Source of the DNA: Pontiellaceae bacterium
GTDB taxonomy: Bacteria; Verrucomicrobiota; Kiritimatiellia; Kiritimatiellales; Pontiellaceae
DNA length: 64,000 nucleotides
Direction: 5' to 3'
NCBI GenBank assembly: GCA_016937945.1
Contig: JAFGVP010000076.1
Span: 1-64,000, forward strand
A model generated the notes under the pieces. That model was not told the origin of the DNA. It saw only the letters and a program-made list of their open reading frames with translations, and did no database searches. This document shows, piece after piece, positions 1-64,000 of the stretch. The translations under genes were made by a program, and so were the position numbers. Numbering within the stretch: the stretch's first letter is position 1; every line of letters starts with the position of its first letter.

Positions 1-429
1 GATCAACATCGCCATATTTAAACAGCAATCCAAACGCTAGCCTGAGCTCATACTTGTGGGTAATAGAAAGGTGGTGTGAGAGCCTAGCGAGGGTAACCTC
101 CCTCAGCTACTCGATTCAAATCTCCGTCGGGGTTGTTCTGAAACATTTATCAAACCCGATGCTAGCACCACGCTCATATAAACCCAACCACATCTATAAA
201 CATTGCTAATCGTTTCCAAACATGCGGGCGGCCAAATGTGTGCCGTCAAAGGGAACAAATCTGCTGGAGCGAGATTTTTAACCCACCCCTTTCAGTGTTT
301 CAGCGGGTTTGATTGGAAACCGGACGGAATAAAAAGAGAAACGGCCGCCGGTTCCGCCCTTTGACAAACACATTGCAGAGATTGCATCTGCGGGGAACCG
401 CTTTAACGAACCTACAAGGAGATGAATAG
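1..429. other. Non-coding upstream region
   Basis: I see no convincing gene here. Every frame is short and none has a family signature. Near 94-109 a small hairpin can form (GAGGG, a short loop, then CTCCCTC). At 315-357 there is an imperfect inverted repeat, GAAACCGG with CCGGTTCC. A TTGACA hexamer at 361-366 could be a -35 element for the gene at 430, but no good -10 follows at the right distance. A strong ribosome-binding site (AAGGAGATG) at 416-424 belongs to that gene. The leftmost part may be the downstream flank of a gene outside the window. Confidence 0.5.
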
Positions 430-2166
430 ATGAAGAAGCAAATTGCATTTGCGGCGGCATTGGCTGCCGGTGTGACGGCTCAGGCAGCGGTTACATACAT
501 TGATTCGGACATTGCAACATCGACCACGCTTCCGGCGCTTCCGGAAGGCGATTATTATTCGATGACGAATGTTGTGTACGTTATGCCGGGTGCCAGCCTG
601 ACGCTGGAAGCCGGTGTGATCTTCAAGAACTCCGGCGACGGCAGTCTGGGGGTTGCCCGCGGTGCCCAGCTGTTTGTTGAAGGCACGAAGACCAGCCCGG
701 TTATCTTCACTTCCGTAAACGACGACTTTGAAAACTGGCGGCCTGTGTGTAACGAATGGGGTTCTATCGCGATCTGCGGCAACGGCCTTATCTCCGCTTC
801 GCACTACAAGGGTCTGGAAGTTGCCGGTTCCGACGGCGAGCTGAACTCCAAGGAGCCGGATGGACGCAGCGACAAGATCATGGAAGGTCTGTCCGCCGCC
901 TACGAAGGCGACACCCGCCCGTACTACGGAGGAAACAATGACTGCGACGACAGCGGCTCGATCAAGTATCTTTCCATCCGTTACGGCGGCCAGCAGTCTT
1001 CGCTTCCGAACAAGGAGCTCAACGGTCTTTCACTCGGCGGCGTTGGTCAGGGAACCGATATCGACTACATCGAAATCATGAACAATGTGGATGACGGTAT
1101 CGAAATCTGGGGCGGCAAGGTCTGCCTGAAGCACGTCAACATCTGGAACATCGGGGATGACAGCTTCGACATCGACGAAGGATGGCGCGGCAAGGCCCAG
1201 TATGGCCTGATCGTTCAGGGCTACAGTGGAGATTACGATCAGGGGTCCGGTTTCGGCGACAACATGTTCGAACATGATGGAGCTGAAGACTCCGATGCAC
1301 AGCCGGTGACCACCGCTGTTATCGCGAACTTCACGGCGATCGGTCAGGGAAATGGCAACGGCGAAGACGGCGACGGCGCCACGGCTTGGCGCGATGGATG
1401 CCGCATGCAGTACCGCAACTGTATCTTCATGGACTGCTCCGAAGAAGTGGTTCGCCCGGATGGCGACGACGGCGACGGTGCGAGTGGATACGGCTATAAC
1501 GGAACGCTCACGCTGGCGGATGTATTCACCACACCTTACACCTCGCTTCCGACTAACTCGATCGGCATTGCTCCGCAGTCGCTCTATACGGCGCAGTCCG
1601 AAGGAACGCTGGCCGGATTCAAAAACTGCGTGTTCTTCAACAACAACGACTACTATGAATTCGAAGCCAACGGCCAGACCAATGCGGCCCTGAACAACAT
1701 CATCGAGCCGGCCAACATGCCGATCGCCGGTATTGTTCGCGATATCGCCGGATTCACCAGCACGCAGGGCAAAACCTGCAGCCCGGTAATCAGCCTGAAT
1801 CCCTGCGCTGCCAACGATGCGGTTGACATGGGCGCTTCTGTAACGGCGGACGGTTTCTTTGATGCCGTAAACTATGCCGGCGGATTTGCTCCGAACAACA
1901 ACTGGCTGCTGGGATGGACCGCCGCCGACCAGTTTGGATTCATTGACGGTTCCAGCCATGCTGCTCCGGCCGCTTCCATCACCAAGGGAGGGGTATCGGT
2001 CTCCTTCGACAGCCTGAACGGGATTTGGTACTCGGTTGAAAGCTCTGCTGACGCGGCCTTCACCAACTCGGTGGTTGAAGCTGAGCTCCTCGGAAACGGC
2101 TCCACCATGGCTTACGTTGATGAAGCAGCTGATCCGACGAAGTTCTTCCGCGTGATCTACAAATAA
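430..2166 (+). CDS. Secreted beta-helix-like protein
   Basis: This is a 578-residue exported protein. Residues 1-19 form a signal peptide (MKKQ followed by an Ala-rich core ending AQA). The body is rich in Gly, Asp and Asn. It has features of large secreted right-handed beta-helix proteins: an early VMPGASLTLEAGV stretch, repeated 'ISxNxDDGIEIWGG'-like turns around residues 215-260, and an Asp/Gly cluster near residue 300. Homologues in Bacteroidota and marine Proteobacteria are commonly found beside TonB-dependent receptors, and a receptor lies 1.4 kb downstream. The C-terminus (ADPTKFFRVIYK) resembles the tail of many verrucomicrobial extracellular proteins. The start is supported by AAGGAG 6 nt upstream. 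Its substrate is unknown. I infer that it binds or processes the ligand taken up by the receptor encoded next door. Confidence 0.75.
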   Translation: MKKQIAFAAALAAGVTAQAAVTYIDSDIATSTTLPALPEGDYYSMTNVVYVMPGASLTLEAGVIFKNSGDGSLGVARGAQLFVEGTKTSPVIFTSVNDDFENWRPVCNEWGSIAICGNGLISASHYKGLEVAGSDGELNSKEPDGRSDKIMEGLSAAYEGDTRPYYGGNNDCDDSGSIKYLSIRYGGQQSSLPNKELNGLSLGGVGQGTDIDYIEIMNNVDDGIEIWGGKVCLKHVNIWNIGDDSFDIDEGWRGKAQYGLIVQGYSGDYDQGSGFGDNMFEHDGAEDSDAQPVTTAVIANFTAIGQGNGNGEDGDGATAWRDGCRMQYRNCIFMDCSEEVVRPDGDDGDGASGYGYNGTLTLADVFTTPYTSLPTNSIGIAPQSLYTAQSEGTLAGFKNCVFFNNNDYYEFEANGQTNAALNNIIEPANMPIAGIVRDIAGFTSTQGKTCSPVISLNPCAANDAVDMGASVTADGFFDAVNYAGGFAPNNNWLLGWTAADQFGFIDGSSHAAPAASITKGGVSVSFDSLNGIWYSVESSADAAFTNSVVEAELLGNGSTMAYVDEAADPTKFFRVIYK

Positions 2167-2192
2167 TCCTCTCTCTCGTAAATCGAACACCT

Positions 2193-2225
2193 GGTGGCAG
2201 GTATCCCCTGCCACCACTCTTTTTG
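2193..2225 (+). terminator. Rho-independent terminator/attenuator
   Basis: A perfect 9-bp stem (GGTGGCAGG at 2193-2201, CCTGCCACC at 2207-2215) with a 5-nt loop is followed by ACTC and a run of T. It lies between the secreted protein and the rest of the uptake module. It would end most transcripts after the first gene and let a fraction read through to the lower-abundance membrane components. Confidence 0.7.
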
Positions 2226-2248
2226 AATGATTAAATTGTGAGTATTTC

Positions 2249-3532
2249 ATGAAGCGGTTGTTAGCAATTCTACCATTCGTCATTGTCGCCGGCTGCGGCA
2301 GTTCCGTTGACTCCTGCTGCAGTGATTGCGGAGATAACCAGACATTGCCTGCAGGATGCGCGACTCCGGTGTCGGCAGGATATCAGGAAGAACTCCTGCA
2401 GCTTGCCTTTGACGGCGTGAGCAGGATGCCGGTGCGGCCGCATATTAAAAACCGTTCACGGGCGCAGCAGATGGTGGCCGATGCCTGTCTTGAAATCGAT
2501 AAGCCCGAACGGGCCCTGACCTATATCGAACAGATTGAAAACTGGCAACGCTGGCAGGGATACGCCAATGTGGCGTACTACTTTGCCGGGAAGGGTGACG
2601 ATGTCCGCGCTCAAAAACTTGTAAACACAGTGAAGCCTGCGCTTCGCGTGGTCGAAGAACGCAGTCGCGGCCAGGTGGTGGCTTCAACTCCGAACGAACT
2701 CTATGATTCCCTGACGGACTGGCGCTATGAATCCGTATTGTCCCGAGTGGCCGAAACCGAATGGATGATCGGTTCCCGTGCTGCTGAACGGGCGGACGCC
2801 GAGGTTTATGGCGACGTAAACGCCTCGAAAATCAACGCCGCATCTGCCGTGCAGGAGGACGCGACTTTCAGCGTTTCCATGGCCCGCCTGCGGCCCTTCA
2901 CGCAGGATCCAAACTTTGAAATCATGCATCTTGGTTTTGTGAAAATAGCAGACCTTATTGCGGATCATTATACCGAGGTCAACCTGATTGAATTCCTCGA
3001 ATCCGAGGTGCTTCCGAAAACCGAAAAGATTCCTGTATTCCTTCGCATTGACATTCTGGATCATCTGGCCCGCGCTGCGGTGGACAATGCCGATACCGAA
3101 ACGGCGAACCAGCTGATTGATCGGATTCAGGCATTGGTGGATCCGCTGGCTTCAAGTCCGCAGTTTCACATTCCCGAAGCCGTCCGCCTGATCCGCCTGC
3201 GGCACGAAGCCGGTCAGGAGGAACTCGCTCAGGCCGAGCTGGCCGCTCTGGAGCAGGGATACGAAGCGTCCCGCGAGCGGATCGTGAATATGTATCGCGC
3301 CGAGCTACTCTGTCGCATGGCCGAGAGCAATGCGCTGCTCGGAAATCCGGTGCATGCCATCGAACTCTATTCCAGGGCCGTCAAAGAAGGGCAGCTGAAT
3401 CCTAACTCCCGCCCCCGGGCGGATGACCTGAACGAAATCTGCTGTTCCATGGCCGTTGCCGGCGTGAAGCCGTCTGCCGCACTGCAGGCTGAACTTTTGG
3501 AAATGAACGATAATCTGGGTGAACCGTGGTAA
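2249..3532 (+). CDS. TPR-like lipoprotein
   Basis: This 427-residue protein has a lipoprotein signal peptide: MKRLLAILPFVIVAGC, with lipobox V13-A14-G15-C16. Mature Cys16 should be acylated and the protein held in the outer or inner membrane. The mature part is mostly alpha-helical, with TPR-like helical pairs (for example 'ALTYIEQIENWQRWQGYANVA' type around residues 90-115, and 'LLGNPVHAIELYSRAVKEG' near residue 375). The N-terminal mature region is Cys-rich (CCSDC). The stop codon overlaps the start of the receptor gene (TAATG), implying translational coupling. It is probably an accessory scaffold for the receptor, but no specific family is recognised. Confidence 0.7.
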   Translation: MKRLLAILPFVIVAGCGSSVDSCCSDCGDNQTLPAGCATPVSAGYQEELLQLAFDGVSRMPVRPHIKNRSRAQQMVADACLEIDKPERALTYIEQIENWQRWQGYANVAYYFAGKGDDVRAQKLVNTVKPALRVVEERSRGQVVASTPNELYDSLTDWRYESVLSRVAETEWMIGSRAAERADAEVYGDVNASKINAASAVQEDATFSVSMARLRPFTQDPNFEIMHLGFVKIADLIADHYTEVNLIEFLESEVLPKTEKIPVFLRIDILDHLARAAVDNADTETANQLIDRIQALVDPLASSPQFHIPEAVRLIRLRHEAGQEELAQAELAALEQGYEASRERIVNMYRAELLCRMAESNALLGNPVHAIELYSRAVKEGQLNPNSRPRADDLNEICCSMAVAGVKPSAALQAELLEMNDNLGEPW

Positions 3533-6500
3533 TGATTAGGAAAACATGGTTGGTCCTTTGCTCCTTGGTGTGTGTTGTGATGGCGGCGCAGGGGCAGCAG
3601 GGAGGAATACGCGGAAACGTCGGCGATCTCGACTTTGAGGTTCCGCTGACCGGCGTAAAGGTGCGCATCTCTGAAACCGGACAGGAAGTTGAAAGCGGCG
3701 AGGGCGGCGGCTATTTTCTTGAAGCAGTTGATCCCGGTTCCTACACCCTGCTGTTCAGCAAAGCCGGCTACACGCGTCTGACGCGTCCGGGCGTCGTGGT
3801 TTCTCCCGGGCAGCTGGCGGAAATCGATGTGTCGCTGGCCGGGGAATATGAAGAGATGGATGAGCTGGTGGTTCGCGATATCCAGCTGGGCGGCGCGTCT
3901 GAAATCGGACTGCTCAATCTGCGTATGGAAAGCTCCGCCATGATGGACTCCATCGGGGCCGATCTGATGAGCCGGGCGGCGGTGTCCGATGCGGCGCAGG
4001 CGCTGACTCTGGTTCCGGGAACAACGATCCAGGATGGGAAGTATGCCGTGGTGCGCGGGCTTCCGGACCGTTATGTGAACTCCCAGATGAACAGTGTGCG
4101 GTTGCCGACGGCCGATCCCGATAAGCGAGCGGTGCAGCTCGACCAGTTTCCCTCCGTCATGATCGAAAGCGTGCAGGTATCGAAAACCTTCATGCCGGAT
4201 CAGCAGGGCGACGCCTCCGGCGGTGCGGTAAATATTGTTCTCAAGGGCATTCCCGATGAGGCCGTGCTGAAGTTCAGTGTCGGTACCAAATACAAGACGA
4301 CGGTTGCTGATGCCGGCAAAAATTTCCTGGTGGATGCCGGCGTGGATATGAGTCCGCTCGGCCATGATGCCGGTGACATGGCGGCGGCAAGCGTCAGCAG
4401 CCCGTGGGCCGGCCGGTTCGGAGTGTCACGCGACCGTGCGCCGACGATGGTTGACTGGTCGATCACGGCCGGTGATAAGATTGAATTTGATTCCGGCGTG
4501 AAACTCGGTTTTGTCGGATCCTTCTTTTACAAGCGCGATGCGTCGTATGTTGAAGGCGGCGTGGATGACAAATACTGGATCGATCAGGACAGTCCGACAC
4601 CGAACAAACTGACGCCGTATACCAGCGGCGGTTCGGCCTGGCGCAGCTATAGCGGCCAGCAGGTGCCGAGCTGGGGTGAAGAGATCAATACTTCGCTGTA
4701 CGATGTTACCAAAGGCACGGAGGAACTACAGTGGGGAACGCTCGGCGCCGTCGGCGCTGAGATTGAAAACCACTCCCTGACGCTGCTCTATTCCTACAAC
4801 TTTTCCGCCGAGAGCACGGCTCGTCTGGCGGAGGACACGCGCGGTAAATATTATTTCTTCCCGGATTATAATCCGGCCGATCCCACGTCCCAGGGCGGTG
4901 CCGATTCCCGTTGGCCGCGCGCCGGACGCGACTATTCGCTTTATGCGCCGTTCCGTCGGTCGGAGTCGCTTGAATATGTTGAACGCGAGGCGGACAGCCT
5001 GCAGCTACGGGGCGATCACACTTTCCCGGTCGGTGACAAGAGTCTGGGATCCGTGATTACCTTCAAGGATCCGGAACTGGACTGGACTGTCGCCCGCAGC
5101 GGGTCAAAGATGGATACGCCGGACCGTCGCACCATGGACACCTACTGGTACGTGAACGAGGATGGTCAGGCGCAGCATTCGTTTTACGAAGATGATGGCG
5201 GCATCACGCTGCTGCTTCGGAAGTGGCGTGAAGTGGACGAGACGAGCTCGCAGTATTTCACCAATCTCAAGCTGCCGTTTGCTGCATGGAATGATGAAGA
5301 GGGTTATCTGAAATTCGGGGTGTTCGATGACCGCGTGGACCGCAGCTATGACGAGGACAGTTTTTACACCACGCAAAATCTCGGCAACTATGTAGCCGAC
5401 TGGAATGCCTATTGGGGCGACACCATTTCATCGCAGCCTATCAGGATGCAGGACTATCCGCTCGACGTCAGTTATGACGGGGAACAGAACATTTCCGCAT
5501 GGTACTACATGGCCGAGCTTCCGCTGGCGTCCTTCCTGAAGCTGACCGGCGGCGCCCGCATGGAAAAGACGGAAATCGCCACCTCCATGCGCGATGTGGA
5601 TGCCAAGACCCAGCTCTATATTCCGTCCAATAACTATGGCGAACTGAACTTTCAGGGGAACGAGCATCTGGCGAATGTGTCGCTGCAGCAGGACGATGTG
5701 CTGCCGGCGCTGGGGCTTGAGTTTACGCCGCATGAAAAGGTTATCATCCGGGCCTCCTACGCCGAAACCGTGGCCCGCATGACCTTCAAGGAGCTGACGC
5801 CGATCCAGCAGGTTGACAACGTCGGCGATGATATCTTTATCGGTAATCCGGCCCTGCGCATGAGTTCGCTGAAGAACTATGACCTGCGGTTTGATTATAA
5901 TCCCTATCCCGGCGGACTGGTTTCGTTTTCCTGGTTCATGAAGCAGATCGACGATCCGATCGACTATCGTCAGGTGCTGCTGGGCGGATCCACGCTGGCG
6001 ACTACGGCGGACAATTATAACGATGGCTTGATCAACGGATACGAAGTCGAAATCCGGCAGTCGCTGGGTGCTTGGTGGCGGCCGCTGGAAGGACTGGACA
6101 TCGGCGGGAACCTGACATTGATTGAGTCGGAAATTGATGCGTCCGGCGCCGAAACCGACAGCCTGAGCGATGCCATTATCGCGGCGGAATATAACAGCGA
6201 TCTCACCCGCGACATGATGGGTGCGCCGGAATATCTCTATAACCTGAACGCCAGCTATGCAGTGCCGAAACTCGGAACCGAGGTGAGCCTTTTTTATACC
6301 GTGAAAGGCGATGCGCTCAAGGCCGCCGGCACGCAGGAGGACGGCAACTATATTCCGAACGTCTACGAAACCGAATATGCCACGCTCAATCTCTCGCTCT
6401 CCCAGAAGTTTGCGGACCGCTGGAAGTTCGGATTCAAGGCGAAGAACCTGCTCAATCCGGAGGTCGAAACCGTCTATCGCTCCAACTATACCGGCGAGGA

Positions 6501-6564
6501 GGTCGTCAAGACATCCTACAGGAAGGGAATCGAGTTTTCCGTGGGACTTTCCGGGACATGGTAA
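3532..6564 (+). CDS. TonB-dependent outer-membrane receptor
   Basis: This large receptor has 1010 residues from ATG at 3532; a GTG two codons upstream at 3526 is an alternative. Residues 1-20 are a signal peptide (MIRKTWLVLCSLVCVVMAAQ). Residues about 22-105 form a carboxypeptidase-regulatory-like beta-sandwich (GIRGNV, then GGYFLEAVDPGSYTLLFSKAGY). The plug follows at about 130-235, with a VVRGLPDRYVNSQMNSVRLP block and a DASGGAVNIVLK end typical of TonB plugs. The rest is a 22-strand-type barrel closing on an aromatic residue (GLSGTW). The sequence does not reveal the ligand. The dedicated TtpC/ExbB/ExbD/TonB genes follow immediately. The Cpn-like N-terminal domain is typical of receptors for large ligands such as oligosaccharides or peptides. 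Confidence 0.9.
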   Translation: MIRKTWLVLCSLVCVVMAAQGQQGGIRGNVGDLDFEVPLTGVKVRISETGQEVESGEGGGYFLEAVDPGSYTLLFSKAGYTRLTRPGVVVSPGQLAEIDVSLAGEYEEMDELVVRDIQLGGASEIGLLNLRMESSAMMDSIGADLMSRAAVSDAAQALTLVPGTTIQDGKYAVVRGLPDRYVNSQMNSVRLPTADPDKRAVQLDQFPSVMIESVQVSKTFMPDQQGDASGGAVNIVLKGIPDEAVLKFSVGTKYKTTVADAGKNFLVDAGVDMSPLGHDAGDMAAASVSSPWAGRFGVSRDRAPTMVDWSITAGDKIEFDSGVKLGFVGSFFYKRDASYVEGGVDDKYWIDQDSPTPNKLTPYTSGGSAWRSYSGQQVPSWGEEINTSLYDVTKGTEELQWGTLGAVGAEIENHSLTLLYSYNFSAESTARLAEDTRGKYYFFPDYNPADPTSQGGADSRWPRAGRDYSLYAPFRRSESLEYVEREADSLQLRGDHTFPVGDKSLGSVITFKDPELDWTVARSGSKMDTPDRRTMDTYWYVNEDGQAQHSFYEDDGGITLLLRKWREVDETSSQYFTNLKLPFAAWNDEEGYLKFGVFDDRVDRSYDEDSFYTTQNLGNYVADWNAYWGDTISSQPIRMQDYPLDVSYDGEQNISAWYYMAELPLASFLKLTGGARMEKTEIATSMRDVDAKTQLYIPSNNYGELNFQGNEHLANVSLQQDDVLPALGLEFTPHEKVIIRASYAETVARMTFKELTPIQQVDNVGDDIFIGNPALRMSSLKNYDLRFDYNPYPGGLVSFSWFMKQIDDPIDYRQVLLGGSTLATTADNYNDGLINGYEVEIRQSLGAWWRPLEGLDIGGNLTLIESEIDASGAETDSLSDAIIAAEYNSDLTRDMMGAPEYLYNLNASYAVPKLGTEVSLFYTVKGDALKAAGTQEDGNYIPNVYETEYATLNLSLSQKFADRWKFGFKAKNLLNPEVETVYRSNYTGEEVVKTSYRKGIEFSVGLSGTW

Positions 6565-6631
6565 CAAGCGACTAACAATCCGCTCATTCACAGCCAACAT
6601 TCTGAAAATACAACACTAGTTCGAGGTACAC

Positions 6632-7384
6632 ATGAAAAGACAATTATTAATTATCCTGGCTCTGTCCGGCGCGGCCGTCTGTTCGCAGGCGCAGGATCTG
6701 GATCAGACCAAGGAAATGCTTTCGCGCTGGGTGGAAACCCGCAAGCTGATCTCCGAAGAAAAGCAGAAGTGGACGCTGGAGCGCGAAATGCTCAGCGACC
6801 GCATCGATCTGATCCGTACGGAAAAAGACAGCCTGACGCAGAAGATTCATGAAACGCAGGCGGATATCACGGCGGCCGATGAAAAACGCGAAGACATGGT
6901 CCGTGAAAACGATTCGCTCAAGAGCGCTTCCGCCACGCTGGTCAACCGTATTTCCAGCTTGGAGCAGGGTGTGCTGGAACTGATTCCCACGCTGCCGGCG
7001 CCGATTCAGGAGCGTATCCGCATGCTCAGCCAGCGGCTTCCGAAAAGCGATGAAACCGAACTCTCCCTTTCGGAGCGCTATCAGAACATCATCGGTATTG
7101 TCAACGAGCTCAACAAGGCGGCGCAGGAGATCATTGTGGTCAGCGAAGTCCGGGAACTCGGAGATGGAACCAAGGCCGAAGGCCAGACCCTCTATATTGG
7201 CTTCGGCTGCGCTTACTGGTGCAAGAACAAGGGCGACATGGCGCAGATCGGAATGCCCGGTCCGGACGGATGGATCTGGACGGCGCATAACGAGATTGCT
7301 TCCGGCGTGGCTGATGCCATTTCCATCATGAAGAACGAAAAGGTCGCGGAGTTCATTTCGCTGCCGGTCAGCGTAAGAAAATAA
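6632..7384 (+). CDS. DUF3450 family periplasmic protein
   Basis: This 250-residue protein has a signal peptide (residues 1-20, ending CSQAQ). A long coiled coil follows at about 25-115 (heptad-rich Glu/Lys/Leu, 'ISEEKQKWTLEREML'). The C-terminal half contains the family-typical block TLYIGFGCAYWCKN. DUF3450 proteins sit directly upstream of ttpC in the TonB2 clusters of Vibrio and Shewanella and are thought to help energy transfer in the periplasm. Here it has the same place, 23 nt upstream of the ttpC-like gene, which supports the assignment. Confidence 0.85.
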   Translation: MKRQLLIILALSGAAVCSQAQDLDQTKEMLSRWVETRKLISEEKQKWTLEREMLSDRIDLIRTEKDSLTQKIHETQADITAADEKREDMVRENDSLKSASATLVNRISSLEQGVLELIPTLPAPIQERIRMLSQRLPKSDETELSLSERYQNIIGIVNELNKAAQEIIVVSEVRELGDGTKAEGQTLYIGFGCAYWCKNKGDMAQIGMPGPDGWIWTAHNEIASGVADAISIMKNEKVAEFISLPVSVRK

Positions 7385-7407
7385 CGTTCAAGCAAACAGG
7401 ATCCGAC

Positions 7408-8787
7408 ATGAAAATCGTTTACTCACTGTTGTTATCTCTCTTCGCCGTCAGCGCCATGGCGCAGATGGAGGATATTCAGGGCAAGCTCGAGAGCAGCCTC
7501 ACGGAGCTCTCGAATGTCCGCGAACAGATTGCCAATGAAAAGCTGCCTATGGTCAAGGGGCTCAACGCGCTGGAAGACGAGCTGCTGGATATCCGGCTGG
7601 AACACCAGAAGGTCATGCGCCAGCTCGACAGCCGCAACCTCGACCTCAACAATCTCCGATCGGAAATCAATTCGCGCAAAGGCGAGAAAAGCTATGTAAG
7701 CAATCTGCTCGGCGAATATATCCGCAACTTTGAAACCCGCCTGCATGTGGCCGAGCTGGATGAATATAAGGAGTCCCTCGATGCCGCCAAGCTGGCGCCG
7801 GAAAACAGCAATCTTTCCGATGAGGAAATCTTTGTCCAGCAGACCCTGATGGTGGATGAATCGATCCAGCGCCTGAAGGCGGCTGTGGGCGGTTCCATGC
7901 TTAACGGTACGGCGGCCGGCGAAGATGGCCTGGTCAAGGACGGGCGCTTTATCCTGCTCGGACCGATTGCACTCTTCTCCTCCTCCGATGGGTCGATGGC
8001 CGGCATTGCCGAACAGCAGATCGGTACGCTGGAGCCGACGGTGATGGGATTCGCCGACCCGGCCAATGCCGAGCTGATTCGTTCGCTGGTTGCCGCCGGA
8101 CAGGGGCGCTTCCCGTTTGATCCGAGTCTGGGCAACGCCCGCAAGATTGAAGAGACCCGTGAAACCTTCAAGGAGCATATCCGGAAGGGCGGCATGGTGG
8201 CCTATGTGATTGTCGGCATGTTTGTGCTCTGCATGGCGATCGCCATCTACAAATGGATACGCCTGATCATCATTCCGATGCCTTCCGAAAAGGATGTGCA
8301 TCCGGTGCTCGACGCCGTACTGCGTAAGGATCACGACAAAGCCGTCGCGGCAGTCGGCAAGCTCAAGGGGCCGACCGCCGCCATGCTTAAATCCGGTCTG
8401 GAACACATTTCCGAGCCGAAGGATCTGGTGGAAGAGGTGATGTATGAAGAGATGCTCACCACGAAAATGAGCGTGAACAAGCTGACACCGTTCCTTGCGG
8501 TGTGTGCTTCGACGGCGCCGCTCATGGGGCTGCTCGGTACCGTGACCGGTATTATCAACACCTTCAAGCTCATCACCGTATTCGGTTCCGGCGACGTAAA
8601 GACGCTTTCCGGCGGTATTTCCGAAGCGCTGATCACTACGGAGCTTGGGCTGGTGGTCGCCATTTCGGCGCTCGTGCTCTACGCCTTCCTGTCGCGCAAG
8701 GCCAAGAGCATTACCGACAACATGGAGCAGGTGGCCATCCTGTTTATCAATCGCGTAACACGGTCGGAGGAAGCGGCCCGCACCTAG
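7408..8787 (+). CDS. TtpC-like MotA/TolQ/ExbB protein
   Basis: This is a long ExbB relative of 459 residues. It has a signal peptide (1-19, ending AMAQ) and a periplasmic coiled-coil domain of about 230 residues. A first transmembrane helix follows near residue 265 (MVAYVIVGMFVLCMAIAIY). The TolQ/ExbB core comes next, with 'APLMGLLGTVTGIINTF' near residue 370 and a last transmembrane helix (LVVAISALVLYAFLS). This architecture matches TtpC, the extra component of Vibrio TonB2 systems, which couples the proton-driven ExbB/ExbD complex to the outer-membrane receptor. It is followed by a normal short ExbB, as in TonB2 loci. Confidence 0.88.
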   Translation: MKIVYSLLLSLFAVSAMAQMEDIQGKLESSLTELSNVREQIANEKLPMVKGLNALEDELLDIRLEHQKVMRQLDSRNLDLNNLRSEINSRKGEKSYVSNLLGEYIRNFETRLHVAELDEYKESLDAAKLAPENSNLSDEEIFVQQTLMVDESIQRLKAAVGGSMLNGTAAGEDGLVKDGRFILLGPIALFSSSDGSMAGIAEQQIGTLEPTVMGFADPANAELIRSLVAAGQGRFPFDPSLGNARKIEETRETFKEHIRKGGMVAYVIVGMFVLCMAIAIYKWIRLIIIPMPSEKDVHPVLDAVLRKDHDKAVAAVGKLKGPTAAMLKSGLEHISEPKDLVEEVMYEEMLTTKMSVNKLTPFLAVCASTAPLMGLLGTVTGIINTFKLITVFGSGDVKTLSGGISEALITTELGLVVAISALVLYAFLSRKAKSITDNMEQVAILFINRVTRSEEAART

Positions 8788-8807
8788 TTCCGCACCGGAT
8801 ATTCATC

Positions 8808-9431
8808 ATGGACGAACATACAACCATATGGAGTCAGGCGCTCGAAATCTGGGCATCCGGAGGATGGGCCATGATCGCGCTGGCGATCGATGCATTCATC
8901 ATCTTCTACATGGGCGCCGGCATTTTTCTTCGCATCCGTTCAAAGGGCTATCTCTACGTCACGGAAAAGAAGATGAAAAAGTGGGTCAAGAAGCCGGAGA
9001 GCGGACGCGGCCCCGTCGGGCGCATGATCCGGTTTGTGATGGGCGCCCGCGACCTGGAGCAGATCAACATTTTCTTTGATGAGCTGAACCAGACGGAGAT
9101 TGCCCCGATGAACCGGGATCTGCGGGTCATGCAGACGTGTGTCAGCGTCGCGCCGCTGCTCGGGCTGCTCGGAACGGTAACCGGCATGCTGGCCACGTTT
9201 GCGGCGCTGGCAACCGGGTCCGGCGGCGATAAGACCATGGGCATGGTGGCCAGCGGGATTTCCGAAGCGCTGATCACCACCGAGACCGGCCTGCTGATTG
9301 CGTTGCCCGGCCTGATCTTCCAGTACAAGCTGGCCCGCGAGCATGCGCAGTACAAGGCATTTCTTGCCCATCTGCACACCATCTGCTCGCAGCGCATTTA
9401 TAAAAAACAACTCAAAGCGGAGGCGGCCTGA
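8808..9431 (+). CDS. exbB: ExbB-type proton channel protein
   Basis: This 207-residue protein belongs to the MotA/TolQ/ExbB family. The start chosen is ATG at 8808 (MDEHTTIWSQALEIW), because upstream codons overlap the preceding gene. It has three transmembrane segments: residues about 18-42, 'PLLGLLGTVTGMLATFAAL' near 120-140, and 'ALITTETGLLIALPGLIF' near 150-175. It forms the inner-membrane stator with ExbD that harvests proton motive force for TonB. The stop overlaps the exbD start (ATGA), so the two should be made in fixed ratio. Confidence 0.9.
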   Translation: MDEHTTIWSQALEIWASGGWAMIALAIDAFIIFYMGAGIFLRIRSKGYLYVTEKKMKKWVKKPESGRGPVGRMIRFVMGARDLEQINIFFDELNQTEIAPMNRDLRVMQTCVSVAPLLGLLGTVTGMLATFAALATGSGGDKTMGMVASGISEALITTETGLLIALPGLIFQYKLAREHAQYKAFLAHLHTICSQRIYKKQLKAEAA

Positions 9432-9841
9432 TGGGACGTTTCAGAAACGACAGTGACGGCAGCGATGAGATCGGGGTCGATATTTCCCCGTTGATCGACT
9501 GCGTATTTATTCTTCTTATCTTCTTCATCGTAACCACCACCTTCGTGGAGGAAACCGGTGTTGAGGTCGACAAGCCGCAGGCGGCTTCATCGGCCCAACT
9601 GGAAAAGACGAGTATTCTTCTGGCCATCACGGAAAAGGGTGATGTGGTTTATGGCGGCGAATCGATCGGTATTTCCGGTGTACGCCCGCTGGTCAAGCGA
9701 ACCATCGCCAAGGAGATGGTGCCGGTCATTGTGCAGGCCGACCAGAATGTGAAATCCGGCCTGCTGGTCCGGGTGATCGACGAAGCCAAGCTGGCCGGTG
9801 CCGAAAAGGTGAGCATCGCAACGCTAAAGAGTCAGGGATAG
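9431..9841 (+). CDS. exbD: ExbD biopolymer transport protein
   Basis: This 136-residue protein has one N-terminal transmembrane helix (residues about 17-37). The helix carries the family's essential membrane Asp in 'ISPLIDCVFILLIFFIV' (the PLID motif). A periplasmic domain with a glycine-rich beta fold follows. It works with ExbB to energise TonB. It is translationally coupled to exbB and lies 3 nt ahead of tonB. Confidence 0.92.
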   Translation: MGRFRNDSDGSDEIGVDISPLIDCVFILLIFFIVTTTFVEETGVEVDKPQAASSAQLEKTSILLAITEKGDVVYGGESIGISGVRPLVKRTIAKEMVPVIVQADQNVKSGLLVRVIDEAKLAGAEKVSIATLKSQG

Positions 9842-9844
9842 CCC

Positions 9845-10504
9845 GTGAGTAATGCACTGACCAGTTTTTTCAAAGGGCTGACGCGGCAGATCTCGATCAT
9901 TGCGCTGGGGCTGGCCATGGTATTTGCTTTCTTCATGCTGCTGCCGATCCTACAGGTCATCACCAAGCCGCCGACCAAGGATCTGACGATCCGTACGGTG
10001 GATGTGGCCGAGCTGGAACCGCCTCCGCCTCCTCCGATGGATGAGCCGGAACCCGAACCGGAGCCCGAACCCGAACCTCCTCCGCCGGCCGTGGATGCCC
10101 AGCCGCTCGATCTGGCACAGCTGGAGCTCGCGCTTGATCCCGGAGGAAACGGATTCGGCGGCGGTGATTTTGAAGTGAATATCGAAGGCGTGGCCGGTAA
10201 CAGCGAAGAGGTGGATGCCATCTTCTCGCTCTCGGATCTCGACCAGAAACCGCGCGTGGTTTATCAGCCGGCACCGGTCTATCCGCAGGAGCTCGCCCGT
10301 AAAGGCATGCAGGGTACGGTCTACGTTCTGTTTATCGTCGACAAAGATGGCCGGACGCGCGACCTGAAGGTTCAGAAATCAACCCATCCGGCATTTAATC
10401 AGCCCGCACTGAAGGCCGTCAAACAGTGGAAATTTGAGCCGGGCAAACGCAAGGGAAAACCGGTGCAGTTCCGGATGCGTGTTCCCATCACCTTTCAAAA
10501 GTAG
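9845..10504 (+). CDS. tonB: Energy transducer TonB
   Basis: This 219-residue protein starts with GTG. An N-terminal transmembrane helix (about 15-38) is followed by a Pro/Glu-rich spacer (EPPPPPPMDEPEPEPEPEP, about residues 57-80) that spans the periplasm. The C-terminal domain has the YPxxLARKGMQGTV and FxPGKRKGKPV signatures. It contacts the TonB box of outer-membrane receptors. The unusually regular (EP)n run is encoded by near-repeats of GAGCC/GAACC at about 10047-10078. The dedicated partner is probably the receptor at 3532. Confidence 0.93.
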   Translation: MSNALTSFFKGLTRQISIIALGLAMVFAFFMLLPILQVITKPPTKDLTIRTVDVAELEPPPPPPMDEPEPEPEPEPEPPPPAVDAQPLDLAQLELALDPGGNGFGGGDFEVNIEGVAGNSEEVDAIFSLSDLDQKPRVVYQPAPVYPQELARKGMQGTVYVLFIVDKDGRTRDLKVQKSTHPAFNQPALKAVKQWKFEPGKRKGKPVQFRMRVPITFQK

Positions 10505-10513
10505 GAATGAATC

Positions 10514-11968
10514 ATGAAACATAATTACGTGAAATATACGTTCGGGCTGGGCCTCTGTGCGTCATGGCTGCTGACCGGCGCATCCTATGCGGAAGAGCTG
10601 CAGGATGTGCTCTATGCCGTAACCGATATGTCGGATGTCGGAAGCGCCGATGAAAAATCAGAACGCAATGCGGATGCGCCGGAGGTCATGGCCATCTGGG
10701 ACAGCGAAAAGTTCCAGAAGGATTTTCTCGGAAGCTATGGAATGAATGCCGACATCGAACCGCAGGTTTCGGTGGTTGAGCGTGAGCAGATGCAGAAGGT
10801 GATGAATGTCATGTCCGATGAGGATGATATTGAAAAAGCCATGAAACTGCTGACGAAAAACTGCGGCGAATCCACCTCCCCGATCTTCGAGTTTACGCTG
10901 GCGAATCTCTATTTTCAGCAGGATAAGCTGGAGGATGCGATGAAATGGTACGACGAGGCGATCAGCCAGTTCGGCACATTTCGCCGGGCCTATAAAAACG
11001 CCGGACTGATCCATGTCCGCAATGGCGATTTTGACAAGGCGATTCCCTACCTGACGAAGACGGTCGAGCTCGGTGGAAACAGCAGCATGACCTACGGTCT
11101 GCTCGCATTTGCTTATGCCCAGACGGAAAACAATCTCTGCGCCGAGTCGGCTTACCGTCTGGCGATCCTGCTTGATCCAGAAACGATGGATTGGCAGCTC
11201 GGTCTGGCCCAGAGCCTGTTCAAGCAGCAGAAGTATGGCGACGCCGTCAGTCTCTGCCGCACACTGATTAAAAAATATCCGGATAATGCCGATTTCTGGA
11301 TGCTGCAGGCCAACGCCTATCTGGGGCTTAAGCAGCCGATGCGCGCCGCGGAAAACTATGAGTATGTGAATGTGCTCGGCAAGGCGACCTCCGACAGCAT
11401 GACGATGCTCGGCGATATTTATGTGAACGAATCGCGCTGGGATATGGCGGCGGATGCGTATCTCCGGGCGTTCGAGCTCGACGATGGCGCGCATCCGGAA
11501 AAGCCGCTGCGCGCGGCAAAGATTCTTTCGTCTCGCGGCGCCCTGAACGAGGCCCGTCGTGTACTGGTCCGGGTAGCTGAACGCAAGGCGGCGCTTGGGG
11601 AGGAATCCCTGAAAGAACTGCTGAAGCTGCAGGCGCGGGTGGCCGTGGCTGATGGCGGCGGCGAGGATGTGGTGAAGATTCTAGAAGAGGTCGTGCAGGT
11701 GGATCCGCTCGATGGCGAAGCCTACATGCTGTTGGCAAAACATTATGGCCGCAATAAGCCGGAGAAGGCGATTTTCTATTATGAGCGTGCGGAGGCGATT
11801 GAGGAGTTCGAGGCGGAAGCCAAGCTCTATCATGGCCAGCTGTTGGTCGCGGAGGCGAAGTATCAGGATGCTCTGCCGTTACTGCGCCGCGCGTATGAGC
11901 TGAAACCGCGCGAAGACATTCAGGACTACCTTAAGCAGGTGGAACGGATTGCCAAGACCCGCGGGTAG
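10514..11968 (+). CDS. Periplasmic TPR protein of the TonB cluster
   Basis: This 484-residue protein has a signal peptide (residues 1-27, ending SYAEE). About ten tetratricopeptide repeats follow from residue 120 to the end (for example 'AMKWYDEAISQFGTFRRAYKNAGLIH', consensus spacing 34). A TPR protein directly after tonB is a standard part of TtpC-type TonB clusters and is thought to help assemble the envelope-spanning complex. The spacing to tonB is 9 nt with an AGGAATG overlap, so it is in the same operon. No enzymatic motif is visible. Confidence 0.85.
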   Translation: MKHNYVKYTFGLGLCASWLLTGASYAEELQDVLYAVTDMSDVGSADEKSERNADAPEVMAIWDSEKFQKDFLGSYGMNADIEPQVSVVEREQMQKVMNVMSDEDDIEKAMKLLTKNCGESTSPIFEFTLANLYFQQDKLEDAMKWYDEAISQFGTFRRAYKNAGLIHVRNGDFDKAIPYLTKTVELGGNSSMTYGLLAFAYAQTENNLCAESAYRLAILLDPETMDWQLGLAQSLFKQQKYGDAVSLCRTLIKKYPDNADFWMLQANAYLGLKQPMRAAENYEYVNVLGKATSDSMTMLGDIYVNESRWDMAADAYLRAFELDDGAHPEKPLRAAKILSSRGALNEARRVLVRVAERKAALGEESLKELLKLQARVAVADGGGEDVVKILEEVVQVDPLDGEAYMLLAKHYGRNKPEKAIFYYERAEAIEEFEAEAKLYHGQLLVAEAKYQDALPLLRRAYELKPREDIQDYLKQVERIAKTRG

Positions 11969-11984
11969 GAGATGGAGGATGATC

Positions 11985-12683
11985 ATGTTGAATCAGTCAC
12001 GCAAAGTTCTGGTTGTTGAGGACGATGTTGCCCTGCAGGAACTGCTGCTGTTCAACCTGGAGAAGGATGGATGGGATGTCACGGTCGCTGACAGCGGCGA
12101 AACCGCGTTGCTGAAGGTCGTGGACCTGCTGCCGGATGTGATTGTGCTGGACCTGATGCTTCCGGGTGTGGACGGACGGCAGGTTTGCCAGCAGGTCCGG
12201 CGCTATCCGAAAACCCGCTCAATTCCCATCATCATGATCTCGGCGCTGGGGCAGGATGATGACGTGGTCGGTGGTCTGGAAATGGGCGCCGATGACTATA
12301 TTGCCAAGCCGTTCAGTCCTGAAGTGCTGCTGGCCCGGATTGAGGCGGTCATGCGCCGCTGTTCGGTCCGACCGGAGGAGGAATCCTCCGGCCCGATTTC
12401 CATCCACAATCTGGATATCGATCCGTTGCGGTTTTCGGTCAAGGTGGACGGCAAGTCCGTCACGCTGACGCACACGGATTTCCTGATCCTTCAGCTGCTG
12501 GCCAGCGAACCCGGCCGCGTCTATACACGCCGGCAGATCATTGATGCAGCGCACGACAGGGATGTCTCGATTTCCGAACGCTCCGTCGATGTGCAGATTG
12601 TCGGGCTCCGGCGCAAGATCGGTTCCGCCGGTCGGGTGATTGAAACCGTGCGCGGCGTCGGCTATCGGTTGAAGGAGCTTTAG
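11985..12683 (+). CDS. OmpR/PhoB-type response regulator
   Basis: This 232-residue regulator starts at ATG 11985, preceded by GGAGG at 11974-11978; ATG 11979 is also possible. The receiver domain (residues 5-120) has the acidic pair ED, the phospho-acceptor Asp in VIVLDLMLPG and the conserved Lys in YIAKPF. The winged-helix DNA-binding domain (about 135-230) shows the OmpR signature LTHTDFLILQLLASEPGRVYTR and ends with RGVGYRLKEL. The closest named family is PhoB. It lies 16 nt downstream of the TPR gene, so it is probably co-transcribed with the uptake module. No cognate histidine kinase follows directly. Confidence 0.9.
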   Translation: MLNQSRKVLVVEDDVALQELLLFNLEKDGWDVTVADSGETALLKVVDLLPDVIVLDLMLPGVDGRQVCQQVRRYPKTRSIPIIMISALGQDDDVVGGLEMGADDYIAKPFSPEVLLARIEAVMRRCSVRPEEESSGPISIHNLDIDPLRFSVKVDGKSVTLTHTDFLILQLLASEPGRVYTRRQIIDAAHDRDVSISERSVDVQIVGLRRKIGSAGRVIETVRGVGYRLKEL

Positions 12684-12777
12684 CGGACCGGGGAATTTAA
12701 ATAGTCGATCCTGAAAACCCTGCTTTTAGCCCTGCGTCATGACCTGATCCGGTCGATCAACGGCGATTGGATCTAAA

Positions 12778-12824
12778 CGCAAAGGCCGCAAAGCCCAGTG
12801 ACCAGCCTTATCAAGCACGCAAAG
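12778..12824. repeat. CGCAAAG short repeats
   Basis: The heptamer CGCAAAG occurs at 12778-12784, 12787-12793 and 12818-12824, with a degenerate copy (CGCAGAAACG) directly after. Clusters of CGCAAAG-like units are a known style of dispersed intergenic repeat in several phyla with large genomes. The first two copies are 9 bp apart. No function is implied. Confidence 0.45.
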
Positions 12825-12849
12825 AGCTGACGCAGAAACGAAGGCAACT

Positions 12850-12874
12850 GGGAAACTGCTTTGAGCAGTTTCCC
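12850..12874. other. Perfect 11-bp hairpin
   Basis: GGGAAACTGCT (12850-12860) and AGCAGTTTCCC (12864-12874) are perfectly complementary around a 3-nt loop. There is no T-run on the + side. On the - side the sequence after the stem is CAGTTGCC, also not a T-run. It is therefore not a textbook intrinsic terminator. It could still be a processing or anti-degradation structure at the 3' end of the response-regulator transcript. Confidence 0.5.
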
Positions 12875-13221
12875 GAAGTTTATTCCGGCAGCGCCCGGTA
12901 CCGTATTTCTGCCCCATGCCAATGCTCCTTTCCTGATGTTTGGTCGCAAAAGAAAAGGTTCATTCTGGCATGGGATTCTATTTTTCGAAACCGGACAGTT
13001 TCATTTACAATCTACCGTCCTTGTTGGTTGACCGGTTAAATGACTTGTTCAACCCAAATAGCCGTGTAGAATATTCACCATGGAAGAGTGTGCGGGTGTC
13101 GCGTGCATCGCATGCATCATCGCTGGACACTGTGAATTGAACCGGAGCGCCCGGGATTCTGCAGTCCTTGTCCGTGTGGTGAGTCAGTCATGGTTAAGTT
13201 GTAGGGCATTATAAAGCTGCT

Positions 13222-15864
13222 GTGAGATACAAACTCATAATCATGTTTCTAGTGAGCATCCTGCTGCGGGGTGCATTTGCTCAGGAAGTTCAGTCGCGCC
13301 CACGGGTGTTGATTCTGAATTCGTACCATACGGAATTTGTCTGGACGGCGGAGGAGACGGAAGGCATCCGGCAGGCGATCCGCGATGCGAATCTGGATGT
13401 GCAGATGCATGTCGAATTCATCGATACCAAACGAATCCAGACATCGGAATACTTTGCCGAGCTCTCAAAGCTGATGCAGATGAAATATGGGCAGCTGCCA
13501 TTGGACCTGGTGGTTGCGACCGACGACAATGCGCTCAATTTTGTACAGGAGCATCGCAAGGAGATTTTTCCCCAGGCTTCGGTGGTTTTCTGCGGCGTGA
13601 ATTATTTCCAAACGGAACGGCTGCATGAACTGCCTCAAACGACCGGCGTGAATGAGGAAATTGACGCCCAGGCTACGATTGACCTGATGTTGAAGCTGCA
13701 TCCCGGGACCAAACGTATCTTCGTGGTTAATGACACCACGACGACTGGTAAGGTCATTCAGCCGAAGCTGGAGAGCATCGGCCTTCAGTACGAGGGCCGC
13801 GTGGAGTTCCGGTATCTTCAGACGCTGACGTTGCAGCAGATCGAAGAGACGCTGTCGAAGCTGGAGTCGGGGGACCTGGTTCTGCTGACATTGATGCTGC
13901 GTGATTCGTCGGGCAGGATGTATGAATACGATGAGAGTGCCCGTCGAATCTGTGCAGCCTCGCCGGTTCCGGTGTATGGCGTCTGGGATTTCAACCTGAA
14001 ATTCGGGATCGTCGGGGGAAAGCTTGCCTCGGGCTATTATCAGGGACTGACGGCGGGAAAACTGGCCGTTCGCATTCTGAAAGGAGAAGCCGCGGTGTCC
14101 ATTGCACCGATCATGCAGAGTCCCAATCACTATATGTTTGATTGGGTTCCGATGCAGCGTTTCGGCATTGCGGAATCTTCTCTGCCGGAGGGAAGCATTA
14201 TTATGAACCGCCCGGAATTCTTCCACGAAAAATACCGAACGCAGATTTTCATTGCCGCTGTACTGTTTGTGGTGATGGTTCTCCTGCTGCTTCTACTCTG
14301 GAGTCATCTTCTCAAAACGCGGCAACGGGAGTTCAAGTTTCGGTCACTTTCAGAAAATCTGCGCATCACCCTGCAGGCGATTGGCGATGCCGTGATTGTT
14401 ACGGATGAAAATGCCGTCATCACGCGGGTGAATCCTACTGCAGTTGTCCTGACGGGATACCCGGAAGATGAGTTGATTGGACAGTCGTTCATTGATCGGG
14501 TGCACCTGATGGATGTGGATTCCCGCCAGCCGGTAAACAAGCCGATCAGGCGGTCAATTGCCTCTGAAGAGGAGCATCCCTTGGATGGCGAGTGGCTCCT
14601 GATGGATCACAGCGATGTTGAACGGCGGGTATCATGTGTTGCAGCAGTCATTCGGGATGCTTCGGGAACGGTAACCGGCATGATTCTGATCATGCGCGAC
14701 ATCACCGAGCAATTCCAGGTGCTCACGCAGTTGCATCAGTCGCAGAAGATGGATTCAGTGGGGCAGTTGGCCGGGGGAATTGCACACGATTTTAATAATA
14801 TGTTGTTGGCCATTCTCGGTGCGGCGGAGTTGCTGGATGAAGTCGTTGCAGAGGATGAAGACGCAAAGGGGCTGCTGCAGATTATCGAGGAAGCTTCGAT
14901 GCGGGCTTCTGACCTGACGAAAAAGCTGCTGGCATTCAGTCGTAAAGGTATGCAAACCTCGACTCCGGTCGATATGCATCAGGTGATTGGCGAAACCATC
15001 TCGCTGTTGAAGTGCAGTATTGACAAGCGGGTTCGGATCGAAACCCGCTTAGACGCTGAGCAGTCCATGATCGTGGGCGATCCTTCTCAGTTGCAGAATG
15101 CCTTGCTCAATCTTGGAATCAATGCCCGCGACGCCATGCCCGATGGAGGCACGCTGACGATCGCGACGTCCAATATCGATTTAGATGATGTTTTCTGCCA
15201 GGCAAGTCCGTTTGATCTGTTGCCGGGGGCTCACCTGGAAGTCACGATCAGCGATACGGGCCATGGGATGGCACCGGAAACGCTGGGGCGCATTTTTGAG
15301 CCGTTTTTTACGACAAAGGATGTAGGCAAGGGGACGGGGCTTGGACTGGCGGCGGTCTATGGCGCCATCAAGGCGCATCAGGGGGCCATTCATGCATACA
15401 GTGAGTTGGGCGAGGGGACCGTCTTTCGGATTTATCTGTCGGTGGATCATTCGTTGGCGCCGGTGTGTAACCCGTTGGCCGATGAGGTGGTTCGGGGCGA
15501 AGGAACCGTACTGCTGGTTGATGACGAACATGTGCTTCGTAAGATGGGAATGAATCTGCTGCAGGATCTGGGTTATCAGGTCATTCTGGCCGAAGACGGG
15601 CCGGAGGCGCTGGAAATCTACAAGGCGCGCAAAGATGAAATCGATCTGGTGGTCATGGATATGGTCATGCCGAAGATGACCGGCCGTCAGGTGTTTGCCC
15701 AGATTCTGGAGATCAATTCAGCCGTCCGGGTCCTGTTTTCGTCGGGATTCACCCGGGAAGGTTCCCTTGATGATGTTTTGAAACAAGGAGCGTGCGGTTT
15801 TATTCAGAAACCGTACCGACGTGCGGAATTTTCCCGGATCCTATCTTCGGCCATGCGCTCATGA
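13222..15864 (+). CDS. Hybrid histidine kinase, ABC-substrate-like sensor
   Basis: This 880-residue membrane sensor kinase starts with GTG; ATG 13243 is an alternative. Residues 1-21 are a signal peptide (ending AFAQ). Residues about 27-325 resemble the ABC transporter substrate-binding family PF04392 (VLILNSYH, FCGVNYF and VYGVWDFNLKFGIVGG signatures). A transmembrane helix lies near 338-360. A PAS domain follows (about 375-490), then HisKA with the phospho-acceptor His in GGIAHDFNN (about residue 521). The HATPase domain has NARDAMPDGG, DTGHGM and GKGTGLGLA. The C-terminal receiver domain has Asp in VVMDMVMP (about residue 812) and Lys in IQKPY. A periplasmic ligand probably drives a phosphorelay. 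No output protein is adjacent. Confidence 0.88.
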   Translation: MRYKLIIMFLVSILLRGAFAQEVQSRPRVLILNSYHTEFVWTAEETEGIRQAIRDANLDVQMHVEFIDTKRIQTSEYFAELSKLMQMKYGQLPLDLVVATDDNALNFVQEHRKEIFPQASVVFCGVNYFQTERLHELPQTTGVNEEIDAQATIDLMLKLHPGTKRIFVVNDTTTTGKVIQPKLESIGLQYEGRVEFRYLQTLTLQQIEETLSKLESGDLVLLTLMLRDSSGRMYEYDESARRICAASPVPVYGVWDFNLKFGIVGGKLASGYYQGLTAGKLAVRILKGEAAVSIAPIMQSPNHYMFDWVPMQRFGIAESSLPEGSIIMNRPEFFHEKYRTQIFIAAVLFVVMVLLLLLLWSHLLKTRQREFKFRSLSENLRITLQAIGDAVIVTDENAVITRVNPTAVVLTGYPEDELIGQSFIDRVHLMDVDSRQPVNKPIRRSIASEEEHPLDGEWLLMDHSDVERRVSCVAAVIRDASGTVTGMILIMRDITEQFQVLTQLHQSQKMDSVGQLAGGIAHDFNNMLLAILGAAELLDEVVAEDEDAKGLLQIIEEASMRASDLTKKLLAFSRKGMQTSTPVDMHQVIGETISLLKCSIDKRVRIETRLDAEQSMIVGDPSQLQNALLNLGINARDAMPDGGTLTIATSNIDLDDVFCQASPFDLLPGAHLEVTISDTGHGMAPETLGRIFEPFFTTKDVGKGTGLGLAAVYGAIKAHQGAIHAYSELGEGTVFRIYLSVDHSLAPVCNPLADEVVRGEGTVLLVDDEHVLRKMGMNLLQDLGYQVILAEDGPEALEIYKARKDEIDLVVMDMVMPKMTGRQVFAQILEINSAVRVLFSSGFTREGSLDDVLKQGACGFIQKPYRRAEFSRILSSAMRS

Positions 15865-15872
15865 TCTGATTG

Positions 15873-16103
15873 TCATACGATGTGTTCTGCTGGATTGCCG
15901 GGTCCGTATTTATCTGATATCGCCGGGCGAATGGCTTTGATTTCCTGGTCGGCGGCCCAGGCCAGCACATCCTCGCGCTTGAGCGCGGTGTCCATTAAAT
16001 CGGGGAGCTGATCCGGTCCGCAGGCACCATGTGTGGCCGCATCCGCCGAGCTTTGGGTTACAGCGTATGCGACGTGCCCGTACGCCATGGCTGCCCTGAT
16101 CAT
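15873..16103 (-). pseudogene. Unrecognised coding fragment
   Basis: This is a 76-codon open frame that ends 9 nt from the kinase gene. Its product (MIRAAMAYGHVAYAV..., ending PGNPAEHIV) has the composition of a real protein C-terminus, but I cannot assign it to a family. It abuts the broken edge of the IS1380-type fragment, and its frame stays open a few codons upstream into that junction. It looks like the 3' end of a gene truncated by rearrangement. A short intact gene is possible but there is no ribosome-binding site. Confidence 0.3.
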
Positions 16104-16537
16104 CCAGATGGTCGGATATACGATGAGATGAACTGTTCGACGAACAGGGCGTTGATCGCCACAACCGCATCGCGTTGAACCTCGTTCTCCATCCGGAAAA
16201 GCGTCGAAGGGCTGGCCAGTTCACCGTCGGTTCCGACCGCGGTCTGCATCAGGATGTTCGTGCGCAATTCGCTGTGATCGTTGAGATCTTCTTCGCCGCA
16301 TGCGATAGAATAAACCCGCAGGGCAATCATGTTACGGATCGAATGCATAACACTCGCCTGCCTGCGGGGATCAGGAATGCATTGGGCTGCTGACCGAGTC
16401 AGCCCAAGCTGCCGGTCCGCCTGTTTAAGCAGCATGACGCCTCCTGAAGAGGAGATGTTTCCTCCGGAAAAGTCGGCGTTAACCTTTCTTGATTTACAGG
16501 AAGGGAAAGCGAACGAGGTTTGTTTACATTTCGTCAT
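16100..16537 (-). pseudogene. Truncated IS1380-family transposase
   Basis: The frame starts at ATG 16537 (MTKCKQTSFAF) with an AGAGAAAG box upstream. It encodes the N-terminal 145 residues of an IS1380-type transposase. The family-typical block is visible: GGVMLLKQADRQLGL, IPDPRRQASVMHS, and the IACGEEDLNDH and SPSTLFRMEN blocks. It stops where the family should continue into the first catalytic Asp region ('LDFDATDDP'-like). The DDE catalytic core is missing, so this is a dead remnant. Confidence 0.8.
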
Positions 16538-16610
16538 GGCGTCTTTCTCTGTGGTAAAATACTGATTTATAGCAGGTAACAAAGGAAGTGACTCTATATT
16601 GATGAGATAT

Positions 16611-16897
16611 TCAGGTTGGGTTGATCTTCACGATCTGCTGTTTTTGGAGTTCGTCGAGCACCTTGGCAGGAACGCCTTTCTTTGCCCATCGGTTCATCCG
16701 GGTGTAGATCGTGTACCAATTCCTGTAATGAGCGGGAAGTCCCCTCTACGTACAGTCCTGTTCGGCGACATACACAATGGTATTTAAAATCTCTATGTTG
16801 GAATGGGTTGCGTCACCTCGCTGAGCAGGCAGCAGGTGGGCGATCTTGTCATACTGAGGATCAGTTGGGACAGTGCAAGACTTTGATATATTTCAGG
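16611..16897 (-). pseudogene. IS5-family transposase remnant
   Basis: Read on the minus strand, one frame gives SKSCTVPTDPQYDKIAHLLP and then, after an in-frame TAG at about 16747, RGLPAHYRNWYTIYTRMNRW followed by AKKGVPAKVLDELQKQQ. This is the N-terminal DUF4096-type region of IS5-family transposases (insertion of the LP..YG.W.T.Y.R..RW motif). The stop codon and the loss of everything after 'KINPT' make it a pseudogene. It lies 74 bp from the IS1380 fragment, so this region has collected several insertions. Confidence 0.7.
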
Positions 16898-17435
16898 CAA
16901 TAGTGTTAACCGGCTCTGGTCACTCAATCGGAAGCGGGGCTGAATGTATTGGAATGATTTATGGGAAATAGGCGGCACCTTCTTGTGGGGATTATTGCCA
17001 AAGTAACGCGGTACTACATGCCGTTTCACGGCACTTTCTACGATCATAGCGTGGTAAATAACATGGAACGTGGCATTTTAACGCATCCGGAAGTATCCGC
17101 CTCGGTCAGTCCCTTTTCGGCCCGCCGGTTTTATAGAGCTGAAAGCCCCGGAAGTGCCACGTTTTGAGCTTTGTTTTGTTTATCACTTCTATCATAACGG
17201 GATACCGGAAATGTTCCTGTGAAAATATCAGCGTTTTTATCTGGTAACTTTGGTAAAAGTGTCTATTGTACCCACCTTTTCCGTTAGTTCTGTCTGGAGT
17301 GTGGCGCAAGCATTGAACCGCCGCGAGAAGGGTAGGAGCCGGAATAAACTGAATAAAAAAGTGAAATCTTTCGCTTGTGATACGTGTAGGGGGTTACTAC
17401 TCTCCTGCGCTTGTCTTTTTACGGAAGGGATATGT
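16898..17435. other. Upstream region of the str operon
   Basis: No gene is supported. A 9-bp inverted repeat, AACGTGGCA (17067-17075) and TGCCACGTT (17155-17163), encloses 79 bp. It could be the ends of a degraded small element. The last 150 bp should hold the promoter of the ribosomal operon, but I cannot pick a convincing -35/-10 pair. The ribosome-binding site of rpsL (GGAAGGGA, 17423-17430) is clear. Confidence 0.45.
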
Positions 17436-17813
17436 ATGCCTACAATTAATCAATTGGTGAGAAAGCCGCGTGCTATCGCCAAAAAGAAGAGTAAATCGCC
17501 CGCACTGGTGAACTGCCCGCAGCGTCGCGGTGTTTGCCTGCTCGTTAAGACCCAGACCCCTAAGAAGCCGAACTCGGCTCTGCGTAAGGTGGCTCGTGTT
17601 CGTTTGACCAATGGTCGCGAAGTGAATGCCTATATCGGTGGTGAAGGGCACAACCTGCAGGAGCACAGCATGGTGCTTGTTCGCGGCGGTCGTGTGAAGG
17701 ACTTGCCGGGTGTTCGCTATCACATCGTTCGTGGTGCACTCGACTGTTTGGGTGTGAATGACCGTAAGCGCGGTCGCTCGAAGTATGGTGCGAAGCGCCC
17801 TAAAGCAAAATAA
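17436..17813 (+). CDS. rpsL: 30S ribosomal protein S12
   Basis: This 125-residue protein opens [12 protein letters not shown], as in other bacterial S12. It carries the decoding-centre blocks [17 protein letters not shown] and the [15 protein letters not shown] loop. Lys in the TPKKPNS loop (the streptomycin-sensitivity position) is retained. The start at 17436 is chosen because GGAAGGGA lies 6 nt upstream and the family begins here; an upstream in-frame extension is ignored. It is the first gene of a long ribosomal operon. Confidence 0.97.
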
Positions 17814-17839
17814 ACTGCATTTGAAGGACATTAAGTAGT

Positions 17840-18313
17840 ATGGCCAGAAGACATAGAGCAGAAAAGCGCGAGCTCATTCCTGATCCGCGCTATAACAGTG
17901 AGCTCGTTGCTTACATGATCAACTGTGTAATGCAGCGCGGCAAGAAGTCGGTTGCGGCTAAGATCGTCTATGGTGCCCTGGAAGATATTCAGGCGCAGAT
18001 TAAGGACGAGGATCCGGTTGAAGTATTCACCATCGCAATCGAAAACGTCTCCCCTCGTCTGGAGGTTAAGTCCCGTCGTGTGGGTGGTGCCACCTATCAG
18101 GTTCCGTTGGAAGTTAAGCCCAAGCGTCAGGTTGCTCTTGCAACGCGCTGGCTGATCACTTTTGCCGGAAACCGTAAGGGTGTTCCCATGCAACGTGCAT
18201 TGGCTAACGAGCTGATGGATGCTTATCGTGGTCAGGGTGCTGCCATTAAAAAGCGCGACGACACGCATAAGATGGCTCAGGCTAATAAGGCCTTTGCTCA
18301 TTACCGTTGGTAA
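17840..18313 (+). CDS. rpsG: 30S ribosomal protein S7
   Basis: This 157-residue protein shows the S7 blocks MARRHRAEKRELIPDPRY, CVMQRGKKSVA and VGGATYQVPLEV. The C-terminal helix ends DDTHKMAQANKAFAHYRW. It nucleates assembly of the 30S head by binding 16S rRNA. It lies 26 nt after rpsL with AAGGACA upstream of ATG. Confidence 0.97.
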   Translation: MARRHRAEKRELIPDPRYNSELVAYMINCVMQRGKKSVAAKIVYGALEDIQAQIKDEDPVEVFTIAIENVSPRLEVKSRRVGGATYQVPLEVKPKRQVALATRWLITFAGNRKGVPMQRALANELMDAYRGQGAAIKKRDDTHKMAQANKAFAHYRW

Positions 18314-18421
18314 TAAGGGCTATACGCCGTCGATTGATATAGGAAATCTCCGAAGGACGGGGATCGCCGATGGACAGGAAGGTTCCACTCAATGGAGCCT
18401 TCCAGCTGTTGAAAAAGAGAA

Positions 18422-20554
18422 ATGAATACTGTGAGTCAGAATAATAACAATCAGGTTGCAGGCTCAGCTCCCCGGCGGGAGGCTGAAGGTCGTGATCATG
18501 CATTGTCTTCTGTGCGCAATATTGGAATCGTTGCCCATATCGATGCGGGCAAAACAACGACGACCGAGCGAATTCTCTTTTACAGCGGCAAGGTTCATAA
18601 AATCGGAGAAGTTCACGACGGTACGGCCACCATGGACTGGATGATTCAGGAACAGGAGCGTGGCATTACGATTACATCTGCTGCCACAACCTGTTTCTGG
18701 AAAGACCATCAGATTAATATTATCGACACCCCCGGCCACGTAGATTTTACGGTGGAAGTTGAACGCTCGTTGCGCGTGCTTGACGGCGCAGTGGGCGTTT
18801 TTTGTGCTGTAGGGGGTGTTCAGCCGCAGTCGGAAACGGTGTGGCGTCAGGCCTCTAAGTACAAAGTTCCGCGACTTGCATTCGTCAACAAGATGGATCG
18901 TATTGGAGCGGACTTCGATCGCGTGCTGTCTGATATGGTGGCCAAGCTGTCTGCACCGGTTGTTGCGCTGCAGATTCCAATCGGAGCATCTGACTCCTTT
19001 AAAGGAGCTGTGGACTTGATCAAAATGCGCGCCATGCACTTTTCGGAATCTGACTACGGTGCGCAGGTTGAGTTTGTCGATATCCCTGCGGAGATGGCAG
19101 CGAAGGCTGAAGCTGCCCGAGCTGATATGGTCGAAAAGGTGGCGGAAGTTGACGAAGCTCTGCTGGAAGCTTACATGGAGAATACCGATGTCTCCGAAGA
19201 TGATCTGGTTGCCGCTATTCGTCGCGCAACCATCGCTAACCAGATTGTCCCGGTGCTTTGCGGTTCCTCGCTAAAGAATAAGGGTGTTCAGCCGCTACTT
19301 GACGCGGTCGTATCTTTTTTACCCTCTCCTGAGGATGTCCCGGCGGTTTCGGGTGTTTCCCCGAAAAATGAAGCTCAGATTATTCGTGAAGCTTCAGATT
19401 TCGAGCCGCTTACCGGCCTTGTTTTCAAGATGGCCTCCGATAAATTCGTCGGAAAGCTGGCATTCGTCCGCATTTATGCCGGTCAGCTGAAAAAAGGCCA
19501 GAACATCTACAATCCGCGGACTAAAAAGCGTGAGCGCATAGGACGTCTCCTGCGGCTCCATGCTAATCATCGCGAAGATATCGATGTACTGTTTGCCGGT
19601 GAAATCGGGGGCATGGTTGGTCAGAAGCTGTTTACTACCGGTGATACGGTCTGTGGTGAAAATGATCCGATTGTTCTGGAAAACATTGAATTTCCCGAAC
19701 CTGTAATCTCCATGGCCATCGAGCCGAAAACCACTGCCGATAAGGATTCGCTGGTGAGCGCACTCAGAGAGATGGCAGAGGAAGATCCGACCTTCCATAC
19801 ATCTATCAACGAAGAGACCGGTCAGACCATTATTCACGGAATGGGTGAGCTTCATCTTGAAATCATCCGTGATCGTATTCTACGCGAGTACAAGGTACAG
19901 GCAAACGCCGGTAAGCCCATGGTGGCTTATCGCGAAAGCGTTTCCAAAAAAGGTACCGCATCCTATGCCTTTGAGCGCGAGATAGGAAACGATTCACATT
20001 TTGCCGGCATTACGCTGGAGGTTTCTCCTTTGGCATCAGGTATCGGCAACTCCGTCGAGTTCGACGTGTCCGCCAGCGTCATTCCCATGGGATATCGCAA
20101 GGCAATCGAGGAGGGTATCAATGATGCACTGCTTACCGGCGTGCTCGGAAACTTTGCTATCATCGATGTTTCTGTAAAGGTGGTCGGCGGAAGCACGCAT
20201 ACTACCGATTCTTCCGAAATGGCATTCCGCTCCGCATCCGTTATGGCATTGCGGGCAGCCATTACCAATGCCGCTCCGATTCTTCTGGAGCCGGTAATGA
20301 AGCTTGAGATTGAAACTCCTGAAGAGCATCTTGGTGATGTTCTGGGAGATCTCAACAGCCGTCGCGGCAGTGTCCGCAATATCAAGGCTACAAATGATCT
20401 GCAGGTCGTGCAGGCGGACGTTCCGCTTGCCGAGGTTTTTGGGTACTCAACATCGTTGCGTTCCCTGACAAAGGGTAGAGCGAGCTACACGATGGAACCG
20501 CAAGCGTTTGATCCGGTTCCTGCGACCATGGTCGACTCCATCCTTAACCGCTAA
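18422..20554 (+). CDS. fusA: Elongation factor G
   Basis: This 710-residue GTPase translocates tRNA-mRNA on the ribosome. G1 is [10 protein letters not shown]2 includes the [10 protein letters not shown] switch I, G3 is DTPGHVDF and G4 is NKMD. Domains II-V follow, with GMGELHLEI and GDLNSRRG in the C-terminal half. An N-terminal Asn/Gln-rich extension of about 20 residues precedes the G domain. A 108-nt gap separates it from rpsG. No tuf gene follows, which is unusual for a str operon. Confidence 0.97.
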
Positions 20555-20567
20555 ACAGAGAGAGAAA

Positions 20568-20876
20568 ATGACAAATCAACGTATCAGAATCCGGCTGAAG
20601 TCGTTCGACCATCGCGTCCTCGATATTTCGGCCACTGAAATTGTAGAAACGGCACGCCGCACCGGCGCTCGTGTTGCCGGGCCTATTCCGCTGCCGACTC
20701 GTATTGAGCGTTTTACTGTGAACCGCAGTCCTCACGTGAACAAGAAGTCGATGGAACAGTTCGAAATCCGCACGCACAAGCGTCTGCTGGACATTATTGA
20801 TCCGACCATCAAGACGGTTGACGAGCTCAAGAAGCTCAACCTGCCGGCTGGTGTGGATATCACAATCAAGATCTAG
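20568..20876 (+). CDS. rpsJ: 30S ribosomal protein S10
   Basis: This 102-residue protein starts at ATG 20568 ([19 protein letters not shown]). The S10 signature [21 protein letters not shown] is present. It also acts as NusE in antitermination. It lies 13 nt after fusA with a GAGAGAG box, so the str and S10 operons are joined here. Confidence 0.97.
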
Positions 20877-20890
20877 GAAGGAGGGGCATC

Positions 20891-21517
20891 GTGAAAGGTT
20901 TAATTGGAAAGAAACTGGGGATGACCTCCATTTACGATGAAAACGGTGTTGCGGTTCCGGTCACCGTCATCGAAGCAGGTCCGTGTGTTGTTGTTCAGCG
21001 CAAGGACAACGAGAAGGATGGATATTCCGCTGTGCAGCTCGGTTTTGACGACCAGAAAGAGCAGCGTCTGAACAAGCCGGCTCTTGGTCACTTCAAGAAG
21101 GCTGGTGTAGATGCAAAGCGCGTGCTCAAGGAGTTTCGTATAGAAAATACGGAACTCAATGTCGGTGACGTGGTTGACGCCAGCGCATTTGCCGAAGTCA
21201 ACTATGTTGACATCATTGCAACCGGCAAGGGTCGCGGCTTTCAGGGCGTAGTCAAGCGCTATGATTTTGGCGGCGGTCGTGCATCACATGGTGGCGGCTG
21301 GGTCCGTCGTCCGGGTTCTATCGGTATGTGCGAATTTCCCGCCCGCGTTTTCAAGAACAAGAAAATGCCTGGTCAGATGGGTGATAAGCGCGTCACTACA
21401 CAGAACCTCAAGGTTGTTCAGGTTCGCCCTGAAGAAAACCTGATTCTGGTTAAGGGTTCCGTTCCGGGTGCCAAGGGCGGCATCGTTACGATCAAGGAAG
21501 CCCTCAAAAAGAAGTAA
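20891..21517 (+). CDS. rplC: 50S ribosomal protein L3
   Basis: This 208-residue protein starts with GTG, supported by GGAGGGG 5 nt upstream. Typical blocks are KGLIGKKLGMTSIYDENG, the extended GRGFQGVVKRYDFGGGRASHG loop reaching the peptidyl-transferase region (written in parts), and MPGQMGDKRVTTQNL. It is one of the two proteins that start 50S assembly. Confidence 0.97.
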   Translation: MKGLIGKKLGMTSIYDENGVAVPVTVIEAGPCVVVQRKDNEKDGYSAVQLGFDDQKEQRLNKPALGHFKKAGVDAKRVLKEFRIENTELNVGDVVDASAFAEVNYVDIIATGKGRGFQGVVKRYDFGGGRASHGGGWVRRPGSIGMCEFPARVFKNKKMPGQMGDKRVTTQNLKVVQVRPEENLILVKGSVPGAKGGIVTIKEALKKK

Positions 21518-21529
21518 GCGAGGAAGATC

Positions 21530-22153
21530 ATGAGCAAACTACCTTTGAAAAATGTAAAGGGAGACAGCGTCGGTGACTATGAAGTTGCGGATTCTCTCCT
21601 CGTTCTCGACAAGGGGGAGCAGGTCGTTCACGAAGCGGTTGTTGCCTATCAGGCCAATCAGCGTCTGGGCACCGCCTGCACCCTGAGCAAGTCCGAAGTC
21701 AACGGCAGCGGAAAGAAACCCTGGAAACAAAAGGGTCTCGGGCGTGCGCGTGCCGGATATAAGCAGTCCAACGTATGGCGTGGCGGTTATGTTGCGCACG
21801 GCCCCAAGCCGCGCAGCTATAACAAGAAGATGACCAAGAAGGCTGCCAAGCTGGCCTTTCGCCGTGCGCTCAGCGCTAAGATCGATCAGGGTGATATCAC
21901 CGTGATTGACGAGCTTGCGGTTTCCACTCCTAAGACCAAGGAATTCTCCACTGTGATGAAGAACCTCGGCCTGGACCGTGGCGGCCTGTTTATCGTGGAT
22001 GCCACGACGGACAATCTGGTGCTTGCATCGCGCAACATTCCGCGCGTTGAAGTTGCTACTGCCAAGCTGGTAAACACCTACCAGATCCTGCGCTACAAGA
22101 ACGTGATCGTTACGAAGGCAGGCATGGAAGCGCTGGAAGCGCGTCTGGGATAA
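21530..22153 (+). CDS. rplD: 50S ribosomal protein L4
   Basis: This 207-residue protein has the exit-tunnel loop signature GSGKKPWKQKGLGRARAG and the following blocks HGPKPRSYNKKMTKKA and LAFRRALSAK. In some bacteria L4 represses its own S10 operon; no leader structure matching that control is visible here. It is spaced 12 nt from rplC. Confidence 0.96.
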   Translation: MSKLPLKNVKGDSVGDYEVADSLLVLDKGEQVVHEAVVAYQANQRLGTACTLSKSEVNGSGKKPWKQKGLGRARAGYKQSNVWRGGYVAHGPKPRSYNKKMTKKAAKLAFRRALSAKIDQGDITVIDELAVSTPKTKEFSTVMKNLGLDRGGLFIVDATTDNLVLASRNIPRVEVATAKLVNTYQILRYKNVIVTKAGMEALEARLG

Positions 22154-22166
22154 AGGAGCCTACGAG

Positions 22167-22451
22167 ATGAAAAATTCAGCCACTATCATTAAGCGAGTTT
22201 TGTTGACGGAGAAGGGAACGCGCCTCACTGAGGAGCAGAACAAGTATGTGTTCCGCGTAGCCCGCGATGCCAACAAGGTAGAAATCAAACGAGCAGTCGA
22301 AGAGCTCTTCAACGTCCGTGTTATGGCCGTCAATACGATGAGCCGAAAAGGCAAGAAGAAGCGCCTCCGTACAGCTCATGCTGGAACGACTGCTGCATGG
22401 AAACGTGCCGTGGTCACACTGAATGCTGAAGACAGCATTAACCTGATATAA
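22167..22451 (+). CDS. rplW: 50S ribosomal protein L23
   Basis: This 94-residue protein lies at the tunnel exit and forms the docking site for trigger factor and SRP. Motifs are [14 protein letters not shown], the [20 protein letters not shown] block and the basic loop SRKGKKKRL. The ribosome-binding site AAGGAG sits before ATG. Confidence 0.95.
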
Positions 22452-22464
22452 GGAGTTCATTCCA

Positions 22465-23292
22465 ATGGGTTTGAAAGCACATAAGCCGACAACACCGAGC
22501 CGCCGGCACATGGTATTGTCCGATTTCGCTGAAATCACCAAGTCGACGCCTGAGCGTTCGCTGGTGACTGCGAAGAAGAGCAAGGCCGGCCGAAACAGCG
22601 CAGGACGCGTGTCCGTGCGCCACCGTGGGGGCGGGCACAAGCGCCGCTACCGCGTGATTGACTTCAAGCGCGACAAGTTTGGCATTCCTGCCAAGGTTGC
22701 GGGCATTGAGTATGATCCGAACCGTTCTGCGCGTATCGCTCTTCTGCATTATGCCGATGGAGAAAAGCGCTACATCATCGCACCTGCCGGACTCAAGGTT
22801 GGCAGCATGCTGATGTCCGGTCCTGACGCAGAGCCTTCCGTGGGCAACGCGTTGCCGCTGGGTAAGATACCGGTGGGTATGGCCGTTCACAACATTGAGC
22901 TGATTGCAGGCAAGGGCGGCCAGCTGGTCCGTTCCGCCGGAACATCCGCCCAGCTGATGTCCCGTGAAGAAGAGTTCGCTCACATCAAGATGCCTTCCGG
23001 TGAAATTCGCCTCATTCGCACCAACTGTCTGGCTACGGTCGGTCGCGTTGGTAACGTTGAGCACGACAGCATCGTAATGGGTAAGGCCGGTCGCAAGCGC
23101 TGGTTGGGTATCCGCCCGACCGTTCGCGGTGTTGCCATGAACCCGGTGGATCATCCGATGGGTGGTGGTGAAGGCCGCACATCCGGTGGTGGTCATCCGA
23201 AGTCTCCCTGGGGCCTGCTGGCCAAGGGTAAGCGTACCCGCGATAAGGCCAAGCAGAGCAACAAGTATATTGTTGAACGGAGGAAGAAATAG
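22465..23292 (+). CDS. rplB: 50S ribosomal protein L2
   Basis: This 275-residue protein is required for peptidyl-transferase assembly. Family blocks: [22 protein letters not shown], the [16 protein letters not shown] region, and the C-terminal [17 protein letters not shown] loop whose His is conserved near the active site. It ends RRKK and is followed 2 nt later by rpsS. Confidence 0.97.
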
Positions 23293-23294
23293 TT

Positions 23295-23564
23295 ATGGCA
23301 CGTTCAGTCAAAAAAGGCCCGTTCGTAGATCTGAAACTGATCAAGAAGATTCGCAAAATGGACGAAAGCGGGAAGAAATCCCCGATTAAGACCTGGGCTC
23401 GCGGATCGATGATCGTTCCTGAATTTGTAGGCCACACCTTCAATGTTCACAACGGCAAAGTTTTCGTTCCGGTGTTTGTTACGGAAAACATGGTCGGGCA
23501 CAAACTGGGCGAGTTTTCGCCTACCCGCGCCTTCAGAACTCACGGTATGGCAACGGAGAAGTAG
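23295..23564 (+). CDS. rpsS: 30S ribosomal protein S19
   Basis: This 89-residue protein has [12 protein letters not shown] at the N-terminus and the signature [15 protein letters not shown], ending [15 protein letters not shown]. It forms a complex with S13 in the 30S head. The 86-nt gap after it, longer than others in this operon, contains a hairpin. Confidence 0.96.
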
Positions 23565-23566
23565 TT

Positions 23567-23600
23567 TTTTGCTGAAATCGCTGGATTTCAATTTGCAAAA
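23567..23600 (+). promoter_or_regulatory. Hairpin between rpsS and rplV
   Basis: TGAAATC (23573-23579) pairs perfectly with GATTTCA (23584-23590) over a GCTG loop. An outer helix, TTTTGC (23567-23572) with GCAAAA (23595-23600), extends it across a 4-nt bulge. It lies in the longest gap inside the S10 part of the operon, directly after the rpsS stop codon. It may be an RNA processing or protein-binding site. It lacks a following T-run and so is not a terminator. Confidence 0.4.
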
Positions 23601-23650
23601 CCATAAACTGTCCGCCCTTTACACCGTGGACCAAAGAGAGTGAAAACACC

Positions 23651-23986
23651 ATGGAAGTGTCAGCTACAACCAAATATGTGAAAATGTCGCCCACCAAGGC
23701 GCGTGATCTGGCAAACGAAATTAAAGGTTTGCCGGTTGCGGATGCATTGCGCATTACCGAATTCAACGCCCGCAAGGCTGCTGTTCAGATCGGCAAAACC
23801 CTCAAGTCAGCGATTGCCAATGCTGAAAATAATGAGGGCCTGTCGGCCGACAGCCTGTTTGTAAAGAACGCCATCGTGGATGGCGGACCGATGATGAAGC
23901 GTTATCGTCCGTGCGCCCGAGGCATGGCTCATCCGATTCAGAAGAAGACGAGCCATATAACTGTAATTCTAACCGACAACGCGTAG
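23651..23986 (+). CDS. rplV: 50S ribosomal protein L22
   Basis: This 111-residue protein lines the exit tunnel with L4. Motifs are KYVKMSPTKARDLANEIKG and the C-terminal GPMMKRYRPCARGMAHPIQK hairpin (macrolide-site loop), then KKTSHITVILTD. The start at 23651 is the only one with a preceding purine-rich GAGAGTG box. Confidence 0.96.
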   Translation: MEVSATTKYVKMSPTKARDLANEIKGLPVADALRITEFNARKAAVQIGKTLKSAIANAENNEGLSADSLFVKNAIVDGGPMMKRYRPCARGMAHPIQKKTSHITVILTDNA

Positions 23987-24005
23987 TTGAGGAAAGGAGA
24001 CCATT

Positions 24006-24638
24006 TTGGGTCAGAAAGTAAATCCTATTGGGCTGAGACTCGCATTGACCAAAGACTGGCGTTCGCGCTGGTATGCGGACAAGCGTGATTTCGGCACCAT
24101 GCTCAAGGAAGACACCGACATCCGTAAGCTGGTTGCCGAACGTCTCAAAGACGCGGCTGTTTCGGATATCTATATTGAGCGTTATGCAAACCGTATTCGT
24201 GTAACCATTAAGAGTGCACGTCCGGGCTTGGTCATCGGCCGCAAGGGCGAAGACATCGACAAGCTCCGTGAGGTTCTTGCGAAAATGACGAAGAAGGAGA
24301 TCTATATCGAGATCGCCGAAGTCAAGTCGCCTGATCTGGACGCTACGCTGGTTGCCGCTAATGTTGCCATGCAGCTTGAGCGCCGCGTTTCCTATCGCCG
24401 CGCTATGAAGCGTGCACTGCAGATGGCTATGGATAATGGTGCCCTCGGCATCAAGATTCAGGTCGGCGGACGTCTGGGTGGCGCGGAAATCGCACGTACG
24501 GAAAGCTATAAAGAAGGCAAGATCCCGCTGCACACACTGCGTGCCAACATTGATTACGGTACGGCCCGTGCCAACACCGTTGCCGGTGTGATTGGTATTA
24601 AGGTGTGGATCTGCAAGGAACAGGAAAAGAAAGCCTAG
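24006..24638 (+). CDS. rpsC: 30S ribosomal protein S3
   Basis: This 210-residue protein starts with TTG at 24006, supported by GAGGAAAGGAGA just upstream and the universal MGQKVNPIGLRL opening. The KH domain motif VIGRKGEDIDKLR and the C-terminal GRLGGAEIARTE and IDYGTARANT blocks are intact. The protein helps form the mRNA entry tunnel. Confidence 0.97.
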   Translation: MGQKVNPIGLRLALTKDWRSRWYADKRDFGTMLKEDTDIRKLVAERLKDAAVSDIYIERYANRIRVTIKSARPGLVIGRKGEDIDKLREVLAKMTKKEIYIEIAEVKSPDLDATLVAANVAMQLERRVSYRRAMKRALQMAMDNGALGIKIQVGGRLGGAEIARTESYKEGKIPLHTLRANIDYGTARANTVAGVIGIKVWICKEQEKKA

Positions 24639-24649
24639 GAGATTGAATC

Positions 24650-25069
24650 ATGCCTTTGATGCCAAAACGAGTTAAGCACAGAAAGGTTCAGCGCGGTTCC
24701 CGCCGTGGCCTCGCGCAGGCCGGAAATAAGCTGGCCTATGGGGAGTATGGTCTCCAGTCTCTGGAGCGCGGCTGGATCACTAATATCCAGATTGAAGCGT
24801 GCCGTGTTGCTGCGAACCGTGCCATGAAACGTAAAGGGAAACTGTGGATTCGCATTTTCCCCGACAAACCGATTACGAAGAAGCCGTTGGAAGTTCGTAT
24901 GGGTAAGGGTAAAGGCGGCGTCGACACTTGGGTCGCCGTCATTAAGCCCGGAACCATGCTCTTCGAACTGGACGGGATTCCTGAATCGCTTGCTAAAGAG
25001 TGTCTGCGCCTTGCAGCCACCAAGCTGCCGGTTCGCGCCCGTTTCGTTCAGCGGCACGCTCACGACTAA
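24650..25069 (+). CDS. rplP: 50S ribosomal protein L16
   Basis: This 139-residue protein opens [16 protein letters not shown]. It carries the signatures [22 protein letters not shown]-like (here [13 protein letters not shown]) and [15 protein letters not shown]. It binds near the A-site tRNA elbow. The stop is 14 nt before rpmC. Confidence 0.96.
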
Positions 25070-25083
25070 CACAGGGATGGGCC

Positions 25084-25278
25084 ATGAAGGTTAAGGAATT
25101 AAAAGAAATGACGGTGGAAGAGCTGAACACTCAGCTCGAGGATATCAGCAAGGAGCAGTTCAATCTGAAGCTCCAGCAGGTTTCCGGTCAGCTGGAGAAT
25201 CCGGCGCGCATCAAAGGACTGCGTCGCACGGTTGCCCGCATCAAGACCATCCAGAACCAAAAGAAAGTTGAAGGGTAG
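25084..25278 (+). CDS. rpmC: 50S ribosomal protein L29
   Basis: This 64-residue protein is a two-helix hairpin ([19 protein letters not shown], then an [15 protein letters not shown] helix). The start is ATG 25084; a longer frame runs back into rplP but the family begins at MKVKEL. It sits at the tunnel exit beside L23. Confidence 0.94.
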
Positions 25279-25283
25279 AGGTC

Positions 25284-25550
25284 ATGTCAGAGAACGCTAG
25301 AAATCTCAGAAAGACCCGTGAAGGCCGTGTTGCCAGCAAGAGCGGCGACAAGACGATCGTTGTTATGATCGAACGTCGTGTCCGTCATCCTCTCTACGGC
25401 AAGGAAATCCGCGTCTCGAAGAAGGTACACGCCCACGACGAAGAAAACCGCGCCAAGGTTGGCGACGTCGTTCGCGTTATGGAAACCCGCCCGATCAGCC
25501 GCATGAAGCGCTGGCGTCTGGTGGATGTCGTTGCGGAATCGACCAAGTAG
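25284..25550 (+). CDS. rpsQ: 30S ribosomal protein S17
   Basis: This 88-residue OB-fold protein has the signature [18 protein letters not shown] and the [22 protein letters not shown] segment (given in part). It lies 5 nt after rpmC with an AGAGG box. Confidence 0.95.
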
Positions 25551-25561
25551 GGGAAGAAGCG

Positions 25562-25927
25562 ATGATTCAGGAACAAACACGTTTAAAAGTTGCCGATAAT
25601 TCCGGTGCGCGTTCTGTAATGTGCATTCGTATTCTCGGCACCAAGAGTCGGGTTGCTCGCGTTGGCGATGTGATCCGTGTCGCGGTCAAAGAAGCGCAGC
25701 CTAATGGCGTTGTTAAAAAAGGCGACGTACTGAAGGCTGTTGTTGTTCGCACCAAGAGCACTATTCGTCGTGCAGACGGATCCTGCCTGCGGTTCGACAG
25801 CAATGCTGCCGTGATTATTGATGACAATAAGAATCCGCGCGGAACCCGTATCTTCGGGCCGGTTGCACGTGAAATTCGTGATGCCGGTTTCATGAAGGTG
25901 GTTTCGCTTGCGCCCGAAGTCCTCTAG
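25562..25927 (+). CDS. rplN: 50S ribosomal protein L14
   Basis: This 121-residue protein has the L14 signatures [20 protein letters not shown] and [11 protein letters not shown]. It interacts with L19 and 16S rRNA at an intersubunit bridge. It is spaced 11 nt from rpsQ with GGGGAAG upstream. Confidence 0.97.
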
Positions 25928-25945
25928 CCCACAAGGAGATTGATC

Positions 25946-26179
25946 ATGAGCAAATTGAAATGCCACATCAAGAAGGGCGACACAGTTGTTGTGATTGCCG
26001 GTGAGGACAAAGGGAAGAGCGGTAAAGTTCTTCAGGTTGTTCCCCAAAACGGGCGTGCGCTCGTCGAGGGAGTGAATATTGTAAAGAAACATATGCAGAA
26101 AACGCAGGAAAACCCGCAGGGCGGTATTGTTGAGATGGAAGCGTCCATCGCAATTTCCAACCTGAAGGTTTCCAAGTAA
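25946..26179 (+). CDS. rplX: 50S ribosomal protein L24
   Basis: This 77-residue protein is shorter than the E. coli form (104). The KOW motif is [22 protein letters not shown]. The start is ATG 25946, because AAGGAGAT ends 6 nt upstream; a TTG two codons earlier overlaps that box. A small hairpin (GTTCCA with TGGAAC, 26182-26198) lies in the 42-nt gap before rplE. Confidence 0.94.
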
Positions 26180-26221
26180 TCGTTCCAAGGAATGGAACCG
26201 TAATTTTGGAGGAAGGGTGCA

Positions 26222-26767
26222 ATGGCCCCAACACTGAAAACAAAATACAAAGATGCGATAGCTCCTAAGCTGATGGAAAGCCAGAGCTACTCGAGCAAAA
26301 TGCAGGTTCCCGCAGTCCAGAAGATTGTGCTCAATCTCTGTGTCTCGCTGTCTCATGACCGCGACACGCTGACCGCCCTTGCCGAAGACCTCGGCAAGAT
26401 CACGGGTCAGAAGGCCGTCATTACCAAGGCCAAGAAGAGCGTATCAAACTTCAAGTTGCGTGAAGGTATGCCGATCGGCGCACGTGTAACACTGCGCGGC
26501 GACCGGATGTATGAATTCATGGACCGTCTGGTCAACGTTACGCTTCCGCGTATTCGTGACTTCCGCGGTATTCCCGGTAATTCGTTCGACGGGCAGGGCA
26601 ACTATTCGTTCGGCCTGCAGGAACAGACCGTATTCCCGGAAATTGATCCGGACCGAGTCAAGAAGACGCATGGTATGGACATCACGTTTGTGACATCGGC
26701 CAAGACCGATGCCGAAGCTAAAGAGCTTCTCACGCTGATGGGAATGCCGTTTGCAACGGGCAACTAA
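26222..26767 (+). CDS. rplE: 50S ribosomal protein L5
   Basis: This 181-residue protein binds 5S rRNA. Typical blocks: VPAVQKIVLNLCV, ITGQKAVITKAKKSVSNFKL and RIRDFRGIPGNSFDGQGNY. It is followed only 17 nt later by rpsH. The S14 gene normally found between them is absent here. Confidence 0.97.
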   Translation: MAPTLKTKYKDAIAPKLMESQSYSSKMQVPAVQKIVLNLCVSLSHDRDTLTALAEDLGKITGQKAVITKAKKSVSNFKLREGMPIGARVTLRGDRMYEFMDRLVNVTLPRIRDFRGIPGNSFDGQGNYSFGLQEQTVFPEIDPDRVKKTHGMDITFVTSAKTDAEAKELLTLMGMPFATGN

Positions 26768-26784
26768 GAAGAAGGGTTTAAGAA

Positions 26785-27183
26785 ATGGTAATTACAGATC
26801 CAATCGCCGATATGTTGACCCGTATTCGCAATGCGAACATGGCTGAAAAGAAGATTGTGCAGATGCCGCATTCTAAAATGAAGAGCGAAATTGCACGCAT
26901 CCTCAAGGCCGAAGGGTTCATCAAGGACTACACCGTGGAAAACGACGACGGAAAAAGCGTACTGAACGTTTTCCTCAAATACACGATCGAGCGTGAGCCG
27001 GTCATTCAGGGGCTTCGCCGTATCAGCAAGCCGAGCTGCCGTAAATATGCCAACGCTGACGAGCTTCCGCGCGTTCTCGGCGGCATCGGCCTGGCCATCC
27101 TGAGCACCTCCTCGGGGGTAATGACCGATAACGAAGCCAGACAGAAGCACATCGGAGGCGAAGTCCTCTGCTACATCTGGTAG
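26785..27183 (+). CDS. rpsH: 30S ribosomal protein S8
   Basis: This 132-residue protein opens [17 protein letters not shown] and ends with the S8 signature [20 protein letters not shown] (in part) and LCYIW. It binds the central domain of 16S rRNA. In E. coli S8 represses the spc operon; no mimic of its rRNA site is evident here. Confidence 0.96.
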
Positions 27184-27201
27184 TCAACTCGGAGTTTTGT
27201 T

Positions 27202-27738
27202 ATGTCAAGAGTAGGTAAACAACCAGTTTTGATTCCCGACGGTGTAACCGTCGAGGTAAACGGACAGACCGTAACGGTCAAGGGTGCCAAAGGCGAATGC
27301 GCCTACACGGCTCCTGCCTGTATCGCGGTCTGCATTGAAGACAACAGCGCAGTCGTGTCCCGTACTGATGAGTCCAAGCATGGCAAAGCCATGTTCGGTA
27401 CCGTGCGTAGCCTGATCAACAACATGATCGTCGGTGTAAGCCAAGGCTACAGAAAAGATCTCACGATTGAGGGTGTTGGTTACAAAGCCGTAATGAAGGG
27501 ACAGGAAATTGTTCTTTCGCTCGGTTATTCCCACGAGATCAACTACGCGATTCCGGAAGGCATCAAAGTTGATGTTGCGAACGGGACGACAGTTTCTGTT
27601 GAAGGCATCGATAAGCAGCTGGTCGGTCAGGTTGCAGCGCGCATCCGTGACTACGCACCGGCAGAGCCGTACAAGGGCAAGGGCGTTCGCTACGTTGGTG
27701 AGCAGATTCGCCGCAAGGAAGGTAAGGCGGTTGCATAA
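27202..27738 (+). CDS. rplF: 50S ribosomal protein L6
   Basis: This 178-residue protein has MSRVGKQPVLIPDGV at the start, the TIEGVGYKAVMKGQEIVLSLGYSH middle block (in part) and the PEPYKGKGVRY-type end (here AEPYKGKGVRYVGEQIRRKEGK). It lies near the sarcin-ricin loop. Confidence 0.97.
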   Translation: MSRVGKQPVLIPDGVTVEVNGQTVTVKGAKGECAYTAPACIAVCIEDNSAVVSRTDESKHGKAMFGTVRSLINNMIVGVSQGYRKDLTIEGVGYKAVMKGQEIVLSLGYSHEINYAIPEGIKVDVANGTTVSVEGIDKQLVGQVAARIRDYAPAEPYKGKGVRYVGEQIRRKEGKAVA

Positions 27739-27740
27739 TC

Positions 27741-28076
27741 ATGAGTACTAAAAGCAAAAAAGATCTGAGAATTCGTCGCCACTTCCGCGTGCGCAACAAG
27801 GTAAAGGGAACCGCTGCGCGTCCGCGCATGGCGGTCTACCGTTCGAACAAGCGCATCGAAGTCCAGTTTATTGATGATGATGCCCGCCTCACGCTGGCTG
27901 GTGTATCCATCAATGGCAAGAACGCTGAAGCTGCCAAGGAGCTTGGAGTCAAGGCAGCTGAAGCCGCTAAGGGCAAGGGTATTGAATCCGTGGTTTTTGA
28001 CCGTGGCGGTTTTTCGTTCGGCAACAATCTCAAGACACTCGCTGACAGCGCTCGTGAAGCGGGTCTTAAATTCTAG
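27741..28076 (+). CDS. rplR: 50S ribosomal protein L18
   Basis: This 111-residue 5S rRNA-binding protein has the motifs RIRRHFRVRNKVKGTAARPR and VFDRGGFSFGNNLKTLADSARE, typical of L18. It starts 2 nt after rplF. Confidence 0.96.
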   Translation: MSTKSKKDLRIRRHFRVRNKVKGTAARPRMAVYRSNKRIEVQFIDDDARLTLAGVSINGKNAEAAKELGVKAAEAAKGKGIESVVFDRGGFSFGNNLKTLADSAREAGLKF

Positions 28077-28098
28077 GCATATTCAAGGAGTTTCCTAA

Positions 28099-28647
28099 AT
28101 GGCAGAAGAACGTACAGAACGCAAAGGCCGCCGTGAAGGCGGACGTGGCCGCAAAGGCCGTCGCGATGAGCAGCAGGAAGTCCGGGAAAAGCCGGAATTT
28201 GAAGAACGCGTCGTCCACATCAGCCGCAACTCCAAAGTGGTCAAGGGTGGTCGTCGGTTCAGTTTCGGCGCACTCGTGGTTGTTGGTGACCGTAAAGGTC
28301 GCGTAGGCTATGGTCTGGGCAAGGCCGCTGAAGTGGCTGAAGCTATCCGTAAGGCCGGCGATTCAGCTAAGCGCAACTTGCAGACCATCACCATGCGCGG
28401 CACCACGCTTCCGCATGATGCAATAGGCAAGTTCAGCGGTGCTCAGGTATTGATCCGTCCGGCCTCCGAAGGTACCGGTGTAATTGCAGGCGGTCCTTGC
28501 CGTGCCGTACTTGAACTCGCTGGAGTTCGCGATGTGCTGGCAAAATCGCTGGGCAGTAACAACCACCTGAACGTAACCAAGGCAACGTTGAAGGCTCTCG
28601 ACAGCCTGCGTTCCAAGGAAGAGGCTCTTGCAATCCGCAAGGGCTAA
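28099..28647 (+). CDS. rpsE: 30S ribosomal protein S5
   Basis: This 182-residue protein has a very basic, charged N-terminal extension (about 30 residues of Arg/Lys/Glu/Gly). The dsRBD-like fold follows, with [20 protein letters not shown] and the [13 protein letters not shown] block. A C-terminal domain contains [18 protein letters not shown]. It is followed directly by rplO; rpmD (L30) is missing from this place. Confidence 0.96.
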
Positions 28648-28663
28648 TAGAGGGGATTTAGTC

Positions 28664-29104
28664 ATGGAATTACATACACTTAAATCGCCGAAGGGCGCTA
28701 AGCATCGCAAGATTCGTGTTGGACGCGGTCGTGCATCAGGCAAGGGTAAGACCGCTGGTCGCGGTCACAAGGGTCAGTATGCACGTGCCGGTGCCAATCA
28801 TAAGCCGCTGTTCGAAGGTGGACAGATGCCGTTAGTTCGTAAGCTGCCTAAGCGTGGTTTCAAAAACTTCAACCGCAAGGAAGTTCTCGGCGTGAATCTC
28901 GACGCACTCAACGTGTTCGATGACGGTGCCGAAGTAACGATCGAGCTGCTGAAGGAAAAGGGCCTCGCAAATGGTCGTTTCGATGCGGTTAAGATCCTGG
29001 GCAATGGTGAAGTGGAAAAGAAGCTGACTGTTAAGGTTAATGCATTCTCCGCTTCGGCTAAGGAAAAAATCGAAGCCGCCGGCGGCTCCTGCGAAGTCGT
29101 CTAA
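28664..29104 (+). CDS. rplO: 50S ribosomal protein L15
   Basis: This 146-residue protein starts at ATG 28664 ([20 protein letters not shown]). A longer frame upstream overlaps rpsE and lacks a binding site. The basic N-terminal half ([16 protein letters not shown]) threads into 23S rRNA. The C-terminal half has the [20 protein letters not shown] block. Confidence 0.96.
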
Positions 29105-29125
29105 TCAACGAAAGGCCCCATTGCC

Positions 29126-30481
29126 ATGCTTTCCGCGTTTGTCAACACGTTTAAGATTGCTGAGCTCCGTCAACGGATTCTCTTCACGTTTGGTTTGATT
29201 TTCATTTGCCGTCTGATTGCTGCGGTCCCGCTTCCGGGCGTGGACGCAGTGCAGATCCGCGACTTTGTTGCCAATATGGGCGGCGGTGGCGGTCTTTCAG
29301 ACATGTTGAATCTTTTCAGCGGTGGAGCGCTTCTACAGTGTACGATCGGCACACTGGGCATCATGCCCTATATCAGTGCGTCGATCATTATCCAGTTGAT
29401 GACTGCAGTTATTCCGCATCTTGAAAAGTTGGCGCGGGAAGGCGATGTGGGCCGTCAGAAAATTACGCAGTATACCCGTTATCTGACGGTCATCATCTGC
29501 CTGGTTCAGGGCGTATTCATGGGAATCGCCCTGACGACCTCTCAGGATGCAATTCACAGCAATTATTTCGGCATTCCGCTGAGTGTTGTACGAATTCCTG
29601 AATTTGGTTTCATTCTGCTAACGGCACTGAGCCTGGTTAGCGGATCACTGTTGTTAATGTGGATCGGTGAGCAGATTACGGATCGAGGTATTGGTAACGG
29701 TATTTCTTTGATCATCACGATCAATATCATCAGCCGCCTGCCTATGGCCGTAAAAACCATGGCGGACAAGCTTCAGCGGGTTGACGGCGTTCGTGAAATC
29801 GGCGCCTTCCATGTGGCACTGATGGTATTTCTTATCTTTTTCGTTATCCTTGGTGTGGTTGCCATCACCCAGGCACAGCAGAAAATTCCCGTACAGTTTG
29901 CAAAGCGTATGGTTGGTCGGAAAATGATGCAGGGAAGTACCTCTCATCTTCCGTTGCGCGTCAATTATTCCGGCGTTATGCCAATCATTTTTGCCTCTGC
30001 TATCCTCGCAATCTTCCCGAAGGTGGGCAGCATGCTTCCGTGGCACGCGGCGAAAGAATGGGCATCCACCTTTCCGATGTCAGGCTGGTACATGTTCTGG
30101 TTCGGCCTGATGATTCTTTTCTTCTCTTATTTCTGGGTTGCGACGCAGTTTAACCCGATTCAGATCGCGGATGATCTCAAGCGTCGCGGCGGTTATATTC
30201 CGGGCATTCGTCCTGGACGTCCGACCGCAGAATATCTGGACCGCTCCATGACCCGCCTTACGCTGGCCGGTGCGATTTTCTTAACCATTATCGCGGTTAT
30301 GCCGAATATCCTGAACAAGCAGTTCAAGGTTGACTGGGTCGTAGCATCCTTTTTCGGTGGAACAAGCCTGTTGATTATGGTCGGTGTCATGCTCGATACC
30401 ATGCGTCAGATTGAGTCGCATCTGCTTATGCGCCACTACGATGGTTTCCTGAAAAAAGGAAAGATGCGTAGCGGACGATGA
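29126..30481 (+). CDS. secY: Protein translocase subunit SecY
   Basis: This 451-residue protein is the pore of the Sec translocon, with ten predicted transmembrane helices. It has the signature ITDRGIGNGISLIITINI and the cytoplasmic loop KRRGGYIPGIRPGRPTAEYL used to contact SecA and the ribosome. The plug region lies after TM1 (SGGALLQCTIGTLGIMPYIS). Its stop overlaps adk by 4 nt (ATGA), as in other spc operons. Confidence 0.97.
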   Translation: MLSAFVNTFKIAELRQRILFTFGLIFICRLIAAVPLPGVDAVQIRDFVANMGGGGGLSDMLNLFSGGALLQCTIGTLGIMPYISASIIIQLMTAVIPHLEKLAREGDVGRQKITQYTRYLTVIICLVQGVFMGIALTTSQDAIHSNYFGIPLSVVRIPEFGFILLTALSLVSGSLLLMWIGEQITDRGIGNGISLIITINIISRLPMAVKTMADKLQRVDGVREIGAFHVALMVFLIFFVILGVVAITQAQQKIPVQFAKRMVGRKMMQGSTSHLPLRVNYSGVMPIIFASAILAIFPKVGSMLPWHAAKEWASTFPMSGWYMFWFGLMILFFSYFWVATQFNPIQIADDLKRRGGYIPGIRPGRPTAEYLDRSMTRLTLAGAIFLTIIAVMPNILNKQFKVDWVVASFFGGTSLLIMVGVMLDTMRQIESHLLMRHYDGFLKKGKMRSGR

Positions 30482-31119
30482 ATGCAGTAGTTTTACTCGG
30501 TCCCCCCGGTGCCGGGAAAGGCACTGTGGCAGAAGTTCTTGTCGATAAAGGATATCGGCATGTTTCCACCGGCGAATTGCTCAGGGAGCAGATTCGTCTC
30601 GGAACAAAGCTTGGTCTGGAAGCAAAGACGCTGATGGACCAAGGGCAGTTTGTGCCGGACGATGTTGTTGTAGGAATGATCCGTGATCTCATTGAATCTG
30701 TTGATTCAGGGTCAATGTTTCTTTTCGACGGGTTTCCCCGCACGCTTGTTCAGGCGGAAAAGCTGGATGAATTGATCAGTGATCTCTGTGGAACACTCAA
30801 GAATGTTTTCCTTCTTGAATGTCCTGATGACGTTATCGTTTCCCGGTTGTCGGGGCGCAGGACCTGTTCCAAGTGCGGAGCGGTTTACCATACGGCTTTC
30901 AATCCGCCATCTGATGATGACGGTTGTGATCAAGATGGTTGCGAGCTTGTACAGCGTGCAGATGATTCCGAGGCGACCATCCGTAAACGGTTGCTTGTTT
31001 ATGCTGAACAGACAGCGCCGCTGATTGATTATTATACGAACAAAGGTCTCGTAGATACCGTTGACGCCACGCAGAGCATTGAAACGGTCCGTAATGCGGT
31101 CCTGGAATATATCGCCTAA
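30478..31119 (+). CDS. adk: Adenylate kinase
   Basis: This 213-residue enzyme converts AMP and ATP to two ADP. P-loop GPPGAGKGT lies at residues 8-16. The FDGFPRTLVQAE motif follows. The lid has a Cys-based metal site (CSKC, then GCDQDGC), typical of the zinc-containing long form. It is translationally coupled to secY. Confidence 0.96.
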   Translation: MNAVVLLGPPGAGKGTVAEVLVDKGYRHVSTGELLREQIRLGTKLGLEAKTLMDQGQFVPDDVVVGMIRDLIESVDSGSMFLFDGFPRTLVQAEKLDELISDLCGTLKNVFLLECPDDVIVSRLSGRRTCSKCGAVYHTAFNPPSDDDGCDQDGCELVQRADDSEATIRKRLLVYAEQTAPLIDYYTNKGLVDTVDATQSIETVRNAVLEYIA

Positions 31120-31131
31120 GGAACCGTAGCC

Positions 31132-31890
31132 ATGATCATCGTTAAGAAGCCCCAGGAACTCGAGGCTATGCGTGTAAGTGCACGCAAGACAGCCACCATT
31201 CTGCATAAAGTTGCCGCTAAGGTAGCGCCCGGGGTGACGACACTTGAACTAGACGAATATGCTGCCGAGCTGGCCCGCAAAGAAGAGGGGATCTGTGCTT
31301 TCTATGGTTACCATGGTTTTTCAGGGCACATCTGTGCATCGGTGAACGAGGAGATTGTTCATGGCGTCCCTGGACGTCGTGTAATTCGTGACGGCGATGT
31401 CGTCAGCATAGATTTCGGGCTAGTTTACGGGGGATATGTTGGTGACACCGCGACAACCGTCGCTGTCGGCAATGTGGATCCGGAATGGAAGCGCCTTCTT
31501 ATAACCACTGAAGATTGCCTTACAGCGGCAATCGGGAAGGCCGTAGAGGGTAATCGTCTGTCGGATATCTCGAATGCGGTTCAGGTGATTGCCGAGGCCG
31601 CTGGATTTTCCGTGGTTCGGGATTTTGTGGGGCATGGGATCGGGCGGGATATGCATGAAGATCCGCAGATTCCCAACTATGGACCTCCCGGCCGCGGCCC
31701 GGTTCTAAAGGCGGGGATGACCTTTGCTATTGAGCCCATGATTAATCTCGGGGGGCACAAGACCCAGACCCTTAATGATGGATGGACGGTTGTAACAAAG
31801 GATCGTCTGCCCTCAGCTCATTTTGAGCATACCGTTGCCGTCGGTAAAACGAAGGCAGAAATTTTGACCGTCCCTGAAACAGACGGCTGA
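31132..31890 (+). CDS. map: Methionine aminopeptidase, type I
   Basis: This 252-residue enzyme removes N-terminal Met from nascent chains. Metal ligands are visible: Asp in VSIDFG, Asp in VGDTATT, His in GHGIGRDMHE, Glu in FAIEPM and Glu in FEHTVAV. The usual cytosolic type has no N-terminal zinc domain, as here. Its stop overlaps the start of infA by one base. Confidence 0.96.
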   Translation: MIIVKKPQELEAMRVSARKTATILHKVAAKVAPGVTTLELDEYAAELARKEEGICAFYGYHGFSGHICASVNEEIVHGVPGRRVIRDGDVVSIDFGLVYGGYVGDTATTVAVGNVDPEWKRLLITTEDCLTAAIGKAVEGNRLSDISNAVQVIAEAAGFSVVRDFVGHGIGRDMHEDPQIPNYGPPGRGPVLKAGMTFAIEPMINLGGHKTQTLNDGWTVVTKDRLPSAHFEHTVAVGKTKAEILTVPETDG

Positions 31891-32132
31891 TGGAGAAAAA
31901 AGAGACAATTTTACTAGACGCTCGTTTGATATCTGTGATAGACAACAACGCTTTTGACGCAGAATTGCCTAATGGACACCGTATTACGGCGTTCATCGGC
32001 CGTGACGACATAGGCGGGAAATTGCCGCAAGTCGGTGCACAGGTAACAGTTGAGATGTCGCCCTATGATATGTCCAAGGGGCGTCTGGTGCTAGACCAGG
32101 AGCAAAATAATGAAAGTACGAGCTTCAGTTAA
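31890..32132 (+). CDS. infA: Translation initiation factor IF-1, divergent
   Basis: This 80-residue OB-fold protein retains [16 protein letters not shown] and [16 protein letters not shown], which match the IF-1 core. The basic segment normally reading about GKMRKNYIRIL is replaced by [12 protein letters not shown], losing several 30S-contacting residues. The C-terminus has an added Gln/Asn/Ser-rich tail of about 13 residues that overlaps rpmJ by 23 nt. Position between map and rpmJ is classical. The genome may also carry a second, canonical IF-1. Confidence 0.85.
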
Positions 32133-32223
32133 ACGTATGTGTGAACAGTGTAAAGTAATCCGGCGCAAGGGAGTGGTTCGTATCATTTGTACGAACCCCC
32201 GTCATAAACAGCGTCAGGGATAA
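32110..32223 (+). CDS. rpmJ: 50S ribosomal protein L36
   Basis: This is a 37-residue protein: [20 protein letters not shown], then [17 protein letters not shown]. The zinc ribbon ligands C-x2-C, C and H are all present, so this is the zinc-binding form. The start lies inside infA in another frame; AGGAGCAAAATA just upstream provides the binding site. Confidence 0.95.
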
Positions 32224-32238
32224 TTAAGGAGTTTATCA

Positions 32239-32640
32239 ATGCCACGTGTACTCGGTATCGACATTCCCGGCAGAAAAAAGCTGGAATATTCCCTTCGCTA
32301 TATTTACGGCATCGGCCCGACAACCGCGAAGGAAGTTTGTGAGAAGGCAAAGCTTAATCCGTCCATGAAGGCGGACGACCTTCAGGATGATGACATTCAG
32401 CGCCTTGTTCAGGTTCTTCAGAACGAATATCGCATTGAAGGTGACCTTCGTCGTGAGGTTTCGGCCAACATTCGCCGTTTGATTTCGATCGGCACTTATC
32501 GGGGTCGCCGTCATCGCGCAGGACTTCCGGTTCGCGGACAGCGTACGAAGACCAATGCGCGTACCCGTAAAGGCGTAAAACGTACCGTTGGTGTTATTCG
32601 CGGTAAGGAAGCCCGTGCCGCCGCCAAGGCCGGTAAATAA
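32239..32640 (+). CDS. rpsM: 30S ribosomal protein S13
   Basis: This 133-residue protein has the MPRVLGIDIPGRKKLEYSL opening and the signature GLPVRGQRTKTNARTRKG. The basic C-terminal tail reaches the P-site tRNA. It is spaced 15 nt from rpmJ with AAGGAG upstream. Confidence 0.96.
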   Translation: MPRVLGIDIPGRKKLEYSLRYIYGIGPTTAKEVCEKAKLNPSMKADDLQDDDIQRLVQVLQNEYRIEGDLRREVSANIRRLISIGTYRGRRHRAGLPVRGQRTKTNARTRKGVKRTVGVIRGKEARAAAKAGK

Positions 32641-32667
32641 GCTGGTGCTTAAATAAGGATTATTCTC

Positions 32668-33201
32668 ATGGCAGAAGAACAAAAAGAAGTTGTAGAAACC
32701 AAGGTTGAAGAAGTCGCTCCGGCCGCAACTGAAGCCAAAGCCGAAGCCGCAACTGCTGAGGCGTCTGAAGAAAAGAAGAGCCGGTTGCCTACCGCAGCCG
32801 ACCTGCTGGCTGACGATGTCGTTGAGCCGATCAAGCGTAAGAAGGGTTCCAAGAATGTGCCTTTCGGCATCGCATTCGTGAAGACCACCTTCAACAACAC
32901 CATTGTGTCCATCACGGATATGCGGGGCAACGTGATTTCCTGGAGCAGCGCTGGTCGTTGTAACTTCAAGGGGTCCCGTAAGAGCACCGCATTCGCAGCA
33001 ACTACCGTTGCGCAGGATGCAGCGCGTACCGCAATAAGCCATGGCATGTCTGAGGTTGAAGTGCGCGTTCAGGGTCCGGGTGCCGGACGTGAATCCGCGG
33101 TTCGTGCCATTCAGGCTGCCGGTCTTGCTGTGACTGCGATCAAGGACACTACGGCAATCCCGCACAATGGTTGTCGTCCGCCGAAGCGTCGTCGCGTCTA
33201 A
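32668..33201 (+). CDS. rpsK: 30S ribosomal protein S11, extended N-terminus
   Basis: This 177-residue protein is about 48 residues longer than typical S11. Residues 1-55 are Glu/Ala/Val-rich and acidic, then the protein turns basic at [12 protein letters not shown]. From there it matches S11: [34 protein letters not shown] and the end [14 protein letters not shown]. The start is supported by AAGGAT upstream, with no internal ATG at the canonical position. It binds the platform near the 3' end of 16S rRNA. Confidence 0.95.
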
Positions 33202-33271
33202 CGGAATTTATTAAATTAGGTAATTAACACCATATGAGCCGGCTAACGCCCGGTTCTGGGAGGATAATACT

Positions 33272-34276
33272 ATGGCTACACGACTCGGTCGTTTTGAAAT
33301 GCCGAAACAGGTCGTTAAGGACGAGACTGTTTCTTCTGAGAACTACGGTAAATTTGCAGCTGAACCGTTTGAGGGCGGATATGGTCGCACCATGGGGAAT
33401 GCCCTGCGCCGCGTACTTCTGTCATCACTTGAAGGTGCAGCTGTTTCTTCTGTCAAGATCAAGGGTGCTCCGCACGAATTCTGCAGTCTGGAAGGGGTTG
33501 TTGAAGACGTCACTGACATCATCCTGAACATCAAGCAACTGCTCTTTAAAAGCTATGCGCGTGATTCCCAGACGGTAAGGATTAAGGTTGAAGGACCTGG
33601 CGAAGTTACCGCAGGCGATATTGTTGCGCCGGACACCGTTGAAGTTCTGAATCCCGATTTCGTCATCTGCACCCTGGCTGAGGGCGGCGTATTTGAGGCA
33701 GAGATGGAAGTTCGAATCGGCCGCGGTTACTGCCCGGCAGATCTAAACAAGAAGGAAAATCAGGAAATCGGCATTATTCCGATTGACTGCCTGTTCTCCC
33801 CGGTCCGTCGCGTAAAATATGCAGTTGAAAACACACGTGTAGGCCGTCGTACGGATTATGACAAGCTGATCATTGAAATCTGGACGGACGGTCGCGTGAG
33901 TCCTGATGATGCACTGACCATGTCCGCCGCGATTCTGCGTCATCATCTCGACGTATTCGTCAGCTACGACAAGGACCTGATCGAATTTGAAGAAAGCGAA
34001 AAGCAGATCGACCTTGAGAAGGAAGAGCTGCGCAAGAAGCTGAATATCAGCGTGAATGAAATCGAACTGAGCGTTCGTGCTGCTAACTGCCTGAACAATG
34101 CCAATATCACAACGGTTGGTGAGCTCGCGCAGAAGACTGAGGCCGAGATGCTGAAGTATCGTAACTTCGGTAAGAAGTCGCTCAATGAAATCAAGGCGAA
34201 GATTCAGGAAATGGGTCTTTCGCTCGGTATGACTTTTGATTCGGACCTGCTCAAGGGTTCGTCTTCCGACGATTAA
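33272..34276 (+). CDS. rpoA: RNA polymerase alpha subunit
   Basis: This 334-residue protein has an N-terminal assembly domain with FEGGYGRTMGNALRRVLLSS (in part) and a GVVEDVTDIILNIK block. The C-terminal domain (about 250-325) has the helix-hairpin-helix 'LSVRAANCLNNANITTVGEL' that binds UP elements and activators. A GGGAGG box precedes ATG. The S4 gene usually found just upstream is absent. Confidence 0.97.
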   Translation: MATRLGRFEMPKQVVKDETVSSENYGKFAAEPFEGGYGRTMGNALRRVLLSSLEGAAVSSVKIKGAPHEFCSLEGVVEDVTDIILNIKQLLFKSYARDSQTVRIKVEGPGEVTAGDIVAPDTVEVLNPDFVICTLAEGGVFEAEMEVRIGRGYCPADLNKKENQEIGIIPIDCLFSPVRRVKYAVENTRVGRRTDYDKLIIEIWTDGRVSPDDALTMSAAILRHHLDVFVSYDKDLIEFEESEKQIDLEKEELRKKLNISVNEIELSVRAANCLNNANITTVGELAQKTEAEMLKYRNFGKKSLNEIKAKIQEMGLSLGMTFDSDLLKGSSSDD

Positions 34277-34302
34277 TTTGAAACTATCCAGAGGTTGGAA
34301 CA

Positions 34303-34722
34303 ATGAGACATCGTAAGAAAACAGTTAAACTCGGACGCAGCAGTGCTCATCGTAATGAGTTGCTCTCAAACTTGGTATGCGCCCTGATCGACAACAAGCG
34401 GATCAAAACCACGCTTCCTAAGGCGAAGGCTGCACGCAGCCTGGCGGAAAAGATGGTTACGCTTGGTAAAAGGGGGTCTCTGGCACACCGTCGTCAGGCA
34501 ATCTCCACGTTGAAAAATGAAAAATCCGTCAAGGAACTCTTCGAAGTGGTTGCGCCTTCATTTGCAGAGCGCGCCGGTGGATACACCCGCATCATCAAGC
34601 TGGGTCGCCGTATTTCCGACAGCTCGGAAATGGTCCTGCTCGAGTGGGTGGAAGGTTCTGCTGTTGCGGCTCCTGTAGTCGAAGTTGCAGAGGTTGATGA
34701 ACCCGCTGCAGCCGCTGAATAA
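34303..34722 (+). CDS. rplQ: 50S ribosomal protein L17
   Basis: This 139-residue protein has MRHRKKTVKLGRSSAHRNEL and the signature TRIIKLGRRISDSSEMVLLEWV (in part). It has an added acidic/Ala C-terminal tail (about 18 residues) similar in style to the S11 extension. It is the last gene of the ribosomal operon and is followed by a terminator. Confidence 0.96.
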   Translation: MRHRKKTVKLGRSSAHRNELLSNLVCALIDNKRIKTTLPKAKAARSLAEKMVTLGKRGSLAHRRQAISTLKNEKSVKELFEVVAPSFAERAGGYTRIIKLGRRISDSSEMVLLEWVEGSAVAAPVVEVAEVDEPAAAAE

Positions 34723-34746
34723 TTCGTTACTCAGTACGCATGAAAG

Positions 34747-34775
34747 ACCCGTAGTTAACAGCTGCGGGTTTTTTT
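34747..34775 (+). terminator. Terminator of the ribosomal operon
   Basis: ACCCGTAG and CTGCGGGT form a stem with one G-T pair around TTAACAG, followed by seven T. It closes the 17-kb str-S10-spc-alpha transcription unit and separates it from pta-ackA. Confidence 0.8.
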
Positions 34776-34950
34776 GTGTTTAAACGCAAAAGATGCCTGT
34801 TCAGTGGTTCGCTCGAACATAAAATAGACAATATCACTCACATATCGGTTTTTGGATGTTGTGATTGGTTGTTCTTGTTTTGGAATCGACAATATTTTGG
34901 TCGAAATGGGTTGCGCAAAAATCCCGGAGTGATAGTTTTTTCGGAGTTTT

Positions 34951-34981
34951 TTGATAAACAGGGTGATCTCTAACTTAAAAT
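34951..34981 (+). promoter_or_regulatory. Possible pta-ackA promoter
   Basis: TTGATA (34951-34956) and TAAAAT (34976-34981) are spaced 19 bp apart, or 18 bp if the -10 is read as TTAAAA. They lie just upstream of pta, inside the 225-bp AT-rich gap after the terminator. It is the best sigma-70-like pair in the gap, but the spacing is long. Confidence 0.3.
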
Positions 34982-35000
34982 AGAACCAAGGGACCAAAAA

Positions 35001-35999
35001 ATGGCACGTAGCGCATTTATTCAGGAAATCATTGATTCAGCAAAGACGTATGATCGAAATATTGTTCTGCCCGAAGGAGGTGACGAACGGGTACGCGAAG
35101 CTGCAAATATTATTGCAACAGAAAAGATTTCGCGGGTAATACTTCTCGGTAACGATATTGAAATCAAGGCGTGGTTTGATGAGAAGGAATACAGTCTCGA
35201 CGGCATCACGCTCATTAATCCCGAAACATCTGACAAGCTTCAGGAATATGCCGATGCATTTTACGAAATGCGCAAGGCAAAGGGAATCTCTCCGGAAAAG
35301 GCGCTGGAAACAGTAAGGCAGGTCACATATTTTGGAACAATGATCATGCAGTCCGGCGATGCCGATGGCATGGTTTCCGGTGCAGCTCACTCAACCGCGG
35401 ACACCGTTCGTCCGGCGCTTCAGGTGATCAAATCCGCTAAAAAAGGCGGCACGGTTTCGAGCTTCTTCCTCGAGTGCGTGAACGGGGTTCCTTATGTGTT
35501 TTCCGACTGTGGATTGGTGGAGGATCCGGATGCTGATCAGCTTTCCCAGATTGCGGTGCAAAGTGCAAATTCAGCGATTCAGTTTAACATTCCTCCGATG
35601 ACCGCCATGTTGTCCTATTCTACTTATGGATCTGCCTCCGGCCCGTTGGTTGAAAAGGTTCAGGAGGCCACGAAACTGGCAAAACAGCGTGTGCAGGATG
35701 AGTGCCCGGATAAGGGCATTGTGATTGATGGCGAGTTGCAGTTGGATGCGGCGATTGTTCCTTCCGTTGCAACGAAAAAAGCCCCGCAAAGTCCGCTCGG
35801 CGGTAATGCCCGTGTGCTTATTTTTCCTGACCTGAACGCCGGAAATATTGCTTATAAGATTGTTGAGCGCATGGCCGGCGCCGAAGCCTTCGGCCCGTTG
35901 CTTCAGGGTTTGAACAAGCCGGTGAATGATTTGTCGCGTGGATGCTCCGTCGAAGATATCGTTGGTGTAGCTGCGATTACTGTGCTTCAGTCGCTCTAG
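35001..35999 (+). CDS. pta: Phosphate acetyltransferase
   Basis: This 332-residue enzyme exchanges acetyl between acetyl-CoA and phosphate. It is the short form, without the N-terminal regulatory domains of E. coli Pta. Signatures are VLPEGGDERVREAA, the DGMVSGAAHSTADTVRPALQ segment (in part) and KKAPQSPLGGNARVLIFPDLNAGNIAYK (in part). With ackA it makes ATP and acetate in fermentation or activates acetate. Confidence 0.95.
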   Translation: MARSAFIQEIIDSAKTYDRNIVLPEGGDERVREAANIIATEKISRVILLGNDIEIKAWFDEKEYSLDGITLINPETSDKLQEYADAFYEMRKAKGISPEKALETVRQVTYFGTMIMQSGDADGMVSGAAHSTADTVRPALQVIKSAKKGGTVSSFFLECVNGVPYVFSDCGLVEDPDADQLSQIAVQSANSAIQFNIPPMTAMLSYSTYGSASGPLVEKVQEATKLAKQRVQDECPDKGIVIDGELQLDAAIVPSVATKKAPQSPLGGNARVLIFPDLNAGNIAYKIVERMAGAEAFGPLLQGLNKPVNDLSRGCSVEDIVGVAAITVLQSL

Positions 36000-36028
36000 T
36001 TATTCAGTTTAATCAGGGAAATATAGAA

Positions 36029-37231
36029 ATGAAAATTCTCGTGCTCAATTCCGGGTCCTCTTCCATTAAGTTTAAACTTTATGACGTTAATGAAGCCGAC
36101 AGTCAGTTCCATGCCATGTGTGAAGGTCAGGCAGACCGTATCGGCATCGAAGGCTCAACGCTGACTTTCGAACGTGCCGATGCCGATGGCAAGGACAAGC
36201 AGTTCATTGACCTGTCGAACCATAAGAAAGCAATCGATGAAATCCTTAAGCGTCTTACCGATGCTGAAACCGGGGTTCTTGGCAGTCTGGAAGAGCTCGG
36301 CGGTGTTGGGCATCGCGTGGTTCACGGCGGGGAAGACTTTACCGCTTCCGCGCTGATCGATCGCGAAGTGGTTAAGGCCATTGAGCGGAACTCCATGCTG
36401 GCACCGCTACATAATCCGCCGAACCTGATGGGAATCAAAGCGATGTCTTCTCTGTTGCCGGATATGCCGCAGGTTGCTGTGTTTGATACGGCCGTTCATC
36501 AGGCCATGCCGAAGAAGGCCTACATGTATGCTCTTCCGCGTGCACAGTATACTAACTACAAAATTCGTAAATACGGCTTCCACGGAACTTCGCATGGTTA
36601 TGTGGCCCGCAAGGCGGCTGAAGCGCTGGGAAGGCCGCTTGAAGAAGTCAAGCTGGTTACCTGTCATCTCGGTAACGGAGGGTCACTGGCCGCGTTCATG
36701 GATGGTAACTCGGTGGACACCTCCATGGGCTTCACTCCGCTTGATGGAATCATCATGGGTACTCGTTCCGGAACGCTGGACCCGTATGTGCCGTTGCACA
36801 TCATGGAATCTCAGGAACTCACTCCTGCGCAGGTCAGCACGATGATGAACAAGCAGGGCGGGCTGCTGGCGATTTCCGGAAAGAGCGATATGCGTGACAA
36901 CGTTAAAGGAGCTGAAGAGGGCGATAAGGACTGCCAGCTGGCCATCGAAATGTTCTGCTACAGCATCCAGAAATTTATCGGCAGCTACGTGGCCGCCATG
37001 AACGGGGTAGATGCGATCGTCTTTACCGCCGGTGTAGGCGAAAACAATCCGATGCTGCGCAGTAAGATTCTTGAAAATTTTGGTTTCCTCGGGCTGACGG
37101 TTGATGCCGCACGTAACAATGCGAATGAAACGGTCATTACCACGGATGATTCGAAGGTTGCGGGGCTTAAGATTCATACCAACGAAGAACTCGTTATTGC
37201 GCTCGATACCTACAATCTCATCAAGAAGTAG
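36029..37231 (+). CDS. ackA: Acetate kinase
   Basis: This 400-residue ASKHA-fold kinase starts at ATG 36029 (MKILVLNSGSSSIKFKLY). A frame upstream overlaps pta but lacks family similarity. Signatures: GHRVVHGGEDF, the HGTSHGYVARKAAE block with catalytic His, and IVFTAGVGENNPMLR. It is the second gene of the acetate pathway, 29 nt after pta, and is followed by a terminator. Confidence 0.96.
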   Translation: MKILVLNSGSSSIKFKLYDVNEADSQFHAMCEGQADRIGIEGSTLTFERADADGKDKQFIDLSNHKKAIDEILKRLTDAETGVLGSLEELGGVGHRVVHGGEDFTASALIDREVVKAIERNSMLAPLHNPPNLMGIKAMSSLLPDMPQVAVFDTAVHQAMPKKAYMYALPRAQYTNYKIRKYGFHGTSHGYVARKAAEALGRPLEEVKLVTCHLGNGGSLAAFMDGNSVDTSMGFTPLDGIIMGTRSGTLDPYVPLHIMESQELTPAQVSTMMNKQGGLLAISGKSDMRDNVKGAEEGDKDCQLAIEMFCYSIQKFIGSYVAAMNGVDAIVFTAGVGENNPMLRSKILENFGFLGLTVDAARNNANETVITTDDSKVAGLKIHTNEELVIALDTYNLIKK

Positions 37232-37263
37232 GCGGGATACACGGCATTTCGCGTATTGTACGG

Positions 37264-37290
37264 AAGGGATGGCAGTCGCCATCCCTTTTT
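37264..37290 (+). terminator. Terminator after ackA
   Basis: AAGGGATGGC and GCCATCCCTT form a perfect 10-bp stem with a 4-nt loop, followed by a run of T. It ends the pta-ackA unit. Confidence 0.88.
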
Positions 37291-37318
37291 CTTTTCTCCT
37301 CGGGTTTTCAATTCAACG

Positions 37319-37340
37319 GCATCTGTGTTTATCTGTGGGG
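37319..37340. repeat. Dispersed CACAGATAAACACAGAT-type repeat
   Basis: On the minus strand this reads CCCCACAGATAAACACAGAT followed by GCC. A near copy (CCAGAGATAAACAAGATG) lies at 48569-48588. Short repeats of this kind are scattered in intergenic DNA of several phyla. It overlaps the leader of the orn gene. Confidence 0.5.
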
Positions 37341-37363
37341 CGATTTTTAGACAGGAGGCTTTC

Positions 37364-37987
37364 GTGGGTGTTAAAGAACAAAAGAAAACGGCGGCATACG
37401 TGTGGTTTGATGCCGAATTTACTTCGTTGGATCTTGATAACGCGCGATTGCTTCAGGTTGCCGTGATCCTGACGGATACAGAACTTCGGCGCATCGCGCC
37501 GCCGGAAAGGGATCTAAACCTGTGCATCCGGCTCGAGCCCGGTGAAGCGGTCAGTCCCTGGGTGGAAGAGCATCTCTCCGGACTGGTGGCTACATGCAGG
37601 TCCGGCGCCGCCGTGTCGATCGCAGAGGCTGATCGGCAGATTGCGGCCCTGCTGGATCAATACTGTGCGACGCCTTGCGAATCGATGGCGGATCGTCCCG
37701 TTCTGGCGGGAAACAGCGTGCATAATGACTGGTATCTGATGCGGCGTTTTCTCCCTGAATTTGCGCAGCGGCTTCACTACCGGTTGCTTGATGTCTCGTC
37801 ATTGAAGATTCAGTGGCAGGATTGGGCCCGAGGGGAAGCCTTCGACAAAGAGGATGCCGAATTGCTGAACCGTTATTTTCCCTGCGCGGATATTACCGAG
37901 GCTAACGCCCACGATGCACTCTTTGATATCAAGGCATCCATTGCGGAGCTGGCCTATTACCGGATCCATCTCTCTGTCTTGGTCTAG
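37364..37987 (+). CDS. orn: Oligoribonuclease
   Basis: This 207-residue DEDD-family 3'-5' exoribonuclease degrades the shortest RNA oligomers. The start is GTG 37364, because AGGAGG lies 7 nt upstream. Acidic residues are in WFDAEFTSLD (D-x-E), NSVHNDWYLMRRFLPEF and the final HDALFDIKASIAELAYYR (H...D). The LHYRLLDVSSLKIQW block matches Orn. Insertions around residues 95-115 make it longer than the E. coli protein (181). Confidence 0.88.
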   Translation: MGVKEQKKTAAYVWFDAEFTSLDLDNARLLQVAVILTDTELRRIAPPERDLNLCIRLEPGEAVSPWVEEHLSGLVATCRSGAAVSIAEADRQIAALLDQYCATPCESMADRPVLAGNSVHNDWYLMRRFLPEFAQRLHYRLLDVSSLKIQWQDWARGEAFDKEDAELLNRYFPCADITEANAHDALFDIKASIAELAYYRIHLSVLV

Positions 37988-38071
37988 GTTAGCTCCGGCG
38001 TGTGCCGGACCGGGTGCCAATATTTGGAAATCATTTTGATTTGGCAGGGGTTCTTCGCCTATATTCACTAA

Positions 38072-40471
38072 ATGCCAAAGAAACAAACAGATGAGCCCGT
38101 CCGTTCCGCCTGGCGCGAGATCGGCGGCACCGTTCTCATGACCGTGGGTCTCCTGATTCTGCTCGGAATCGCGTCCTATAAACCATCGCAAATCGCTCTC
38201 TTTCAGAGTAATCCGGATTGGCGCAGTAACTGGATCGGGCTGTTCGGTGCCAAGATGGCCTTTCTTGCCCTTATGTATTTCGGGATCGCCGGCTACGTGA
38301 TCCCGATAGGAATTATTGGCATTGGTATCAGCGCTGTTGCGCGGTCTTACCGCAAGATCTATCCCCGCTTCCTGTGGTTCCTGTTGTTCCTTGTCTGTCT
38401 GTCCGGTCTGGTCGGAATGAATGAGGCGTTCTGGAGCCGGACGGCGGAAGGGCTTAATATTGGCGGAATTCCCGGCGGGTTGATCGGGGATATGATTGCA
38501 CGGCGAACGCTCGGAAGCTGGATTGGATTTGCCGGCGCCGGCATCGTCTGTATGGTTACGCTTTTTATTTCGGTGCTGCGTCTGTTCAATCTGCACATTG
38601 TGGATGCGCTGAAGCATCTCTGGAAATGGATCAGGGAACTTAAGCTCGAGCAGCCTTCCGCAGATGAGGTTTTTGAAAAACCGGAACCCAAACCAAAGCC
38701 GAGGCGGAAACGTACGCGCCGGGTTGTAGAGCCCGATCCGGTCGTCACTCAAGAACCTGAGATTATTCCGGATGTGGACATCCGCCAGATGGTGGCGGCA
38801 CAGCAGGAACAGAAGAGACAGGAAGAGCCGGTAACTCCGCCGGTAGAAGAGCCGGTCAAGAAGCCGGTCCGGAAAAAGGTGGCTGCGAAGGAGTCTTCCG
38901 ACACGAATGAGGCCGAGTCATTTGCGAAGGTGGATGACGGCGGGCACGACAACTATAAGCTCCCGTCTCTCGACATGCTTGATCCGCCGGTTCCGCAGGG
39001 CAAGGGGATGTCGGCCGATGAAATCGCCAGTACGGCAGAAGTACTCCAGAATGCACTCGAAGAATTTGGCGTTGAGGCCAAGGTTACCGGTGTGCAGCAG
39101 GGCCCGGTTGTGACCTGTTATGAAATTCTGCCGGCCTCGGGGGTGCGCGTGGAGCGTATCAAGAACCTCGCCGACAATCTGGCGCTCAAGATGCATGCGG
39201 AGAGTATCCGTATTCAGGCCCCGATTCCCGGTAAAGGGGTTTGCGGGGTAGAGATTCCCAATACAACGCGCGCATCGGTTTTCTTCCGGGAAATGATCCA
39301 GAGCCGCGAATTTCAGTCCGGCCGCCACGCATTGCCGCTGGTGCTCGGCAAGGATGTAAACGGCAAGAGCATTATGTATGATCTGGCCAAGATGCCGCAT
39401 CTGCTGATTGCCGGTGCGACGGGAGCCGGTAAATCGGTCTGCATGAATTCCATTCTGACAGGGCTTCTGATGAAGCATTCGCCCGATGATCTCCGCATGA
39501 TTCTGGTCGATCCAAAGACCGTTGAATTCCATGCGTACAACAATCTGCCGCATCTGGTCGTTCCGGTCATTACCAACGCCAAAAAGGTGGCGCTGGGGCT
39601 GAAATGGGCAATTGATGAGATGGAACGCCGATTCAAATGGTTTAACCAGGCCGGCGTTCGTGACCTGCCCAGCTTTAATGCGCGGGTTATTCAGAAGCAG
39701 ACGGAGCTGTTCGGCGATGAAATGGCCGATGAAGCCCCTGAAAGAAAGAAGAAGGAACTTCCGGATAAACTGCCTTATATCGTGATCGTGATCGACGAGC
39801 TTGCCGACCTTATGCATGTTGCCCAGGCGGAGATCGAGGCCGGCATTGCCCGTCTTGCAGCTAAATCACGTGCCGCCGGAATTCACATGATTCTTGCGAC
39901 GCAGCGTCCTGATGTGAAGGTGATCACGGGTACCATCAAAGCCAACTTCCCGGTACGAATCGCTTTCAAGGTTTCCCAGAAGGTGGACAGCCGCACGATT
40001 CTCGACCGCATGGGCGCGGATACGCTGCTCGGAAAGGGAGACATGCTGGTGCTGCCGCCCGGAACGGACAAGCTGATCCGTCTGCAGGGGGTCTATACGA
40101 GCGATGATGAAATCAACCGGATTACCAGCTACTGCAAGGAGCAGAGCCAGCCGGAATTCATTCAGGAAATCCACGAAAAAATCGATAAACCGACCACGGA
40201 CCTGCCGGAAATGGATAACGGAGGCGATGACGAAATCGTTGAACAGGCGATGGAGGTTATTCGTCAAACAAAACGCGCATCCACTTCGTCGCTGCAGCGG
40301 CGGCTGCGTATCGGCTACACGCGTGCGGCGCGTGTGATGGACCTGCTGGAAGAGCGGGGGATTGTCGGGCCGCCGGATGGTGCCGGACCGCGTGAAATTC
40401 TGATCGATCTGGACGGGGAAATTCCCCAGAACACCGGAGCCGTGGAATCAGGCGACGACAAAGAAGCCTGA
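38072..40471 (+). CDS. ftsK: DNA translocase FtsK
   Basis: This 799-residue protein anchors at the division septum and pumps chromosomal DNA. Four N-terminal transmembrane helices lie within residues 20-180. A Pro/Lys/Glu-rich linker follows (about 200-310). The motor domain has Walker A GATGAGKSV near residue 447, Walker B VIVIDELADL and the LATQRPDVKVITG motif. The C-terminal gamma winged helix has ASTSSLQRRLRIGYTRAARV. It is shorter than E. coli FtsK because of a short linker. Confidence 0.96.
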   Translation: MPKKQTDEPVRSAWREIGGTVLMTVGLLILLGIASYKPSQIALFQSNPDWRSNWIGLFGAKMAFLALMYFGIAGYVIPIGIIGIGISAVARSYRKIYPRFLWFLLFLVCLSGLVGMNEAFWSRTAEGLNIGGIPGGLIGDMIARRTLGSWIGFAGAGIVCMVTLFISVLRLFNLHIVDALKHLWKWIRELKLEQPSADEVFEKPEPKPKPRRKRTRRVVEPDPVVTQEPEIIPDVDIRQMVAAQQEQKRQEEPVTPPVEEPVKKPVRKKVAAKESSDTNEAESFAKVDDGGHDNYKLPSLDMLDPPVPQGKGMSADEIASTAEVLQNALEEFGVEAKVTGVQQGPVVTCYEILPASGVRVERIKNLADNLALKMHAESIRIQAPIPGKGVCGVEIPNTTRASVFFREMIQSREFQSGRHALPLVLGKDVNGKSIMYDLAKMPHLLIAGATGAGKSVCMNSILTGLLMKHSPDDLRMILVDPKTVEFHAYNNLPHLVVPVITNAKKVALGLKWAIDEMERRFKWFNQAGVRDLPSFNARVIQKQTELFGDEMADEAPERKKKELPDKLPYIVIVIDELADLMHVAQAEIEAGIARLAAKSRAAGIHMILATQRPDVKVITGTIKANFPVRIAFKVSQKVDSRTILDRMGADTLLGKGDMLVLPPGTDKLIRLQGVYTSDDEINRITSYCKEQSQPEFIQEIHEKIDKPTTDLPEMDNGGDDEIVEQAMEVIRQTKRASTSSLQRRLRIGYTRAARVMDLLEERGIVGPPDGAGPREILIDLDGEIPQNTGAVESGDDKEA

Positions 40472-40500
40472 GTCTGCGACGACTTTTAAGGAGTGTCAAC

Positions 40501-41121
40501 ATGGAGCAAGTGAATCTGAACATCGGCAGCATTGGCCAGAAACTGGAGGCCGCACGTCGTGCCAAAGGCGTTACCGTTTCCGAGGCCGGACAGGCGACCA
40601 AGATTCTCGCCAAATTTATCGAAGCCATGGAGTCGGACGACTTCGGCGCACTCTCGGCACCGGTTTATGCCAAGAGCTTTATCCGCATGTATGCCCAGTA
40701 TCTCGGGTTGGAGCCTTCTCCGCTGGTGGATGAATATGTTTCCCAGCATGCGCCGAAATCAAAGAATCATCTGAGCGAAGATGTCCGTCAGAAACTGGCG
40801 CAGTCCGATCAGGTGACGGTGGAGCCCGGAGGAAATGGCACGTCGGCCCAGCCGGCACCCGGTAAACGTATTTTTGAAGGTGTCGGCGCTACCATTACCC
40901 AGCTACCGGTTTCTGCCTCTTTAATTAAAAAAATCGTTATCGGCGTGATTGGAATCGTTGTGCTGGGACTGATTGTTTTCAGTGTGAAGCAGTGTGTCGG
41001 CGGCAATGAGGAAGAACCGACGGCAGTCGGTGGTGCGGCATCGGTCGAGCACCGGCCCATTCCGGACGCGGTGCCGGACACCTATCTGGTCCGTCCGGGA
41101 GAGATTGAGGTGGACCGGTAA
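40501..41121 (+). CDS. RodZ-like HTH membrane protein
   Basis: This 206-residue protein has an N-terminal helix-turn-helix domain (residues 9-80, 'GQKLEAARRAKGVTVSEAGQATKI'). It shows the FIEAMESDDFGALSAPVYAKSFIRMYA signature of RodZ, in which the HTH binds MreB in the cytoplasm. A single transmembrane helix lies near 142-160 (IVIGVIGIVVLGLIVF). The short periplasmic tail lacks the beta domain of full RodZ. It is 29 nt after ftsK, consistent with a cell-shape role. Confidence 0.8.
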   Translation: MEQVNLNIGSIGQKLEAARRAKGVTVSEAGQATKILAKFIEAMESDDFGALSAPVYAKSFIRMYAQYLGLEPSPLVDEYVSQHAPKSKNHLSEDVRQKLAQSDQVTVEPGGNGTSAQPAPGKRIFEGVGATITQLPVSASLIKKIVIGVIGIVVLGLIVFSVKQCVGGNEEEPTAVGGAASVEHRPIPDAVPDTYLVRPGEIEVDR

Positions 41122-41169
41122 GCGTGGCCCCATGCGTGCCCTTCAAAGTAATGCCCATACAAGGAATCA

Positions 41170-41739
41170 ATGAAAAGTCTACCTAATCACCTTACTGTCA
41201 GCCGTTTCTGGATGACGGCAGTAATGATGCTCTGCATGAGTATCGACTTTCCGTATGCCAAAATCATCGCACTGGGAATTTTTGTTCTCGCAAGCATTAC
41301 CGATGCGCTGGATGGGTATCTGGCCCGTAATTTTTTCGGCGTGACCTCCTTTGGCAAACTGATGGATCCGCTGGCCGACAAGGTGTTGGTGTGCGCCGCT
41401 TTTATCGGTTTTGTTGAACTTGAAAGCCTGCGGGCGTGGATGGTTGTGCTGATTATTGCGCGCGAGTTCATGGTGACCGGTATGCGCCTGCTCATGATTG
41501 AAAAGGGGATTGTGATGCCGGCCGGAATGTGGGGCAAGGTCAAAACCACGGTGCAGATGGTCGCAATCGGACTCTATTTCATCGGCTTGATCTGGGAGGC
41601 GGACTGGCTTCCGTCACCGAACAGTGCGTTTGCCTGGTGGATCGGTCTGGCGACGGCACTTTTGACCGCATGGACGGGCATTGTCTATTTCTGGCAGCAG
41701 CGCCACATTATCTGGGAAAAGGGAAAACAGGATTCGTAG
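41170..41739 (+). CDS. pgsA: CDP-diacylglycerol-glycerol-3-phosphate transferase
   Basis: This 189-residue integral membrane enzyme makes phosphatidylglycerol phosphate. The CDP-alcohol phosphatidyltransferase motif is complete: DALDGYLAR, then G eight residues later, then DPLADKVL (D-x2-D-G-x2-A-R-x8-G-x3-D-x3-D). The start MKSLPNHLTVSRF matches the family. Confidence 0.94.
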   Translation: MKSLPNHLTVSRFWMTAVMMLCMSIDFPYAKIIALGIFVLASITDALDGYLARNFFGVTSFGKLMDPLADKVLVCAAFIGFVELESLRAWMVVLIIAREFMVTGMRLLMIEKGIVMPAGMWGKVKTTVQMVAIGLYFIGLIWEADWLPSPNSAFAWWIGLATALLTAWTGIVYFWQQRHIIWEKGKQDS

Positions 41740-41790
41740 CGTTTGTTATTGCGGTGCAGGGTGCCGCCCGACGCGGATTTAGGATGAATC

Positions 41791-42363
41791 ATGGGACGTG
41801 AAAACATAGGAAACTGGAGCGTTCGCAAATGCTCCAAGACGTGTGGTCAGTGTGAAAAGGATTTCGTCGACAAGGAAACGATCATTTCCTGTCTTACCTT
41901 TAACGATAAAAGCGAATATGTCCGTGAGGATTTCTGCAAGACGTGCTGGAAACAGCATAAGACCGGTCTGAGCTCCTGGAAAACCCATTACATTATGCCG
42001 CCGCCTCCGACGGATGAAGCGGTAAAAAAGGAAAACGCCGAATCACTCCTGCGCAGACTCATTGCCAAGGAGAATGAGGAGGATCTAAACGCCATCTTCA
42101 TTCTGACGGTTATGCTCGAGCGAAAAAAGATCCTGATTGAACGCGATGTGCAGACCACGGAAGACCGCCGCAAGCTGCGCATCTATGAACACAAAAAGAC
42201 CGGTGAAACTTTTATGGTGATTGATCCGGAACTCAAGCTCGATGAACTTGAGTCTGTTCAGGAAGAGGTCGTTGTGCTGCTTGGCGGAAAACCGCGGACT
42301 GCTGAGCCCGAATCAGAGCCGACAGAGGTCGACGCGAAAAAAGCGGACGTTGCCAACGAATAG
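41791..42363 (+). CDS. Zinc-ribbon-like protein, conserved unknown
   Basis: This 190-residue protein is not recognised beyond a Cys-rich N-terminus (C14, C18, C21 and a second C-x2-C at 49-52, 'FCKTCWKQH'), which resembles a zinc ribbon. A Pro patch (PPPP, about 70) is followed by a helical middle (ENEEDLNAIFILTVMLERKK) and a C-terminal acidic tail (EPESEPTEVDAKK). It lies 51 nt downstream of pgsA. Similar proteins may be typical of PVC bacteria; a homology search would show this. Confidence 0.6.
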   Translation: MGRENIGNWSVRKCSKTCGQCEKDFVDKETIISCLTFNDKSEYVREDFCKTCWKQHKTGLSSWKTHYIMPPPPTDEAVKKENAESLLRRLIAKENEEDLNAIFILTVMLERKKILIERDVQTTEDRRKLRIYEHKKTGETFMVIDPELKLDELESVQEEVVVLLGGKPRTAEPESEPTEVDAKKADVANE

Positions 42364-42375
42364 CCGTTATTCCCG

Positions 42376-42945
42376 TCAACGCGGGGCAAGTTCCCTGTGC
42401 CGATAGCAACCGGTGGTGTGATCGTTGACCATGCCGACCGCCTGCATAAAGGCGTAGCAGATCGTCGGGCCGACAAAGTTGAATCCGCGTTTTTTAAGGT
42501 CGCGGCTCATTTCTTCGGATGCGGCCGTCTGGGCGGGAATCTCCTTCAGGGTCTTCCAAGCATTCTGAACGGGTTCTCCGTTAACATAGCGCCAGAGGAA
42601 CTGATCCAAGGATCCATGTTCTTCAATAATCTTCAATGCACCTTTCGCATTGCGGATCGCGGCCTCGATCTTCAGACGGTTGCGAACAATGCCTGGATTA
42701 GATAACAATCGCTCCATATCCTTCGGCGTATAGCGGGCAACGCGGGCCATATCGAACTGATGAAAGGCATCGCGGTAGTGCTTCCGCTTCTTCAGTACGG
42801 TGATCCAGCTCAGTCCGGACTGAGCGCCCTCGAGAATCAGGAATTCAAACAGCAGACGGTCATCATGAACAGGGACGCCCCATTCCTCGTCGTGATAGGC
42901 CGTATAAAGCGGATCACTGCCGCACCATTCACATCGCGTCTTCAT
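42376..42945 (-). CDS. tag: DNA-3-methyladenine glycosylase I
   Basis: This 189-residue base-excision repair enzyme removes 3-methyladenine. The zinc ligands of the family are visible: Cys5, His18 (RCEWCGSDPLYTAYHDEEWG) and the C-terminal HTTGCYRH. The core GLSWITVLKKRKHYR and FVGPTICYAFMQAVGMVNDH blocks are typical of Tag. It is overlapped by one base by the upstream methyltransferase gene. Confidence 0.95.
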   Translation of the reverse strand: MKTRCEWCGSDPLYTAYHDEEWGVPVHDDRLLFEFLILEGAQSGLSWITVLKKRKHYRDAFHQFDMARVARYTPKDMERLLSNPGIVRNRLKIEAAIRNAKGALKIIEEHGSLDQFLWRYVNGEPVQNAWKTLKEIPAQTAASEEMSRDLKKRGFNFVGPTICYAFMQAVGMVNDHTTGCYRHRELAPR

Positions 42946-43631
42946 TAATCCCTCCGCCTGATTTTAAGCATCCGGTTTCCGCCCCGCTGAAACTCATACT
43001 CCACTTCGATTTCGTGCACGTCATATCCTGCGTTGATCAGATGCCGGCTCACCGGGGCAATATACGGCGATGGGGTTGCATCCAGCTGCAGCAGGGGGAA
43101 TATACGCACCTCTTTGGTGATCCGGCAAAGTTCCTTGATTGCCCGTAGATGAAACTCAAGATCCAGCTGCCTGCTGTAGAGAAACAGGAAATGGGAGCTT
43201 AAGCCCAGGTCAAAACTCTGGTCGGGCAGTTCGAGTTCGGGAAGCGCCTGCGGGAGGTAGCGCTGCTCCTTCAAGCCGGTCGCAAAGTCTTCCAGAAAGT
43301 CCTGCATGGCATTCATGCGGATGCGGCCGAGTTCTTCGATGTCCGTGATTCGATTCCAGACAAAGTCGCCGCGATTCAGGCTGACCTGATCGATAACTTT
43401 CGTGAACGTTTCATCGATGCGCGCTCGGATCTGATCAGTACTGCAGGCGTATAGTGGATCGACCGATACGACCGATCCGCCTCGCCGGGTTAATTGAGTA
43501 TTAAAGCTTGCCGGACCGTCGCCGCATCCGAGAATGCGTCCTTCGAGGTCTGCCGTGGAAAGCGCAAACATATCGATGTATTCCTCATACGATCGACCCC
43601 ACGGAACGACACTGTCCAGAGCAAAGGCCAT
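42945..43631 (-). CDS. SAM-dependent methyltransferase-like protein
   Basis: This 228-residue class I methyltransferase-like protein has motif I GRILGCGDGPASFNTQL and the acidic motif II VVSVDPLYA (the ribose-binding Asp). Later it has the QSFDLGLSSHFLFLYSRQLD block. The substrate is unknown. The next gene upstream is yjdM, and tag is downstream, so all three are probably co-transcribed. Confidence 0.75.
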   Translation of the reverse strand: MAFALDSVVPWGRSYEEYIDMFALSTADLEGRILGCGDGPASFNTQLTRRGGSVVSVDPLYACSTDQIRARIDETFTKVIDQVSLNRGDFVWNRITDIEELGRIRMNAMQDFLEDFATGLKEQRYLPQALPELELPDQSFDLGLSSHFLFLYSRQLDLEFHLRAIKELCRITKEVRIFPLLQLDATPSPYIAPVSRHLINAGYDVHEIEVEYEFQRGGNRMLKIRRRD

Positions 43632-43639
43632 GGGTTTAA

Positions 43640-43984
43640 TCAGGCCTTTTTGACAAATTCCGATTTAAGACTCATCGAGCCGAATCCGGGAATCTTGCAG
43701 TCAATGTTATGGTCGCCGTCAACCAGACGAATACCCTTTACCTTAGTGCCGACTTTCAACGGCTGCGAAGCGCCCTTAACCTTCAGGTCCTTGATGATGG
43801 TAATGTCATCGCCATCCTGAAGCACATTGCCGACGGAGTCCTTAACAATCAGTTCGTCCGCCGTATTTTCTTCCGCTTCATCCGCCGGATTCCACTCATG
43901 CCCGCAGTCGGGGCACGCCAGCAGATCCTGGTTCTCATAACAGTATTCGGAATCACATTTCGGGCAGTTTGGTAAATCACTCAT
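43640..43984 (-). CDS. yjdM: Zinc-ribbon protein YjdM (PhnA-like)
   Basis: This 114-residue protein has an N-terminal zinc ribbon (CPKC, then CPDCGHEW) and the PhnA-type beta domain with [18 protein letters not shown] and [21 protein letters not shown] (in part). Despite the PhnA name, most members are not phosphonate enzymes; its function is unclear. It is the first gene of the yjdM-methyltransferase-tag group. Confidence 0.92.
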
Positions 43985-44035
43985 TAATTTCTCTCTTTCG
44001 GTTTTTCTGGAAGGGACGCTGTCCGTTTCTCCGGT

Positions 44036-44827
44036 TTATGCACTCGATCCCATCGAGTAGCCGGATAGGTCCAACGTCACGAAGCGGTAGCCGATATTCC
44101 GGAAGGTTTCTACAATCTCGGTCCGTTCATTCATCAGTTTTTCAAAATCAAGCGGATCAATTTCGATCCGGCACAGGTCGCCGTGGTGGCGGATACGGTA
44201 TTGTCGATAGCCGCGTGCCCGCAGGATGGCCTCCGCCTTTTCAACCTGACTCATGGCTTCGAGCTCAATGCGGGTTCCTGTCGGGAAGCGCGAGCCCAGA
44301 CAGGCAAACGAGGCTTTGCGGGCGGTGGGCAGTCCGCGCCGTTCGCTCAGGATCCGGATCTCCTTTTTATAGAGTCCGGCGTTCTGCAACGGTGCCACGA
44401 CGCAATGGTTGGCGGCAGCCTGGGTGCCGGGCCGGATATCGCCCTTGTCGTCCTCGATGGCGCCGTGGGCCAGCACGATATCACCGAACTCGGACAGGAT
44501 ATTTTCCATCTTGGTAAACAGCTCGTTCTTGCAGTGGAAGCAGCGGTCGCCCTTGTTCTGCAGGTATTCATCCTTGAGATGTTCGCTGGTCTTGATGATG
44601 CGCAGATTCCAGCCGCGTTCCGTGGCGATATCGATGGCCTCCTGCAGCTCCTCCCTCGGAATCGAGGGCGAATCGGCAATCACCATCATGGCATCATGTC
44701 CCAGCATTTCGTGGGCGCAATCGGCCAGATAGGTCGAATCGACGCCGCCGGAATAGGCGATGGCGATGGTTCCGTAGGATTTCAGTTCATCGAGCAGAAT
44801 CAGCTCTTTTTCTTCAATGGAATTCAT
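44036..44827 (-). CDS. larE: ATP-dependent sacrificial sulfur transferase LarE
   Basis: This 263-residue enzyme of the PP-loop superfamily donates sulfur from its own Cys in synthesis of the nickel-pincer cofactor. The PP-loop is SGGVDST. Catalytic Cys lies in the FACLGSRFPTGT segment, matching the family's sacrificial Cys. The start is ATG 44827 (MNSIEEKELILLDE); no strong ribosome-binding site precedes it. It lies 31 nt downstream of btuC and may be read through from the cobalamin operon. larA, larB and larC are not in the window. Confidence 0.9.
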   Translation of the reverse strand: MNSIEEKELILLDELKSYGTIAIAYSGGVDSTYLADCAHEMLGHDAMMVIADSPSIPREELQEAIDIATERGWNLRIIKTSEHLKDEYLQNKGDRCFHCKNELFTKMENILSEFGDIVLAHGAIEDDKGDIRPGTQAAANHCVVAPLQNAGLYKKEIRILSERRGLPTARKASFACLGSRFPTGTRIELEAMSQVEKAEAILRARGYRQYRIRHHGDLCRIEIDPLDFEKLMNERTEIVETFRNIGYRFVTLDLSGYSMGSSA

Positions 44828-44858
44828 GCGGACGGATAGTAGCGGCAGCTCCGCAGTC

Positions 44859-45836
44859 TTACAACTCCAGACCGCTTTTGCGATTAAGCAGCAGCCAGAT
44901 AAAGAAGGGACCTCCAAGCAGAGCGGTCATGATGCCGACGGGAACTTCGGCGCCGGAGGGCATACTGCGCGCAAGCGTATCGCAAATGGTCAGGAATGTG
45001 CCGCCGAAGAGCAGCGCTGCCGGGGTGAGCCGGCGATGGTCCGCGCCGATAAGCAGCCGGCAGATATGCGGCGCCATCATCCCGACAAATCCGATCGGGC
45101 CGCAGGCTGACACGACGCCTCCGACCATGAGCGATGCCGTAATAAAGATCAGTCGCTTAACGCGCCCAACGTGTACGCCCCGGCTGATGGCAAGATCCTC
45201 TCCGGTCATCAGCAGGTTCATCTCGCGATGCAGGAAAAGAAGAACAATAGATCCTGACAGCAGAAACGGAAGCAGGTTGAAAAGCTGGTTGTAGCCGGCG
45301 CTCGCCAGCGAACCCATCATCCATTGGACAATGCGGAACGAGTGCTCGAATCCACTCAGATACTGGATCAGGAGAATCAGGCTGGAAAAGAAAAAGCTGA
45401 TGGCAAGGCCCGCCAGCAGCAGGGTGGATGTGGTGAAACCGCCTTTGATTCGCGTCATGCTGTAAACAAGACCGACGGCCAGCAGCGCACCGATAAATGC
45501 GGCAACGGAGGTGCCGGAAAGCAGTGGCAGAGAAAAGATCAGTCCAAGCCGGATATAGAGCGCCGCGCCAAGGGCCGCTCCGCTGGAAACACCGAGCGTG
45601 AAGGGCGTGGCCAGCGGATTGCGGAACAGCGCCTGAAACGACATGCCGCTGAGCGAAAGCATGGCGCCGGCGGCAAAGGCACTCAGGACGCGCGGCAACC
45701 GGATATCAAGCAGGATGCTGCGGTCCAGTCCTTCGGCTGTGAGCGGAATAAATTTCATTCCGAAAAGCGGGCAGAGGAGTAATGCTGCAACCGCAAGAAT
45801 CAGGAGGATCGGTAAAACAATCGTCTGTTTGTTCAT
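44859..45836 (-). CDS. btuC: Vitamin B12 ABC transporter permease
   Basis: This 325-residue FecCD/BtuC-type permease has about ten transmembrane helices. It has the family motif RLPRVLSAFAAGAMLSLSG, the PLATPFTLGVSSGAALG segment and, near the end, the GPIGFVGMMAPHICR coupling helix that contacts the ATPase. The start overlaps the btuD stop by 4 nt. Confidence 0.93.
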   Translation of the reverse strand: MNKQTIVLPILLILAVAALLLCPLFGMKFIPLTAEGLDRSILLDIRLPRVLSAFAAGAMLSLSGMSFQALFRNPLATPFTLGVSSGAALGAALYIRLGLIFSLPLLSGTSVAAFIGALLAVGLVYSMTRIKGGFTTSTLLLAGLAISFFFSSLILLIQYLSGFEHSFRIVQWMMGSLASAGYNQLFNLLPFLLSGSIVLLFLHREMNLLMTGEDLAISRGVHVGRVKRLIFITASLMVGGVVSACGPIGFVGMMAPHICRLLIGADHRRLTPAALLFGGTFLTICDTLARSMPSGAEVPVGIMTALLGGPFFIWLLLNRKSGLEL

Positions 45837-46621
45837 GGCGCACCTCCCGGCGAGATAAAGGGGAGGGGGGAATGGGGGGAGGGGATGCGCATGAACGGCG
45901 TCTCATAGATTGATTCAAGCATATTGCCGCCGGCGGTCTCCTCCGGTGTTCCGGAAAAAAGGAGCCGGCCGTTTTTCAACGCATGAATCCGATCGGAACA
46001 GGCAAGTGCGGTATTGATGTCATGATGTACAGCAATCACGGTGATCCCGTTTGTCCGGCACGTTTTTGTCAGCAGGTCCGATACATCAGCCTGATGGCGG
46101 TAATCGAGAAATGTGGCCGGCTCATCGAGCAGCAGAATCCGGCTCTCCTGTACAAGGGCGGCTGCAATGAACGCCATCTGGCGTTCGCCGCCGCTCAGGG
46201 TGGACATGGCGCGCCGGCGCAGGCTGCTCAGTCCGGCCAGTTCCAGCACCGAGTCAATCGTCTGATGGTCCGCCGTCGAAAGGGTCGTAAACGGGGAAAG
46301 GTGCGGATAACGTCCAAGCGCCGTAAATTCCTCCACTGTGAGCGGGAAATAGCGACCTTCCGCCTGGGGAACATAGCTCCGGATTTTAGCGAGTTCTTTC
46401 GGGCTATGTTCCGCAAAATGTTTCCCGTTAATCCGGATGGCGCCGGACCAGTTCGTGTGAATTCCTGCCAGGCATTTGATCAGGGATGTTTTCCCTGCAC
46501 CGTTCGGCCCGACGATGGAAACATATTCCCCGGCGGTCACAGATAAGGAAATTCCGTTCAGAATCGGACTTCCTGAAAGTGTCAGTCCGAGTTCTTCAAT
46601 CTGTACGATGGGAGCGGTCAT
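45833..46621 (-). CDS. btuD: Vitamin B12 ABC transporter ATPase
   Basis: This 262-residue ATPase has Walker A GPNGAGKTS, the Q-loop in YVPQAE, the signature LSGGERQ, Walker B RILLLDEPATFLD and the switch His in VIAVHHD. It energises BtuC. A C-terminal Pro-rich tail (SPHSPLPF) is extra. It is coupled with btuF by a 4-nt overlap. Confidence 0.94.
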   Translation of the reverse strand: MTAPIVQIEELGLTLSGSPILNGISLSVTAGEYVSIVGPNGAGKTSLIKCLAGIHTNWSGAIRINGKHFAEHSPKELAKIRSYVPQAEGRYFPLTVEEFTALGRYPHLSPFTTLSTADHQTIDSVLELAGLSSLRRRAMSTLSGGERQMAFIAAALVQESRILLLDEPATFLDYRHQADVSDLLTKTCRTNGITVIAVHHDINTALACSDRIHALKNGRLLFSGTPEETAGGNMLESIYETPFMRIPSPHSPLPFISPGGAP

Positions 46622-47457
46622 TGTGCACCGGTTGCCTGTTTCATAATGCGCGAAAAATCCTGAAGTGTCCGGATCAGGTTGCCGGGGCTGGGAATACAGG
46701 TGTGGGGGCCGTCCAGAATATACACGTGATCATTCCGGACGGCATCGATGGTGTCCACGCTCTGCCAGTTGTTCCCCGGGCTGCCGGTGGTGAGCTCAAT
46801 GATGACTTCCGGGTTGATGCGGAGCAGGCCCTCGCGCGAAAGCATGATGGAGGGCCGCCGGTCGGAAACCACATTAGCTCCTCCCGCCAGCATAAGGAGT
46901 TCGGAATGGATACAGTCCGATCCCATCGCATAGAGCTGTTCGATCCGGCCGGATCCCGAAAAATCGCCGAACACAATCAGGGTGCGGGGATGTTCAGCAA
47001 GCTCGCTTTCGTCACATTTCAGCTCCGCGTTAAACTGAGCGATCAGTTCGTCTGCCTGCTTGGATGTGCCGCAGGCATCCCCGATGGCCCGCACCGATGC
47101 CAGAATGTCGCTGAGTGTCAGGCTTCCGGTTTCGAGGTATGGAATGCCCAGCGATTCAAGCCGGCTCTTCTGGACATCGGCGCTGCGTTCGAGAATAACC
47201 AGATCGGGACGAAGGGCGACCACCTGCTCATAGTTGAGATTGAGGAAATCTCCGACGATCGGAATTGCGCCGGTTCTGTCCTCCGGGCTGAAGCTCGATA
47301 TCCCGACCAGCCGCTCTTCAAGATGCATGTCGTGGAGAGTTGCGGTAATATTCGGGGCGGTGGAAATAATCCGCTGCGGAACGTCCGTAGTCGGTGCCGG
47401 CGGTTTTCCGCATCCTGCGATCCAGAGGAAAAGAAGTGGAATAAGACGTTTAATCAT
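46618..47457 (-). CDS. btuF: Periplasmic vitamin B12-binding lipoprotein
   Basis: This 279-residue substrate-binding protein has a lipobox (IAGC, residues 13-16), so it is membrane-tethered. The class III binding protein fold is visible: PQRIISTAPNITATLHDMHLEERLVGIS (in part), the YEQVVALRPDLVILE block and the long linking helix. It delivers cobalamin to BtuCD. Position between tonB and btuD supports the assignment. Confidence 0.88.
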   Translation of the reverse strand: MIKRLIPLLFLWIAGCGKPPAPTTDVPQRIISTAPNITATLHDMHLEERLVGISSFSPEDRTGAIPIVGDFLNLNYEQVVALRPDLVILERSADVQKSRLESLGIPYLETGSLTLSDILASVRAIGDACGTSKQADELIAQFNAELKCDESELAEHPRTLIVFGDFSGSGRIEQLYAMGSDCIHSELLMLAGGANVVSDRRPSIMLSREGLLRINPEVIIELTTGSPGNNWQSVDTIDAVRNDHVYILDGPHTCIPSPGNLIRTLQDFSRIMKQATGAQ

Positions 47458-48109
47458 CGGTAAGCCTAAAGGTGCAGGAGATTTCTGTGTCGGATTCGAC
47501 CGCTTGTCCCTGCAGGGTGGCCGGTGTAAAGATGGCCTGTCGGATTTCTTTCAGGGCAGACTCATCGAGCCGGCGGAATCCGCTCGATTTGATAACGGTC
47601 GTGCTCCCGACCGATCCGTCTGTCAGGACATGTACTGAGAGGATCACCGTTCCCTGCTCGCCGCGCCGCCGGGAAATACGCGGATAGGCGGGTTTGAAAA
47701 CGCCGGTAATAAAAGTTTCAGAGGAAATCCCTTTGCTTGGTTCCATGGAGGCATCCTGGGCCGGCGGCGCCGGAGTCGATTCCGGTTGTACGGGTTCTGC
47801 TTCCGGAGCCGGGGTTGGTGCAACGGATTCCTCTGGCCGTTTGATCGGCTTCGGGATATCAATCGGTTTGAGCTGCTGCGTCGCTTCAATGATCGGTTCC
47901 GGTTCAGGACGCGGGGTATTGATCGGTTCGGGTTTCGGGGTCGGGGAAGGAACGAGGGTCAGCTGCACCACGGTTTTTCCCTCATCAATCCGAAGGGCCG
48001 CCGGCGCCGGCGCCAGCCCGTGCCGTCCCATCACGAAGGCATGGACCGCAACCGAGAGCAGCAGTGCCGGCAGAATCGGCTGAAAAACTATGGAGCGGAT
48101 GTCCTGCAT
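47450..48109 (-). CDS. tonB: TonB of the cobalamin operon
   Basis: This 219-residue TonB has an N-terminal membrane anchor (about 10-28) and a Pro/Glu-rich spacer (PEPINTPRPEPEP...). The C-terminal TonB domain has YPRISRRRGEQGTVILSVHV and FRRLDESALKEIRQAIF. It differs from the TonB at 9845. It overlaps btuF by 8 nt and exbD by 22 nt, so it should be dedicated to BtuB. Confidence 0.9.
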   Translation of the reverse strand: MQDIRSIVFQPILPALLLSVAVHAFVMGRHGLAPAPAALRIDEGKTVVQLTLVPSPTPKPEPINTPRPEPEPIIEATQQLKPIDIPKPIKRPEESVAPTPAPEAEPVQPESTPAPPAQDASMEPSKGISSETFITGVFKPAYPRISRRRGEQGTVILSVHVLTDGSVGSTTVIKSSGFRRLDESALKEIRQAIFTPATLQGQAVESDTEISCTFRLTDD

Positions 48110-48495
48110 GAAAACGAAACTTCCTCGATTCCCTCTTTTTTCAGCTGATCAAGCAACCGGATGGCCAGGCCCAGATCTGCCGTCTGATCGCCGTTGATAA
48201 ACACCGGGCGGGCGGAGTCGCCCCGAAGTGCGCGGATCAGGTTCGGAAGTTCTTCGAAGACCACTTCCGTTTCATCCAGATAGATCCGGTTTCCGGCATC
48301 GATTGTAATGGTGATGTGCTCCGCCTGATCAAGGCCGGCCGTACCTGCTGCCGGAAGCTCTACCTTGAGTCCGTGATGAACCACCATGGAAAGCATGGCG
48401 TAAATAAAAAATACGAGCAGCAGGAATACGACATCGATAAGTGGAAGCATTTCCACCCGCGCCTTCTTCGTTTCATATCCGCAGCTCAGTTTCAT
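48088..48495 (-). CDS. exbD: ExbD of the cobalamin operon
   Basis: This 135-residue protein starts at ATG 48495 (MKLSCGYETKKARVEMLPLID). The single transmembrane helix carries the essential Asp in MLPLIDVVFLLLVFFIYAML. The periplasmic domain ends EGIEEVSFSCRTSAP. A longer open frame extends upstream toward exbB without a stop, but no similarity or binding site supports it as translated sequence. Confidence 0.9.
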   Translation of the reverse strand: MKLSCGYETKKARVEMLPLIDVVFLLLVFFIYAMLSMVVHHGLKVELPAAGTAGLDQAEHITITIDAGNRIYLDETEVVFEELPNLIRALRGDSARPVFINGDQTADLGLAIRLLDQLKKEGIEEVSFSCRTSAP

Positions 48496-48568
48496 GGTTG
48501 TTAGACAGGCATTTGGCACCTGGCGTGAGGCACTGGTGAAATGCTTAGCTGGTCCTCTAAATCGGGGT

Positions 48569-48588
48569 TCATCTTGTTTATCTCTGGG
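48569..48588. repeat. Second dispersed CAGAGATAAACA-type repeat
   Basis: On the minus strand this reads CCCAGAGATAAACAAGATGA, a near copy of the element at 37319-37340. It sits in the 112-nt gap that separates exbB from exbD, which are otherwise normally adjacent, so the gap probably grew by insertion of this element. Confidence 0.45.
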
Positions 48589-48605
48589 TGACAAAAAATC
48601 ATTAT

Positions 48606-48630
48606 GCCTATTGCCTATTGCCTATTGCCT
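48606..48630 (-). repeat. Heptanucleotide tandem repeat at exbB stop
   Basis: Three GCAATAG units (minus strand) and a partial fourth lie across the last codons and the stop codon of exbB. The stop TAG is formed inside the third unit. Confidence 0.8.
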
Positions 48631-49228
48631 CTGTTCCCTTCTGAACGGTGACCTCGTAGCAGGTGATGAGCTGTTCGAGATAGCGGGTGACCTTTTCCAC
48701 TTTGCGGGTGAGTGCGTTGTAAGGAAGCAGGGCGACGATGGCGATCGCGAGTCCGGCGGCGGTGGTGAGCAGGGCCTGGGCAATGCCGCCTGTCACCGCT
48801 TTGGGGTTTTCGATGCCGGCGGTGCCCAGCAGGTCGAACGAGACGATGATGCCGGAAACGGTTCCAAGGATGCCGAGCAGCGGGGCCAGCGTGATGATCG
48901 TGTCGAGTACCGACAGGTAACGCTTCATCTTTTCGATCTCGTGCATGGCGGCGGCTTCGAGCGATTGGACCAGTCCATAGTTCCGGTGCGCGAGTCCCGA
49001 GGTGAGAATCCGGCAGACGAGGCAGCTGGATGCCTCGCCTTCCGCAATCGCCGCATCAAAGTCGCCGCGTTCCGTCAGCGTAAAGATCCGGTTAACCAGT
49101 TTCTGGTCCTTGCGAATGGAGACCATAATCCAGAACAGAATCCGTTCAGCCGCCACGGCAAGGGCGACCACGGAGCAGGCCAGCAACGGCCACATGACCG
49201 GTCCGCCCTTTATCATTAAGTCATACAT
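48608..49228 (-). CDS. exbB: ExbB of the cobalamin operon
   Basis: This 206-residue MotA/TolQ/ExbB protein has three transmembrane helices (residues about 12-32, 'TLAPLLGILGTVSGIIVSFDLL' near 110-132, and ITTAAGLAIAIVALLPYN-like near 155-175). The start MYDLMIKGGPVMWPLL matches small ExbB forms. It is 67 nt downstream of btuB. Its C-terminus (AIGNRQ) is coded by a heptanucleotide repeat. Confidence 0.9.
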   Translation of the reverse strand: MYDLMIKGGPVMWPLLACSVVALAVAAERILFWIMVSIRKDQKLVNRIFTLTERGDFDAAIAEGEASSCLVCRILTSGLAHRNYGLVQSLEAAAMHEIEKMKRYLSVLDTIITLAPLLGILGTVSGIIVSFDLLGTAGIENPKAVTGGIAQALLTTAAGLAIAIVALLPYNALTRKVEKVTRYLEQLITCYEVTVQKGTEAIGNRQ

Positions 49229-49295
49229 TGCCGTCTCCTGTTAATGTCGGATTCTATTCTAGACTGTTTTCCCCTGTCAGGGGAAGCCGGCAGGT

Positions 49296-51095
49296 TTATA
49301 GGTTCATGCGAATGCCGGCGTAGGCGGACAGATCGTCCGTATTGTATCCGGCGACGGTTTCATAATCCTCATCCAGCAGGTTTTCAATCCGGCCGTAGAT
49401 TTCGATCCGGTCATTCAGCTGATAGCGCGCCGCAAGTCCGAGAAGGATGTATCCGTCCATCGTCGCACCGCCGATATCGTCGCGCGGTCCAACGCCGTTT
49501 GCATGAAGGTTGATGTTCAGCTTATCGCAGGCTGCATAATTGATGCTTCCGTCCACCTGATGCTGCGGGCGCTTGAGGTGGAAGGATCCGCCGGTAATGT
49601 CGTCGTTGTCAAGATAGGTGTAGGCCACGCGCATGGACACATCTTCGGTCAGGCGGGCGTTTCCGTAGACTTCAACGCCTTCTGTCGAGGCTTTCGCAAT
49701 ATTGCCGTAGGTCCATGAGACAAAGTCATAGGCGATCATGTTGTCATAATCGGTGTTGAAATAGGTGGCTCCGACATCGACCCGGTTGGAGATAATCTGC
49801 TGCTCAACGCCGACTTCCCATCCTTCGCTCTCTTCCGGGGCCAGGTTCGGATTGCCGAACGAAGCAAACAGCTGGTACGAGATCGGCGCTTTGAATCCCG
49901 TGCTGTAGGAGGCTTTAAGCCGTGTGCCGGTTGCATTGATCGCATACGCCGTGGATGCCTGATAGGTGGTTTCTCCGTCAAACTCGCTGTGTTCGTCATG
50001 ACGAATGCCCAGATTGGCCATCCACTGCTCGGTAATGAATGCCTGATACGATCCAAAGGCTCCGACGTTATAGAGGCTGTCGTCAATTGCTCCGAAGCCT
50101 TCATCAAAGAAAAAGTCATCGAACGATCCGTCAACGCCGATCAGCAGGGTGTGGTTATCGTGCAGGTAAATTGTATTGGCCCAGTCAGCCGAGAGCGTGT
50201 CCGCATTGTAAATGCCGGAAAATCCGAGTTCCTCGCGGTCCAGCATGAGGTAGCCGATTCCTGCCGTGGATTCCACCAGATCATTCGCCAGCATGATCGT
50301 GGTTTCGGCGCGGGTGATGAGCTGTTCCGTGTTGTAGTTATACAGGCTGTGGGCCGTTCCGAAACCGTCATCATAATCGGACGTGGCGTCGATATAGCGC
50401 AGCGTCAGCGTCAGATCGGCATAGTCGGTCGGCATAATCCCGATGCGGGTGGCAACCGTGGTGTTGACCGTGCCGTCCTTTTCCATGTTGTTTTTCAGGG
50501 CCGACTGACCCTGCCGGTCAAAGTGCGAGATCGAGGCACTGTAGTTCATGCGTGCATCGCCGCCGTTAATGCCGGTGGCCGCCAGCCATGTGCCGTAGGA
50601 GCCGCCTTCAACGCGATAGTAGGGCGCCGGCGCGCCGGACCCTTTCTTGGTGACAATGTTAATAATGCCGGCCATGGCATCGGAGCCGTACAGCGGGCTG
50701 CTCGGTCCCTTGATCACTTCGATGCGCTCAATGTCGAGCATCTGTAGATTGGCCATGTCATAGCCGGAAAGATCCAGCTGGCCGTTCATGCGCACGCCGT
50801 CGATCAGGATCTGCGTGTGCTGCGGATTGGCGCCGCGCAGATAGATCTGGGTCGCCTGGCCCGGTCCGCCTGAGCGCGAGACGGAGATGCCGGGAAGGCT
50901 TTGAAGCTGTTCGGTAAAGGCGGTTCCGGCGCCGTTTTCGATGGTTTCGCTGTCGATGACTGCCGCTGAAACCGTCAGCTGGTTGACCGGCGTTTCAATC
51001 CGGGTGGCGGTGATGACGATTTCGTTGGTCGACGCGGCAAAAGCCGCAGCGGCTGCACTGGTCAAAAACGCAGTGGCAATGAAATGTTGCTTCAT
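49296..51095 (-). CDS. btuB: TonB-dependent vitamin B12 receptor
   Basis: This 599-residue outer-membrane receptor has a signal peptide (residues 1-20, ending AFAA). Its TonB box lies near residues 25-31 (NEIVITATR, the classic VTATR-type). The plug (about 35-150) has SLPGISVSRSGGPGQATQIYLRGA and the DAMAGIINIVTKKG end. A 22-strand barrel ends with an AYAGIRMNL-type terminal strand. The cobalamin riboswitch upstream and btuFDC downstream identify the ligand as cobalamin. Confidence 0.93.
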   Translation of the reverse strand: MKQHFIATAFLTSAAAAAFAASTNEIVITATRIETPVNQLTVSAAVIDSETIENGAGTAFTEQLQSLPGISVSRSGGPGQATQIYLRGANPQHTQILIDGVRMNGQLDLSGYDMANLQMLDIERIEVIKGPSSPLYGSDAMAGIINIVTKKGSGAPAPYYRVEGGSYGTWLAATGINGGDARMNYSASISHFDRQGQSALKNNMEKDGTVNTTVATRIGIMPTDYADLTLTLRYIDATSDYDDGFGTAHSLYNYNTEQLITRAETTIMLANDLVESTAGIGYLMLDREELGFSGIYNADTLSADWANTIYLHDNHTLLIGVDGSFDDFFFDEGFGAIDDSLYNVGAFGSYQAFITEQWMANLGIRHDEHSEFDGETTYQASTAYAINATGTRLKASYSTGFKAPISYQLFASFGNPNLAPEESEGWEVGVEQQIISNRVDVGATYFNTDYDNMIAYDFVSWTYGNIAKASTEGVEVYGNARLTEDVSMRVAYTYLDNDDITGGSFHLKRPQHQVDGSINYAACDKLNINLHANGVGPRDDIGGATMDGYILLGLAARYQLNDRIEIYGRIENLLDEDYETVAGYNTDDLSAYAGIRMNL

Positions 51096-51182
51096 TCCTC
51101 TTCCTGTCTGCCCTTACGCGGGGCGCTAATGTTGTAAGAAATCCAACACGGCAGAGAGGCGACAGAGAACGTCCGACAGCCT

Positions 51183-51330
51183 TCTCCTCAAACCGCGAAG
51201 GAGATAAACCCAGCAATCAGAAATTCGTTTTCTGGCTTACGGCCGGTGGCCGATTACAGTTGCGCGACAGCGCCCGGTTTGCACGGGACTTGCCGAATCT
51301 TCCGATTGGAGCGCGCACTATTCCTCTTTG
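51183..51330 (-). ncRNA. Cobalamin riboswitch
   Basis: The minus-strand leader of btuB carries the core of a cobalamin riboswitch: GCGCAACTGTAAT (the B12-box-proximal segment) and GTAAGCCAG. The L5-type hairpin TCCCG-TGCAAAC-CGGGC presents CAAAC in its loop (plus 51277-51281). Downstream, the hairpin TCTCCT/AGGAGA (51183-51188 with 51199-51204) presents GTTTG in its loop (plus 51189-51193). These two loops are perfectly complementary, as in the L5-L13 kissing interaction that locks the cobalamin-bound state. It should repress btuB and the whole uptake operon when cobalamin is plentiful. Confidence 0.88.
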
Positions 51331-51447
51331 AGCAGGGGGTGTCAAGCGGGGAACCGGTCCCGCATCGGGAATGGGTCGGTTACCGCACTTGCATTATCCG
51401 GTCAGGCGTAGACACTAGGGGCGGTTTCTTCCCGAAAAGGAGACGGT

Positions 51448-52542
51448 ATGAAAATCGTAATTGCACCCGATTCATTCAAAGGAAACATGCGCAGCGAAAA
51501 GATCTGCGCCATTCTGGATTCCGCGATCCGGCGGGAACTTCCTGCCGCTGAACTTTGTTCATTTCCCATGGCCGATGGCGGAGAGGGCACGGTTGAAGCA
51601 GTTGTTGCTGCAACCGGCGGCTCCATCAGATCGCTTCAGGTCTGCGGGCCGCTCGGCGATCCCGTTGACGCGATCTACGGAATTCTGCCGGACGGAACGG
51701 CCGTCATGGAGATGGCTTCGGCTTCCGGTATCGAACTGGTGGCGCCGGCGCGGCTGAACCCCATGGAGGCGACAACCTACGGAACGGGCGAGCTGCTGCG
51801 TCATCTGCTGGAATGCGGGCATTCGTCGATTGTTATGGGAATTGGTGGAAGCGCTACTGTTGACGGCGGAACGGGTATGGCTCAGGCGCTTGGATTTCGT
51901 TTTCTCGATGCATCCGGAAATGAAATTACTGACCGCGGCGGAAAAATATTATCCAGGATTGCTGCGGTGATTCCTGCGGCAGTGAATGCAAATGTTCGGG
52001 TGGCGTGCGATGTAACCAACCCGCTGACTGGTGTGTCCGGCGCGGCGCGCGTGTTCGGGCCGCAAAAGGGCGCCACGCCGGAAATGGTGGATGTTCTGGA
52101 TGCCGGACTGGAGAATCTGCAGTCGGTTCTCGGCGGGGAAGGGGCTCCGGGCGACGGCGCTGCCGGCGGACTGGGCTATGGTCTGCGCGCGTTCTGCAAT
52201 GCGGAAATTGTTTCGGGTGCCGGACTGATTGCTGAGACGGTGGGATTGGGCCGGGCGCTCGACGGGGCGGATCTGCTGATTACCGGTGAGGGCCGGACCG
52301 ATGGCCAGACGGCCTCGGGCAAGCTATGCGCCGTACTGGCCGGCATGGCCCGGGAGCGCGGGGTGAAAACCCTGCTTTTGTCCGGCGCGCTGAAAGGAAA
52401 CCTCGATTCGTTTCTGGATACCTTCGACTTTGCCTTCAGCATTTCGGCTGGACATACATCGTTGGCAGCGTGTGTCGAGCATGCGCCGGACGATCTGGCA
52501 TTTACCGTTCGCAATGCCATTCGGCTATTATCGGAACGCTGA
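51448..52542 (+). CDS. Glycerate kinase
   Basis: This 364-residue enzyme of the GarK/GlxK family phosphorylates D-glycerate. Signatures: MKIVIAPDSFKGNMRSEKI, FPMADGGEGTVEAVV, the IGGSATVDGGTGMAQALGF block and the LLITGEGRTDGQTASGK near the C-terminus. It is preceded by AAAAGGAGAC. It is alone on this strand; it overlaps the end of the SprT-like gene by 15 nt, tail to tail. Confidence 0.94.
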   Translation: MKIVIAPDSFKGNMRSEKICAILDSAIRRELPAAELCSFPMADGGEGTVEAVVAATGGSIRSLQVCGPLGDPVDAIYGILPDGTAVMEMASASGIELVAPARLNPMEATTYGTGELLRHLLECGHSSIVMGIGGSATVDGGTGMAQALGFRFLDASGNEITDRGGKILSRIAAVIPAAVNANVRVACDVTNPLTGVSGAARVFGPQKGATPEMVDVLDAGLENLQSVLGGEGAPGDGAAGGLGYGLRAFCNAEIVSGAGLIAETVGLGRALDGADLLITGEGRTDGQTASGKLCAVLAGMARERGVKTLLLSGALKGNLDSFLDTFDFAFSISAGHTSLAACVEHAPDDLAFTVRNAIRLLSER

Positions 52543-53148
52543 GTAAACCAGCCGGCCACCGCAGGTGCGGCAGATGAGGCGGGGATTACGGCGCTGGGCG
52601 GTGTGGGACCAGCAGTTGTTTTCGCATCGGACGCGCCAGCGCGGCGGGGCCAGTTCCATCCGATGGGTACGATCGCCGGAGCAACCGATTTCCCGGGCTT
52701 TGGCTTTCCATACGGCATCGTGGTTGTGCTTCCGCCCGACAAGGGCGTGGGCGATTTCGTGAAGCAGGGTATCAAGAATGTCGTTGGCGGATCCGTTCAG
52801 GGCCAGATGGTGCGAGATGGATATGGTTTTGTCCCGGTAGTTGCAGGCCCCGGCCCGTCGGGTTGAGTGATCCATGCAGAATTTCCAGTCCGGAAGTTCG
52901 TGCTGTTTCAGCAGCTCGTGGGCCTGCCGGTGGATTGAATCGATTTTCTGCCGGCGCTCTTCCGTTGCTGCGGGATCGCCGGTCAGGCATTCATAGGGGA
53001 CTCTAAACTCTCCTTGATCCGTCGCCACAACGGCCCGTGCCGGATTGGCCCGCAGGATCGTTCCTTTTACGCCGGTTTTCCGATATTCAAACTCAACGCA
53101 GTCCCCTTCCGAAAAGCAGATGCGCCGGGGATGTTCCGGGGTGGACAT
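52528..53148 (-). CDS. SprT-like zinc metallopeptidase domain protein
   Basis: This 206-residue protein has a small N-terminal beta domain (residues 10-50) and a SprT-like domain. The zinc motif is LLHEIAHALVGRKHNHDAVW (HExxH plus a third His). Two C-terminal Cys pairs (CENNC, CRTCG) look like a second zinc ribbon. SprT-like proteins of this type are often of unknown substrate. It overlaps prmC by 4 nt (ATGA). Confidence 0.85.
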   Translation of the reverse strand: MSTPEHPRRICFSEGDCVEFEYRKTGVKGTILRANPARAVVATDQGEFRVPYECLTGDPAATEERRQKIDSIHRQAHELLKQHELPDWKFCMDHSTRRAGACNYRDKTISISHHLALNGSANDILDTLLHEIAHALVGRKHNHDAVWKAKAREIGCSGDRTHRMELAPPRWRVRCENNCWSHTAQRRNPRLICRTCGGRLVYSAFR

Positions 53149-54011
53149 CAGGGGTTCACAGCCACGGCGATTCGATCGTGGCCGGCGAGGTCGTGCTTGA
53201 TTTCGATGTCGCGGTAGCCGAGGTTTTCAAGGCACTGACGAACCGATTCGCCCTGATCAAACCCGAACTCCAGGAACAGCATGCCTCCCGATACCAGGAC
53301 ATAGCGCGCCTGGGTGGACAGTTCTCTGATTTTTTCCATGCCGCTGGGGCCGCTGTCGAGGGCCGACTGCGGTTCATAGTCCCGTACCGACGGTGAAAGT
53401 GCTTTCCAGTCAGCGGTTGCAATATAGGGCAGGTTGGCCACAATCGCATCCGCGCTGGCTTCGGCAAACCCTTCCAGCAGGTCGTTCTTCATCCAGAAAA
53501 TACGATTTTCCAACTCATTGAGTTTTGTGTTTTCCCTGGCCAGCTCCAATGCCTTTTCAGAAATGTCCACACCTTTGAATGCGGCTTCCGGTCGCTGATG
53601 GGCGAGGGTGAGGGCAATGCAACCGGTTCCGGTTCCGACATCCACCACCATGGCAGGTTTCTTTTCCCAGATCTTCGAGGTCAGCACCTCTTCCACCAAC
53701 AGCTCGGTTTCCGGGCGGGGAATCAGGGCCCGTTCATCGCACAGGATCTTCAGCCCCCAGAAATTGACGTGCCCGATCACATACTGCACCGGTTCGCCGT
53801 TCTCAATCCGCTGCGCCATCGGTTCAATCTTCTTGATGATTTTCATCTTTTCCATGCCGGACGAAACGTCCGGCGCCTTGCCGGTATAGATTTCAAGCGG
53901 CTTGCATTCGAAGACCTCTGCGAGCACTTCTTCGGCCACCCGCTTTGCGTTATCCACGCCGGCGGCGGCAAAGCGAAACTTTAACGAATCAATGATCTGT
54001 TCTACGTCCAT
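53148..54011 (-). CDS. prmC: Release factor glutamine methyltransferase
   Basis: This 287-residue enzyme methylates Gln in the GGQ loop of release factors RF1 and RF2. The SAM-binding motif is VVDVGTGTGCIALTLA. The substrate-binding tetrapeptide, normally NPPY, reads NLPY (AIVANLPYIAT). The RPETELLVEEVL segment is typical of PrmC. prfA is not adjacent. Confidence 0.92.
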   Translation of the reverse strand: MDVEQIIDSLKFRFAAAGVDNAKRVAEEVLAEVFECKPLEIYTGKAPDVSSGMEKMKIIKKIEPMAQRIENGEPVQYVIGHVNFWGLKILCDERALIPRPETELLVEEVLTSKIWEKKPAMVVDVGTGTGCIALTLAHQRPEAAFKGVDISEKALELARENTKLNELENRIFWMKNDLLEGFAEASADAIVANLPYIATADWKALSPSVRDYEPQSALDSGPSGMEKIRELSTQARYVLVSGGMLFLEFGFDQGESVRQCLENLGYRDIEIKHDLAGHDRIAVAVNP

Positions 54012-54031
54012 GGGATTGTCTGGGTAGGCTA

Positions 54032-55564
54032 TTACTTATAATTGCGCGGTTCGATGCCCAGGTTCTTGATTCGGTAGTTGATGATCCGCTGGGTGGTTTC
54101 GAGGTAGCGTGCCACGCCCGCGGCATTTCCACGATGTTTTTTCAGGGCATCAATTATGAGTTCCCGCTCATAGGCTTCAATCATCTGTTTCAGGTTGGCG
54201 CCGTTTTCCGGAAGCAGGTTGGTATGCGTTCCCTCGCTGGTCTGCAGCGACGGCGGCAGATTGAAACCATGAATCACGCCGTCCGAGGAGGTGAGCACCG
54301 CACGTTCAATGCAGTTTTCCAGTTCTCGGACGTTACCGGGCCAGTGATAGGCCATCATCATGTTAATGGCGGAGGTGGAGATCCGTTTCATTTCCTTGCC
54401 GTACATGGAACCATATTTCTGAAGGAAGTGGTCGGCCAGCAGCATGATGTCCGATTTGCGTTCGCGCAACGGCGGAAGTAGGATCGGAAATACATTCAGG
54501 CGATAGTAGAGGTCTTCACGGAAGGTGTCCTTGGCGATGCCTTCTTCGAGGTTGCGGCTGGTTGCCGCCACCACGCGTACATTCACATGGATCGGTTCGT
54601 TGCCGCCGACGCGCTCAAAGGTCTTTTCCTGGAGAACTCGAAGGAGCCGCACCTGAACCGCCGGCGCAATATCGCCGATTTCGTCCAGAAAGATCGTTCC
54701 GCCGTTGGCCAGCTCGAAACGACCTTTGCGCTGCTGGGCGGCACCCGTAAAGGCTCCTTTTTCATGGCCGAACAGTTCGCTTTCAATCAGGTTCTCGGGA
54801 AGGGCGGCACAGTTGACGCTGACAAACGCATTGTTTTTGCGCGGGCTGTTGAAGTGGATCGCCCGGGCAACCAGCTCTTTACCGGTGCCGGATTCTCCGC
54901 GAACCAGTACCGTGGCCGCACTGTTGGCCACCTGAACAATCTGCTCATAGACACTGCGCATGGAGTTGCAGTTGCCCACCATGTTGTCGATGCTGTAGCG
55001 GTCGCCCAACTGGCGCCGCAGCATTTCGTTTTCGGATTCCAACGCGTGGCGTTCCTCGATTTCTTCTCGAATGGTCGATACTGCCGACGCCAGAATCTGA
55101 GCGACGTGTTCGAGGAACAGTGTGTAGCCCTTCAGTTCCTGCTCTTCGCAGGTCGGAAGGTCAATGCTCATGGTTCCGATGACCTCCTTGTGGTGGACAA
55201 TCGGAACACAGATAAACGCGGTTTTCTGATCGCCGCGCGCCTTTGTACGATTGAGGAAGTCCGGCGATTTGCTGATGTCGGGCACAATAGCAGACTGGCC
55301 GGATTTGGCCACCTGTCCGGTTACTCCTTCGCCCAGCTGGTACTGTCCTCGGCGCATTTCACTGGTTGAGAGGCCGCTGGAGGCTTCGATATTCAGGATG
55401 TCAGTCCCGGGTTTCCGAAGGGTAAGCGTACCGCGAAGCAGGCCCATGTCGTTCGACATGATCTGGAGAACCTCATTTAACAGGTCGGAAATGTTGTGCT
55501 GGCGGGCCGAGATAGTCTGCGAAATTTTGTATAAAACGCTAAGTTCCTTATCACTACGGGTCAT
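54032..55564 (-). CDS. NifA-like sigma-54-dependent activator
   Basis: This 510-residue activator starts at ATG 55564 ([15 protein letters not shown]); the longer frame upstream lies in the operator region. An N-terminal GAF domain (about 20-165) senses an unknown ligand. The AAA+ domain has Walker A GESGTGKE, the sigma-54 contact loop GAFTGA and Walker [12 protein letters not shown]. The C-terminal Fis-type HTH has [19 protein letters not shown]. Domain order matches NifA, but no nif genes are in the window. Confidence 0.9.
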
Positions 55565-55615
55565 GTTGTCATCCTCTTGTTCGTTGCTGTCGTGGTCTGG
55601 GCAGCAAACTACAAA

Positions 55616-55644
55616 TATGTACATACTTTCTCTTTTGTGTACAA
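55616..55644. promoter_or_regulatory. Tandem TGTACA boxes
   Basis: TATGTACATA (55616-55625), a perfect 10-bp palindrome, and TTGTGTACAA (55635-55644) share the core TGTACA (55618-55623 and 55638-55643), with cores exactly 20 bp apart, about two helical turns. They lie 50-80 nt upstream of the sigma-54 activator. This is the classic arrangement for a dimeric regulator bound on one face of the DNA. Confidence 0.45.
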
Positions 55645-55686
55645 GGGTGTTTTTAAAGAAAGCGCAGGGATCGGCTTGGTGCTTGG

Positions 55687-56913
55687 TTAATACTCTGCTT
55701 TATGTTTCCGGCTTTTGTGCTGTTCCGACCAGAAATCGAGAAGTTCGGAATCGCGACTGTGGGCTCGCGAGGAAAGTTTGAAGTAAAGAAAGGCATCCAG
55801 AAAACCCTTGCTGTTCAGGAAACGCTGGGGCCGATGTCCCTTTGTTTTCTGAAAACGCAACTGGTTGCCCATGATGTCGGAAACCTGATAGATCACCAGC
55901 TTTGGAACTCGGACGTGATCGCACATGCCTTTCAGATGCTGCTGTACCGCCATTCGGCGTGCGTCAAAGGCGGACATTCCTTCCTTCTCCAGACGCTCTG
56001 CCAGAAATTCATGATATTCTCCGAAAAGCAGGGCAAAGAGGAGCGATGGATGTACTTTAAGTCCTGCTTTTCGCCACCGGTCCATGTGTTCAAGCGTCCG
56101 AGTGACCCAGTCGTGCCGGCTTTTGTCTTCATCGATCCAGTGCGAGAAATCGTGGAACATGGGATGAAGCAGGTCCGTACGCTCCAGCCACTGGAATACC
56201 TGATGGGCATGTCCGCAGAAAAAGAGTTTTTGGACCTCTTCGTACATGCGCGATGGTGCCGCCTGCGTCAGGAGCTCCTTGTTCCGGCATATGGATTCAT
56301 AGGCTGAAGTTTCAATTTCAAATCCAAGGGTTCCGGCAAAGCGGGCCGCTCGGATCATGCGCACCGGATCTTCTGCAAAGCGTTTGTCGGGATCGCCGAT
56401 GACCCGGATCAGTTTTGCTTCCAGATCCTTCAGTCCGCCGGCATAATCGATCACCGAAAAGTCGGCAATGTTGTAGAAGAGGGCATTAATCGTAAAGTCA
56501 CGCCGAAGGGCATCCTGTTCCGGGGTGCCGAAAATATTATCGCGCATTACAACGCCGTTTTCGCCGGTCCGGAAGGTGTTTTCGCAATATTCCTCGCACT
56601 CCTCTTCCGGTACCGGAGCTCGGAACGTGGAGGTTTCAATCACTTCGCCGCGAAAGAGAATATGTGCAAGGCGGAAGCGGCGGCCGACCAGACGGCAGTT
56701 CCTGAACATTTTCCGGATCTGTTCCGGGGTGGCGTCCGTGGCTACATCGAAATCCTTTGGATTGCGGTCGAGCAGGAGGTCGCGAACGCCGCCGCCGGCA
56801 AGGTAGGCGATATGGCCGGCATCCTTCAGGTGGTACATAACTTTAACTGCCGCTGAACTGATATTTCTTCGGCTGATCGTGTGGTCGGATCTTTTAACGA
56901 TTACGGGCTGCAT
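55687..56913 (-). CDS. pcnB: Poly(A) polymerase / tRNA nucleotidyltransferase family
   Basis: This 408-residue nucleotidyltransferase has [27 protein letters not shown] (in part), with the catalytic D-x-D in DFDVATD. The RNA-binding helix is [18 protein letters not shown], as in PcnB. The first residues ([16 protein letters not shown]) match the PcnB group rather than the CCA-adding group. Poly(A) addition marks RNA for decay. A terminator lies just upstream of the gene. Confidence 0.9.
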
Positions 56914-56954
56914 AGGGAAACAGATTATTCAAACCGCGGGGGATAAAAAAAGAA

Positions 56955-56981
56955 AAACCTTCCACTATGGAAGGTTTTTAG
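56955..56981 (-). terminator. Terminator after the DUF4186 gene
   Basis: AAAACCTTCC and GGAAGGTTTT form a perfect 10-bp stem around ACTAT, with T/A runs on both sides. It can end the DUF4186 transcript on the minus strand and probably keeps it apart from pcnB. Confidence 0.8.
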
Positions 56982-56996
56982 ACGGGGTGTCAGTTC

Positions 56997-57368
56997 TCAG
57001 GTGTCGAGATGTTCCTCAATCCATTTAAGGATGACATCCACGACGATGTCGACTTCGTCGGTGCTGAGCTCGCGCCCCTTTTCGAAACCGAAAAACTCTT
57101 CGAGGCTGGTCCGGTCGTTACAGCCGCAGGCATGCTGGGCAATAAAGACGGGATGGCCCTTGGTCGGCGTCTGCCGGCCGTCATTCTTCGGGTTGGCCGG
57201 GGCCAGTCGTTTATTTACAAAATCGGTCGCATGCAGTCGAAGAATATCCATTCCGCGTGATGTGACATATTCCTGTTCGGGTTCGGCCAGAATAAATTTT
57301 TCCAGCCGGCCATCTTCTTCCAGCTTGGTCTTAAGCGTCTGCCATTCCTTTTCTGCAATATGTGCCAC
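56997..57368 (-). CDS. DUF4186 family protein
   Basis: This 123-residue protein has the signature of DUF4186: AEPEQEYVTSRGMDILRLHA, the FVNKRLAPANPKNDGRQTP region and HPVFIAQHACGCNDRTSLEEF (in part). The start is GTG 57368, preceded by AGAGGATGAG. Function is not known. The conserved His/Cys residues (GHPVFIAQHACGCN) suggest a metal or redox role. Confidence 0.88.
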   Translation of the reverse strand: MAHIAEKEWQTLKTKLEEDGRLEKFILAEPEQEYVTSRGMDILRLHATDFVNKRLAPANPKNDGRQTPTKGHPVFIAQHACGCNDRTSLEEFFGFEKGRELSTDEVDIVVDVILKWIEEHLDT

Positions 57369-57482
57369 AACTCATCCTCTCTATTCTATCGACCTAACCC
57401 CGACATCATAAAGGCCATGGGTTTTAGATACAAGTCCGCTCTCGTGATAATTACTAGAAAAGCGGTTTCTGAGGGATGAGTA

Positions 57483-60400
57483 TCATTGATTTTCGGCCGG
57501 GTCTCCGATCCGAATATGCCGTTTAAGGAAGGCGGTAAAGGAGTCGGCCAGGCTGTACATAACCGGAACAATGACCAGAGTCAGCACCGTGGAAACCGCC
57601 AGTCCGAAAATAACGGCGACCGCCATCGGGGCCCACCAGGCGGAGGTTGCGCCGCCCATGCTGAAGCGGAACTGCCGCAGGTTGAAGCTGAAGCCCACCG
57701 CCATCGGAATCAGTCCGAGAATGGTGGTGACCGCCGTCAGCAGCACGGGCCTCAGGCGCAGGCGTCCGGCATGAACAACGGATTCCGTGGTGCACAGGCC
57801 GCGTGCCTTCATCTGGTTGATGCAGTCCACCAGTACGATGGCATTATTTACGACAATGCCCGCTAGGCTGATCACGCCGACGCCGGTCATGACAATGCTG
57901 AAGGGTTTTCCGGTGATCAGCAGTCCCCACATAACCCCGATAATCGAAAGGATGATAGAGGTGAAGATGATGAGGGGGAGCAGTACCGAGTTAAACTGCA
58001 CGACAAGAATCACGACGATGCCGGCGAGTGCCAGCAGGCCGGCCTGTTTGAGGAATTCAGAGGATTCCTTCTGGTCTTCCTGGTCGCCGGTGTAGGTGAT
58101 GCTGTAGCCGGGCGGAAGCTCAATCTGGTCAACGATCGGCTTAATGTCTTTCAGCAATTCGTTGGATTCCCGGCCGGACTTGTTGCCCGTGACCGTGATA
58201 ATGCGCTTGCTGTTTTTTCGGTGAATAACTCCGCGGCCGGATGTGTATTCAAAACGGCCGAGCGAAGTCAGCGGAACCGGCTGTCCATCCTGAACGGGGA
58301 TGTAGATTTCATCCATCAGGCTGAACTGTTCACGCGCCGGAAGCGGCAGGCGCACCGTGATGTCATATTCGTCTTCGCCGGCGCGGAATTTACGTGTTGA
58401 TTCGGTGCCGTAAAGCGATGTGCGCAGGAAAAAACCGATGGTTTCCGTATCGAGTCCAAGGACTCCGGCGCGTTTTCGATCAACGATAAACTGCAGTTCG
58501 GGAAGAGCGTTTTCATAATCGGAACGAAGATCCACCAGTCCCGGAACATTGCTGATGCGACGCTTGATTTCCGTGGCAATATCGTTGAGCTGTTCGAAAT
58601 CCTCGCCGGAGATCTCGATGCTGACCGGGTCCTTCTGCGGCGGGCCCTCCTGCAGCTGTTCAATCTTAAGCTTGGCGCCCGGGATCGGGCCGATGCATTC
58701 GCGGAACTTCGGAATCAGTTCGGAGGTTTTTCCGGTGCGGTCGGCCTCGTCGACAAACTTGATGTAAAAGGAGCCGAGGTAGGTGCCTCCGCTGCCTTCG
58801 GAAAAGCCGCTGCCCATGCCTTGTCCGGTCGTGGCCAGGATAAATTCGATGTCATCGAGATCGCGGATCCGGCGCTCGATATAGCGCATGGTTTCATCGG
58901 TTTTTTCAATGGCGGTGCCTTCCGGATAACGCAGTTCGATCTGCGCTGCCCGCGGTTCCACATCCACGAAGAGGGTGACCTCCTTGCCGAAACGTCCGTA
59001 CAGCTGGGCGGAGAGGATCAGGACGAGCACGCTGATCACCAGCAGCATGCCGCGATGCCGGAGGGCCCTGCGCAGGATATTTTCGTATGCCCGGACAAAC
59101 GGGTGGAATTCGGTCCGGTCTTCCGGCGCCGGAAGCTTTCCGCGCTTGATGAATACCGAGCAGATCGCCGGATTGATGACCAATGCGACAAAGAGCGACG
59201 AGGTCAGGGTGATGATGAGCGTTTCGGGGATGTAGCTCATGAAATCGCCGATAATGTCCGGCCAGAAGAGCAGGGGAGAAAAGGCGGCCAGCGTGGTGAG
59301 GGTGGACGTGGCCACCGGCCACGCCACTTCGGCGGCGCCCTGTCGTGCGGCTTCGAGCCGTGACAGGCCTTCGCAGTGGAGTCGGTACATGTTTTCCACA
59401 ATCACGATACCGTTATCGACCAGCATGCCTACGCCCAGAATGAGCGCAAATAGCACCACCATGTTCATGGTAATCCCGAGCAGCGACATGATCGTGAAAG
59501 AGAGCAGCATGGAGAAGGGAATGGCCAGTCCCACAAACAGGCTGTTACGACGGCCCATGAAAATGAGCAGCACAACGATCACCAGAAAGAAGCCGGAGAC
59601 AATATTGTTTTCCAGTTCGGTGAGCATGTCGCGGATGTCCTTGGAATCATCCTGGACAATCGTGATCCGGATGTTGCTGGGCAGTTGCCGGTTCTCCAGA
59701 TCCTTCTTGATGGCATCAATCAGCTCGACCGAGTTTTCGCCGGCGCGTTTAAACACTTCAATCGAAACGGCGGTTTCGCCGTTGATGCGGGAAATGCTTT
59801 CCAGATCCTTGTAGGTATCGGAAATGGTGGCGATGTCGCTCAAGTAGATCGGCCGGTTTTCGCGCTGAACCACCACCATGTTCCGCAATTCACTGGCCAG
59901 CCGGATTTCGCCCGGAACGCGGACCTGCACCTTGTTCTGATCCACTTCAAGCATGCCGGCGGAGATGGTTACATTTTCCTTGGCGATCAGGGTGACCACG
60001 TCCATCAGCGGAATGTTGTAGGCCACCAGACGGGGCAGGTCGAATTCGATCCGGATTTCCCGTTCGCGCGTTCCCGAAATACGCGCCTCCTTGACGCCCG
60101 GAATATCTTCGATGTCGTCCTGAAGCTCTTCAGCCGTGCTTTTCAGTCGCTCGGTATCGGGATCGCCGGTCAGTGCAAAACGCATGATCGGCACATCCGT
60201 GCTGAAATTGAGTCCTTCCACCTGCGGTTCATCCAGATCATCCGGGAGATCCGGGCGCGCCAGATCAATCTTGTCCTTTACGCGCTGAATGGCGGTGTCG
60301 ACGTCCGCGCCTGCAAGGTATTCAATCGTAAAAACGGCGACGCTGTCGGCCGCCATGACCGTAATGTTCTTTACGTTCCCCAGCTCCTTGAGCTGCTTTT

Positions 60401-60602
60401 CGATCGGAATAACCACCAGATTTTCCATGTCCTCCGGCGCGGTGCCTGGATAGATGGCGGTGACGAAAACCTGTGGAATCGTAATGTCGGGGGCGCCTTC
60501 CCGCGGCAGGGTCATGTAGGACAGAACGCCCATGACCACGAGCACGAGGGTGAAGACAAAGACCGCAGTCCGGAATTTGATGGCATAATTGGTCAGGATC
60601 AT
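57483..60602 (-). CDS. RND efflux pump inner-membrane transporter
   Basis: This 1039-residue protein belongs to the AcrB/MexF-type hydrophobe/amphiphile RND family. Twelve transmembrane helices flank two large periplasmic loops. Signatures: VVMGVLSYMTLPREGAPDI, EMENLVVIPIEKQL-like (here DMENLVVIPIEKQLKEL), VGMLVDNGIVIVENM in TM4 and GMVVNNAIVLVDCINQ-like (GIVVNNAIVLVDCI) in TM10. The proton-relay acidic residues are in TM4. It is the last gene of the operon and overlaps the adaptor by 4 nt. Confidence 0.95.
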   Translation of the reverse strand: MILTNYAIKFRTAVFVFTLVLVVMGVLSYMTLPREGAPDITIPQVFVTAIYPGTAPEDMENLVVIPIEKQLKELGNVKNITVMAADSVAVFTIEYLAGADVDTAIQRVKDKIDLARPDLPDDLDEPQVEGLNFSTDVPIMRFALTGDPDTERLKSTAEELQDDIEDIPGVKEARISGTREREIRIEFDLPRLVAYNIPLMDVVTLIAKENVTISAGMLEVDQNKVQVRVPGEIRLASELRNMVVVQRENRPIYLSDIATISDTYKDLESISRINGETAVSIEVFKRAGENSVELIDAIKKDLENRQLPSNIRITIVQDDSKDIRDMLTELENNIVSGFFLVIVVLLIFMGRRNSLFVGLAIPFSMLLSFTIMSLLGITMNMVVLFALILGVGMLVDNGIVIVENMYRLHCEGLSRLEAARQGAAEVAWPVATSTLTTLAAFSPLLFWPDIIGDFMSYIPETLIITLTSSLFVALVINPAICSVFIKRGKLPAPEDRTEFHPFVRAYENILRRALRHRGMLLVISVLVLILSAQLYGRFGKEVTLFVDVEPRAAQIELRYPEGTAIEKTDETMRYIERRIRDLDDIEFILATTGQGMGSGFSEGSGGTYLGSFYIKFVDEADRTGKTSELIPKFRECIGPIPGAKLKIEQLQEGPPQKDPVSIEISGEDFEQLNDIATEIKRRISNVPGLVDLRSDYENALPELQFIVDRKRAGVLGLDTETIGFFLRTSLYGTESTRKFRAGEDEYDITVRLPLPAREQFSLMDEIYIPVQDGQPVPLTSLGRFEYTSGRGVIHRKNSKRIITVTGNKSGRESNELLKDIKPIVDQIELPPGYSITYTGDQEDQKESSEFLKQAGLLALAGIVVILVVQFNSVLLPLIIFTSIILSIIGVMWGLLITGKPFSIVMTGVGVISLAGIVVNNAIVLVDCINQMKARGLCTTESVVHAGRLRLRPVLLTAVTTILGLIPMAVGFSFNLRQFRFSMGGATSAWWAPMAVAVIFGLAVSTVLTLVIVPVMYSLADSFTAFLKRHIRIGDPAENQ

Positions 60603-61678
60603 TGCGCCGCATTTCCTGTGTTGATCACTTCAATCCGCTGTCCGTCGCTGAGCGTGCGGTTGCCTTCGATAATCACCTGATCGCCGGTTTCAAGCCCGCT
60701 TGAAATCAGGGCGTGGGTGCGGGCGATGGTATCGATCTGCACGCGACGCCGCACGGCCTGTCCATCCTGTGCCAAATAGACAATATGCTCACCTTTGGAA
60801 GGAAGCACCGCCGCCATGGGAAGCGATACCATGTTGCCGCGACTGCCCCGGTTGAATTCAATCTGGGCAATCATGCCCGGGCGAAGTACGGCATCTGAAT
60901 TATCCACGGTAATGTCGGAGCGGAACGCATTATTGCGTCTGTCGGCCTGTGCCGCCACGAAGGTTACTTCTCCTTCGAATGTCCGGTCTTCAAGCGGCTG
61001 CACGCTGAAGCGGATACGGTCTCCGAGGCGGATGGAAAAAATATCTTTTTCCGGAATCTGAACGATTACGCGCACGGTGGCCCTATCGATCACCTGAAAG
61101 AGCGGGGTTCCGGGCTGGACATATTCGCCTTCTTCCACAAACCGGTCGTTTACAATGCCGTCGATCGGGGATTCCACGCGGCACTGTTCAATATTGATCC
61201 GGGCTTCTTCGGCGGTGCTGGTGGTCTGGATGTAGGCTTTTTCGGCGGCATCATAGTCGCTCTGCGAAACGGCGCCGGACTCCATCAGGGATTTGGTCCG
61301 TTCAAAGTTGCGCTCGGCGTTGGCGGCGGCGATCCGGGCCTGCTTCAGGTTGGTCTGCCAGATGCGGTCATCAATCTGCATCAGCAGCTGAGCTTTCTTT
61401 ACGGCATCGCCCCGGTCAACCTTGAGCGCTACGATCCGTCCGGCCTTTTCGGCGGAGAGCGTGACGTCTACATTGGCTTCAATGAGTGCGGGGAGCAGTA
61501 CCACATCCGGTGTGTTGGTCGGCTGTACGGTAATGGTCGCCACGGCAACTGCGGCTTCTGAGCCCGTTTCTTCCGGTTTTTCCGCCGGCTTGAAAATCAT
61601 CAATATCGCCACCAAAACGGCCAGCAGCACAACGGTGCCCACTAGCAGGATTTGAATGGATCCGGATTTATTTTTCAT
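60599..61678 (-). CDS. RND periplasmic adaptor protein
   Basis: This 359-residue membrane-fusion protein has an N-terminal membrane anchor (IQILLVGTVVLLAVLVAILM). A lipoyl/barrel-sandwich domain has VDVTLSAEKAGRIVALKVDRGDAVKKAQ (in part). A coiled hairpin (TNLKQARIAAANAERNFERTKSL) and a C-terminal beta-barrel/MP domain (FSVQPLEDRTFEG) follow. The start MKNKSG at 61678 follows GGAGG; MKMKNKSG at 61684 is an alternative. It overlaps the upstream gene by 11 nt. Confidence 0.93.
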   Translation of the reverse strand: MKNKSGSIQILLVGTVVLLAVLVAILMIFKPAEKPEETGSEAAVAVATITVQPTNTPDVVLLPALIEANVDVTLSAEKAGRIVALKVDRGDAVKKAQLLMQIDDRIWQTNLKQARIAAANAERNFERTKSLMESGAVSQSDYDAAEKAYIQTTSTAEEARINIEQCRVESPIDGIVNDRFVEEGEYVQPGTPLFQVIDRATVRVIVQIPEKDIFSIRLGDRIRFSVQPLEDRTFEGEVTFVAAQADRRNNAFRSDITVDNSDAVLRPGMIAQIEFNRGSRGNMVSLPMAAVLPSKGEHIVYLAQDGQAVRRRVQIDTIARTHALISSGLETGDQVIIEGNRTLSDGQRIEVINTGNAAQ

Positions 61679-63398
61679 CTTCATATTCCTCCAGCAGGAT
61701 GCCGGCCGCATGCTTGATGCGGGTTACGGCAACCATGTATTCGTAGAGTGCCTGAGAGCGGGTGAGGCGGGCGTTGCTGAGTTCCACGTTGGCCTGCGTG
61801 ACTTCCAGATGGGTGCCCATGCCGGCGTCAAAGCGGGTGCGGGCGATCTCCAGCGCGCGTTCGGCCAGCGCTATGTTTTCATCTGTCGCCCGGATGGTTT
61901 CCGCGGCATCGCGGCTCCGCAGCCACTGGGTTCGTATATCCAGTGCCACGGTCCGGTTCATGTCGAGCAGTTCATCTTCCTCAATCGCCAGCATAAGTTG
62001 GCTTTCGCTCAGGTTGGCCTTGCGCAGGCCTCCGTCAAAAAGGGTCCAGGTTGCGCGGGCGCCGGCGCTCCAGTGTTCCTGCCATCCGCTGCTGGTTGAG
62101 CCGGGCAGGAAGCTGTAGGGATCCGGATCGTACATGTTGTAGTTGGCAAACAGGCTGATCGCCGGATAGTAGCTGCTCTTCTGCTGATTAATATCTTCCT
62201 GCCGCAGTTCAACCGAATCGGCTTTTTCCTTCAGCTCAGGGCGCCGGCTGAGACCGAGTGCGACCGCCTCTTCCAGTGCGAGGTTGTTCGGAACATATTC
62301 CAGCGGGTCGGTCAGGATAAACTCCGAATCCTTCAGATAGGTGAGATTGCGAAACTGCTCTTTGGCCAGCTGCAGGTCATTGCGTGCCGAGATAAGCCGG
62401 GGCTTTTCGTTGGCCAGCGATACTTTGGCGCTGAGCCAATCAAATTCGGAGGCGGTGCCGGCATCATATTTACGCTGTGTTTCTGCTTCGAAATCTTCGA
62501 GCTGCCGGATGGATTGCTCCAATACGGTCACCCGTGTTCCGGCCAGCTGAACCTGATAGTAGCTCAGGATAATATCGCGAACGTGTGTTTCGCGAATGCG
62601 TCGCTCCTGATGGACGGCGAGCTGTTGATAGGATCGGGCCGCACGAATGGCAGAGAGCGTCTTCCCTCCGGAAAAAACGGTCCACGAGGCTTCAAGTCCC
62701 ATGGTTTTACTGCCCGACTCCGTCAGGTTGTCGGCATCGTAGAGGGCATAGTCGGCCATGCCCGAAAGCTGGGGGAATGCGCCGGCCATCGCCCGGTCTT
62801 GCGTCGTTGCGGCCACCTGTCGCTGGCGCGCGGCATTGATGACGGAGAGCGATTGATGAAGACCGAGCCGGACGCTGTCGTTCAGGGTATAGCGGTTGGT
62901 TTCCTGTGCATGGGCGATGCGGCAGGAAAAGAGCAGAAACAGGGCCATGGCGATCTGGCCAGCTCGGGTAAAATCCAGTACTTCAGTCATGATTTTCTGA
63001 TACCGGGTTCGTTCTTCAGTATTCAGGACCGAATAGGTTTTGCAGATGCCCTGTTTTCGATTTTTCTCCAGCTTCCGGATCATGTTGTGACCTTTGGCGG
63101 TGAGGGAAACGTTTACGACCCGCTGGTCTTCGGTACTGCGTTCGCGCCGAATCATGCCGGCGGTTTCGAGGCGGTTCAGCAGGGCCGAGGTCGATGATTC
63201 CGAGCGGTTCAGCTTTTCCGTGAGGGCATTGACCGAAAGTTTGCGATCAAGGCTGATATAGTGCATGGCCCAGAACTGGGTAATGGAAATCTTTCCTTTG
63301 GTAACGGCACTTTGGTCCTCCCGCATGACAGAAGCCATCAGTTCCGGAAGTGCGCCGGCGAGGAAGTTGAAGAAGTCTTTCTGGGAAATTGTTTTCAT
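61668..63398 (-). CDS. MarR regulator-TolC channel fusion
   Basis: This is one unbroken 576-codon frame. Residues 1-145 are a MarR-type winged-helix regulator: SITQFWAMHYISLDRKLSV, the recognition region LNRSESSTSALLNRLETAG, the beta-wing RRERSTEDQRVVNVSL and a C-terminal dimer helix. Residues 146-164 form a Sec signal (IAMALFLLFSCRIAHA) with an AHA-Q cleavage site. Residues 165-576 are a complete TolC-type outer-membrane factor with two repeats (helical heptads, 'LSASVNAARQRQVA' type) and the final IKHAAGILLEEYEDEK. Internal ATGs at residues 137 and 151 lack a ribosome-binding site. It is the first gene of the RND operon. A normal genome would code these as two proteins. Confidence 0.9.
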   Translation of the reverse strand: MKTISQKDFFNFLAGALPELMASVMREDQSAVTKGKISITQFWAMHYISLDRKLSVNALTEKLNRSESSTSALLNRLETAGMIRRERSTEDQRVVNVSLTAKGHNMIRKLEKNRKQGICKTYSVLNTEERTRYQKIMTEVLDFTRAGQIAMALFLLFSCRIAHAQETNRYTLNDSVRLGLHQSLSVINAARQRQVAATTQDRAMAGAFPQLSGMADYALYDADNLTESGSKTMGLEASWTVFSGGKTLSAIRAARSYQQLAVHQERRIRETHVRDIILSYYQVQLAGTRVTVLEQSIRQLEDFEAETQRKYDAGTASEFDWLSAKVSLANEKPRLISARNDLQLAKEQFRNLTYLKDSEFILTDPLEYVPNNLALEEAVALGLSRRPELKEKADSVELRQEDINQQKSSYYPAISLFANYNMYDPDPYSFLPGSTSSGWQEHWSAGARATWTLFDGGLRKANLSESQLMLAIEEDELLDMNRTVALDIRTQWLRSRDAAETIRATDENIALAERALEIARTRFDAGMGTHLEVTQANVELSNARLTRSQALYEYMVAVTRIKHAAGILLEEYEDEK

Positions 63399-63435
63399 GG
63401 CGGATAGTTCGTATCACGAACGAAATTTATCCGCC
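63399..63435. promoter_or_regulatory. Candidate MarR operator at the start codon
   Basis: Nested inverted repeats directly abut the start codon of the MarR-TolC gene. The inner palindrome is GTTCGT-ATC-ACGAAC (63407-63421). The outer arms are GGCGGATA (63399-63406) and TATCCGCC (63428-63435). MarR proteins typically bind such palindromes and repress their own operon. In RNA the arms could also form a stem ending at the ATG, so translational control is an alternative. Confidence 0.6.
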
Positions 63436-63515
63436 AGTCCAAATGAGTGATTTAAACGGGTTGAGAGACTTTTTTAAATAATTGTTTAAGTGGAAGATTT
63501 GCGGCGCCGGACCCG

Positions 63516-63974
63516 CTAAATTGTTTTTATCCATCCGACCAGATTGGTGTGCTTCCATCCCTGTTGTCGATAGAAGCAGAGGGCGGGGGCGTTGGTGCGG
63601 TCGGCCTGGAGCTGTAGCCGGGCGAGGCCCTTTTGCGTTGCCCACGATTCCAGTTCACGCATCAGCGCCGATCCGATGCCCTGTCCGCGATATGACACAT
63701 CGATCACCACATCCTCCACGGTGCCGACCGCACAGCCCATCGCTGTTGAAACCAGAATCTGAATCGTGCACATGCCAACCACCTGATCATCAACTTCCGC
63801 CACCATTACGCGGGCGTTTTCCTGTCGCAGAAGCAGCTCCAGCCCTTTGCTCTGTTTCACGTGGTCCGGCGTGAAATCGACTTCAATGGCAAATAGCTGA
63901 TGGAGCAGTTCTGCCATGGCTGGAATATCATCTTGGGTGGCTGTTCGGATCTTCATCGTGGTTCCAGTTTCCAT
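63516..63974 (-). CDS. GNAT family N-acetyltransferase
   Basis: This 152-residue protein has the acetyl-CoA-binding loop YRGQGIGSALMREL and the family's final beta-alpha unit (LQADRTNAPALCFYRQQGW). The substrate is unknown. It is transcribed toward the RND operon, whose start lies about 80 bp downstream of this gene's end. Confidence 0.9.
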   Translation of the reverse strand: METGTTMKIRTATQDDIPAMAELLHQLFAIEVDFTPDHVKQSKGLELLLRQENARVMVAEVDDQVVGMCTIQILVSTAMGCAVGTVEDVVIDVSYRGQGIGSALMRELESWATQKGLARLQLQADRTNAPALCFYRQQGWKHTNLVGWIKTI

Positions 63975-64000
63975 TCCTCGGGCTATTGGTTGTCAAAGGG

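Follow-up and report, generated by a model that had tools for sequence, protein, structure and literature searches.

In the intervening sequences known from 23S rRNA, the inverted ends of the insert pair with each other and the insert is cut out by RNase III. Genes for four-helix-bundle proteins of the S23p type are widespread, and are related to Avd, a protein of diversity-generating retroelements. To our knowledge S23p has no known function, and rRNA intervening sequences have been known for decades with no known way of moving. The 23S intervening sequence of Coxiella burnetii has S23p, terminal inverted repeats and, upstream of S23p, tandem heptamers, of which some strains have two copies and others three; in one strain there is a large deletion in the S23p gene (PMC4990558).

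The Coxiella intervening sequence is the closest known relative of the elements, located in operons, that are dealt with here. The likeness lies in the PF05635 protein of complete copies, in the terminal inverted repeats, in the tandem heptamers and in the decay of the gene. However, the operon elements, which are known here from sequence and predicted folds, lie between protein-coding genes and not in 23S rRNA, their heptamer is itself a different one, and the copy in the window (the whole 64,000-nt stretch of Pontiellaceae DNA that was analysed) has lost its gene. The operon elements are most likely an insertion of the intervening sequence kind at a different place and the window copy a relic of one.

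MITEs, REP/REPIN sequences and the Rickettsia palindromic elements likewise occur at many sites as short copies that have inverted ends and no gene, whereas the ends here consist of tandem heptamer arrays, the presumed parent has a four-helix-bundle gene, and no transposase partner turned up in the loci that were read. The TAACTGA repeats of Beggiatoaceae (PMC4679880) are, like the present arrays, intergenic tandem heptamers near start codons and occur in an overlapping set of phyla, but they are direct repeats of one heptamer, where here there is one per element, and they have no associated S23p gene; that paper makes no mention of S23 or of intervening sequences. Tandem 7-8-mers in Geobacter metallireducens resemble the arms of the present elements in forming short pairs on opposite strands at variable distance. 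In the available part of that study they are taken, differently, as binding sites of a global regulator and no link to S23p is drawn (PMC2700814). A search with partial coverage of the literature, and so weak as evidence, found no published description of operon versions of S23p elements, which are apparently a widespread, little-described family.

The gap between exbB and exbD

What separates exbB from exbD in the window is very probably the decayed remains, now without a gene, of a small insertion of the same kind as the 23S rRNA intervening sequence. It has two inverted arms (Table 1), of which the left is a perfect array: period 7, 26 nt in length and 100% identity between units. GGCAATAGGCAATAGGC is present at a single place in the 4.28-Mb genome when 0–1 mismatches are permitted in a genome-wide search, and the array is therefore beyond chance. 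(The genome is a draft of 183 contigs, from one assembly.) As an earlier note on this DNA had recognised, reading the unit as GCAATAG, the exbB stop lies inside the repeat: the protein ends ...GTEAIGNRQ, and its final codons and the TAG that follows them are within the array.

Table 1. Features of the exbB–exbD region, in window positions. The E-values of the two arms (nhmmer) are somewhat optimistic, because the 3′-arm profile was assembled manually from a selection of relatives.
Feature	Position	Strand	Description
TonB-dependent receptor gene, upstream of exbB	49296..51095	minus	TIGR01779 E 1.3e-86
exbB	48608..49228	minus	MotA/TolQ/ExbB family, 206 aa; PF01618 E 1.3e-30
Left arm	48605..48630	minus	tandem heptamer array GGCAATA x 3.7 (Tandem Repeats Finder); E 8.2e-7, plus-strand match
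Interior of element	48541..48604	minus	contains GAGATAAACAAGATGAACCCCGATTTAGAG (EINKMNPDLED); compared by eye with L226-L228
Right arm	48507..48540	minus	diverged inverted heptamer array TCACCAGTGCCTCACGCCAGGTGCCAAATGCCT; E 1.6e-5
exbD	48088..48495	minus	ExbD/TolR family, ATG at 48495; PF02472 E 8.1e-25
tonB-like gene	47450..48109	minus	overlaps the end of exbD; TIGR01352 E 1.9e-18

Evidence for the second arm comes from a profile of the 3′ arms of element ends in other species, which, when run against the whole 64-kb window with nhmmer, gave significant matches at the two arms only. The left arm is matched on the plus strand and the right arm on the minus strand; the two are therefore inverted, 64 nt apart. 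Inverted ends and tandem heptamers, the latter as in the Coxiella intervening sequence, are thus both present. The exbB–exbD gap contains no PF05635/TIGR02436 gene, and its location is between two protein genes and not in 23S rRNA. Because the four-helix-bundle gene is missing, the window copy is taken as a presumed deletion derivative and not as a full member; the interior peptide encoded by GAGATAAACAAGATGAACCCCGATTTAGAG is possibly a relic of the N-terminus of that gene, judged by resemblance. The units of the right array are degenerate, and the window copy is predicted to form a weak hairpin, with z −2.3 as against −4.9 to −8.3 for gene-less relatives (mononucleotide shuffles).

The gap had also been said to hold a dispersed repeat. 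At the level of exact matches this does not stand, as no 12-mer of it recurs in the window and CAGAGATAAACAAGATGAACC, its internal 21-mer, is nowhere else in the genome at up to 3 mismatches; at the level of the family it is right, because related elements occupy several sites in sister species. The whole gap sequence is found at one place only in a search of the genome. Around the gap nothing scored above the Rfam gathering score, the two weak matches being outside it and far under their cut-offs. No target-site duplication was identified, the empty exbB–exbD sites being too diverged to define one.

When one unit of the array is removed in silico, a stop-free frame of 377 aa results which enters exbD in phase at its ATG, with a predicted junction peptide that contains GNRHNDFLSPRDK. 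Removal of two units gives a protein that ends at 237 aa, and addition of one to three leaves the product unchanged. The earlier statements that loss of one unit joins the two frames and that extra units are harmless to the exbB stop are both borne out. However, when the gap is shuffled at constant composition, 14% of the shuffles have no stop across 37 codons, and about 5% pass once the phase is also required; an open in-phase gap is for this reason not beyond chance.

The receptor upstream of exbB is nearest to BtuB-type profiles, yet falls under their curated cut-offs. A second and distant ExbB/MotA-family gene is present at 8182-8775 (plus strand) of the window, within a 490-aa open frame, and is 32% identical to the first.

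Relatives in sister species and the orthologous junctions

With the gap DNA as query, its parts were found beside four-helix-bundle genes in sister species. Complete elements stand before dapA in three of these (L226 in G013, L227 in G020 and L228 in G041), with the layout AGGCANNAGGCANNAGG – four-helix-bundle gene – TCACTAGTGCCTNNTGCCTANTGCCT, and the protein from G013 is matched by PF05635 (E 1.7e-38), TIGR02436 (E 9.4e-37) and PDB 2gsc (5e-27). Gene-less copies with the same inverted arms are also present (L229-L232 and L241), and gene-less relatives fold into long predicted hairpins with z to −8.3, again relative to mononucleotide shuffles. The relatives of the element sit between protein genes.

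One gene-less heptamer element (L241, G013:C93:1300-3174, at about 1033-1108) is in frame within a Ser/Thr protein kinase gene, where it adds some 25 residues, without a stop, between KNIMISHGK and TVKVLDFGLA. Rickettsia palindromic elements similarly sit in frame inside genes. The Pontiellaceae genome itself has a four-helix-bundle gene (L239, G000:C112:2600-5100, at about 915-1470) with GATTGCCGATT-type repeats upstream and GGCAATC x 4 downstream; its anatomy is the same as that of the other elements, with a different heptamer.

Nineteen orthologous exbB–exbD junctions were read, the present one included, and none has a fused ExbB–ExbD. Eight are tight, with 2-16 nt from where the conserved part of exbB ends to exbD and mostly with overlapping genes (L011, L015, L019, L020, L022, L366, L367, L368), which upholds the earlier suggestion of an insertion in the present gap. 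L024 has 47 nt at this place, free of repeats. In a further five a GxxExxY (PDDEXK_3) gene stands between AACAGAATAAT and its complement (L014, L016, L017, L023, L021), and three have short repeat-like inserts (L012, L013, L018); in L012 and L021 the contig stops before exbD, exbB having its own stop. The L018 junction resembles a gene-less scar of a AACAGAATAAT-type GxxExxY insert (ATACAGAA..TTCTGTAT).

Heptamer arrays are found in the two that are left, the window copy (G000) and L025 (G013); the two share one heptamer and resemble each other at the 3′ end. The tree joins G013 with G018, a species that lacks the array, and places this pair far from G000 (100/100 support). Independent insertion in G013 and G000 would therefore be the simpler reading of these sequences, simpler than repeated loss.

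Alternative readings of the gap

Were the left array an ordinary heptamer microsatellite, it would have arisen by local slippage and the likeness of the right side to element ends would be due to chance. Heptanucleotide repeats are an abundant repeat class in many bacteria (PMC4679880), and in other phyla it is common for a heptamer array to have no four-helix-bundle gene near it. Such an origin is nevertheless improbable, as the right arm was found independently with a profile from other species (E 1.6e-5, somewhat optimistic), is inverted and is 64 nt from the left arm; this combination of arms is met again in G013, at the orthologous junction, and in gene-less copies at other places. The paired arrays might instead have been retained as a hairpin that, bound or processed there, determines the ratio of ExbB to ExbD, and consistent with this are the long predicted hairpins of gene-less relatives (z to −8.3), the strong sense orientation of the elements inside operons and the reading, in the part of the G. 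metallireducens study available, of opposite-strand paired tandem 7-8-mers as regulator sites (PMC2700814). A similar regulatory role has been proposed for the heptamer repeats of Beggiatoaceae (PMC4679880). For the present junction this is very unlikely: the fold of the window copy is weak, 8 of the 19 junctions are tight and the inserts in other relatives are quite different, so that a conserved role at exbBD is not visible.

The earlier note had gone on to propose a switch, in which replication slippage that loses one heptamer fuses ExbB to ExbD and cells alternate between separate and fused proteins. The C-terminus of ExbB and the N-terminus of ExbD are both cytoplasmic, and so the topology would permit a fusion. 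In silico the frames work out as stated, and contraction by one unit is in itself plausible by analogy, because Coxiella strains differ in whether their intervening sequence has two or three of its heptamers (PMC4990558). The proposal of a switch is nevertheless not supported and is very unlikely. An open gap in the required phase is expected in about 1 in 20 cases by chance; only the loss of exactly one unit fuses, since loss of two truncates and gains do nothing; and the array is short at 3.7 units. L025, the one further junction that holds an array, gives no fusion at any unit number tried, and 0 of 19 orthologous junctions are fused. The complex has the stoichiometry ExbB5-ExbD2, and a 1:1 fusion is therefore unlikely to be useful. 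Nothing indicates selection for the fusion.

If the gap is, as preferred here, a decayed element, the element would have been inserted in sense orientation into the tight exbB–exbD junction of this lineage, presumably arriving by movement, and would then have lost nearly all of its four-helix-bundle gene. The leftover would be the left array, from which exbB now takes its stop codon, the diverged right array and, between the two, some 64 nt of interior. The arms may pair in exbBD mRNA, and the remnant would now do little except keep exbB and exbD apart; it might make their translational coupling looser or provide a weak hairpin of the RNase III type. An ExbB–ExbD fusion by loss of one unit would be a possible rare accident and not a function.

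The flanks of four-helix-bundle genes

The anatomy of PF05635/TIGR02436 genes in general was assessed with 92 distinct genes from 40 genomes of the clade, taking 70 nt on each side. Self-match at lag 7 is 0.400 upstream and 0.403 downstream against about 0.27 in shuffled flanks (z 27 and 28; n=92), with no excess at lags of 4, 5 and 9-12 and a small excess only at 6 and 8. Control genes of the window (n=47) give 0.247 and 0.259 at lag 7. The two flanks of a gene are also inverted counterparts of each other: an upstream flank compared with the reverse complement of its own downstream flank scores 14.98, as against 8.02 on permutation (sd 0.25, maximum 9.07, 1000 permutations). The same holds for 24 genes of other phyla (lag-7 self-match 0.431 and 0.449, own-pair inverted score 22.8 against 9.5), in genomes that had been chosen for carrying GGCAATAG arrays. 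Where the direction of the neighbours is clear, they are co-directional with the four-helix-bundle gene in a ratio of 49:3 upstream and 46:4 downstream, and this sense orientation suggests a constraint at the level of RNA or selection against disturbance of operons.

The change of the two arms within subfamilies is concerted to a small extent (14.97 against 14.04; 12 of 2000 permutations). The matching of protein to heptamer across phyla is weak (rho 0.098, reached in 0 of 1000 permutations) and is not counted as evidence, because the genomes were picked for carrying GGCAATAG arrays and the sample is thus biased.

The association goes from gene to arrays and not from array to gene. In 77 of 80 loci with an exact array no four-helix-bundle gene was detected in the stretch around it, and so an array alone proves nothing; the GGCAATAG array was rejected as a marker of the gene, which is present in only 3 of the 80 exact-array stretches.

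In our judgement the chances are even that S23p genes define an extensive class of small elements which have spread among operon junctions in different bacterial phyla. Each such element would lie between inverted heptamer arrays of its own, recognised by the protein or by a partner of it, and would shrink to a gene-less hairpin; the rRNA intervening sequences would be one branch of the class. If S23p genes do as a rule sit in sense in operons between inverted heptamer arrays of their own, the rRNA cases would be part of a much larger family, and some of the heptamer repeats described from several groups of bacteria, so far without explanation, could have come from this source. Whether S23p binds its own heptamer array, and whether such stretches are excised from mRNA, are questions that would then be raised.

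Several subfamilies are found in different species at one kind of operon junction, for example before genes that, judged from their N-termini, are gltD-, fcl-, rfbA-, ruvB- and dapA-like; the first four kinds are those downstream at L041-L045, L048-L050, L053-L057 and L061. GGCAATAGGCAATAGGCAATAGGCA is present as an exact match in at least 120 stretches from many phyla, mostly with no four-helix-bundle gene in the stretch (L070-L149). GxxExxY (PDDEXK_3) genes (L306-L335) also have element-specific inverted repeats, the own-pair score being 13.97 against 8.31 on permutation (n=30); they are set apart, as the inverted ends are common to both but the 7-nt period is absent. Some of their flanks look like 9-mers, e.g. 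CACGAAATA.
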